Below are positions 1 through 30,623 of a stretch of DNA of 30,623 bases, piece by piece; within the stretch, counting starts at the first letter, position 1, and every line of letters begins with the position of its first letter. The translations under genes were made by a program, and so were the position numbers. The notes beneath the pieces are model-generated. The model was not told the DNA's origin. It worked only from the letters and a program-made list of their open reading frames with translations, and searched no databases. Origin of the DNA: a virus; the IMG/VR virus record IMGVR_UViG_3300043465_001355, positions 1 to 30,623 of that record, one strand, 5' to 3'.

Positions 1-1758
1 TCAGCCGGCGTTCCGCTTCAGGTGTACAAATACGCTGCCAGCGGCAGTGCAATTATTGGGCAGTACACGGCTTCCGGCACATCATCCGCGCCCACCGCAG
101 TTGTCAATGGCCGAGCGCTTGGCAGAAACAATTTTTATGGCCACGATGGAACTGGTTTTGCTAATGCCGCCGCAATTTCCGTTTTTGTAGACGGAGCAGT
201 ATCTACCGGATCGGTTCCTGGAAAAATTGTTTTTACAACAAACAGCGTCGGCGGCGTGGCAGTTGCTGAGCGCATGGCTATTAGCGCCGCCGGCAACGTC
301 AGTATTGCAGGGCTAACCGCGTCCAAGCCGGTTTTCACCGATGCATCCAAGAACCTAACTAGCGCCGGAACGCTGGGCGTTGACCAGGGCGGCACGGGGC
401 AAACGTCCTACACGGACGGGCAGCTACTGATTGGCAACTCCACCGGCAATACGCTGACAAAAGCAGCACTGACCGCCGGGTCTGGAATCTCGATTACCAA
501 TGGCTCTGGCGCTATAACGATAGCGTCCACAGGTGGTGGCTCGTCTGCCATCACCATCTCCAACAAAACCGGCGCCTACACCGTCGTCGCTGGCGACCTC
601 GGCACGATCATCAACTGCACTTCAGGCACGTTTACCGTATCGCTGACGGCCGCAGCTACATTGGGTGCTGGGTTTAATTGCACAATTTGGAATACTTCGG
701 CTACTGCTACAGACGCAATCACAATTGATCCTAGCGGCACAGAAACTATAGACGGAAGAGCATCGCGAATTCTTGGTCGTGGCGAGGGTATGCAAATAGT
801 TTGTGATGGAGTCAACTGGCAGACCGGCAGTAAAAAGACAATGCGCGGATATGCTGACAACATAGCTACTAATAATCCGCCTAGAGCATCAGGAAATGCT
901 TCTATTGCCATAGGTCAAGATTGTGTTGCTTCAGGCTCCGCATCTGTTGCTATAGGCGACGGAGCAGATGCTACTTCTTCAAACAGTGTTGCTATTGGGC
1001 AATCTTCAGCAGGGCAAGCAGCTCAAGCAGTCACGGGCGGCGGAGCAATGGCACTGGGCGGTTCGTATGCGTCGGGTACGGACTCGTTTGCTGCTGGGGT
1101 TGCCAATAATACTTCAACGTACGGGGCAACAGGTGCAAATTCGATTGCTATTGGCCAATCCGCAAAGTCTAGCGGTACATCTGGCGGGGCTTTTGGTGGC
1201 GTGTTTAATATTGCTAGTGGATCACAGTCAATATCAATCGGCGGTGTTTCAAATACGGCATCCGGGACAAGTTCTTTTGTTACTGGAACGTACGGTAATA
1301 CAGGTTTAATAGAAAATAAGGTAGTTTTTGGCAACGGGTTTTCAACTGTAAGCGGATCTGCACAGTTTGGGGTGCTTGTTCTTAAGAGGTCAACTACAAA
1401 CGAAACACCACAAGTTTTGACTGTTTGGGACGGATCACCGGGTGCGACCAACCAAGTCATCCTGCCCAATAATTCAGCATACGCATTTAGTGGTATCATT
1501 GTTGCTCGCCAACAAGCTAGTACTGGCACACAATCAGCAGCCTGGCGTGTTGAAGGTTTAATTCGACGCGAGGCCAACGCAGCTTCAACTGTATTAGTTA
1601 ACTCTGCACTAACAGTCATAAGTAATACTCCTGGCTGGACCCTAGCACTCACCGCAGACACCACCAACGGCGGATTAGCTGTCACGGCTACGGGCGCGGC
1701 TGCCACAAACATTCGCTGGGTTGCTACACTGCAAACATCAGAAGTCACCTACGCATAA
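1..1758 (+). CDS. Tail fibre/adhesin with YadA-like head repeats (5' partial)
   Basis: The frame is open from the first base, so this is the C-terminal 585 residues of a longer protein; the GTG at 22 is not a convincing start. The first 170 visible residues are Gly/Ser/Thr-rich with fibre motifs such as GGTGQTSYTDGQLLIGN. The middle (about residues 295-440) holds repeats of the SxAIGxxAxASG type (SIAIGQ, SVAIGD, SVAIGQ, SIAIGQ), the signature of trimeric YadA/Hia-type head repeats, which fold as left-handed beta-rolls. The last ~90 residues (ARQQ...AAWRVEGLIRR...IRWVATLQTSEVTYA) resemble a beta-sandwich C-terminal cap seen on many phage fibres and spikes. Role: host-surface binding, inferred. 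From about 690 onward the DNA is near 48% GC in the stretch I counted, lower than the capsid genes, which suggests modular exchange of the receptor-binding end. Confidence 0.75.
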   Translation, partial: SAGVPLQVYKYAASGSAIIGQYTASGTSSAPTAVVNGRALGRNNFYGHDGTGFANAAAISVFVDGAVSTGSVPGKIVFTTNSVGGVAVAERMAISAAGNVSIAGLTASKPVFTDASKNLTSAGTLGVDQGGTGQTSYTDGQLLIGNSTGNTLTKAALTAGSGISITNGSGAITIASTGGGSSAITISNKTGAYTVVAGDLGTIINCTSGTFTVSLTAAATLGAGFNCTIWNTSATATDAITIDPSGTETIDGRASRILGRGEGMQIVCDGVNWQTGSKKTMRGYADNIATNNPPRASGNASIAIGQDCVASGSASVAIGDGADATSSNSVAIGQSSAGQAAQAVTGGGAMALGGSYASGTDSFAAGVANNTSTYGATGANSIAIGQSAKSSGTSGGAFGGVFNIASGSQSISIGGVSNTASGTSSFVTGTYGNTGLIENKVVFGNGFSTVSGSAQFGVLVLKRSTTNETPQVLTVWDGSPGATNQVILPNNSAYAFSGIIVARQQASTGTQSAAWRVEGLIRREANAASTVLVNSALTVISNTPGWTLALTADTTNGGLAVTATGAAATNIRWVATLQTSEVTYA

Positions 1759-1767
1759 GAAGCAATC

Positions 1768-2067
1768 ATGGCAATTCAACTCGATCTCTCGACCTCACAG
1801 TATGGCGTTCCCTTTGCGGGGGCCTATTTCCGCATCGTCACTGCGGCCGTAAGTCGCACCCGTGATGCAGACAGCCGCCACAGCGTGATGTTGGACGTTG
1901 TTGGCTACGCCACCCAGCCGCAGGATGATGACACCCGTGATGTGGACTTTCGCCGCTATCACTGCCCCCTTGCTGAAGTAGAGGCCCAAACGGGCGAAGG
2001 CTTTCTTGCTAAGTGCTACGTATGGGTCATGGGTCAAGCTGACATGGCCGGAGCGCAGGCGGTGTAA
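1768..2067 (+). CDS. Small phage protein of unknown function
   Basis: This 99-residue protein starts at an ATG 10 bases after the fibre stop, with a weak AGAAG purine stretch upstream. It is a compact soluble protein with no signal peptide or membrane segment; the sequence looks mixed alpha/beta, with acidic and arginine-rich patches (DDDTRDVDFRRYH). I do not recognise a family. Its position right behind a tail fibre and tight coupling to the next gene suggest a small structural or fibre-associated part, such as a chaperone or baseplate accessory. That is inference from context only. Confidence 0.6.
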   Translation: MAIQLDLSTSQYGVPFAGAYFRIVTAAVSRTRDADSRHSVMLDVVGYATQPQDDDTRDVDFRRYHCPLAEVEAQTGEGFLAKCYVWVMGQADMAGAQAV

Positions 2068-2070
2068 GCG

Positions 2071-2328
2071 ATGGCCGGTATTTTTGACACCGGCATATTC
2101 GACACGGGGATCTTTGATCACCCGGCGGCTGGCGCGACCATCACCGGCACGCTGGCTGCCACGGAGACCCAAGACACTGCCGCGTTCTCTGGCCGCCTAG
2201 CGCACGTTGGGTCACTGGCTGCGACAGAAGGCCAGGACGTCTTCCTAGCATTGGGAAGCGGAGTCAGTACCATCTACGTGCCGCCGGCTCTGTTCATCGC
2301 GAACGTCGGCAGGATGATGAGTCGCTAG
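2071..2328 (+). CDS. Small repeat-containing structural-type protein
   Basis: This 85-residue protein starts 3 bases after the previous stop, so it is probably translationally coupled. The N-terminus carries three copies of GIFD[TH] (residues 3-16), followed by two degenerate copies of a LAATExQDxxxxxG unit (about residues 28-40 and 49-61). The LAATE...DTAAFSG type of repeat is familiar from phage fibre and tail-associated proteins. A structural role next to the fibre is therefore likely, but no specific function can be assigned. It is the last gene before a terminator, so it closes the operon containing the fibre. Confidence 0.6.
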   Translation: MAGIFDTGIFDTGIFDHPAAGATITGTLAATETQDTAAFSGRLAHVGSLAATEGQDVFLALGSGVSTIYVPPALFIANVGRMMSR

Positions 2329-2332
2329 CTTC

Positions 2333-2362
2333 TTGCGCTGGCAATCACAATGCTGTTATTAT
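2333..2362 (+). promoter_or_regulatory. Candidate sigma70-type promoter with extended -10
   Basis: TTGCGC at 2333-2338 and TATTAT at 2357-2362 are separated by 18 bases, and TG at 2354-2355 makes an extended -10 (TGTTATTAT). It lies just after the stop of the fibre operon and upstream of the capsid operon. The block TCACAATGCTGT (2345-2356) and the following CCCCGGGTCAGTGCGC (2366-2381) recur in near-identical form at 13503-13548, which argues for a functional element. Promoter activity is inferred. Confidence 0.45.
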
Positions 2363-2416
2363 CAGCCCCGGGTCAGTGCGCTTTGCAGTTGCCTGTCTCT
2401 GGAACTTGCCATCTTT

Positions 2417-2444
2417 GGGCACCCCTCACCCGGGTGCCCTTTTT
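2417..2444 (+). terminator. Intrinsic terminator before the capsid operon
   Basis: GGGCACCC (2417-2424) pairs perfectly with GGGTGCCC (2432-2439) around a 7-base loop and is followed by five T residues (2440-2444). It ends transcripts from the fibre operon. It also lies downstream of the promoter-like element at 2333-2362, so a transcript begun there would be only about 75 bases long unless readthrough occurs. An upstream CCCGGGT (2367-2373) is complementary to ACCCGGG (2428-2434) in the loop and 3' arm, so a competing fold is possible. Confidence 0.85.
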
Positions 2445-2462
2445 CATTCCTGGAGACGTTGT

Positions 2463-2702
2463 TTGAAACCTGAGGACTTCCGCAGCGTGACGTGGAAGCG
2501 ACTGTCGCAGCTCATTGAGAACCGTGTCGATGAGCTTCGACAGTTGAACGACAACCCGTCGTTTGGCCCCGAAAAGACAGCCCTGATTCGCGGTGGGATC
2601 AGTGAGCTGAACAAGATTCTCAGCCTGGCCGAAGAGGCCAACCTGAGTCCAGCAGTCGACCCTGAAGAGCTTCTCAGCGTCGGCGACCCCGGTCAGCAAT
2701 GA
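2463..2702 (+). CDS. Small helical protein preceding the scaffold
   Basis: The chosen start is the TTG at 2463. It sits 7 bases after GGAG (2452-2455) and just beyond the terminator, whereas the longer open frame from 2376 would run through the terminator hairpin. The 79-residue product (starting KPEDFRSVTWKRL) is predominantly helical and charged, with two amphipathic stretches (residues ~10-30 and ~38-58), and has no membrane segment. It overlaps the scaffold start by an ATGA, so the two are translationally coupled. Small helical proteins at this position are common in podovirus head operons. The function is unknown; a head-assembly role is inferred. Confidence 0.65.
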   Translation: MKPEDFRSVTWKRLSQLIENRVDELRQLNDNPSFGPEKTALIRGGISELNKILSLAEEANLSPAVDPEELLSVGDPGQQ

Positions 2703-3607
2703 CCGAAAGAGAGACGACCACCAAAATGAACGTACAGGAAAAAGCCAACCAACAAGACGAAGCAAAGAAGATCTGGGATCAACTTGAAGCAGAAGATTCA
2801 GGCCGCGCGCAGCCGGGATCTAGCAACGATGATTCGCCAGAGTCGCAGCTCGACCAAGCCAACTCCGCCAACCTCGCACCCGCCAATCTGGCCGATGCAA
2901 CCCAGGGTGGCGTCGAGGGGGTGCAGGCCGAGCAGGCGCTCATGGACAAGATCTCAGGCCTGGAGAGCATGCTCGGCCAGGTCACGCAACGTCTGAGAAA
3001 TGCAGAAGGCCACATTGGTGGACTGAACAGCCAACTGAAGCAACAGGTTCAGACGGCTCAACAGGTCACCGCACGGGGCGGCGATGCACCCACTGCCGGA
3101 GAAATCCGCGCAGCGCAAGCCAACCCCGAAAAGATGAACGCCTTGAAGCGCGACTACCCAGAGTTCGCAGATGCGATGGAGTCGGCGCTCAACGAGCGGC
3201 TCAGTGCATTGGAGCAGCGTCTCGCGACGCAGCAACAGCCTGCACAGCAGTCCGGTGTGAGCTACGAGGAAATCGCCAACCTGCGGTCCGAGATGGCGGT
3301 CGAGATTCGGCATCCTGGTTGGAAGGATCGTGTACAGACGCCTGAGTTTTCTGGTTGGCTACGTCGGCAACCGAGAGAAGTCCAGATGCTTGCGGCGAGC
3401 GATAGCCCGCAAGACGCTGTTCGTCTACTCGACCTGCACAACGATGCGTCCAGCTCAGTCACGTCACAACGAACGCAGCGCCTGGCGTCTGCTGCAGCGA
3501 TCCCCTCGGGGCGCTCTGGGTCGAACACCCGAGCCAAAGCCGTCGAGGACATGACGCCGCAGGAATACTGGGCCTACCTAGACCAACTTGACAAGCAGAA
3601 GGCTTAA
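2699..3607 (+). CDS. Putative capsid scaffolding protein
   Basis: This 302-residue protein lies immediately upstream of the major capsid gene, the standard position of a scaffold. It is highly charged and Gln/Glu/Ala-rich. The N-terminal ~75 residues look disordered and acidic, followed by a predicted coiled coil (about residues 78-125; ALMDKISGLESMLGQVTQRL and on), a second helical region around YPEFADAMESALNERL, and a basic C-terminal part ending in a helix (EYWAYLDQLDKQKA) suited to bind coat protein. No protease motif was seen. The start overlaps the upstream stop as ATGA; an internal ATG at 2726 has a weaker ribosome site. Assignment rests on composition and synteny; scaffolds are too divergent to recognise by sequence alone. 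Confidence 0.7.
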   Translation: MTERETTTKMNVQEKANQQDEAKKIWDQLEAEDSGRAQPGSSNDDSPESQLDQANSANLAPANLADATQGGVEGVQAEQALMDKISGLESMLGQVTQRLRNAEGHIGGLNSQLKQQVQTAQQVTARGGDAPTAGEIRAAQANPEKMNALKRDYPEFADAMESALNERLSALEQRLATQQQPAQQSGVSYEEIANLRSEMAVEIRHPGWKDRVQTPEFSGWLRRQPREVQMLAASDSPQDAVRLLDLHNDASSSVTSQRTQRLASAAAIPSGRSGSNTRAKAVEDMTPQEYWAYLDQLDKQKA

Positions 3608-3609
3608 TC

Positions 3610-4641
3610 ATGCAAACCTATTCCCTTGTTCCTTCGCGGAACCTCATCATGGCCGAGCGCGAGATGCTCAAGCACGCCATGCCCATCAAAGTGCTGAGCA
3701 CCTTCGGCACGCAGAAGCAGATCCCTCAGAACAAGACTGACACCGTGGTGTTCCGTCGCGCTCTGCCGATCGACGCTGGCGCCAACGGCGCGCCGAGCAT
3801 CACCACCAGCAACTACCTGCTGCAAGAAGGCGTCACGCCCGGCGCCCGCACCATCAGCTACCAAGACGTGCAGGTCACCCTGCAGCAGTACGGTGTGCTG
3901 ATGAAGCTGTCGAGCAAGGCCGAGTCGATGTACGAGGACGACATCCCCGGCGACATGGTCAAGCTGGTCGGCGAGCACATGGCCTCGATCGAAGAGCTGA
4001 TCTCCTACGGCGTGGTCCGCGGCGGCACCAACGTGGTCTACGCGAACGGCACTGCCCGCACCGCCGTGAACACGACCATCACGCTGAACAAGCTGCGCCA
4101 GGCAGCTCGGCAGCTTGAAAGCGCTCACGCCCAACTGGTGACCGAAAAGCTGGCCTCGTCGGTCAACTTCGGCACCGCCGCGGTGGAGCCGGCCTACCTG
4201 GTGTTCATCCACACCGACATGGAAGCCGACGTGCGGAACCTGACTGGCTTCGTGCCGGTCGCCAAGTACGGTTCGCAGAAGCCGGTGCATGAGCGCGAAG
4301 TCGGATCGGTCGAGCGCTTCCGCGTTGTGACCAGCCCCTACTTCAAGCCGTTCCTGGCGGCTGGTGGCACGATCACTGCGGGCGCCTTCCTGTCCAACGG
4401 CGGCACCACCGGCACCACGGCCGACGTGTACCCGCTGATGGTGGTTGCGCAAGAGGCCTGGGGCCAGGTCGCGCTGAAGGGCATGAACGCCATCCAGCCG
4501 ATCTATCTGCCTGCAAAGCAGATCACGCACGCCAACCCCATGGGCCAGTTCGGCTACGTCGGCGCCAACTTCTACAAGAACGCGGTGCGCCTGAACGAAA
4601 ACTGGATGGTCCGCGTCGAGGCGGCCGCCTCCGGCCTGTGA
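3610..4641 (+). CDS. Major capsid protein, N4-gp56 family
   Basis: The 343-residue product matches the N4-gp56-type major capsid family. It has an N-terminal helix rich in Met/Lys (MAEREMLKHAMPIKVLSTFG), the KTDTVVFRRALP strand, and the LTGFVPVAKYG...EVGSVERFRVVTSPYF block. The C-terminal end is the typical MGQFGYVGANFYKNAVRLNENWMVRVE. The family adopts the HK97 fold and forms the icosahedral shell. Length is a little below the usual ~380-400 residues of N4 gp56 itself, but the characteristic blocks are present. It follows the scaffold by 2 bases. Codons are strongly GC-ending, as expected of a highly expressed gene. A GC-rich hairpin lies just after the stop. Confidence 0.88.
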   Translation: MQTYSLVPSRNLIMAEREMLKHAMPIKVLSTFGTQKQIPQNKTDTVVFRRALPIDAGANGAPSITTSNYLLQEGVTPGARTISYQDVQVTLQQYGVLMKLSSKAESMYEDDIPGDMVKLVGEHMASIEELISYGVVRGGTNVVYANGTARTAVNTTITLNKLRQAARQLESAHAQLVTEKLASSVNFGTAAVEPAYLVFIHTDMEADVRNLTGFVPVAKYGSQKPVHEREVGSVERFRVVTSPYFKPFLAAGGTITAGAFLSNGGTTGTTADVYPLMVVAQEAWGQVALKGMNAIQPIYLPAKQITHANPMGQFGYVGANFYKNAVRLNENWMVRVEAAASGL

Positions 4642-4646
4642 TGACT

Positions 4647-4662
4647 GGGGGCTTCGGCCCCC
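4647..4662 (+). terminator. GGGGGC-TTCG-GCCCCC hairpin after the capsid gene
   Basis: A perfect 6-bp GC stem closes a TTCG tetraloop beginning 6 bases after the capsid stop. The following sequence (GTCTCTCG) has no proper T tract. It is therefore more likely a weak or partial terminator, or an mRNA 3'-end stabiliser that raises capsid over downstream expression, than a full stop signal. Confidence 0.5.
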
Positions 4663-4696
4663 GTCTCTCGCAACTCATTCTTCAAGGATCTGAATC

Positions 4697-5212
4697 ATGT
4701 CTGACAACCTCTCCCTCTCGCAAGGCGCGACCTTCGCCTTGACCGCCGCCGGTCTGGCTGAAGGCACCAACGCCAACACCATCAAGACCGTCAACACCTG
4801 CACCTTCGTCATCGACGGCCGCTTCTACAGCAAGACCGCCACCGACAACGTCGCCATCAGCTACGCGGGTCCCTCCGTGTACCAGGCTGCGGCTGGCGGC
4901 GTCCAGGCCGTGAACGGTGGCTTCACCGGCGGCGTCAACGGCTCGACCCGCCTGTACCTGATCTGCCTAAGCACGGCCGGCGCCTTTAGCATCGTGCCTG
5001 GCCCGATCGTGGACACCGCTGAGCTGACCGCCGGCCGCGTTGCCCTGCAGTACCCCGATGACCCCATCGGCCTGTGCTGCATCGGCGCGTTGCGTGTGGC
5101 CCTGACCGCTGGCACGACCTTCACGCCCGGCTCGGTGGACCTGTCCGCCTCCGGCGTGACCGCGACGTTCCAGGACCTGTGCGACGTGCCTGCCAACCCG
5201 CTGACTGCCTAA
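4697..5212 (+). CDS. Head-associated protein of unknown function (possible decoration protein)
   Basis: This 171-residue protein lies directly downstream of the major capsid gene, with AAGGA at 4683-4687 before its ATG. The sequence is Ala/Gly/Thr/Val-rich, suggesting a beta-structured soluble protein. It includes a CTFVIDGRFYSKTATDN strand-turn motif and a YPDDPIGLCCIGALRVAL segment; a Cys pair lies at GLCCIG. There is no signal peptide. Its position between capsid and neck genes, flanked by hairpins on both sides, would fit an abundant minor head or decoration protein. I do not recognise the family, so the role is inference. Confidence 0.6.
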   Translation: MSDNLSLSQGATFALTAAGLAEGTNANTIKTVNTCTFVIDGRFYSKTATDNVAISYAGPSVYQAAAGGVQAVNGGFTGGVNGSTRLYLICLSTAGAFSIVPGPIVDTAELTAGRVALQYPDDPIGLCCIGALRVALTAGTTFTPGSVDLSASGVTATFQDLCDVPANPLTA

Positions 5213-5220
5213 GTCGGCAA

Positions 5221-5242
5221 GGGGCTGCCTTCGGGTGGCCCC
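5221..5242 (+). terminator. Second TTCG hairpin in the head operon
   Basis: GGGGCTGCC (5221-5229) pairs with GGTGGCCCC (5234-5242) through nine base pairs including two G-U pairs, closed by a TTCG loop. No T run follows. As with the hairpin after the capsid gene, it is best read as a transcript-processing or attenuation element; full termination is unlikely because the neck genes follow with no new promoter visible. Confidence 0.45.
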
Positions 5243-5275
5243 GCCCCAATTCCTGAACTGCTGGAGACCTAACCC

Positions 5276-5767
5276 ATGAGCAACCCAACCACGCGCGTGA
5301 ACAGCTACGAACGCAAGAAGAGTGTCGACTCCAACGAGGTTGACATCGTCAACGGCGTGCAGACCATGGCCGAGGCCAAGGATGGCCGTGGCGTTGAGAT
5401 CGACACGGATCGCGTCATCAGCACTGACCAGATCGACCAAGAAGTCTTCATGCGCGACGAGCTGGAGGTGTTCTTCAACGAGCCCGTCAATGAGAACGAG
5501 GCGTCCTTCGTTGAAGTCAACGTCAACGGTGACTACCGCATGGTGGTCCGTGGCAACAGCGCCATGCTGCGCAGGTATCACGTTGCTGTATTGGCCAACG
5601 CCAAGCAGTCGCGCGTGCGCCAGCGCAAGATCGTCCAGCCGGATGGGTCCATGGGTTTCCAGGAAGAGAACGTGCTGTCGCTGACCTACCCCTTCCAGGT
5701 GATGCACGACCCGCATCCGAAGCAGGGCGTGCCATGGCTGCGTCAGCTTCTGCAACAGCCTGTTTGA
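5276..5767 (+). CDS. Conserved-looking head/neck protein of unknown function
   Basis: This 163-residue soluble, charged protein sits between the head genes and the adaptor, with GGAG upstream of the ATG. It is acidic in the first half (VDIVNGVQTMAEAKDGRGVEIDTDRVISTDQIDQEVFMRDELEVFFNEPVNENEASFVEVNVNG shortened here to its acidic run) and ends with VLSLTYPFQVMHDPHPKQG. An N-terminal disordered segment and a beta-rich core are suggested. No family was recognised. The location and 7-base gap to the adaptor gene suggest a head-completion or capsid-vertex part, by inference. Confidence 0.6.
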   Translation: MSNPTTRVNSYERKKSVDSNEVDIVNGVQTMAEAKDGRGVEIDTDRVISTDQIDQEVFMRDELEVFFNEPVNENEASFVEVNVNGDYRMVVRGNSAMLRRYHVAVLANAKQSRVRQRKIVQPDGSMGFQEENVLSLTYPFQVMHDPHPKQGVPWLRQLLQQPV

Positions 5768-5774
5768 GTAGCCC

Positions 5775-6470
5775 ATGAACTACCTCCAGCTCGCTCAACG
5801 CCTGCGTCAGGAGTGTGCCGTCAGCGGCACAGGACCGACGTCGGTCCTCAACCAGACTGGCATGGCCGGGCTGCTGGTGAGCTGGATCGACGCTGCATGG
5901 GTTGAGATCCAAGGCCTGCACAACAACTGGAACTGGATGCGCGAGCCGTTCACGTTTGAGACTGCTGTCGGGGTTGGCGACTACCTGCCGACCGCAATCA
6001 CCAACACGTTGACTGGCCAGCCAATGACCGACCTGCGCTTCTGGCACAAGGAGACCTTCCGCGCCCAGAAGAAGTCGATCGGAGTGCAGGACGAGCAATG
6101 GCTGGTGGAGTGGGAGTACCAGATTTTCCGCAACACCTACCGCTTCAACATCCAGGTCAACTCACGCCCGGTGGTGTTCGCGGAAAAGCCCAACGGCAAG
6201 GCCGTGATGCTGGGCGCGCTGCCGGACGACATCTACAACATCAACGGCGAGTACCAGGTCAAGGCGACGCACCTGGCTGCCGACACCGATGTGCCAGACA
6301 TGCCAGAGGCCTATCACCTGCTGATCGTCTACAAGGCCATGCAGTCCTACGGCCTTTACGAGGCAGCGTCCGAGGTGGTGAGCCGGGGCCAGATGGAGTA
6401 CCAGAAGCTGCTGACGCAACTGGAGCGCGAGCAACTGCCTGATGTCTACCTTGGACAGCCTTTGGCTTGA
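5775..6470 (+). CDS. Putative head-tail adaptor protein (SU10/P22 gp4-like position)
   Basis: This 231-residue protein begins with a helix (MNYLQLAQRLRQECAVSG) followed by LLVSWIDAAWVEIQGLHNNWNWMREPFTF. The early LxxWIDxAWxEIQ helix is typical of podovirus adaptor proteins that ring the portal. A beta-rich middle and a C-terminal helical tail (YHLLIVYKAMQSYGLYEAASEVVSRGQMEYQKLLTQLEREQLP) fit the same plan. Immediate synteny with a nozzle-sized gene supports the call. Its role would be to extend the connector and dock the nozzle. Sequence similarity in this group is low, so the assignment is moderately secure only. Confidence 0.6.
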   Translation: MNYLQLAQRLRQECAVSGTGPTSVLNQTGMAGLLVSWIDAAWVEIQGLHNNWNWMREPFTFETAVGVGDYLPTAITNTLTGQPMTDLRFWHKETFRAQKKSIGVQDEQWLVEWEYQIFRNTYRFNIQVNSRPVVFAEKPNGKAVMLGALPDDIYNINGEYQVKATHLAADTDVPDMPEAYHLLIVYKAMQSYGLYEAASEVVSRGQMEYQKLLTQLEREQLPDVYLGQPLA

Positions 6471-6481
6471 GGCACCGCGGC

Positions 6482-8533
6482 ATGGCGATGGATCAACTAC
6501 CCCAAGTTCGATACGACCTAATCCAGATGTCCGGGGGCCTGGACCAGATCACCCCGACGCTCTCCCTCCCGCCTGGCGTCGTTCGCCGGGCCGCCAACTT
6601 TGAGTGCTCCCTGAACGGCGGCTACACCCGCATCGCAGGTTACGAGCGCTTCGACGGCCGCGCCAGCCCTTCAGCCGCCCGCTACAACGTGCTGACCCGC
6701 ACCCTGGTCGGCACCGTTTCTGTGGGCAACACCATCGTTGGCGTCACGTCCGCAGCCACCGGCAAAGTGATTGCAGTAGACGGCAGCAACATTGTGATTA
6801 CCCGCGAGACCGGGACCTTCTCTGTCGGCGAGTCCTTGACTGTTTCGGCAGTCGGTGTTGGCACCCTGACTGCGATTGCTGGCGCTGTGGCCGATGGCTT
6901 GCAGGACGCCACCTACAAGTCTCTGGCTGCAGCCGACTACCGGGCATCCATCGCTGCGGTGCCAGGCTCCGGCTCTGTGCTTGGTGTGCTGTTCTACGAC
7001 GGCAACGTCTACGCCTGGCGCAACAACTCTGGCGGCACGGCCGCCGTCATGCACAAGTCGTCGACCTCTGGCTGGACAGCAGTCGCCCTTGGCATTGAAT
7101 TGCCGTTCGATGACGGCACGACAGAGATTCTTGAGGGGCAGACCGTGGTCGGCAACACAAGCGGCGCGACAGGTGTTGTCACCCGGGTGGTCGTCCAAAG
7201 CGGCACCTTTACTGGGGCACCTCACGCAACCGGTCGGCTGATCTTTGCGTCGGTCACCGGCACGTTTGTGAACAACGAGCACATCAACGTCGCAGGCTCC
7301 AAGACGGCATTGTGCAACGGCACCCAGGCTGCGATCACATTTTCCCCCGGCGGCCGCTTCCAGGGCGTGGTCGCCAACTTTGGCGGCGGCCAGACCAACA
7401 AGCGCATGTACGTGTGCGACGGCGTCAACCGCGCTTTTGAGTTTGACGGAACCGTCATGGTTCCAATCGCGACCTCAATGTCCCCGGATGTGCCAACGCG
7501 CATCGCCGTCCACAAGCAGCACCTGTTCTTGGCGTTCGGCCACTCGCTGCAGTTCTCCGCGATCAGTGACCCGTATGTCTGGGACCCGGTCCTTGGCGCG
7601 GGCGAGATTGCAATGAACGATGAGATCACGCAGTTGCTGCCGCTGCCTGGCGACCAATCAAGCGGGGCGTTGGCGGTCTACACCCGCACCGACACGTCGG
7701 TGCTGTACGGCACAAGCGAGGCGGACTTTGCCTTGTCGACCTTCAACGTCGGCACCGGAGGCCTGGCGTTCACCGGCCAGAACCTGGACCAGTCGTACAT
7801 CCTGAGCGAGCGCGGCGTGATGGGCCTGGGCACAACGCTGAACTTTGGCAACTTTGCCACCGCATCGCTCACGATGAACCTGCGGCCGTTCATCCAGGTG
7901 CGCAGGAACCTGGCCAGCGCGTCGATCGTCAATCGCGAAAAGGGCCAGTATCGCGTGTTCTTCAGCGACGGCTACGGCCTGTACCTGACCATCGCCAACG
8001 GCAAGTACGTGGGCGCGATGCCTGTGCAGTTCCCCAATCCGGCTCTCTGCACGTCTGAAGGCCAAAGCGTTGACGGCGCAGAGACCTCGTTCTTCGGCTC
8101 CAGCAATGGCTTCGTCTACCGGCTGGACGCTGGCACTTCGTTCGATGGCGACGTGATCCCCGCGAACATCAACCTCGTCTACAACAGCACGAAGTCGCCC
8201 CGCATCTTGAAGCGCTACCGCAAGGCCAGCGTGGAGCTGACAGGCGACTCGTATGCCGAGTTCGCCTTTGGCTGCGACCTTGGATACCGAACCCAGTTCC
8301 TAGATCAGTCAAGCGATTCCGTTCAAGAGAACGACTTGCGCTCCGCCTTCTGGGACTCTTTCTCTTGGGACAACTTCGTCTTCGATGGCAACGACCTGCT
8401 ACCCAGTGAGATTGAGGTCACCGGCACTGCAGAGAACATGGCAATTCGGATCTCCTCGGTGTCCGCATTGCTGCAGCCATTTACCGTGAACAGCATCATC
8501 GTTCACTACACTATGCGTCGGGGAATCCGCTAA
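6482..8533 (+). CDS. Putative tail nozzle/tubular protein
   Basis: The ATG at 6482 is preferred over the TTG at 6467 because TGAGG (6469-6473) lies 8 bases upstream of it. That gives 683 residues. The protein is beta-rich, with repeated short Gly/Thr/Val strands. The N-terminal part (about 55-270) holds VGTVSVGNTIVGVTS- and VVGNTSGATGVVTRVV-type units. From about residue 290 come propeller-like blades (NKRMYVCDGVNRAFEFDG, IAVHKQHLFLAFGHSLQFSAISDPYVWD). Large beta-propeller proteins after the adaptor form the tail nozzle in T7-, P22- and SU10-like phages. The DP-x-WDP motif is common in such nozzle proteins. It overlaps the following fibre start by one base. Function is inferred from size, fold cues and gene order. 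Confidence 0.65.
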   Translation: MAMDQLPQVRYDLIQMSGGLDQITPTLSLPPGVVRRAANFECSLNGGYTRIAGYERFDGRASPSAARYNVLTRTLVGTVSVGNTIVGVTSAATGKVIAVDGSNIVITRETGTFSVGESLTVSAVGVGTLTAIAGAVADGLQDATYKSLAAADYRASIAAVPGSGSVLGVLFYDGNVYAWRNNSGGTAAVMHKSSTSGWTAVALGIELPFDDGTTEILEGQTVVGNTSGATGVVTRVVVQSGTFTGAPHATGRLIFASVTGTFVNNEHINVAGSKTALCNGTQAAITFSPGGRFQGVVANFGGGQTNKRMYVCDGVNRAFEFDGTVMVPIATSMSPDVPTRIAVHKQHLFLAFGHSLQFSAISDPYVWDPVLGAGEIAMNDEITQLLPLPGDQSSGALAVYTRTDTSVLYGTSEADFALSTFNVGTGGLAFTGQNLDQSYILSERGVMGLGTTLNFGNFATASLTMNLRPFIQVRRNLASASIVNREKGQYRVFFSDGYGLYLTIANGKYVGAMPVQFPNPALCTSEGQSVDGAETSFFGSSNGFVYRLDAGTSFDGDVIPANINLVYNSTKSPRILKRYRKASVELTGDSYAEFAFGCDLGYRTQFLDQSSDSVQENDLRSAFWDSFSWDNFVFDGNDLLPSEIEVTGTAENMAIRISSVSALLQPFTVNSIIVHYTMRRGIR

Positions 8534-10683
8534 TGACGAACGCCTACTACAACCACTCCACATACCCGTCGCCGAATGCGCCAGGTTCGTCGGCCGCCTT
8601 GCGGGCGGAGTTGAACCTGATCATGGCTGGCTTTGATCTGTTGCCCACGCTGGCTGGCAACGGCTACAAGGTGGCAATGGTCAACGCGGCGGGAACCGCC
8701 ATCATTGCCTCCTCGGCACTGCAGTCGCTGGCCATCACGGGCAGCACGATCGACAACACCACGATCGGCGGCACGACCCGCGCCGCGGGCAGCTTCACCA
8801 ACCTGTCGGTGAACGGCACGGCCGGCCTTGGCACAAGCGTCACCATCGGCGGCGGCGCCATCAATGCGACCAGCATTGGAGCAACTACCGCATCAACTGG
8901 GGCGTTTACCACGCTAAGTGCAACAAGCCTCACGGTTGCCGGCGCTGATGTGGTCACGACGGCTGGCACACAGACGCTGACGAACAAGTCAATCAGTGGC
9001 GCCGCCAACACCCTGTCCAACATCGGCAATGCGTCGCTGACAAACTCTGCGGTCACGATCGGCTCGACCTCCGTCAGCCTGGGCGCAACTGCAACCACGC
9101 TGGCCGGGTTGACCAGCGTGACCTCCACGAGCTTTGTGGGCGCGCTGACCGGCAACGCCAGCACCGTTACCAACGGCGTGTACACCACGGGCTCCTATGC
9201 CGACCCGGCCTGGATCACTAGCCTGGCGGGGAGCAAGATCTCCGGCAACATCACCGGCAACGCCGCCAATGTGACGGGCACCGTGGCCATTGCCAACGGC
9301 GGAACCGGGGCGACGACAGCCGCAGCGGCACGCACAAACGTGCTGCCCAGCTACACGGGCAACGCCGGCAAGGCGCTGGTCGTCAATGGTGGTGAGACAG
9401 ACGTTGTGTGGACACCGCTGTCTGGCTCTGGCACGGTCACCAGCGTCGCCGTCAGCGGCGGCACTACGGGCCTCACCACGTCTGGCGGTCCCGTCACGGC
9501 CAGCGGCACCATCACCCTGGCTGGCACTCTGGCTGTGGCCAACGGCGGCACGGGGGCAACGACGGCCTCTGCAGGCTTCAATGCCTTGTCTCCGATCACC
9601 ACGGTTGGTGACCTGATCATCGGCAACGGCGTCAACAGCGCCACTAGGTTGGCCATCGGCACCAACGCTCAGGTGCTGACATCTAACGGCACCACTGCAT
9701 CGTGGCAGACGCCGACCACTGGCGCGACCGTGGCCGGGAACAACACCTGGACCGGCACCCAGACGTTCACCAACAGCCAGGCCCGGTTGCTTGGCTCCTC
9801 AACCGGCTACACCACCTTTACCAGCGCCAACAGCAGCGCCCTCAACTACACGCTGACAATCCCTGCGGTCACCGACACCGTGGCCGTCCTTGGCACTGCG
9901 CAGTCGTTCACCGCCGCCCAGACCTTTGCGGCGTCGGGTGTCCGCCTCCTGGGGTCGTCGACCGGCTTCACGACCTTCACCAGCGCCAACGCCAGCGCGA
10001 CCAACTACACCCTGACGTTCCCTGCTCGGGACGACACGGTAGTCACAATCAATTCTGCCGACGCGCTGACCAACAAGACCATCAGCGGCCTGGCCAACAC
10101 GATCAGCAACGTCAGCTTGACAACTGCCGTCACAGGTGCGCTTCCGGTTGCCAACGGCGGCACCGGACAGACAACCGCCATTGGCGGTTTCAACGCCCTG
10201 TCTCCAATCACGACGGCTGGCGACTTGATCATTGGCAACGGCGCCAACAGCGCCACTAGGCTGGCCATCGGCACCAACACTCAGGTACTGACGTCCAATG
10301 GCACCACTGCTTCTTGGCAAACGCCAACAGCTCCTGGAAGCGGGAACTTTGGGTATCTGAACATCCCGCAGAATAGCCAAAGCGCAGCTTACACATTAGT
10401 GCTTGCGGACGCTGGCAAACACATTCTGCACCCCAGTGCCGACACCACTGCCCGCACATTCACTATTCCTGCAAACGGTTCAGTGGCTTTCCCTATCGGC
10501 ACAGCGATTACGTTTGTTAACCAAAACGGTGCTGGCAATATTACCATTGCCATCACAACCGATACGATGCGTTTAGCTGGCTTAGGAACCACAGGCAGTC
10601 GAACATTAACGGCTAACGGCACAGCCACCGCGCTTAAAATCACTGCTACAGAGTGGCTTATTTCTGGGGTAAATTTAACATGA
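8533..10683 (+). CDS. Long repetitive tail fibre
   Basis: This 716-residue protein starts with a conserved-looking attachment segment (about residues 1-75; NAYYNHSTYPSPNAPGSSAALRAELN). A long shaft rich in Gly/Thr/Ser/Asn follows, with many fibre motifs: LTNKSISGAANTLSNI, LTGNASTVTNGVY, ANGGTGATTA and ANGGTGQTTA. Two long internal duplications are visible in protein and DNA, including a 47-residue FNALSPITT...SWQTPT block. Such shafts usually form trimers. The last ~110 residues (from about 10350) switch to a non-repetitive beta-rich tip encoded by AT-richer DNA, suggesting an exchanged receptor-binding end. It follows the nozzle with a TAATG overlap and overlaps the propeller gene as ATGA. 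Confidence 0.75.
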   Translation: MTNAYYNHSTYPSPNAPGSSAALRAELNLIMAGFDLLPTLAGNGYKVAMVNAAGTAIIASSALQSLAITGSTIDNTTIGGTTRAAGSFTNLSVNGTAGLGTSVTIGGGAINATSIGATTASTGAFTTLSATSLTVAGADVVTTAGTQTLTNKSISGAANTLSNIGNASLTNSAVTIGSTSVSLGATATTLAGLTSVTSTSFVGALTGNASTVTNGVYTTGSYADPAWITSLAGSKISGNITGNAANVTGTVAIANGGTGATTAAAARTNVLPSYTGNAGKALVVNGGETDVVWTPLSGSGTVTSVAVSGGTTGLTTSGGPVTASGTITLAGTLAVANGGTGATTASAGFNALSPITTVGDLIIGNGVNSATRLAIGTNAQVLTSNGTTASWQTPTTGATVAGNNTWTGTQTFTNSQARLLGSSTGYTTFTSANSSALNYTLTIPAVTDTVAVLGTAQSFTAAQTFAASGVRLLGSSTGFTTFTSANASATNYTLTFPARDDTVVTINSADALTNKTISGLANTISNVSLTTAVTGALPVANGGTGQTTAIGGFNALSPITTAGDLIIGNGANSATRLAIGTNTQVLTSNGTTASWQTPTAPGSGNFGYLNIPQNSQSAAYTLVLADAGKHILHPSADTTARTFTIPANGSVAFPIGTAITFVNQNGAGNITIAITTDTMRLAGLGTTGSRTLTANGTATALKITATEWLISGVNLT
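9577..9717 (+). repeat. Internal fibre duplication, copy 1
   Basis: This encodes the 47-residue FNALSPITTVGDLIIGNG...QTPT block. The matching block at 10189-10329 has the same length and differs at only a few residues. Similarity extends upstream through the ANGGTGxTTA motif. Confidence 0.85.
10189..10329 (+). repeat. Internal fibre duplication, copy 2
   Basis: This is the second copy of the 141-base block at 9577. Between the copies lies another tandem pair, RLLGSSTGYTTFTSAN (near 9784) and RLLGSSTGFTTFTSAN (near 9943), so the shaft seems to have grown by segmental duplication. Confidence 0.85.
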
Positions 10684-11705
10684 GTGCTTTACAGCAGATG
10701 TTGTTTGCTTCCGCTGCAAAAGCACAGCAAATTGCTGTGGCGCACAATGCTTCGCCATTTGTATCTGCGTACTTTTGGTCTAGTGGTTTTGGAACCAAGT
10801 TCGCAAACCCAGCCACATTACCAACAGGCGACGGTAATAGTGTGGCGTTTACAAGATCGGGAAATGCTATTGCTGTAGCACACAATACGACACCATTTGT
10901 CTCTGCTTATCCTTGGACTGGTGGTGGCTTTGGGACCAAGTTTGCTAACCCAGCTACGCTACCTACTGGCATTGGATATGGCGTAGCCTTTACAAGTGCA
11001 GCAAATGCAATTGCTGTAGCACACGATATTTCACCACGCATCTCCGCGTATCCTTGGTCTGGTAGCGGCTTCGGAACTAAGTTCGCAGACCCGGCTACAT
11101 TGCCCACCAGCAGTGGACTTGGTGTAGCGTTCACAAACTCTGGAAACGCAATCGCCGTAGCTCACGCTAATTCACCATATATATCCGCGTATCCTTGGTC
11201 TGGTAGTGGATTTGGAACTAAATTTGCAAACCCAGCGACGCTGCTTCCTGATGATGGAGACGGTGTAGCTTTTTCACCCGCTGATGATGCAATTGCTGTA
11301 GCGCACCCTACTACACCATTTATTTCTGCATATCCTTGGTCTGGCTCGGGATTTGGGACCAAGTTTGCAAACCCCGCGACATTACCTGCCGGCACTACTG
11401 GATATGGTGTGGCTTTTTCGCCGGCAGGAGACGTTATTGCCGTAGCACACAATAGCTCGCCATTTGTCTCTGCTTATCCTTGGTCTGGTAGCGGCTTTGG
11501 AACTAAGTTTGCTAACCCGGCCACGCTACCTGAGGATGTTGGTTTTGGCGTGGCTTTTACAAAATCTGGAGATGCACTCGCCGTAGCTCACGATAATCCG
11601 CCATTTGTATCTGCGTATCCTTGGTCAGGCAGTGGGTTTGGTACTAAGTTTGCCAACCCAACTACGTTGCCTACCGGTACTGGAAACGACGTAGCTTTTA
11701 ACTAA
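10680..11705 (+). CDS. Seven-repeat beta-propeller protein, likely receptor-binding or fibre-associated
   Basis: The ATG at 10680 overlaps the fibre stop (ATGA), giving 341 residues. After a 16-residue helical N-terminus, the whole protein is seven tandem repeats of 46-48 residues (residues 17-62, 63-109, 110-156, 157-203, 204-251, 252-298, 299-341). The consensus is AIAVAHxxxPFxSAYPWSGSGFGTKFANPATLP...GVAF. The GVAFxxxxxAIAVAH phase resembles WD40/lactonase-type blades (GVAFSPDGxxLAVAH), and seven units fit one closed seven-bladed propeller. The last repeat stops at VAFN, so the ring would close with the IAVAH strand of repeat 1. Blades are nearly identical except near residues 7-12 of each repeat. 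The DNA is AT-rich (about 45% GC in the line I counted). There is no signal peptide. A tail-tip adhesin role is inferred from position. Confidence 0.75.
   Translation: MSALQQMLFASAAKAQQIAVAHNASPFVSAYFWSSGFGTKFANPATLPTGDGNSVAFTRSGNAIAVAHNTTPFVSAYPWTGGGFGTKFANPATLPTGIGYGVAFTSAANAIAVAHDISPRISAYPWSGSGFGTKFADPATLPTSSGLGVAFTNSGNAIAVAHANSPYISAYPWSGSGFGTKFANPATLLPDDGDGVAFSPADDAIAVAHPTTPFISAYPWSGSGFGTKFANPATLPAGTTGYGVAFSPAGDVIAVAHNSSPFVSAYPWSGSGFGTKFANPATLPEDVGFGVAFTKSGDALAVAHDNPPFVSAYPWSGSGFGTKFANPTTLPTGTGNDVAFN
10728..11702 (+). repeat. Seven tandem ~141-base blade repeats
   Basis: Units lie at 10728-10865, 10866-11006, 11007-11147, 11148-11288, 11289-11432, 11433-11573 and 11574-11702. The core segment encoding SAYPWSGSGFGTKFANPATLP is best conserved. 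Repeat 5 has one extra codon, and repeat 1 is one codon shorter in the SSGFG turn. Confidence 0.9.
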
Positions 11706-11722
11706 CACACCCTTAACAAACC

Positions 11723-12019
11723 ATGAACTACTCACAACTCCCTTCTTCATACAAGTACGACGTTCTCGCCGAGGCTATGTACTCGCGTGAGCTTGAGCAC
11801 TTCCATTACGAATTTGACGCCACCAACTTTAGGCGGCTTCTGGAGAGTGCTTTGGACGGCCCCTACAAGCAAGAAATCCAAGCGCGGCTTGACTCCACGC
11901 TGGAGCAGATGCACAAGGTGGACAGCATTTACTCTGCTCTCAAAGCGCAGATTGACGATGAGGTTGAGTACGCCGCTGCGGTTGTGCGTGCAATGCAGAA
12001 GCGAAACACGCCTGCTTGA
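11723..12019 (+). CDS. Small helical protein of unknown function
   Basis: This 98-residue, charged and mainly helical protein contains DATNFRRLLESALDGPYKQEIQARLDSTLEQMHKVDSIYSALKAQI shortened here as a long helical core. It has no membrane segment or signal. The ribosome site before the ATG is weak. It lies between the propeller and the lysis genes. The sequence shows two or three amphipathic helices with possible coiled-coil character. I do not recognise a family; a tail-fibre accessory or assembly role is possible but unsupported. Confidence 0.55.
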   Translation: MNYSQLPSSYKYDVLAEAMYSRELEHFHYEFDATNFRRLLESALDGPYKQEIQARLDSTLEQMHKVDSIYSALKAQIDDEVEYAAAVVRAMQKRNTPA

Positions 12020-12054
12020 CGGATATGCCATAAGCAAAAGAAAGGGGTCTGGCA

Positions 12055-12252
12055 GTGGTATCACCGGTCGAGGCACAACTCAACACGCACGAAGCTGTCT
12101 GCGCTCAAAGGGACGCAGGCATTGAGGTGCAGTTCCGCTCCAGCAATGCGCGGCTCAAGCGCATTGAGACCATCATGATCGCTGCGGCAATTTCGGTCAT
12201 CTCTGGATTCGGCGCAATCATCATGATGCTGTTCCAGCTCCTCGCGAAATGA
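12055..12252 (+). CDS. Small C-terminally anchored membrane protein of the lysis cassette
   Basis: This 65-residue protein has a GTG start 8 or so bases after an AAAGGGG purine run. The N-terminal half is hydrophilic and helical (EAQLNTHEAVCAQRDAGIE...LKRIETIMI). One hydrophobic segment (about residues 41-62, IAAAISVISGFGAIIMMLFQLL) ends the chain. Coiled coil plus a C-terminal membrane helix is the plan of XhlA-type hemolysin/holin-associated proteins. It is the first of five genes joined by ATGA overlaps leading to the endolysin. A role as holin partner or antiholin is inferred. Confidence 0.55.
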   Translation: MVSPVEAQLNTHEAVCAQRDAGIEVQFRSSNARLKRIETIMIAAAISVISGFGAIIMMLFQLLAK

Positions 12253-12347
12253 GGGACTGGTTGGTCGACCTCATCGCTGCCGTCTCTCTTGCCGGCCTAA
12301 TGGCGTTCTGCTCTTACGTCTTCGTCGTCATGGTGGTCCGGCCATGA
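12249..12347 (+). CDS. 32-residue single-helix membrane peptide
   Basis: This very short gene overlaps the previous stop (ATGA at 12249) and the next start (ATGA at 12344), so it is coupled on both sides. The product has a charged start (MRDWLVD) followed by one hydrophobic helix (about residues 8-30; LIAAVSLAGLMAFCSYVFVVMVV) and a short RP end. Exact tiling between two membrane-protein genes of a lysis cassette is the main evidence that it is real. Likely a holin regulator or pinholin-like peptide; no family was recognised. Confidence 0.5.
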   Translation: MRDWLVDLIAAVSLAGLMAFCSYVFVVMVVRP

Positions 12348-12547
12348 AGCTGTACGAGAACTGGAAGAGCATCGTCAAGAAGGCGTGGAGCGTTCGCCTC
12401 ATGGCGATCGCTTTCGTGATGACTGTTGCCGAAGTCATGCTGCCATTTTTCAGTGATGCCGTGCCTGACAAGGTGTTCGCGCTGTTGTCGGGACTGTGCG
12501 TGGCCGGAGCCTTCGTGTCGCGCCTTGTTGCGCAGCGTGACGTATGA
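12344..12547 (+). CDS. Putative holin (two membrane helices)
   Basis: This 67-residue protein has an amphipathic N-terminus (MKLYENWKSIVKKAWSVR) and two hydrophobic helices (about residues 18-36 and 43-62) separated by a short turn (SDAVPDK), ending in RLVAQRDV. The layout and the ENWKxxxxKAWSVRLM start match a family of small holins found beside lysozymes in proteobacterial phages (DUF7940-like, from memory). It would trigger lysis timing by permeabilising or depolarising the inner membrane. It overlaps the endolysin start by ATGA. Confidence 0.65.
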   Translation: MKLYENWKSIVKKAWSVRLMAIAFVMTVAEVMLPFFSDAVPDKVFALLSGLCVAGAFVSRLVAQRDV

Positions 12548-13026
12548 AGAGCCCCAGAGTCGCCGTCGGGTCTTTGGTGCTGGCCGCATCAACGCTGGTG
12601 GCCATCGCCCTGCACGAAGGCTACGAGCCCGCGGCCAGGCCACCGGTGCCTGGCGACGTTGACACGGGCGGCTTCGGCTCCACGCGCAGAGAGGACGGCA
12701 GCCCGATGCAGCCAGGCGAGAAGGTTCCGCCCACGCGCGCGCTGATGCTGCTGCTGCAGGACGCATCGAAGTTTGAGCAGGCGGTCAAGCGCTGCGCCCC
12801 GGTGCCCATGCACCAGTACGAGTTTGCAGCCTACGTGAGCCTGACCTACAACATCGGTGCCACAGCGTTTTGCAACAGCACAATCGCCAAGAAGCTCAAC
12901 GCTGGGGACTATGCGGGTGCGTGCAGCGAGATCCTGCGCTGGGACCGGTTCCAGGGGAAGCCGCTGAGGGGCCTCACGCTGCGCAGGAAGGCCGAGTACA
13001 GCCAGTGCATGGGTGAGGGTGCATGA
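12544..13026 (+). CDS. SAR-type endolysin, GH24 lysozyme
   Basis: This 160-residue muramidase cleaves peptidoglycan glycan strands. Residues 6-23 form a weakly hydrophobic N-terminal helix rich in Ala/Gly/Ser/Thr/Val, typical of a signal-anchor-release segment with no cleavage site. The catalytic glutamate is E25 in HEGYE, directly after the helix, as in P21-type SAR lysozymes. The GDVDTGGFGST segment (residues 37-47) matches the family's active-site loop, with D38 and T41 as the likely partners. QYEFAAYVSLTYNIG (residues ~82-96) and RWDRFQGKPLRGLTLRRKAE are further GH24 signatures. SAR endolysins are exported by the host Sec system and activated when holins collapse the membrane potential. 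Genes before and after overlap by ATGA. Confidence 0.88.
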   Translation: MKSPRVAVGSLVLAASTLVAIALHEGYEPAARPPVPGDVDTGGFGSTRREDGSPMQPGEKVPPTRALMLLLQDASKFEQAVKRCAPVPMHQYEFAAYVSLTYNIGATAFCNSTIAKKLNAGDYAGACSEILRWDRFQGKPLRGLTLRRKAEYSQCMGEGA

Positions 13027-13499
13027 GGTTGCTCTTGGCCGCTGCCGTGCTTGCTGCGGCCCTTTCTGCGGCCCTTGCCTGGCAGGTGCAGGGCTGGAGG
13101 TGGGCGGCCAAGGCGGCGGCCATCGAGGCAGCCCACGCCGCCGCTGCTCAGGCGGCCGAACAAGCCAGCCGGGCCAAGGAGCAGGCCCTGCAGCGTGGAA
13201 GCGAAAGGATCGCCCGTGACACCCAAGAAAAGCAAACCCGCCTGGTTGCTGCTGCTGCTGCCAGTCAGCGTGTTGCTGACCAGTTGCGCGACGAGATTGC
13301 CCGCCTCGGTGCCCGTCCAGCCCCCGCAGATACCGAGTCCGCCGCCTTCGCTGATGAAGCCGGTGTCGCCCGACAGCTACTTGGAGCGTGCGCAGAGGAA
13401 TATCGAGGCATGGCGCAAGAAGCTGACGGACTCCGCGTCCAGGTGACCGGGCTGCAGCAGTTCGCCAAAACGGTGTGCCAGGCAGGGGGGCAGCCATGA
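13023..13499 (+). CDS. Rz: Rz-like inner-membrane spanin subunit
   Basis: This 158-residue protein has one N-terminal membrane anchor (residues 2-20; LLLAAAVLAAALSAALAW) followed by a long Ala/Gln/Glu-rich helical periplasmic domain (about 25-105). That is the class II membrane, coiled-coil plan of Rz i-spanins. The C-terminal part includes GACAEEYRGMAQEADGLRVQVTGLQQF. With Rz1 it would bridge the inner and outer membranes and fuse them in the last step of lysis. It overlaps the endolysin stop (ATGA), and Rz1 lies entirely inside it in another frame. Confidence 0.8.
   Translation: MRLLLAAAVLAAALSAALAWQVQGWRWAAKAAAIEAAHAAAAQAAEQASRAKEQALQRGSERIARDTQEKQTRLVAAAAASQRVADQLRDEIARLGARPAPADTESAAFADEAGVARQLLGACAEEYRGMAQEADGLRVQVTGLQQFAKTVCQAGGQP
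13216..13446 (+). CDS. Rz1: Rz1-like outer-membrane lipoprotein spanin, nested in Rz
   Basis: This 76-residue gene is fully inside Rz, in the +1 frame. The GTG start at 13216 has AAAGGA (13204-13209) 6 bases upstream. The product begins VTPKKSKPAW, then a hydrophobic signal (LLLLLPVSVLLTSC) with a LLTSC lipobox; lipidation of the Cys and export to the outer membrane are expected. The mature part is Pro-rich (LPASVPVQPPQIPSPPPSL), a hallmark of Rz1, with a charged helical C-terminus (SYLERAQRNIEAWRKKL). A fully embedded Rz1 is the arrangement known in lambda. The open frame extends upstream to 13051, but that part is Arg/Pro-rich shadow sequence. Confidence 0.85.
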   Translation: MTPKKSKPAWLLLLLPVSVLLTSCATRLPASVPVQPPQIPSPPPSLMKPVSPDSYLERAQRNIEAWRKKLTDSASR

Positions 13500-13502
13500 C
13501 TA

Positions 13503-13548
13503 TCACATTGCTGTATTCTGGTCTAGAATTCTCCCCGGCTAAGTGCGC
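13503..13548 (+). promoter_or_regulatory. Second copy of the leader/promoter-like element
   Basis: TCACATTGCTGT (13503-13514) and CCCCGGCTAAGTGCGC (13533-13548) match the blocks TCACAATGCTGT (2345-2356) and CCCCGGGTCAGTGCGC (2366-2381), with about 10 extra bases between them here. Possible -10 hexamers are TATTCT (13514-13519) and TAGAAT (13524-13529); no convincing -35 is visible. It precedes the ejection-protein operon, as the first copy precedes the capsid operon. Confidence 0.4.
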
Positions 13549-13567
13549 CTACAGCACGGCCGGACAT

Positions 13568-13591
13568 GGCTCGCACTGGCGGGCCTTTTTT
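13568..13591 (+). terminator. Intrinsic terminator after the lysis cassette
   Basis: GGCTCGC (13568-13574) pairs with GCGGGCC (13579-13585) with one G-U pair and an ACTG loop, followed by six T residues. It sits between the spanin genes and the ejection operon. CGCACT (13572-13577) inside the hairpin is complementary to AGTGCG (13542-13547) in the upstream conserved element, so a competing antiterminator pairing is possible. Confidence 0.8.
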
Positions 13592-13612
13592 GTTTCATGA
13601 AGAGGCCGTCCA

Positions 13613-15403
13613 ATGGCAACCACCGTCCCGAACAACCCCGTTGACATGCAGCCCAAGGCGCCCACCACGCCAGGCATCGTTGGCGGAGCGATGGCCGGTG
13701 GCGCAACGCAGGGCGCAAACGCCGCCCAGAGCACCACCATGCCGGGCGTGCCCAACACGGCCGCCACGTACACCCCCCAGACCCGAGAGGTCAACCGTGC
13801 CACGGAGACGGCTGCCGGCCAGGTTGAGTCGCTGCTGGCCAAGGACAACCCGCTCATGCAGCGGGCGCGCACGCTGGCCACCCAGGGGATGAACAAGCGC
13901 GGGCTGGTCAACAGCTCAATGTCGCAGGGCGCAGGTGTTGCGGCCATGATCGACCGCGCCACCCCATTGGCCTTGCAAGACGCCTTGACGTACAGCGGCC
14001 AGTCACAGTTGAACCAGAAGACCGTCAACGACGCTGGCCAGTTCAATGTTGGCGAGACCAACAAGTTTGGCCTGCTGAAGTCTGAACAGTCGTTTACTGC
14101 TGGGGAGAACGCCGCCACTCGCGAGTTCCAGACTTCTGAGCGGGTCGGCAGCCAGACGTTTACCTCTGAGCAAAACAGGGCGACGCAAGCCTTCCAGGCC
14201 GCTCAGTCGCAGTTGGACCGGGCACAACAGACGGCGCTGGCTGACAAGAGCATTGAGGCGCAAAAAGCGTTGCAGGTGGCTCAGCAGAACTTCCAAGGTG
14301 CTCAGTCTGAGCTGGACCGCGTCAACCAAAAGACGCTGCAGGAAAGTCAGCAGACCTTCACCGCTGGCCAGAACCAACTGGACCGTGCCCAGCAAACCAG
14401 CCTGGCCGAGGCCGCCCAGACGTTCCAGGCATCTCAGTCTGAAAAGGACCGCGCAGCCCAGTTGATGCTGGCAGACAAGAACATCACCGCACAACAAGCG
14501 CTTGAACAGTCACGTCAGTCCTTCCAGGGCGAGCAGGCCGGCCTGGACAGGACGCAAGCCACCAGCTTGGCCCGGGAGTCTCAAACATTCCAGGCGACTC
14601 AAGCCGAAAAAGACCGCGCCCAGCAACTGATGCTGGCTGACAAGAACATCACGGCAAACCAAGCCCTTGAGCAGTCTCGTCAAGAGTTCCAAAAGACCCA
14701 GGCTGAGCTGGATCGCACCCAGCAGACAAACATCGCTGACAAGCAAATTGCTGCGCAGAAGGAACTGCAGACTGCTCAGCAGACGTTTGCCAGCGCGCAA
14801 AGTGACTTGGACCGTGCCCAGCAGGTGGCGCTTAGCGACAAGTCGATCGCAGCCCAGCAGGCCTTGCAGACGGCTCAGCAGACTTTTCAGTCGGCCCAAG
14901 CTGAACTGGACCGCACCCAACAGACCAACCTGGCGGCGGCGCAGGTCGCAGCGCAGAAGGATCTGCAAGCAGCGCAGCAGACATTCCAGGCTGCGCAGGG
15001 GAAACTTGATCGCGACCAGCAGGAGGCAATGACCCGGCTGGCGAACACGCTGAGCCAGTCCAACGTCGGCACCACGTTTGCCACGAACTTGACGCTGAGC
15101 ACGTCGAGCTCAATCAATGCGATTGCTCTTGACGGGAACCTAACGCCCGAAGCAAAGCGTGCCGCAATCCAGAACGTCATCGACAACGCCAACAACACGA
15201 TGGCGTGGGGCTCGACCTTCTACAGCACAACGCTCCCCAAAATTGGCAGCCCGGGCGGCACCACTGGCGGCACCACTGGCGGCACCACTGGCGGCGGTAC
15301 TACCGGTGGCGGTACTGGCGGCGGTACTGGCGGCGGTACTACTGGGGGCATCATCGGCGGCAACATGGGTGGCATTGACACCACAAACTTCTACAACAAC
15401 TAG
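13613..15403 (+). CDS. Hendecad-repeat protein, putative internal virion/ejection protein
   Basis: This 596-residue protein is in three parts. Residues 1-60 are low-complexity (Ala/Gly/Thr/Pro). Residues ~60-135 are helical, including LAKDNPLMQRARTLATQGMNKRGLVNSSMSQGAG, a motif familiar from phage virion proteins. Residues 161-479 are 29 consecutive 11-residue repeats without a single insertion or deletion, in forms such as FQxAQxELDRA, QQTxLADKxIA and AQxALQxAQQT. Eleven-residue periodicity predicts extended amphipathic helices or right-handed coiled coils, as in LEA proteins and apolipoproteins. The C-terminus has a globular stretch (about 480-545) and a Gly/Thr-rich tail. It opens the block leading to the polyvalent protein, so an injected or trans-envelope conduit role is inferred. 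RBS: AGAGG upstream of ATG 13613. Confidence 0.65.
   Translation: MATTVPNNPVDMQPKAPTTPGIVGGAMAGGATQGANAAQSTTMPGVPNTAATYTPQTREVNRATETAAGQVESLLAKDNPLMQRARTLATQGMNKRGLVNSSMSQGAGVAAMIDRATPLALQDALTYSGQSQLNQKTVNDAGQFNVGETNKFGLLKSEQSFTAGENAATREFQTSERVGSQTFTSEQNRATQAFQAAQSQLDRAQQTALADKSIEAQKALQVAQQNFQGAQSELDRVNQKTLQESQQTFTAGQNQLDRAQQTSLAEAAQTFQASQSEKDRAAQLMLADKNITAQQALEQSRQSFQGEQAGLDRTQATSLARESQTFQATQAEKDRAQQLMLADKNITANQALEQSRQEFQKTQAELDRTQQTNIADKQIAAQKELQTAQQTFASAQSDLDRAQQVALSDKSIAAQQALQTAQQTFQSAQAELDRTQQTNLAAAQVAAQKDLQAAQQTFQAAQGKLDRDQQEAMTRLANTLSQSNVGTTFATNLTLSTSSSINAIALDGNLTPEAKRAAIQNVIDNANNTMAWGSTFYSTTLPKIGSPGGTTGGTTGGTTGGGTTGGGTGGGTGGGTTGGIIGGNMGGIDTTNFYNN
14093..15049 (+). repeat. 29 tandem 33-base (11-codon) repeats
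   Basis: Reading from F161 in steps of 11 codons keeps register through residue 479. Larger units of 33 and 22 residues (three or two hendecads) alternate, always as whole multiples of 11. Units starting with Phe-Gln and containing LDR or KDR recur 9 times. Confidence 0.9.
15254..15349 (+). repeat. Gly/Thr codon microsatellite
   Basis: Tandem GGCGGCACCACT-type 12-base units, degenerating to GGCGGTACT 9-base units, encode a Gly/Thr-rich tail (GGTTGGTTGGTTGGG and on). Such tracts vary in length by slippage. They give a flexible linker between the helical rod and the final GGIDTTNFYNN. Confidence 0.85.
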
Positions 15404-15411
15404 AAGCAACC

Positions 15412-15861
15412 ATGAGCAAGATCGTCTGCCGCAAGGCCAAGCTGGATGACATCCCCGCGATCGTCGACATCGCGGTGGAGTCCGTGTCGCGTGACCCGCT
15501 GCCGGTGAAGATCAACCGCCAGGCGATGGCAGACACCGCCCGCGTCTGTCTGAACCCGGCCCACTTCATGTGGGTTGCGGAGCAGGACGGCAAGGTGGTG
15601 GCGTCCGTTGCAGCCTGCGTGCAGCCGTCGTTCTGGTTCGACAAGCTGCAGTGCTCGGTGCTGCTGTACTACACCCAAGTGCCTGGCGCGGGTGTGCCGC
15701 TTCTGCGCGAGTTCGCAGCGTGGGTCAAAGGGCGATCGGCCATCAAGATTGCCATCGTCGAGCTTGAGCCCGGGGTCGACCCCCGGCTTGTCAAATTCAT
15801 GAAGAGGTTGGGGTTCAATCGTGAATCACTGAACCTCACCCACGTAAGGAGTGCAGCATGA
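15412..15861 (+). CDS. GNAT-fold acetyltransferase-like protein
   Basis: The 149-residue product starts with CRKAKLDDIPAIVDIAVESV, the classic first strand and helix of GNAT acetyltransferases. The central strands include FMWVAEQDGKVVASVAACVQ. The region where an acetyl-CoA pyrophosphate loop (Q/RxxGxG/A) would be expected reads TQVPGAGVPLLREFAAWVK, so the loop is only partly recognisable. The C-terminal strand-turn is KFMKRLGFNRES, a common GNAT ending. It has no signal peptide. It is embedded among virion/ejection genes and overlaps the next start (ATGA), so it may act in the virion or modify a host or phage protein early in infection. The substrate is unknown, and activity is uncertain given the weak CoA loop. 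Confidence 0.65.
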   Translation: MSKIVCRKAKLDDIPAIVDIAVESVSRDPLPVKINRQAMADTARVCLNPAHFMWVAEQDGKVVASVAACVQPSFWFDKLQCSVLLYYTQVPGAGVPLLREFAAWVKGRSAIKIAIVELEPGVDPRLVKFMKRLGFNRESLNLTHVRSAA

Positions 15862-16571
15862 GCAAGGTAGTCAAGGGGATTGGTCGAGCAATCGGCAAGG
15901 TGGTCAAGGGCGTCGTGAACGTCGTCAAGAAGGTGGCCTCCTCTAAGCTCGGCAAGATCCTGATCGGGGCTGCAGCTATCTACTTTGGAGGCGCTGCTCT
16001 GATGGGTGCAATGGGCGCTGGCACTGGCGCTGCCGGAGTGGCCGGCGCAGCAGCAGGCGGAGGTCTATCAGGGGCCGCCGCAGGAATCAGTTCTGCGTGG
16101 TCAGGACTGACGGGCGCAGTCACTGGTGGCGGTCTCGGCTCAGTGAGTGGCGTCTTCTCTGGTGGCAGTGCTGCCACAGGCACTGTTGGTGGCGGCCTTA
16201 CTGCAGGCGCTGGTGGCGGCGCGGGACTTAGCGTGCCAGCAGCCGCCACTGGTGCAGCCGAGGTGGGCAGCGCCACCACGCTTGGCAGCGTGTCTGCGGC
16301 AACCCCTTCCTACGCGCTGGGGTCAGGAGCGGCAAGTGGCGGAGGGATCTCTGGCAGCCTGGCCGTTCCCTCCAGCTTGGGTGCCGGCTCTGGCGCGGCC
16401 CCTGGAATGATCGGCAATATCATGGCCAGCCCGTACACCGCCCCGGCTCTGATCTCAGGCGGCACCCAACTGATTGGCGGCGCGATGCAGGGCTACGGCG
16501 CGCAGAAGCAGCAAGAGCAGCAGGGCAAGCGCTACAACACCAACGTCGGCACCCGCCTGTTCGGCGGCTGA
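15858..16571 (+). CDS. Gly/Ala-rich membrane-active internal virion-type protein
   Basis: This 237-residue protein has a strongly cationic amphipathic N-terminus (KVVKGIGRAIGKVVKGVVNVVKKVASSKLGK, split here into its repeated VVKG units at residues 4-6, 15-18 and on). A hydrophobic segment follows (about residues 34-50; ILIGAAAIYFGGAALMGAMG), then a long Gly/Ala/Ser/Thr-rich, low-charge stretch. The C-terminus is polar (YGAQKQQEQQGKRYNTNVGTRLFGG). Cationic helix plus hydrophobic Gly-rich segments resembles membrane-inserting ejection proteins and antimicrobial-peptide-like helices. AAGGAG lies 6 bases before the ATG. Likely carried in the capsid and inserted in the envelope at infection; this is inference. 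Confidence 0.6.
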   Translation: MSKVVKGIGRAIGKVVKGVVNVVKKVASSKLGKILIGAAAIYFGGAALMGAMGAGTGAAGVAGAAAGGGLSGAAAGISSAWSGLTGAVTGGGLGSVSGVFSGGSAATGTVGGGLTAGAGGGAGLSVPAAATGAAEVGSATTLGSVSAATPSYALGSGAASGGGISGSLAVPSSLGAGSGAAPGMIGNIMASPYTAPALISGGTQLIGGAMQGYGAQKQQEQQGKRYNTNVGTRLFGG

Positions 16572-16582
16572 AAGGAAACACC

Positions 16583-17179
16583 ATGGCAGGCTTGATTCAA
16601 CAAAACATGGCCGCTGGTGCTCCAGCCCCCGAGCAGAAACCACAGCCAGGCATGGCGCCGCCGCAGATGCCCGCTGAGCAGATGCCGCCTGAGCAGATGC
16701 CGATGGGCGAGATGGACGAGGGCGAGGGTCCTGACCCCGACGCAGACCCCGGTTACCAGCAGGCGATGGCGTTCTCAATGGAGGCGCTGTACGGCAAGGA
16801 GGCTGCCAAGAACGTGGCCAAGTCCTTGAAGACTGGCGGCGACCCGGTGGAGTCCTTGGCCAACACGGCCTACGAGATCATCTCCATCGTGGACGAGCGC
16901 ACCGATGGCGCGATCCCCGACGAGCTGCTGGTGCTGTTCGCCTCCAAGATCCTGGAAGAGGTGGCAGACATCGGCGAGGCGGCTGGCGTGCAGTACAGGC
17001 CATCCGACGTTGCGCTGGCGCTCAAGCAGATGATCCTGCGCTTCCTGGGCGAGCAGGGCGTTGACACGTCGCAACTGCAGCAGGCGATGGACCAGGTCAA
17101 CCCAGAGGAGTTCAACAGCATGGCCGAGAGCGGCATGGCTGAGGGCGAAGAGTCTGAGCAGGAGGAGATGCCGGTATGA
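16583..17179 (+). CDS. Helical protein with Met/Pro/Glu-rich N-terminus, internal virion block
   Basis: This 198-residue acidic protein follows AAAGGAAA, a strong ribosome site. Residues 15-60 form a disordered Pro/Met/Gln/Glu segment with repeated QMPxEQMP units. Residues ~60-165 are helical (YQQAMAFSMEALYGKEAAKNVAKSL; DELLVLFASKILEEVADIGEAAG; ALALKQMILRFLGEQG), and the tail is acidic. The helical core resembles minor proteins found next to internal core proteins in podovirus genomes. I recognise no named family. It overlaps the next start by ATGA and so is probably made in step with it. Confidence 0.6.
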   Translation: MAGLIQQNMAAGAPAPEQKPQPGMAPPQMPAEQMPPEQMPMGEMDEGEGPDPDADPGYQQAMAFSMEALYGKEAAKNVAKSLKTGGDPVESLANTAYEIISIVDERTDGAIPDELLVLFASKILEEVADIGEAAGVQYRPSDVALALKQMILRFLGEQGVDTSQLQQAMDQVNPEEFNSMAESGMAEGEESEQEEMPV

Positions 17180-18324
17180 GCGGACTGATCTGGGCCGGTA
17201 TCGGCAAGGGTATCGCAGACGCCGGCCAGACGTTCGCCGGCTACATGGCCAAGGACATTGAGGCCACGCGGCTGGAGGAGCGCGAGGCCTTGCGCGAGGA
17301 GCGTCTGCTCAAGCGGCAGGAGGCGCTGGAGCAGTTGAAGGCTGACCGAAAGCTGGCTGACGAGGAGACGCTGAGAAAGCGCGTGGCCACTGAGTCGGTC
17401 GAGATCCAATCCAGAGCGGCGGGCGCACCCGCGCGCCGCGAATCGGCGGCGCTTGGCCGTGACGCACAGACGCTGGCCAAGTCATCCGCCCAGGCTGGAG
17501 AGGAAGGCGACATTGCACTCAGCGAGGACCAGCTCAAGGGTCTCATGCAGAGCGTCCCCAAGCTGCGCGAGAGCTACGCCAAGTCCGGCATCATCGGTGG
17601 CGCCATCCAAGACAAGATGGACCCGCGCCTGCGTGAGGCGGAAGACCAGGTGCAGGCAGCCCTGGAGATCGGCGCGCACTCTTCAGTGATCGACGCCTAC
17701 TCCAAGCAGCGCAGGGACGTGCTTGATCAGATTCGTCTTGAGAATTCGGTAAAGAAGGGCGACCAGCAGTACCAAGCAATGATGGCCGCAATCGCCGAGC
17801 GCGGCCGCCAGGCCGACCAGAGGCTGCCGGTTCTGCAGCAGCAGGCTGACGCAGCGACCACGCGCGCCGACCGGCCGGCCGGCGGCGGCGCCCCGGCTCG
17901 CGCTGCCGACCCAGACAAGCCAGCCACCACAGCCGACTTGGCGCGGCAAGTGACCGCCGCCAAGAACCTATTGGCCAACGAACTGGGGGTTCCCACCAAG
18001 GACATTGAGGGCGAGATCAAAACGATCCGCAAACGAGCTGATGCTGGGAACAGCGGTGCCAAGGCGACACTTGAGCGCATCCAGCCCATGATCAGCGAGT
18101 ACAACGACGCGAACAATCGGATGCTGAACTTCAAGCGAGCCAGCACGTCTGGCGCGAGAGCCGGCAATAATGCTGGCGGCGCAGACACCGCACGGCCTGC
18201 GCCGGCTTCTGCTCCGGCCGCCTCTGAGTCTCGTAAAATCGGCAACACGCAGGTTGTTCAAACGGGCCCGAACAAGGGCAAGACCGCGCGATGGGACGGC
18301 CGAGGCTGGGTGTTGGTCGACTGA
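17176..18324 (+). CDS. Coiled-coil internal virion-type protein
   Basis: This 382-residue protein starts at an ATG preceded by GGAGGAG (17161-17167). The N-terminal SGLIWAGIGKGIADAGQTFAGYM is followed by a long highly charged helix (about residues 26-75; LEEREALREERLLKRQEALEQLK and on), a strong coiled coil. More helices occur to about residue 330. A Pro/Ala-rich linker leads to a small C-terminal module (about 350-382; RKIGNTQVVQTGPNKGKTARWDGRGWVLVD). The short N-terminal amphipathic helix plus coiled coil is common among injected core proteins. Function is inferred from position between ejection-type genes; no family was recognised. Confidence 0.6.
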   Translation: MSGLIWAGIGKGIADAGQTFAGYMAKDIEATRLEEREALREERLLKRQEALEQLKADRKLADEETLRKRVATESVEIQSRAAGAPARRESAALGRDAQTLAKSSAQAGEEGDIALSEDQLKGLMQSVPKLRESYAKSGIIGGAIQDKMDPRLREAEDQVQAALEIGAHSSVIDAYSKQRRDVLDQIRLENSVKKGDQQYQAMMAAIAERGRQADQRLPVLQQQADAATTRADRPAGGGAPARAADPDKPATTADLARQVTAAKNLLANELGVPTKDIEGEIKTIRKRADAGNSGAKATLERIQPMISEYNDANNRMLNFKRASTSGARAGNNAGGADTARPAPASAPAASESRKIGNTQVVQTGPNKGKTARWDGRGWVLVD

Positions 18325-18339
18325 CAGCAGGAAATCTCA

Positions 18340-21300
18340 ATGGCGAAAAAGTACCTGTCTGACGACGAGGTGTTCGGCACCGCAACCTCATACCTTTCGG
18401 ATGAAGAAGTCTTCGGCACGTCTGCCCGCGACGCAGGCGGCGGCCGTGGTTCCATCAACCCGCCGATGATCTATGAGCCGCAGCCGGAGCGGGTTGCAAA
18501 GCGCGGGTTTATCGACCAAGCCAAAGATGCTCTCATTGAAGCGCTGCCCTTCCCGGTCAAGGTTGCGGCCCAGGCCCTGCCTGTCCTGGCCAGAATTCCG
18601 ATCGGCAAGGAGCCTGCTGCGGCCCCGGTTAAGGAGCCGGCTGAACCCAAGCCCTACAAAGACCGCCGCGAGGCTCTGGACGACGCCGTCAATCTGCTTG
18701 AGGAAGGCGTAAACCAGGCGGAATTGACGAATGCGTTCGCCGAGGGCGGCATCAAGTTCGAAGAGATCGTGGCCCACGGCAAGAAACGCGGCAGCGATTA
18801 CTTCAAGCAGCAGCCTGCCCTGCCGGCAACCGATCCGGAACTGGTGCGCCTTGCTGGGCGTTACCCTGCGCCCGTAACGGGAGAGATCAAGTCAACCCGC
18901 CCAGAGACCCCGCTGCCTGGAGCAGACGTCCTGCTGGCCGGGGCCAAAGGCGTGGTCAGCGGATTCCAGATGTTGATGAGCGCCAGCGGAGCCGGCGGCA
19001 AGCCGTCTTCCATTGCTGAGAAAGCGCTCCAGACTGCCGACTCGTACCTTGAGGGACTGCGCAGTGCCGCCGCCGTCAAGGACGACGATCGGATTGGCTT
19101 GATCATGGATGCCGCCAAAGACGGCACATGGACCGAACAGGTTGCCGCCGCGGCAAAGGCTGCAGGCGTGGCTCCGGCATCACTTGTGGCGCAAGGCCTG
19201 GGCACGAGCGTGCCGGTTATCTTGGCGTCCCTTCTGCCAGGCGTTCGCGAGTCCACCCTTGCCCGATTGGGCACCCAGGTCGGGCTTGGCGCAACGATGG
19301 GCGCGGGCGCCACCAAAGAGGCGATCTACACCGCCGTCAAAGACGACATGCTGCGCAACGGCATGTCCAAGATTGAGGCTGAAGAGCGCGCTGAGGCTGC
19401 GCAGTCCTACCTCGGGAAGAACAAGGATCAGATCGCCATCGGCATGGCGCTTGGTGCGCTTGCGTCCTCGACCGGCGTGGAAAAGGTCATCCCAATCGGC
19501 CAGGTCAGCAAGGTGCTGGCCAAGTCTGGCGTGTCTCGTGCCGTGGCTTCTGCCGAGCAGAACGTGATTGGCCGCGGCTTGATCGGTGGTTTTGCTGAGG
19601 CTTTGCCCGAGTTCGCCCAAGGTTCGGCCGAACAAGTGGCGAAAAACGTCGCCCTGCAGCGCGAGGGCCGCGACGTGCCGACGTTTCAGGGCGCGATCGG
19701 ACAGGGCACGCTGGAGGCCTTGGCCGGCTTCGGTGCAGGCGGCCTGACCAGTGCAGCCTTTGGCCGCCCGCAGGCGGAAACTGCCGCCCGCGGCGCGGCC
19801 GATGTCGGCCCGTCTGCGCCCATCAACTTCACCCCCGCAGGCAGCCCCACCGCCCAGGCGGGCCTGGCTCCAATTGTGGTGCCGGTGCCAACAAATTCGC
19901 CTGCGACGCAAGAGCAAGCAGCCGGGCTTCCGCCCATCAATCCGCAGGTTGAGCAACAGTTCGGCCTGGACAAGCTCCGCATGGGAGGTGCCGATGTCAG
20001 CACACTTGGCGCAACTGGAGGACAACCTGGCCTCCGCAGTCCAGCAGGGGGCGATCAGCCTAGCGGAGGCCTGGGCATTCCAGGACGTGGTGCTGATGTC
20101 ACCGGGCAACTCCTGGGTGGAGATGCCGGTCTGCCTGCAATCAACGCTGGAGCGAATGTACCTACTGGAGGTGCAACTGGGCAACCAGCTCCTGGCGTAG
20201 CGCTGCCGCGGGTTGCTGCCCGCGCCACCGACCAAGATCTGCTGGCGCGCACTGAGGCGGCCATCGCGGCCCCGCAAAATAACAATGCTGATACAAGCCT
20301 GCAGCCCTGGGCTGGACGCAGCAAGTCGGGCTACGCCACCGAGCAGGACGCCGAGCAAGCCCGAGCAACGGCAAGCGCCGTGCTTGATACCAAAGAGACC
20401 CACGACTGGCGCGCCGAGCCAATGGACAACGGCCGCTTTCAGCTTGTCCCGTATCTCAAGAACGAGCAACAGGGTTCGCAAGCTGCACCCATCCCTGAAC
20501 CCATCACCGCCCCCAGCGGCAAGCCGTTCAGCACCGAGAAAACCGCCGCCGTCTTTGCTCAGCAAAACGGCATCACCGGCTACAGCACCGTCAAGATGAG
20601 CGGCGGCTGGGCCATCCAACCAACGGAGACGACCCTTGGCACTCAAACCCCTCAAGCCATCCAAGGCCAAACGCAAAGACAAGCACCTGCCATCAGTGGA
20701 GCAGCAGGCCAGGGACTGGCTGGCAACCTACAACCTGGAGATGCAGCGCAGGCAGGCGTTCCTGCAGTCGCAGGAGCAGCAACCCCTGGAGTCTCGGGTA
20801 ACGCACGTCAGTTGGCGCCTGCACAGTCCGAGCTGGGGCAGCCTCTCGCCGCAGGTGCAAGCGAAGGTGAACGAGCTGCAGTCGTAGGCGGCCCGCTTTT
20901 CGCAAGCAAGGCCAAGTCGGCGCCGATCTCGGCCATCAGGCTGGCACAGGACCGCATTTTCCGCCAGAGTGGTGTGGAGTTTGCTCCTGTCTTGCCTGAC
21001 CAACTGACCGAGCAACAGCGTGCGGCATCCCTAATTGCCACCTTGAATGGCCAGACCGCGACGTTCATAGAGCAAACGGGCGGCGACCCGCAAAAAATGC
21101 CCAACGGCCTGGCAGTTGCTGGCAAGCACGTCATGATTGACGTCAATTCTGAAGACGCCGTCTTGTCTGTGGCCATGCACGAAGTGGTCCACACCATGCC
21201 GGACCACATTCGCAAGCCGCTTGAGGTGGCGCTGCGCAAGCTGTTCAAGCCCGGCATGGAAGGCGACTTCAAGAAAAGTTTCAATTACAAAGACGCGGAT

Positions 21301-24300
21301 CTCGACAAAGAGATTCCGGCAATGATCACGCAGGCCGTGACCAAGCGCAAAGACTTCTGGAACGAACTGCGCCAGGAGATGGGAAACAAGGATTTCAGCG
21401 CCGTAGCAGAGCTGATCATCACGCGCTTGGACGACTGGGTCCGTGGCGTCAGCAAGGTGTACGGAGACGGGTTCGTCAACAAGTACGTCACCGACGTCAA
21501 CGAAGCGCGCAGCCTGCTCGCCAAGGCCTACGCCCAGTCGATGCGCGACCAGGGCCTGCAGCCTGATGTGGCCGTGGTGGGTGACGGGCAGGTAATGGCG
21601 TCGCAGCGCTCCCGCGTGGGTATGAACTTCAAGGACGTCGTCAAGCGAACGCCCGAACTGCAGGCCGCGTCTGAGCAGGTGAAGGCAGGCGAGATGACCG
21701 CTGCCGAGTACGACGCCCTGGTCAACCAGGCCAAGCCCGTTGAGGCCTACAAGTCGGTGCCCGCGCCGGCCACCGTCACAGACATCCAGCAGGCGCTCAC
21801 GTCCGACAAGACCGAGCGCATTGGCAAGGCCAGCAGCCTGCCCGCGGGCCACCCTGTGGGTTTGCGCCTGGACATCCCGGCCTATTCAAACCACGGCACA
21901 TGGGTGGTGTCAGTGCATGAGCAGGAGGCCGGCTACAACGCTGGCAAGTCCATCGGCTACGAGCCGGTCGCTGCCGCCACCAACGTCAACTTTGGCGTGG
22001 TGGAGAAGGCCGCCTTGAACATCGCGAGCGGCAAGCCCAAGGCAACGATCGCTGTGATGAAGGGGAGCTGGAAGCCGACGACTGCCAAGCAGGCGTACAC
22101 CGCCGCTCAGGCTGCCATGAAGTCCAAGGACTGGGTGCAGGTCGGCATGGACCCGGAGCGTCACTCGTACTTCTACGACCGCAGCACCATGGAGCCGGTG
22201 GTTTCTGCAGACGAGGTCTTGCAGGTTGGCCCGCTGGTGCTGGCGAAGAACCCGGTGTACGGCGACAAGGCTGACTTCATGTTCAGCAACAGGGCCGCCA
22301 GGGCTGAAGGCAATACCGAAGACAACAGCTTTGAGGAAGGCAATGCTGATGTCATGCCGCCCGAAGAGATCCGTGCCGACGACATCATGTTCTCGCTGCG
22401 TCGTGTCGAGGAGATCAACGACGCGCCAGAGATCACGATGCAGGACCTGGTCGGTGAGACCGTGTTCCCGATCCTGGCAGACCTGACTGCTGCCGGCTAC
22501 GTCTACATGGGTAAGCAGTTGCGTGGCGGGCCGTACTACACGCTGCTGCCTTCCAACTCCAAGGCCGGCCTGATCTGGGCCAACGACAGCAAGGGCGTGG
22601 CCAGCATCAAGAACAAGAAGGCCGCCCGCGGGGTGATCGGCCTGATCGTTGCGATGAAGCAGACTTCCCACGCAACCAACAACACAGTGGCCAACATCGT
22701 GTTCCGCGCTGTTGAGGATGAGATTCAGAAGGGTTCCGTTGCCCAGGATGACATCCCGAAGCTGGACGACATCGTGCGCGGTCTGGCCGCCCGTACCGAG
22801 ACCAAGACTCGCAAGGTCGATGGCAAGGAGGTCAAAGAAACCAAGCAGGTGTACCCCGAGTTCGCGGACTTCCCTGGCTTTGGCAACCGCAAGGCGTCCG
22901 AGAAGTTTCTGCGGTCCATGTCCTTTGAAGCGCGCGGCCTGTTCTTTGACGAGATGACCAAGCCAACTGTGGAAGACCTTGGCCTGGGGGTCATCCGCAA
23001 GGTGATCAACGACACCGTTGAGCCTGACCTGCGCGGCCTGAACATGGGCGATGTGGTCATGGCGATTCGCTTTGACCCGAACGCCGAGACGATCGAGCTT
23101 GGCTCAAAGACCGGGACGCCTGAGCATGACTCGTATCGCTACGCAGTCAAGGGCACAGTGATCGGCAAGTTCAAGCGCCCGATCTCCTTCCAGAACGTCT
23201 TTGTCGACCTCATGGCCGAACGCGCCGGGAAGGATACCAACGTCAAGCGGGACTATCGCTCGCTGATGCTGAGTAAGCCTGAGCAGGTGATCACACAGGA
23301 CATTGTTGACCGGGTCACGCAGACCGCATACAAGCTCATTGGGTCACCGGCAGAGGCCCAGGCAGCAGTTGCTGCGGCCAACATTGACTGGAACAAGATC
23401 GACCGGCCCACGGGAGCTGGCGTCAAAGAGTTCCTCAGAACCAGCCGCATCTATGGAAGGGGGGATGACACCCCATCGTTCGCTGAAGCCAAGGCGCTCA
23501 TCAAGGGCGGCAAGCTGCGCATCTTCCGCCTGGCAGAGACTGAGAACTGGTTTGCGCTAGAAGACCGGGGCGGCGATCGAGTGATGACATCGGTCATGGT
23601 GTCTCAGCCTGGCGTGCGGCAGGAAACACTGTTTGGCAACATGGTCGAGGTGGCCAAAGCAAACGGTGCCACCCACATCGAGCTTGGCAACAAGGTGGCT
23701 CCGCTCAAAAAAGTAAGCGCACCAATCCGGGTAGCTCCAATCATCAAAGAGCTGTCAGCGATGACCGACGCTGACCTCTTGAATCTTGGAATCGACCCAA
23801 CAGACATCCGCCGCCTTGGCCCCAAGCTGGATGCTGAGGATGCCATGCAAGTGTCCCCCACGGCGGTCGTGCAGTTCTCCAACCGTGTCTCGCCCGCCGA
23901 CAAGATCCGCTGGCGCAAGGTCACCGACGTCAAAACAGAAATCGGCAACCTTGACACGTTGCCCAGGCACATCGTGCCGTTTGCCACCTTCATGAAGGAC
24001 ATGGCAACCAAGGCCACCAACGGTGGTCTGACATCTCGCGACGTGATCAAGGCCTACACCATCGCCCGCTCCAGCATGAACCGCTCAGCGGTCAGCACGG
24101 ACAAGGTGAAGGCGGCAGGCCTGGTGCTGCCGAAAGAGTTTAGCGACGCCAAGATCCGGCCCGAGGGCGCGTTCGGATACTGGCTGCTGTCGCCGATCGG
24201 CCAGCAGTACCTGAACGCAGCAGAGGTCGCTGTCGTGGACGCAGGCAGCATCGCAGATGCAGTCAAGGTGATGGCGCCGTTCGGGACTCAGAACACGCTG

Positions 24301-25932
24301 GGCGGCGACCTGGAGCGCGCAGCCGGCGGCGACCTGCATACCCGGCTGCCGGGGATGACGGCGGCCATTGCCAAGGCGGCCAGGGGCAAGAATGCGGTCA
24401 GGGACTGGCAGGACGCCACCGACAACATGTACGGCGTGCGCGAGGCCAAGAAGGGCTTCCTTGGCTCGCTGCTGGGGTTTGGCCAACTGCCGACCTTTGA
24501 CGCTCGGCAGATCAACGTCAATGTGGAGCCCAGCAGCAAGGAGGACACGCTCAAGGCGCTGTCGTCCAAGAAGGCGCGCAGTGTTGTGGCGAAGCTGGCC
24601 AGGCGTATGGACGCATTGAGCCTGGCGATGGACCCTAAGTTCTCGCCGTTCTACCAGCACCTGGTGCATCATGCGGTCTGGGACGCAGTCGGCGGCACGG
24701 AGACCACGCACGCTGATGTAATCGACGCGATGGTGCGGGCGAGCAATCGAGCGCAGCCAGTTGGCCGCGCCCCTGAAGACATCAAACCAAAGGAGAACCA
24801 ACGTGGTCAAAGTTCCGATACCAGAGACGGAGACGGAGGAGGACGCGCAGATAGTGCAGGACCGGCGCCGCTTCCGGGCGCTCCAATCATCAAGGGCGCA
24901 ACAGGGCCGGACCCCCGCATCGTCGCAGTCGCAGAGCAATACGCCCGCGACAACGGCATCGACCTCAAGCGCCAAGCAGAATACGTTCAAGTAGACCCCA
25001 GGCGCGCGCTGCGCATCGCCAACGCCTACGAGGTCATGCGCCACGCGCCCAATGACCCGAAGGTCAAGGAAGCCTACAGCAACCTGATCAAGCAAGCTAC
25101 TGCGCAGTACCGCGCACTTGAAGACGCGGGCTACAAGTTCTGGTTCATCGACCCCGAGAACGACCCGTACAAGAGCCCCTGGGACGCGCTGCGTGAACTG
25201 CGGTCGACCAAGACCATGGGCGTGTTTTCTACTGCCGACGGGTTTGGTAGCGACGAGTCGAGCAGCGGCAGCCAGAGCAACCCAATGGAGGCTGATACGG
25301 GCATGCGCTGGCCCTATGGTTCGCCTGATGGTGAGACCAGGCCCGTTCTGGCCAACGACCTGTTCCGCGCAGTCCACGACGCTTTTGGCCACGGCATGGA
25401 GGGTGCTGGCTTCCGCGAGCACGGAGAAGAAAACGCCTGGCAGGCCCACGCCAGGCTGTTCACCGGCAGTGCCGTGGGCGCCATTACCAGCGAGACACGC
25501 GGCCAGAACTCGTGGCTGAACTTCAAGGCCACACCGCTGCGGAAAATGGTTGGGGACGCCAAGGCTGAGAAGCTGCACCCTGACAACTGGCAAACCATCA
25601 CGACCGGCGAACACAACCGCACGGCCAAGGTTGAAGACACCATCTTCGCGGACCAGAAGACCGGGCTCATGCCAGAGTGGACGTGGACCGAGGGGCGGGC
25701 TGGCGACATGGACGTCATGGCCAGCAACCGCGCGGCAAAACCAGAGCTGGACAAGGACGTCGTCGCCCTGTTCAAGGCCCTGCAAGACTCCCGCGGCCTG
25801 GGCCGCATCCGAGCCCAAGAGCGGGTTGACGCGCACCCCATGGCTGAGACAATCCGTCAAGTGGATGATGATTTTATGGACATCCTTGAGAGGCTGGACG
25901 ACGCCGGCCTTGTGAAGATCAACTGCAAGTGA
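18340..25932 (+). CDS. Giant polyvalent protein (2530 residues) with zincin-like and HDAFGH domains
   Basis: The largest gene, with AGGA 7 bases before its ATG. Visible modules: duplicated YLSD[DE]EVFGT (residues 5-14, 18-27); Ala/Gly-rich hydrophobic stretches (about 195-480); linker (about 552-620); two small repeated modules (about 660-705, 727-762); linker (about 766-850); a zincin-like metallopeptidase with HEVVH at 947-951 and a candidate third ligand E991; an LPD-like domain with RHSYFYDR (1274-1281); a mixed domain (about 1350-1840); a helical domain (about 1850-2150); and a C-terminal domain with HDAFGH (2346-2351), GEENAWQAH (2362-2370) and SETRGQNSW. Motifs like DVMASNRA recur at module borders. 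Phage polyvalent proteins are known multi-effector proteins thought to enter the host with the DNA. Three small genes lie in its linkers in the +1 frame. Exact activities are inferred. Confidence 0.75.
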   Translation: MAKKYLSDDEVFGTATSYLSDEEVFGTSARDAGGGRGSINPPMIYEPQPERVAKRGFIDQAKDALIEALPFPVKVAAQALPVLARIPIGKEPAAAPVKEPAEPKPYKDRREALDDAVNLLEEGVNQAELTNAFAEGGIKFEEIVAHGKKRGSDYFKQQPALPATDPELVRLAGRYPAPVTGEIKSTRPETPLPGADVLLAGAKGVVSGFQMLMSASGAGGKPSSIAEKALQTADSYLEGLRSAAAVKDDDRIGLIMDAAKDGTWTEQVAAAAKAAGVAPASLVAQGLGTSVPVILASLLPGVRESTLARLGTQVGLGATMGAGATKEAIYTAVKDDMLRNGMSKIEAEERAEAAQSYLGKNKDQIAIGMALGALASSTGVEKVIPIGQVSKVLAKSGVSRAVASAEQNVIGRGLIGGFAEALPEFAQGSAEQVAKNVALQREGRDVPTFQGAIGQGTLEALAGFGAGGLTSAAFGRPQAETAARGAADVGPSAPINFTPAGSPTAQAGLAPIVVPVPTNSPATQEQAAGLPPINPQVEQQFGLDKLRMGGADVSTLGATGGQPGLRSPAGGDQPSGGLGIPGRGADVTGQLLGGDAGLPAINAGANVPTGGATGQPAPGVALPRVAARATDQDLLARTEAAIAAPQNNNADTSLQPWAGRSKSGYATEQDAEQARATASAVLDTKETHDWRAEPMDNGRFQLVPYLKNEQQGSQAAPIPEPITAPSGKPFSTEKTAAVFAQQNGITGYSTVKMSGGWAIQPTETTLGTQTPQAIQGQTQRQAPAISGAAGQGLAGNLQPGDAAQAGVPAVAGAATPGVSGNARQLAPAQSELGQPLAAGASEGERAAVVGGPLFASKAKSAPISAIRLAQDRIFRQSGVEFAPVLPDQLTEQQRAASLIATLNGQTATFIEQTGGDPQKMPNGLAVAGKHVMIDVNSEDAVLSVAMHEVVHTMPDHIRKPLEVALRKLFKPGMEGDFKKSFNYKDADLDKEIPAMITQAVTKRKDFWNELRQEMGNKDFSAVAELIITRLDDWVRGVSKVYGDGFVNKYVTDVNEARSLLAKAYAQSMRDQGLQPDVAVVGDGQVMASQRSRVGMNFKDVVKRTPELQAASEQVKAGEMTAAEYDALVNQAKPVEAYKSVPAPATVTDIQQALTSDKTERIGKASSLPAGHPVGLRLDIPAYSNHGTWVVSVHEQEAGYNAGKSIGYEPVAAATNVNFGVVEKAALNIASGKPKATIAVMKGSWKPTTAKQAYTAAQAAMKSKDWVQVGMDPERHSYFYDRSTMEPVVSADEVLQVGPLVLAKNPVYGDKADFMFSNRAARAEGNTEDNSFEEGNADVMPPEEIRADDIMFSLRRVEEINDAPEITMQDLVGETVFPILADLTAAGYVYMGKQLRGGPYYTLLPSNSKAGLIWANDSKGVASIKNKKAARGVIGLIVAMKQTSHATNNTVANIVFRAVEDEIQKGSVAQDDIPKLDDIVRGLAARTETKTRKVDGKEVKETKQVYPEFADFPGFGNRKASEKFLRSMSFEARGLFFDEMTKPTVEDLGLGVIRKVINDTVEPDLRGLNMGDVVMAIRFDPNAETIELGSKTGTPEHDSYRYAVKGTVIGKFKRPISFQNVFVDLMAERAGKDTNVKRDYRSLMLSKPEQVITQDIVDRVTQTAYKLIGSPAEAQAAVAAANIDWNKIDRPTGAGVKEFLRTSRIYGRGDDTPSFAEAKALIKGGKLRIFRLAETENWFALEDRGGDRVMTSVMVSQPGVRQETLFGNMVEVAKANGATHIELGNKVAPLKKVSAPIRVAPIIKELSAMTDADLLNLGIDPTDIRRLGPKLDAEDAMQVSPTAVVQFSNRVSPADKIRWRKVTDVKTEIGNLDTLPRHIVPFATFMKDMATKATNGGLTSRDVIKAYTIARSSMNRSAVSTDKVKAAGLVLPKEFSDAKIRPEGAFGYWLLSPIGQQYLNAAEVAVVDAGSIADAVKVMAPFGTQNTLGGDLERAAGGDLHTRLPGMTAAIAKAARGKNAVRDWQDATDNMYGVREAKKGFLGSLLGFGQLPTFDARQINVNVEPSSKEDTLKALSSKKARSVVAKLARRMDALSLAMDPKFSPFYQHLVHHAVWDAVGGTETTHADVIDAMVRASNRAQPVGRAPEDIKPKENQRGQSSDTRDGDGGGRADSAGPAPLPGAPIIKGATGPDPRIVAVAEQYARDNGIDLKRQAEYVQVDPRRALRIANAYEVMRHAPNDPKVKEAYSNLIKQATAQYRALEDAGYKFWFIDPENDPYKSPWDALRELRSTKTMGVFSTADGFGSDESSSGSQSNPMEADTGMRWPYGSPDGETRPVLANDLFRAVHDAFGHGMEGAGFREHGEENAWQAHARLFTGSAVGAITSETRGQNSWLNFKATPLRKMVGDAKAEKLHPDNWQTITTGEHNRTAKVEDTIFADQKTGLMPEWTWTEGRAGDMDVMASNRAAKPELDKDVVALFKALQDSRGLGRIRAQERVDAHPMAETIRQVDDDFMDILERLDDAGLVKINCK
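18352..18420 (+). repeat. Duplicated N-terminal YLSDxEVFGT motif
   Basis: Residues 5-14 and 18-27 of the polyvalent protein read YLSDDEVFGT and YLSDEEVFGT. The synonymous codons differ between copies, so the peptide rather than the DNA is conserved. A packaging or docking tag is a plausible role. Confidence 0.7.
19994..20200 (+). CDS. Nested small gene A in the +1 frame of the polyvalent gene
   Basis: ATG 19994 follows GGGAGGTG (19983-19990), one of the best Shine-Dalgarno sites in the window. The 68-residue product (MSAHLAQLEDNLASAVQQGA... ending LLEVQLGNQLLA) is a normal-looking helical protein with Trp, Phe and Met. The giant frame here encodes a Gly/Ala/Pro linker. Third-position GC is 57 of 69 codons in the nested frame against 25 of 69 in the giant frame; in the 80 giant-frame codons just upstream (19741-19980) it is 58 of 80. 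The codon signal therefore shifts to the nested frame at its start. Function unknown. The alternative is a coincidence of linker composition. Confidence 0.6.
   Translation: MSAHLAQLEDNLASAVQQGAISLAEAWAFQDVVLMSPGNSWVEMPVCLQSTLERMYLLEVQLGNQLLA
20636..20887 (+). CDS. Nested small gene B in the +1 frame of the polyvalent gene
   Basis: The TTG at 20636 lies 7 bases after GGAG (20625-20628). The 83-residue product starts with a basic patch (LKPLKPSKAKRKDKH), then a helical, Gln/Arg-rich core (SVEQQARDWLATYNLEMQRR) and ends SPQVQAKVNELQS. The overlapped giant frame is a Gln/Gly/Ala/Pro-rich linker. Third-position GC is 70 of 84 codons in the nested frame and 34 of 84 in the giant frame. A basic N-terminus could bind nucleic acid, but no family was recognised. 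It ends just before the PLFASKAK motif that opens the zincin module. Confidence 0.55.
   Translation: MALKPLKPSKAKRKDKHLPSVEQQARDWLATYNLEMQRRQAFLQSQEQQPLESRVTHVSWRLHSPSWGSLSPQVQAKVNELQS
20893..20916 (+). other. Boundary motif PLFASKAK (residues 852-859)
   Basis: This is the most divergent member of a motif series found at module borders of the polyvalent protein. It lies between linker/nested gene B and the zincin module. It is included because of position and the [FM]-A-S core. Confidence 0.35.
21589..21612 (+). other. Boundary motif QVMASQRS (residues 1084-1091)
   Basis: This is a short V-M-A-S-x-R motif at the end of the zincin module and the start of the next domain (VGMNFKDVVKRTPE). It matches DVMASNRA at 25711 in the core positions. 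Confidence 0.5.
22273..22296 (+). other. Boundary motif DFMFSNRA (residues 1312-1319)
   Basis: It follows the LPD-like domain with RHSYFYDR and precedes an acidic linker. It shares D-x-M-[FA]-S-N-R-A with the sites at 25711 and 26546. Confidence 0.55.
22381..22404 (+). other. Boundary motif DIMFSLRR (residues 1348-1355)
   Basis: It lies 29 residues after the previous site, at the other side of an acidic linker, and directly before the next predicted domain. It keeps D-x-M-F-S-x-R. Confidence 0.5.
23866..23889 (+). other. Boundary motif VVQFSNRV (residues 1843-1850)
   Basis: It separates the mixed domain from the helical domain that begins near residue 1853 (DKIRWRKVTDVKTE). It keeps F-S-N-R, with Q replacing M. 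Confidence 0.45.
24803..24994 (+). CDS. Nested small gene C in the +1 frame of the polyvalent gene
   Basis: GTG 24803 lies 7 bases after AAAGGAG (24789-24795). The 63-residue product begins VKVPIPETETEEDAQIVQD, then RRRFRALQSSRAQQGRTP and a Ser/Thr/Gln-rich tail. In its first 28 codons third-position GC is 22 of 28 against 10 of 28 for the giant frame, which is a Gly/Asp/Arg linker there. In the rest, the giant frame regains its normal bias (25 of 36) as the HDAFGH domain begins, so the tail of this gene overlaps constrained sequence. Function unknown. Confidence 0.5.
   Translation: MVKVPIPETETEEDAQIVQDRRRFRALQSSRAQQGRTPASSQSQSNTPATTASTSSAKQNTFK
25711..25734 (+). other. Boundary motif DVMASNRA (residues 2458-2465)
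   Basis: It follows the HDAFGH domain and precedes the ~65-residue C-terminal helical segment. It is identical over eight residues to the motif near the N-terminus of the LPD38-like protein encoded at 26426. Confidence 0.55.
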
Positions 25933-25941
25933 GGTATCACA

Positions 25942-26433
25942 ATGCCTGTTTCCAACCTTCTCGACAAAGCCACCGAGGACATGCTCAACCGGGCTGTTCA
26001 CGCTGAGCTTTACGCCTCGCACCTGTACAAGCATGTGGCCAACCAGATGCAGCGCGTCGGGTTCTTCGGCACGCAGAAGTTCTTCGCAGGAGAGAGCGCC
26101 GACGAGCTGACGCACTACCAGCGCATCGCCGACTACATGAACGACCGAGGGACGATGGCCAAGGTGCCGGCGCTGGAGGCCTGCACCGAGAAGGTTTCCG
26201 ACGTGGCCGAGGCGATCGACCTGGGCTACGAGACCGAGCTGCAGCTCATGCGCGACTACGAGAAGTGGTATCGCGACTGCAAGTGCGTCATCACCCAACA
26301 GTTCCTGCTGCAGTTCTTGGAACTGCAACGCAAGAGCGTGGGCGAGTACGGCGACCTGCTGGCGCGCATCGCAATCGTCTCCGACAACATGGCCGGCATG
26401 CTGCTGATCGACCAGGAGCTTGGCAATGGCTGA
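25942..26433 (+). CDS. Ferritin-like diiron protein
   Basis: The 163-residue product aligns by eye along its length with bacterial ferritin FtnA. It has LNRAVHAELYASHLYKHVAN (helix A, E22), FFAGESADELTHYQRIADYMNDRG (helix B, E55 and H58 as ExxH), ETELQLMRDYEKWY (helix C, E99), FLLQFLELQRKSVGEYGDLLARI (helix D, Q129), and LLIDQELG matching the YFIDKELS ending. E22, E55, H58, E99 and Q129 correspond to FtnA E17, E50, H53, E94 and Q127. The acidic third-site residues (FtnA E126, E129, E130) are not conserved. Length matches FtnA (about 165). TGAGG lies 7 bases before the ATG, formed by the polyvalent stop. Iron oxidation/storage or oxygen-radical control is the family role; use by the phage is inferred. 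Confidence 0.75.
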   Translation: MPVSNLLDKATEDMLNRAVHAELYASHLYKHVANQMQRVGFFGTQKFFAGESADELTHYQRIADYMNDRGTMAKVPALEACTEKVSDVAEAIDLGYETELQLMRDYEKWYRDCKCVITQQFLLQFLELQRKSVGEYGDLLARIAIVSDNMAGMLLIDQELGNG

Positions 26434-28972
26434 CTGCAACTACACATTCAAGACCGCAGAGGGCGAGGTCACCATCAGGGGGATGGCCGAGATGAAGGCC
26501 TTCTTGGCATTGAATGGTGTGGATGCGATTGAAGGCGCTGGCCCCGATGTGATGGCCAGCAATCGCGCGCAACTCACGGGCTGGCGCGACGAGGCTGGCC
26601 GCGTGCGCTTCAAGCCTGGCGCTGTGGCCTACCGCTACGCTGCTGACATCGCCAACTCTCTGCTGGAAAAGACCCCCCTGATCGGCTCGCTTAAGCCCAT
26701 TGACAAGGATCTGTCGCTGGCCATGCGGCGGATGAAGAATGAGATTGAGAAGGCGCAGAACCTAACCGCTGGCGTAGCCACCAAGCTGGGCGAGCTGCCC
26801 GAGGATGAGCGCCTGCTGATCAGCGACGTGATTGAGGGTGAACTCAAGCGCGGCGTCAAGCCCGCCAAGCGTGTGTTGGACATCGCCGCTTCCATGCAGT
26901 CGATCATGTCCGAGCAAAGCGCTGAACTGGTGCGCCTGGGCATGCTGAGTTCTGATGCCGCTGGCCGATGGGATGGTAAGTATCTGCCACGCTTCTATGA
27001 GAAGTCGCTGCTGGATGAAGCCGGCCAGTGGGCTAAGGCGGCAAAGCAGTTGCTTGGCCGGAAGAAGACGATGCAGGGCATCAAAGGCTCAAGCCTGAAG
27101 GGTCGTGGCATCTTTGAGACCATCCCAGTGGATGAACTGGAGGCTTGGGTCGCCAACGGCTGGGAAGAGCGCGATGCCAAGTTTGACCCGGCAGTTGACA
27201 CTGAGGTCACCGTCTGGCGCGACTACAGCCGGGCTGAGCGTGAAGACATGGGCGAGATCCGCGACGCCATGTTCCGATTCGTCATGGGCTACATGAGAAG
27301 CCAGCGCGACGTGGCGCTGGGTCGCCTGTACGAGAACCTGGCAGGCTCCATTGCCAGCAAGTCTGAGAAAGAGGGCTATGTCCAGGTCCCCAAGACCAAC
27401 ATTGAGGACACCACCGCACCCCGGTACGGCAAGCTGGCCGGCAAGTGGGTCCCGCAAGAGGTGCTGGATCACTTAAGCGCGTTTGACGGCAGCATGGAAA
27501 GCGACCTGCTGAAGGTGTACCGCAAGGGCCTGTCCATGTGGAAGGAAGGCAAGACGGTGCTCAACCCGGTCGCGCACGCCAACAACGTGCTGTCCAACCT
27601 GACCATGGCCCACTTCGCTGGTGTCTCGTATTGGGACGTCAACAAGTACCTGGGCACCGTCCGCGACATCGTCAAGGGCGGCCCGATGTTGGCCGAGGCC
27701 CGCGAGGATGGCTTGTTCGGTGGCACCGTGTCGCAGGTTGAGCTGGTCAGCATGCTGCCGGACCAGCTCAAGGTGCTGGCTGCCAAAACTGAATCCAAGG
27801 TCGGCAAGAGTGTGGACACCGTGTGGAACGCGATGTCGTTCTTCCTGCGCAAGCCGCTCGGCGTGGCCTACGAGGCCGAGGATCTGTACTTCCGTTTCTT
27901 GATCTACCGCGACGCACGCGCTCGGGGAATGAAGTCAGAAGACGCGGTGACTTATGCGCAGCAGTACATCTTCACCTACGACGACCTGCCCAAGGGCGCA
28001 CGCACAATCCGCGACTCACCAGTCGGCATCCCGTTCTTCTCGTGGACGTACAAGGCGATCCCCATGATCGCCCGCACGGCGCTTGAGTACCCCTGGCGCA
28101 TGGCAGCCCCTGCGGCTGCGATGTACGCGGCCAACGCGGCCATGTACGCAATCGCTGCTGGCATGGGCGGCGAAGACGACGAACCATGGTGGGAGGTGAT
28201 GAAGCGTTACGTGACGGACCCTGAGTTCCGCGAGCAGGCCAAGCAGTTTGAGCGCAACGAGCGCAAGAACCTCCCAGAGTGGCAAAAGGGCTTCACCTCA
28301 ATCGGCACGCCGAAGGCAATTCGCTTGGGCACCGATGATCTGACTAACCTGCCCCTGTTCTTGGACGTGAGCCGGATCTTTCCAGGCGGCGATCTTGGCG
28401 ACTTCCACAACAACCTGGGGGGTGTGCCACTCCCGGCGTGGTTGACGCCAAACAACCCGGTTCTGACTAGCCTGACGGGCTTCTTGCAGAACAGGGACTC
28501 GTTCACTGGCAAAGACATTGTCAACGCCAAGCTGGACACTGGCGCCGAGAAGTCGGCAAAGTGGGGCGAGTATGCGTGGCGTCAGTTCGCGCCGGCCATT
28601 GCTCCGTTCAACTACCACTTTGACCGCACGATGAATGCCTTGGCCAACGCCACCGACACGACGATCAACGTGGGTCTTAAGGAGTACAGCGGCGTGGACA
28701 GGATGGGCCAGCCGGTGCAGCCAAAGTACGCAGCGATGCAGACCTTCGGCATCAAGGTGCGGCCGACGGATCTGGATGTGTCAGAGCAAATCGAAAAGTC
28801 GAGCCGCAAGCAATTGATACTTGAACTCGACAAGCAGATCCGGCAAATCAACCGCCTGGAGAACAAGGGCTACTACAGCGACGAGAGGGCCGAGAAGCTA
28901 AAAGAGCCTATCCGCGAGAAGCGGCAGTTCCTGAAAGAAGGCCTGACAATCGAGGGCGAAGAGCGAAAATAA
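26426..28972 (+). CDS. LPD38-like large polyvalent/ejection protein
   Basis: ATG 26426 is preferred because AGGAG (26414-26418) lies 7 bases upstream; it overlaps the ferritin-like gene by 8 bases. The 848-residue product opens with a small module ending in DVMASNRA (residues 41-48), the motif of the polyvalent protein. The N-terminal half is helical (IDKDLSLAMRRMKNEIEKAQNL and on). The middle carries TVLNPVAHANNVLSNLTMAHFAG (N380 to N391 core), the hallmark of the LPD38 domain, followed by RFLIYRDARARGM and SPVGIPFFSWTYKAIPMIARTALEYPWR. An Ala-rich possible membrane segment follows (AAPAAAMYAANAAMYAIAAGMGG). The C-terminus is a charged helix. LPD38 proteins are part of phage polyvalent/ejected proteins. 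Exact activity unknown. It closes the operon. Confidence 0.7.
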   Translation: MADCNYTFKTAEGEVTIRGMAEMKAFLALNGVDAIEGAGPDVMASNRAQLTGWRDEAGRVRFKPGAVAYRYAADIANSLLEKTPLIGSLKPIDKDLSLAMRRMKNEIEKAQNLTAGVATKLGELPEDERLLISDVIEGELKRGVKPAKRVLDIAASMQSIMSEQSAELVRLGMLSSDAAGRWDGKYLPRFYEKSLLDEAGQWAKAAKQLLGRKKTMQGIKGSSLKGRGIFETIPVDELEAWVANGWEERDAKFDPAVDTEVTVWRDYSRAEREDMGEIRDAMFRFVMGYMRSQRDVALGRLYENLAGSIASKSEKEGYVQVPKTNIEDTTAPRYGKLAGKWVPQEVLDHLSAFDGSMESDLLKVYRKGLSMWKEGKTVLNPVAHANNVLSNLTMAHFAGVSYWDVNKYLGTVRDIVKGGPMLAEAREDGLFGGTVSQVELVSMLPDQLKVLAAKTESKVGKSVDTVWNAMSFFLRKPLGVAYEAEDLYFRFLIYRDARARGMKSEDAVTYAQQYIFTYDDLPKGARTIRDSPVGIPFFSWTYKAIPMIARTALEYPWRMAAPAAAMYAANAAMYAIAAGMGGEDDEPWWEVMKRYVTDPEFREQAKQFERNERKNLPEWQKGFTSIGTPKAIRLGTDDLTNLPLFLDVSRIFPGGDLGDFHNNLGGVPLPAWLTPNNPVLTSLTGFLQNRDSFTGKDIVNAKLDTGAEKSAKWGEYAWRQFAPAIAPFNYHFDRTMNALANATDTTINVGLKEYSGVDRMGQPVQPKYAAMQTFGIKVRPTDLDVSEQIEKSSRKQLILELDKQIRQINRLENKGYYSDERAEKLKEPIREKRQFLKEGLTIEGEERK
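26546..26569 (+). other. Boundary motif DVMASNRA in the LPD38-like protein (residues 41-48)
   Basis: All eight residues match residues 2458-2465 of the polyvalent protein, encoded about 830 bases upstream, although the codons differ (GTG/GTC, AAT/AAC). The peptide is therefore conserved rather than recently copied. Confidence 0.55.
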
Positions 28973-28993
28973 AAAATGGGGCCACTGGCCCCC
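28966..28993 (-). terminator. Terminator between convergent operons
   Basis: GGGGCC (28978-28983) pairs with GGCCCC (28987-28992) around an ACT loop. On the minus strand the hairpin is followed by ATTTTTTATTTT, a strong T-rich tract, so it terminates the leftward MazG-like operon. On the plus strand there is no T tract, and it may only act as a weak stop for the virion operon whose last codon overlaps the A-rich side. Confidence 0.75.
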
Positions 28994-28997
28994 TTGA

Positions 28998-29444
28998 TCA
29001 GACGAACGGCCGCAGGTCTGGCGGCTTCCACCCGTCTGGCTTGCCGATCTTGCCGCCCTCCAGGATGACGGGCTTGCCATCCACCAGCTTGGCGTCGTTG
29101 CTTGCCAGCACGGCCTGGTCGGCGCTTGGCTTGTCGAGGTTTGCCATGTAGGCCACGCCGTTGCCGGTCACCTCGGCATCGCACAGGGCGTCCAGTGCGG
29201 CGGCGCGCAGGTGCGGCGGGATGTACACCGTCACCTCGCGCTGCTTGAGCTTCATGGCGAACCACTCAAGGTCCACCCGGGTGCGCTCCAGCAGCTTGCC
29301 GTAGCCTTCCTTGTGCGGCCGCAGCACCTCCAGGAACTCGCAGATCTCCTCGATGTGGCAGCCGATCTGGACCCCTAGGTCATCAGGGTTCGGTTCTTTG
29401 CCGCAGGCCTTGAGCCAGTCGGCGGTGCGCTGGTAGTTGGTCAT
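28998..29444 (-). CDS. MazG-like nucleotide pyrophosphohydrolase
   Basis: The ATG at 29444 gives 148 residues. It overlaps the upstream gene's stop (ATGA) and has GAGGAG upstream, so the longer frame to 29486 is not needed. The protein begins MTNYQRTADWLKACGK, then has HIEEICEFLEVL, an ExxE-type metal motif of the all-alpha NTP pyrophosphatase superfamily. Next is ALCDAEVTGNGVAYMANLDK, the second acidic helix. The tail (ASNDAKLVDGKPVILEGGKIGKPDGWKPPDL) is typical of phage MazG/HisE-like proteins. The family hydrolyses NTPs or (p)ppGpp-related nucleotides to monophosphate and pyrophosphate; the substrate here is unknown. Such genes are thought to adjust nucleotide pools or host starvation signals during infection. 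Confidence 0.7.
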   Translation of the reverse strand: MTNYQRTADWLKACGKEPNPDDLGVQIGCHIEEICEFLEVLRPHKEGYGKLLERTRVDLEWFAMKLKQREVTVYIPPHLRAAALDALCDAEVTGNGVAYMANLDKPSADQAVLASNDAKLVDGKPVILEGGKIGKPDGWKPPDLRPFV

Positions 29445-29704
29445 TCTGCGTCGCTCCTCAATTGCAAACAGATTTTGTTGAGGCAAGCCGCGACTTGATG
29501 TCCGGCGATTGCAAAGCGCGAAGCGTCTTGCTCATTCGCGTGATCTTTGAGTGCTTGCGATTCTTTTGTGTCGCCTGTAAGGCGCAGTATTTCGGACACG
29601 CAAAAAAGTGTGCGCAACTCTGATTGGCGCAACTTTTCACCTACATCCGTAATGCCCAATGGGTCATCGTGTGTTGGGTAGCGTGCCGCTTTGGCGTTGG
29701 TCAT
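29441..29704 (-). CDS. Small protein of unknown function, early operon
   Basis: This 87-residue soluble protein is coupled on both sides by ATGA overlaps (start at 29704, stop at 29441). The N-terminal segment TNAKAARYPTHDDPLGITDVGEKL is followed by a helical core (LRTLFCVSEILRLTGDTKESQALKDHANEQ) and a Cys-containing end (GHQVAACLNKICLQLRS). The codons are less GC-rich than its neighbours, which hints at a separate origin. No family was recognised. The tight operon with a nucleotide-metabolism gene suggests an early host-takeover or DNA-metabolism role, by context only. Confidence 0.55.
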   Translation of the reverse strand: MTNAKAARYPTHDDPLGITDVGEKLRQSELRTLFCVSEILRLTGDTKESQALKDHANEQDASRFAIAGHQVAACLNKICLQLRSDAE

Positions 29705-30009
29705 GCTTCACCCCCTTCTGCGTCGACGGACTTGGCACGCTGCCACTTGGGCAGGATCGGGTACATCTTGCCGTCGTGGTCGATGAGCATGGGCTCGGTC
29801 AGCTCATCCTTGCGAAGGACCGTGCAACCGTGGATTTCGCCAGGCTCAAACCCTTCCTCGACGTTCATCTCGGTGCGGAGATCCTCCATCCACCAGCCTG
29901 GCGCGGCGATGACGGGCAGCGGGGTCTCGCCCCACTTCTCGGGCGGGATCAGTTCCTTCAGCGCCTGCAGGCTGTGCTGCACGTTGGCGATCGCATACGT
30001 GGTGCTCAT
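29701..30009 (-). CDS. Hypothetical protein of about 102 residues
   Basis: The start is the ATG at 30009 (MSTTYAIANVQHSLQAL), overlapping the upstream gene by ATGA; the frame extends to 30054, but that part overlaps the previous gene. The stop overlaps the next start in the same way. The sequence is soluble and mixed alpha/beta, with LIPPEKWGETPLPVIAAPGWWMEDLRTEM and ending HDGKMYPILPKWQRAKSVDAEGGEA. Trp and acidic residues are frequent. No family was recognised, and no signal or membrane segment is present. Confidence 0.55.
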   Translation of the reverse strand: MSTTYAIANVQHSLQALKELIPPEKWGETPLPVIAAPGWWMEDLRTEMNVEEGFEPGEIHGCTVLRKDELTEPMLIDHDGKMYPILPKWQRAKSVDAEGGEA

Positions 30010-30623
30010 TGGTTGCTTTCGTAGTTGAAGCTGTCGGTGTCGCCCAGCCGCCACTTGGCATGCTGCTCGACGCGGTACTTCTTGGTGGCGACCTTGAAGT
30101 CAGGCCGCTTCATGTCCTGCGGGTTGAACGCAGGGTCGAAGAACTGGCAACGGTTGTTGGGCTGCAGCGCGAACTGTCCGTTGTCCAGCTTCAGCACGTT
30201 GTAGCTCTTGTGTTCATCGACCGACTCGCTGAACGTGAAGTCGGGGATGCGCGGGTCAGGGCTGCAGGTGTCCAGCGTGAACATGAACTCGCCCGGGTAG
30301 ACCTGCTTGTCCTTGGCGAAGAACTGCGCACGCAGGCCTTTGAGCAAGGGCTTCTCGACCACGGTGACGTGGTAGCTCAGCGCGTCCCAGATCTGCAGCA
30401 CATCAAGCGGCAGAGTGCCGTCTGTCTGGCCGCTCCAGGTGAACGCACTGATCGGCAGCTTGTCGAACAGCGCACCGTACTGCGGCAGGTAGGTCTCAAA
30501 GCGGAAGGCCTCGCCTTTGATGGACTTGACCGAGCACCAGATGCCCTCGACCAGCGGCGCATCCTTGTCGCACTGGAAGTCGTACAGGTACTCCGGCCGG
30601 ACCAGCACCTTGATGGGTGGGAG
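30006..30623 (-). CDS. Hypothetical phage protein (5' partial)
   Basis: The frame stays open to the right end of the window (LPPIKVLVRPEYLYDFQ), so the start is outside; the internal GTG at 30608 is probably not it. At least 205 residues. It appears as a beta-rich soluble protein: FRFETYLPQYGALFDKLPISAFTW, VVEKPLLKGLRAQFFAKDKQVYPGEFMFTLD, and an ending rich in Asp/Phe/Lys (PNNRCQFFDPAFNPQDMKRPDF). It heads, within view, a four-gene minus-strand operon with ATGA overlaps. The function is not recognised. Confidence 0.6.
   Translation of the reverse strand, partial: LPPIKVLVRPEYLYDFQCDKDAPLVEGIWCSVKSIKGEAFRFETYLPQYGALFDKLPISAFTWSGQTDGTLPLDVLQIWDALSYHVTVVEKPLLKGLRAQFFAKDKQVYPGEFMFTLDTCSPDPRIPDFTFSESVDEHKSYNVLKLDNGQFALQPNNRCQFFDPAFNPQDMKRPDFKVATKKYRVEQHAKWRLGDTDSFNYESNQ

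Follow-up and report, generated by a model that had tools for sequence, protein, structure and literature searches.

Organization of the locus

The window, that is, the whole analysed stretch of 30,623 nucleotides of viral DNA, contains a ferritin gene located between the genes of two giant proteins on the same strand (Table 1). These are the two polyvalent-type neighbours named in the first-pass annotation, and both were confirmed. The stop codon of the first giant overlaps a Shine-Dalgarno-like box, and the ferritin start codon follows 9 nt past this stop in all loci of the window group except L017, where the distance is 11 nt. Throughout this group, the downstream giant gene overlaps the 3' end of the ferritin gene.

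Table 1. Positions of the genes, shared ends and repeats around the ferritin gene in the window
Feature	Positions	Strand	Basis or remark
First giant, 2,530 aa, polyvalent/ejection-type	18340..25932	+	ORF; PHROG 3170, PHROG 586
Left copy of 24-bp near-direct repeat encoding DVMASNRA	25711..25734	+	
C-tail of first giant, last about 60 aa (...FMDILERLDDAGLVKINCK)	25750..25929	+	Retained although the remainder of the giant is exchanged
TGA of first giant overlapping SD-like GAGG, then ferritin ATG	25930..25944	+	Sequence, spacings across loci
Viral ferritin, 163 aa	25942..26433	+	Pfam, AF2, Foldseek, ligand conservation; helix E 150-162
Second giant, 848 aa, ATG overlapping ferritin stop by 8 nt	26426..28972	+	ORF; downstream core conserved in relatives
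N-tag of second giant (MADCNYTFKTAEGEVTIRGMAEMKAFL...)	26426..26545	+	C, Y, K invariant
Right copy of 24-bp near-direct repeat encoding DVMASNRA	26546..26569	+	Just past the N-tag

Where complete, the upstream giants of the window group have about 2,000-3,000 residues. The first giant of the window matches PHROG 586 and, at residues 2338-2396, PHROG 3170 (function unknown), the latter being the sole match of its HDAFGH region. This region is an inconstant neighbour of ferritin, as the giants vary by locus and only their ferritin-facing ends are conserved. The core of the second giant was modelled by AF2 with pLDDT 49.6, and its description as an ejection protein rests on position.

Some other features of these genomes were observed. 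Residues about 1085-2465 of the first giant contain a recurring short linker of the type [FA]S[NQ]R (MFSNRA, MASNRA) between segments, and similar strings (MSNRA, ASNR, KSNR) occur in the fused giant of the relative L140; they could be module borders or cleavage sites. The motif HEVVH at residues about 946-952 is a possible zinc-metallopeptidase site (HExxH), as described for polyvalent proteins. The gene at 3610-4641 encodes a PHROG 1357 major head protein, distant relatives of which occur in phages of Stenotrophomonas, Pseudomonas, and Pseudoalteromonas, and Pseudoalteromonas phage Y3 has a similar gene run ending in a giant, without ferritin.

Identification of the ferritin

The ORF between the giants encodes a true ferritin. 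It matches the Pfam family PF00210 (Ferritin) with 68.3 bits (cut-off 24.5, E 8.9e-19), and scores 87.8 bits against a profile built solely from ferritins outside the viral family, the best shuffled copy among those scored reaching 11.9 bits. A sequence search of PDB retrieved the ferritins of A. fulgidus, E. coli, and V. cholerae. The AF2 monomer model (pLDDT 92.7) consists of five helices, 9-39, 42-68, 88-112, 116-146, and 150-162, and is superimposed by Foldseek on solved ferritins with TM 0.92 and rmsd 1.1-1.3 A. This is the ferritin arrangement of a four-helix bundle with a short helix E and a long BC loop. Thus the phage-encoded ferritin-like protein of the first-pass annotation is borne out both by the profile search against ferritin families that it proposed, with PF00210 well above cut-off, and by the fold. 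Neither a firm placement in a non-metal four-helix family nor homologues devoid of the ligands turned up.

Residues E22, E55, H58, E99, and Q129 align with E17, E50, H53, E94, and Q127 of the E. coli FtnA reference. As had been claimed from the sequence, these five ferroxidase ligands are conserved; they are invariant in 70 out of 70 distinct viral sequences, all of which have the di-iron ligand pattern E, ExxH, E, Q of non-heme ferritins. The companion claim, that the acidic residues of the third site are lost, holds for three of the four positions (E126 to L128, E129 to K131, E130 to S132). However, it fails for FtnA E49, since the corresponding viral position 54, D in the window ferritin, is acidic in 66 of the 70 sequences (34 D, 32 E, 3 A, 1 S). 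The third iron site of FtnA (site C) is therefore absent as such. This site is not universal in ferritins, and hence its loss excludes only the FtnA type; the FtnA equivalog model NF007638 scores 42.6 bits against a cut-off of 178.

The ferroxidase site of eukaryotic H-chain ferritins is formed by E27/E62/H65/E107/Q141 with A/S144. The viral proteins share these ligands and have S or A at the position of FtnA E130, so that their site is of the H-chain type. Residue 29 is Tyr in the window ferritin and Trp in 30 of the 70 viral sequences; Tyr29 corresponds to Tyr34 of human H ferritin. However, eukaryotic H chains are not the closest to the viral ferritin in sequence, and the viral gene has no eukaryotic context. 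Residues Q37, N67, D68, G70, G134, and D138 are invariant in the viral family.

Other members of the superfamily were ruled out. In bacterioferritin, the B-site consists of Glu127/His130 (E. coli numbering), in place of which the viral proteins have Q129 and S/A132. Dps proteins lack helix E, have a helix in the BC loop, and form the ferroxidase site between subunits, whereas here helix E is present, the BC helix is absent, and the ligands align as single-subunit ferritin sites. Rubrerythrins have a second ExxH in helix D, replaced here by Q129-R-K-S132. PF02915 scores 25.7 bits on the viral ferritin, against 68.3 for Ferritin.

The viral family

Relatives of the viral ferritin, about 41-100% identical, were found in many IMG/VR phages. 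The sample was collected by four ferritin scans of IMG/VR, the last of which kept 80 of the 88 matched loci, together with loci reached via the second giant. The gene evolves under purifying selection, with the median dN/dS of 0.22 over 28 pairs. In the maximum-likelihood tree, 38 viral representatives are separated from a small sample of ten outside ferritins by a branch with 100/100 support and a length of about 3 changes per site.

No close relative was found in 50,697 phage records of INPHARED by tblastn with the window protein (P0001) and three divergent members of the family. The matches obtained were merely 25-31% identical and came from unannotated metagenomic fragments or Staphylococcus-labelled contigs; two of them were placed in the tree and group with other ferritins. 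Two pattern scans of GTDB (A2, A3) yielded no family member, although the short patterns used would miss distant cellular kin. PADLOC gave no match. On sequence grounds the viral ferritins form a family of their own, encountered in this analysis solely in uncultivated phages.

The tail, ferritin, and tag cassette

In giant-protein phages, ferritin is the middle part of a three-part cassette, being preceded by the conserved tail of the first giant and followed by the conserved tag of the second one. In the window group, the last approximately 60 residues of the first giant and the first approximately 40 residues of the second are retained even though the giants themselves differ strongly, and shorter conserved ends are common to this group and other giant-protein phages. 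The tail has invariant F, L, and near-terminal Cys across divergent rows, and the tag has invariant C, Y, and K across 14 divergent rows. In the window, the cassette is bracketed by the two copies of the DVMASNRA repeat. We considered whether the tail Cys arises merely from an overlapping ferritin start codon, AT-ATG-T being read as ATA TGT. This explains the residue in the low-GC group and fails for the window group, which has the 9-nt gap, and for L043.

Profiles of the two ends matched next to ferritin in 79 places (tail) and 85 places (tag), contigs fetched twice being counted twice. The remaining matches are the same loci in the opposite orientation or, in L084, a contig ending at that point. 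Independent scans with the tag alone and the tail alone added one new contig, and ferritin is present there too. No split giant carrying the tags without ferritin was found in scans and profile searches. In profile searches of portal-group and ferritin-less records, the tags were absent, with the exception of one 11.7-bit tail match in a 25-aa frame.

Other layouts and ferritin-less relatives

In the groups examined, which do not extend to L029 and L078, ferritin lies in the virion-gene block, in agreement with the operon placement proposed earlier. Three layouts were observed. The first is the giant-ferritin-giant order of the window. In the second, ferritin stands between the portal gene and a gene of about 380 codons, before an MCP-like gene. 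This portal group, clustered by blastp, includes L032-L042, L044-L045, L048-L056, L071-L072, and others; the portal gene of L034 belongs to PHROG 6547 (1.2e-66). Ferritin is present in 37 of the 41 portal loci, and three others end within the portal gene. The fourth, L193, has no ferritin: at 2040-2300 it is cleanly absent between a 98% identical portal gene and the approximately 380-aa gene, which, as read from the sequence, is followed by an MCP-like protein. In the third layout, ferritin comes after a minor-head-type gene (L030, L057) and, in L030, before a neck gene. As the portal-group phages have no tags, ferritin does not need them.

Three relatives of the window (G001-G003) contain no ferritin at the PF00210 threshold of E<=1. 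Their second-giant core is 86-88% identical to that of the window, and the first giant is 35-75% identical over long stretches; both giant halves are in one ORF, without the cassette or tags. The fused giant is complete in L140 (7891-18969, 3,692 aa), where four ART-PolyVal stretches were observed. In the core-protein tree, the two tested ferritin-less rows fall within the carriers of the gene, in a cluster with the window that has 100/100 support; one other row, L114, ends before the ferritin position. Since the ferritin-less rows are nested among carriers, the simplest history suggested by the sequences is loss of ferritin together with fusion of the giants; recombination is a possible source of this arrangement. 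The absence of the gene from G001-G003 and L193 implies that ferritin is dispensable.

Discussion

The reading that we prefer, with a probability of about one half, is that of an active ferroxidase ferritin produced late, coupled to the giants, and probably forming a cage associated with the head or the ejection machinery. The protein would be a classical (maxi-)ferritin subunit with an H-type di-iron ferroxidase site. Judging by its position and gene spacing, its synthesis would be late and linked, through translational coupling, to that of the giant ejection/polyvalent proteins. The subunits, modelled as a monomer, would assemble into a cage oxidising and storing Fe2+ and so reducing Fenton damage around DNA; the cage would be produced together with the head/ejection machinery and is probably attached to or near it. 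This reading best explains the ferritin fold and family, the ligands invariant in all sequences, and the low dN/dS, as well as the virion-block placement in differing layouts, the occurrence of the tail and tag solely beside ferritin, and the tagless single-ORF giants of the ferritin-less relatives. Against it stand the tagless ferritin of the portal group and the dispensability of the gene in G001-G003 and L193; moreover, a portal channel would be too narrow for a folded 24-mer of about 12 nm, so that ejection of the intact cage is unlikely. That an active ferritin is made alongside the virion block is, we infer, well supported; the genomic position suggests that it is perhaps virion-associated. 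A connection with tail iron, as proposed in the first-pass annotation, gained no support from the sequences studied here. Packaging of ferritin, iron storage for the virion, and a service to the HDAFGH-containing neighbour, also suggested there, are conceivable roles.

The gene could instead be an auxiliary antioxidant or iron gene, whose soluble product works solely in the infected cell, its place in the virion block reflecting only late timing. This is a real possibility, albeit one we do not favour. Ferritin has been listed among the ROS-defence genes of freshwater phages (PMC6802176), and genes for Dps and Mn-catalase are present in gut phages of the Gratiaviridae (PMC8008677); moreover, the portal group has ferritin without tags, and the gene is dispensable. 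However, placement in the virion block across layouts and co-occurrence with the tail and tag exceed what timing alone predicts.

A reading compatible with a soluble ferritin makes the protein a passenger inserted in a giant gene, with the C-tail and N-tag docking the split halves to each other and unrelated to ferritin. Indeed, the tags are confined to split giants, both being lost where the halves form one ORF, and from their sequences a C-terminal helix and an N-terminal beta-hairpin/helix resemble a docking pair. Co-occurrence of the tags with ferritin is equally expected if they merely re-dock a split giant, which counts against the preferred reading. We nevertheless regard a passenger role as rather unlikely, as the strong ligand conservation and purifying selection mean that ferritin itself is selected, and a tagged split giant without ferritin was not encountered in the scans and profile searches.

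A bolder version of the preferred reading, in which the cage is an integral component of the head/ejection apparatus, anchors the C-tail and N-tag, and acts as a ferroxidase on entry or next to the packaged DNA, is doubtful. Finally, reuse of the fold as a purely structural virion part that has given up iron handling, which would fit the loss of three third-site acids and the residues invariant in the virus family, is very improbable, as five invariant ligands are unexpected in such a role.

The usual view of phage iron enzymes is that they are auxiliary metabolic genes. Here ferritin keeps its place in the virion-gene block of phages that are only distantly related, and the giants next to it have matched ends. 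Together with the natural ferritin-less relatives, this makes it directly testable whether an iron-oxidising cage is built by some phages into the particle or beside it.

Comparison with known systems

The bacterial and archaeal ferritins (E. coli FtnA 1eum, V. cholerae 3qz3, A. fulgidus 1s3q) share with the viral protein the Pfam family, the five-helix fold with helix E, and the A/B-site ligands. However, identity in structural alignment is about 22%, and the third site is mostly lost in the viral protein. The 'putative bacterial non-heme ferritin' of an uncultured marine phage (BFVD A0A8D9C9X5) is similar in structure (TM 0.90), but only 25% identical in structural alignment. Two uncultured-phage proteins named prohead protease (BFVD A0A6J7WIS1, A0A6J7WPK9) give a weak match to the ferritin model in a ferritin-like region, which may be a domain fused to a head protease.

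The likeness to encapsulins with ferritin-like cargo (PMC7355545) is one of the general idea, an HK97-type shell around an iron enzyme with a short targeting peptide. The encapsulated ferritins differ from the viral protein and are shorter. Polyvalent proteins are late products of giant size and mosaic build that are likely to be packaged in the capsid (PMC5512222). The giants studied here are similar to them, and ART-PolyVal domains are present in a ferritin-less relative; however, that paper does not mention ferritin, which here interrupts a polyvalent-type protein. Literature searches covering polyvalent proteins, tail iron, and encapsulins brought up no report of the ferritin/giant arrangement.

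The phage Dps, Mn-catalase, and ferritin genes cited above are, like the gene studied here, phage-borne members of the ferritin superfamily, but the viral ferritin family, its virion-block position, and the tail/tag cassette are not described in the available portions of PMC8008677 and PMC6802176. Thus ferritin and Dps in phages have been reported already, and what is new is the distinct clade, its position in the virion-gene block, and the tail/ferritin/tag cassette.
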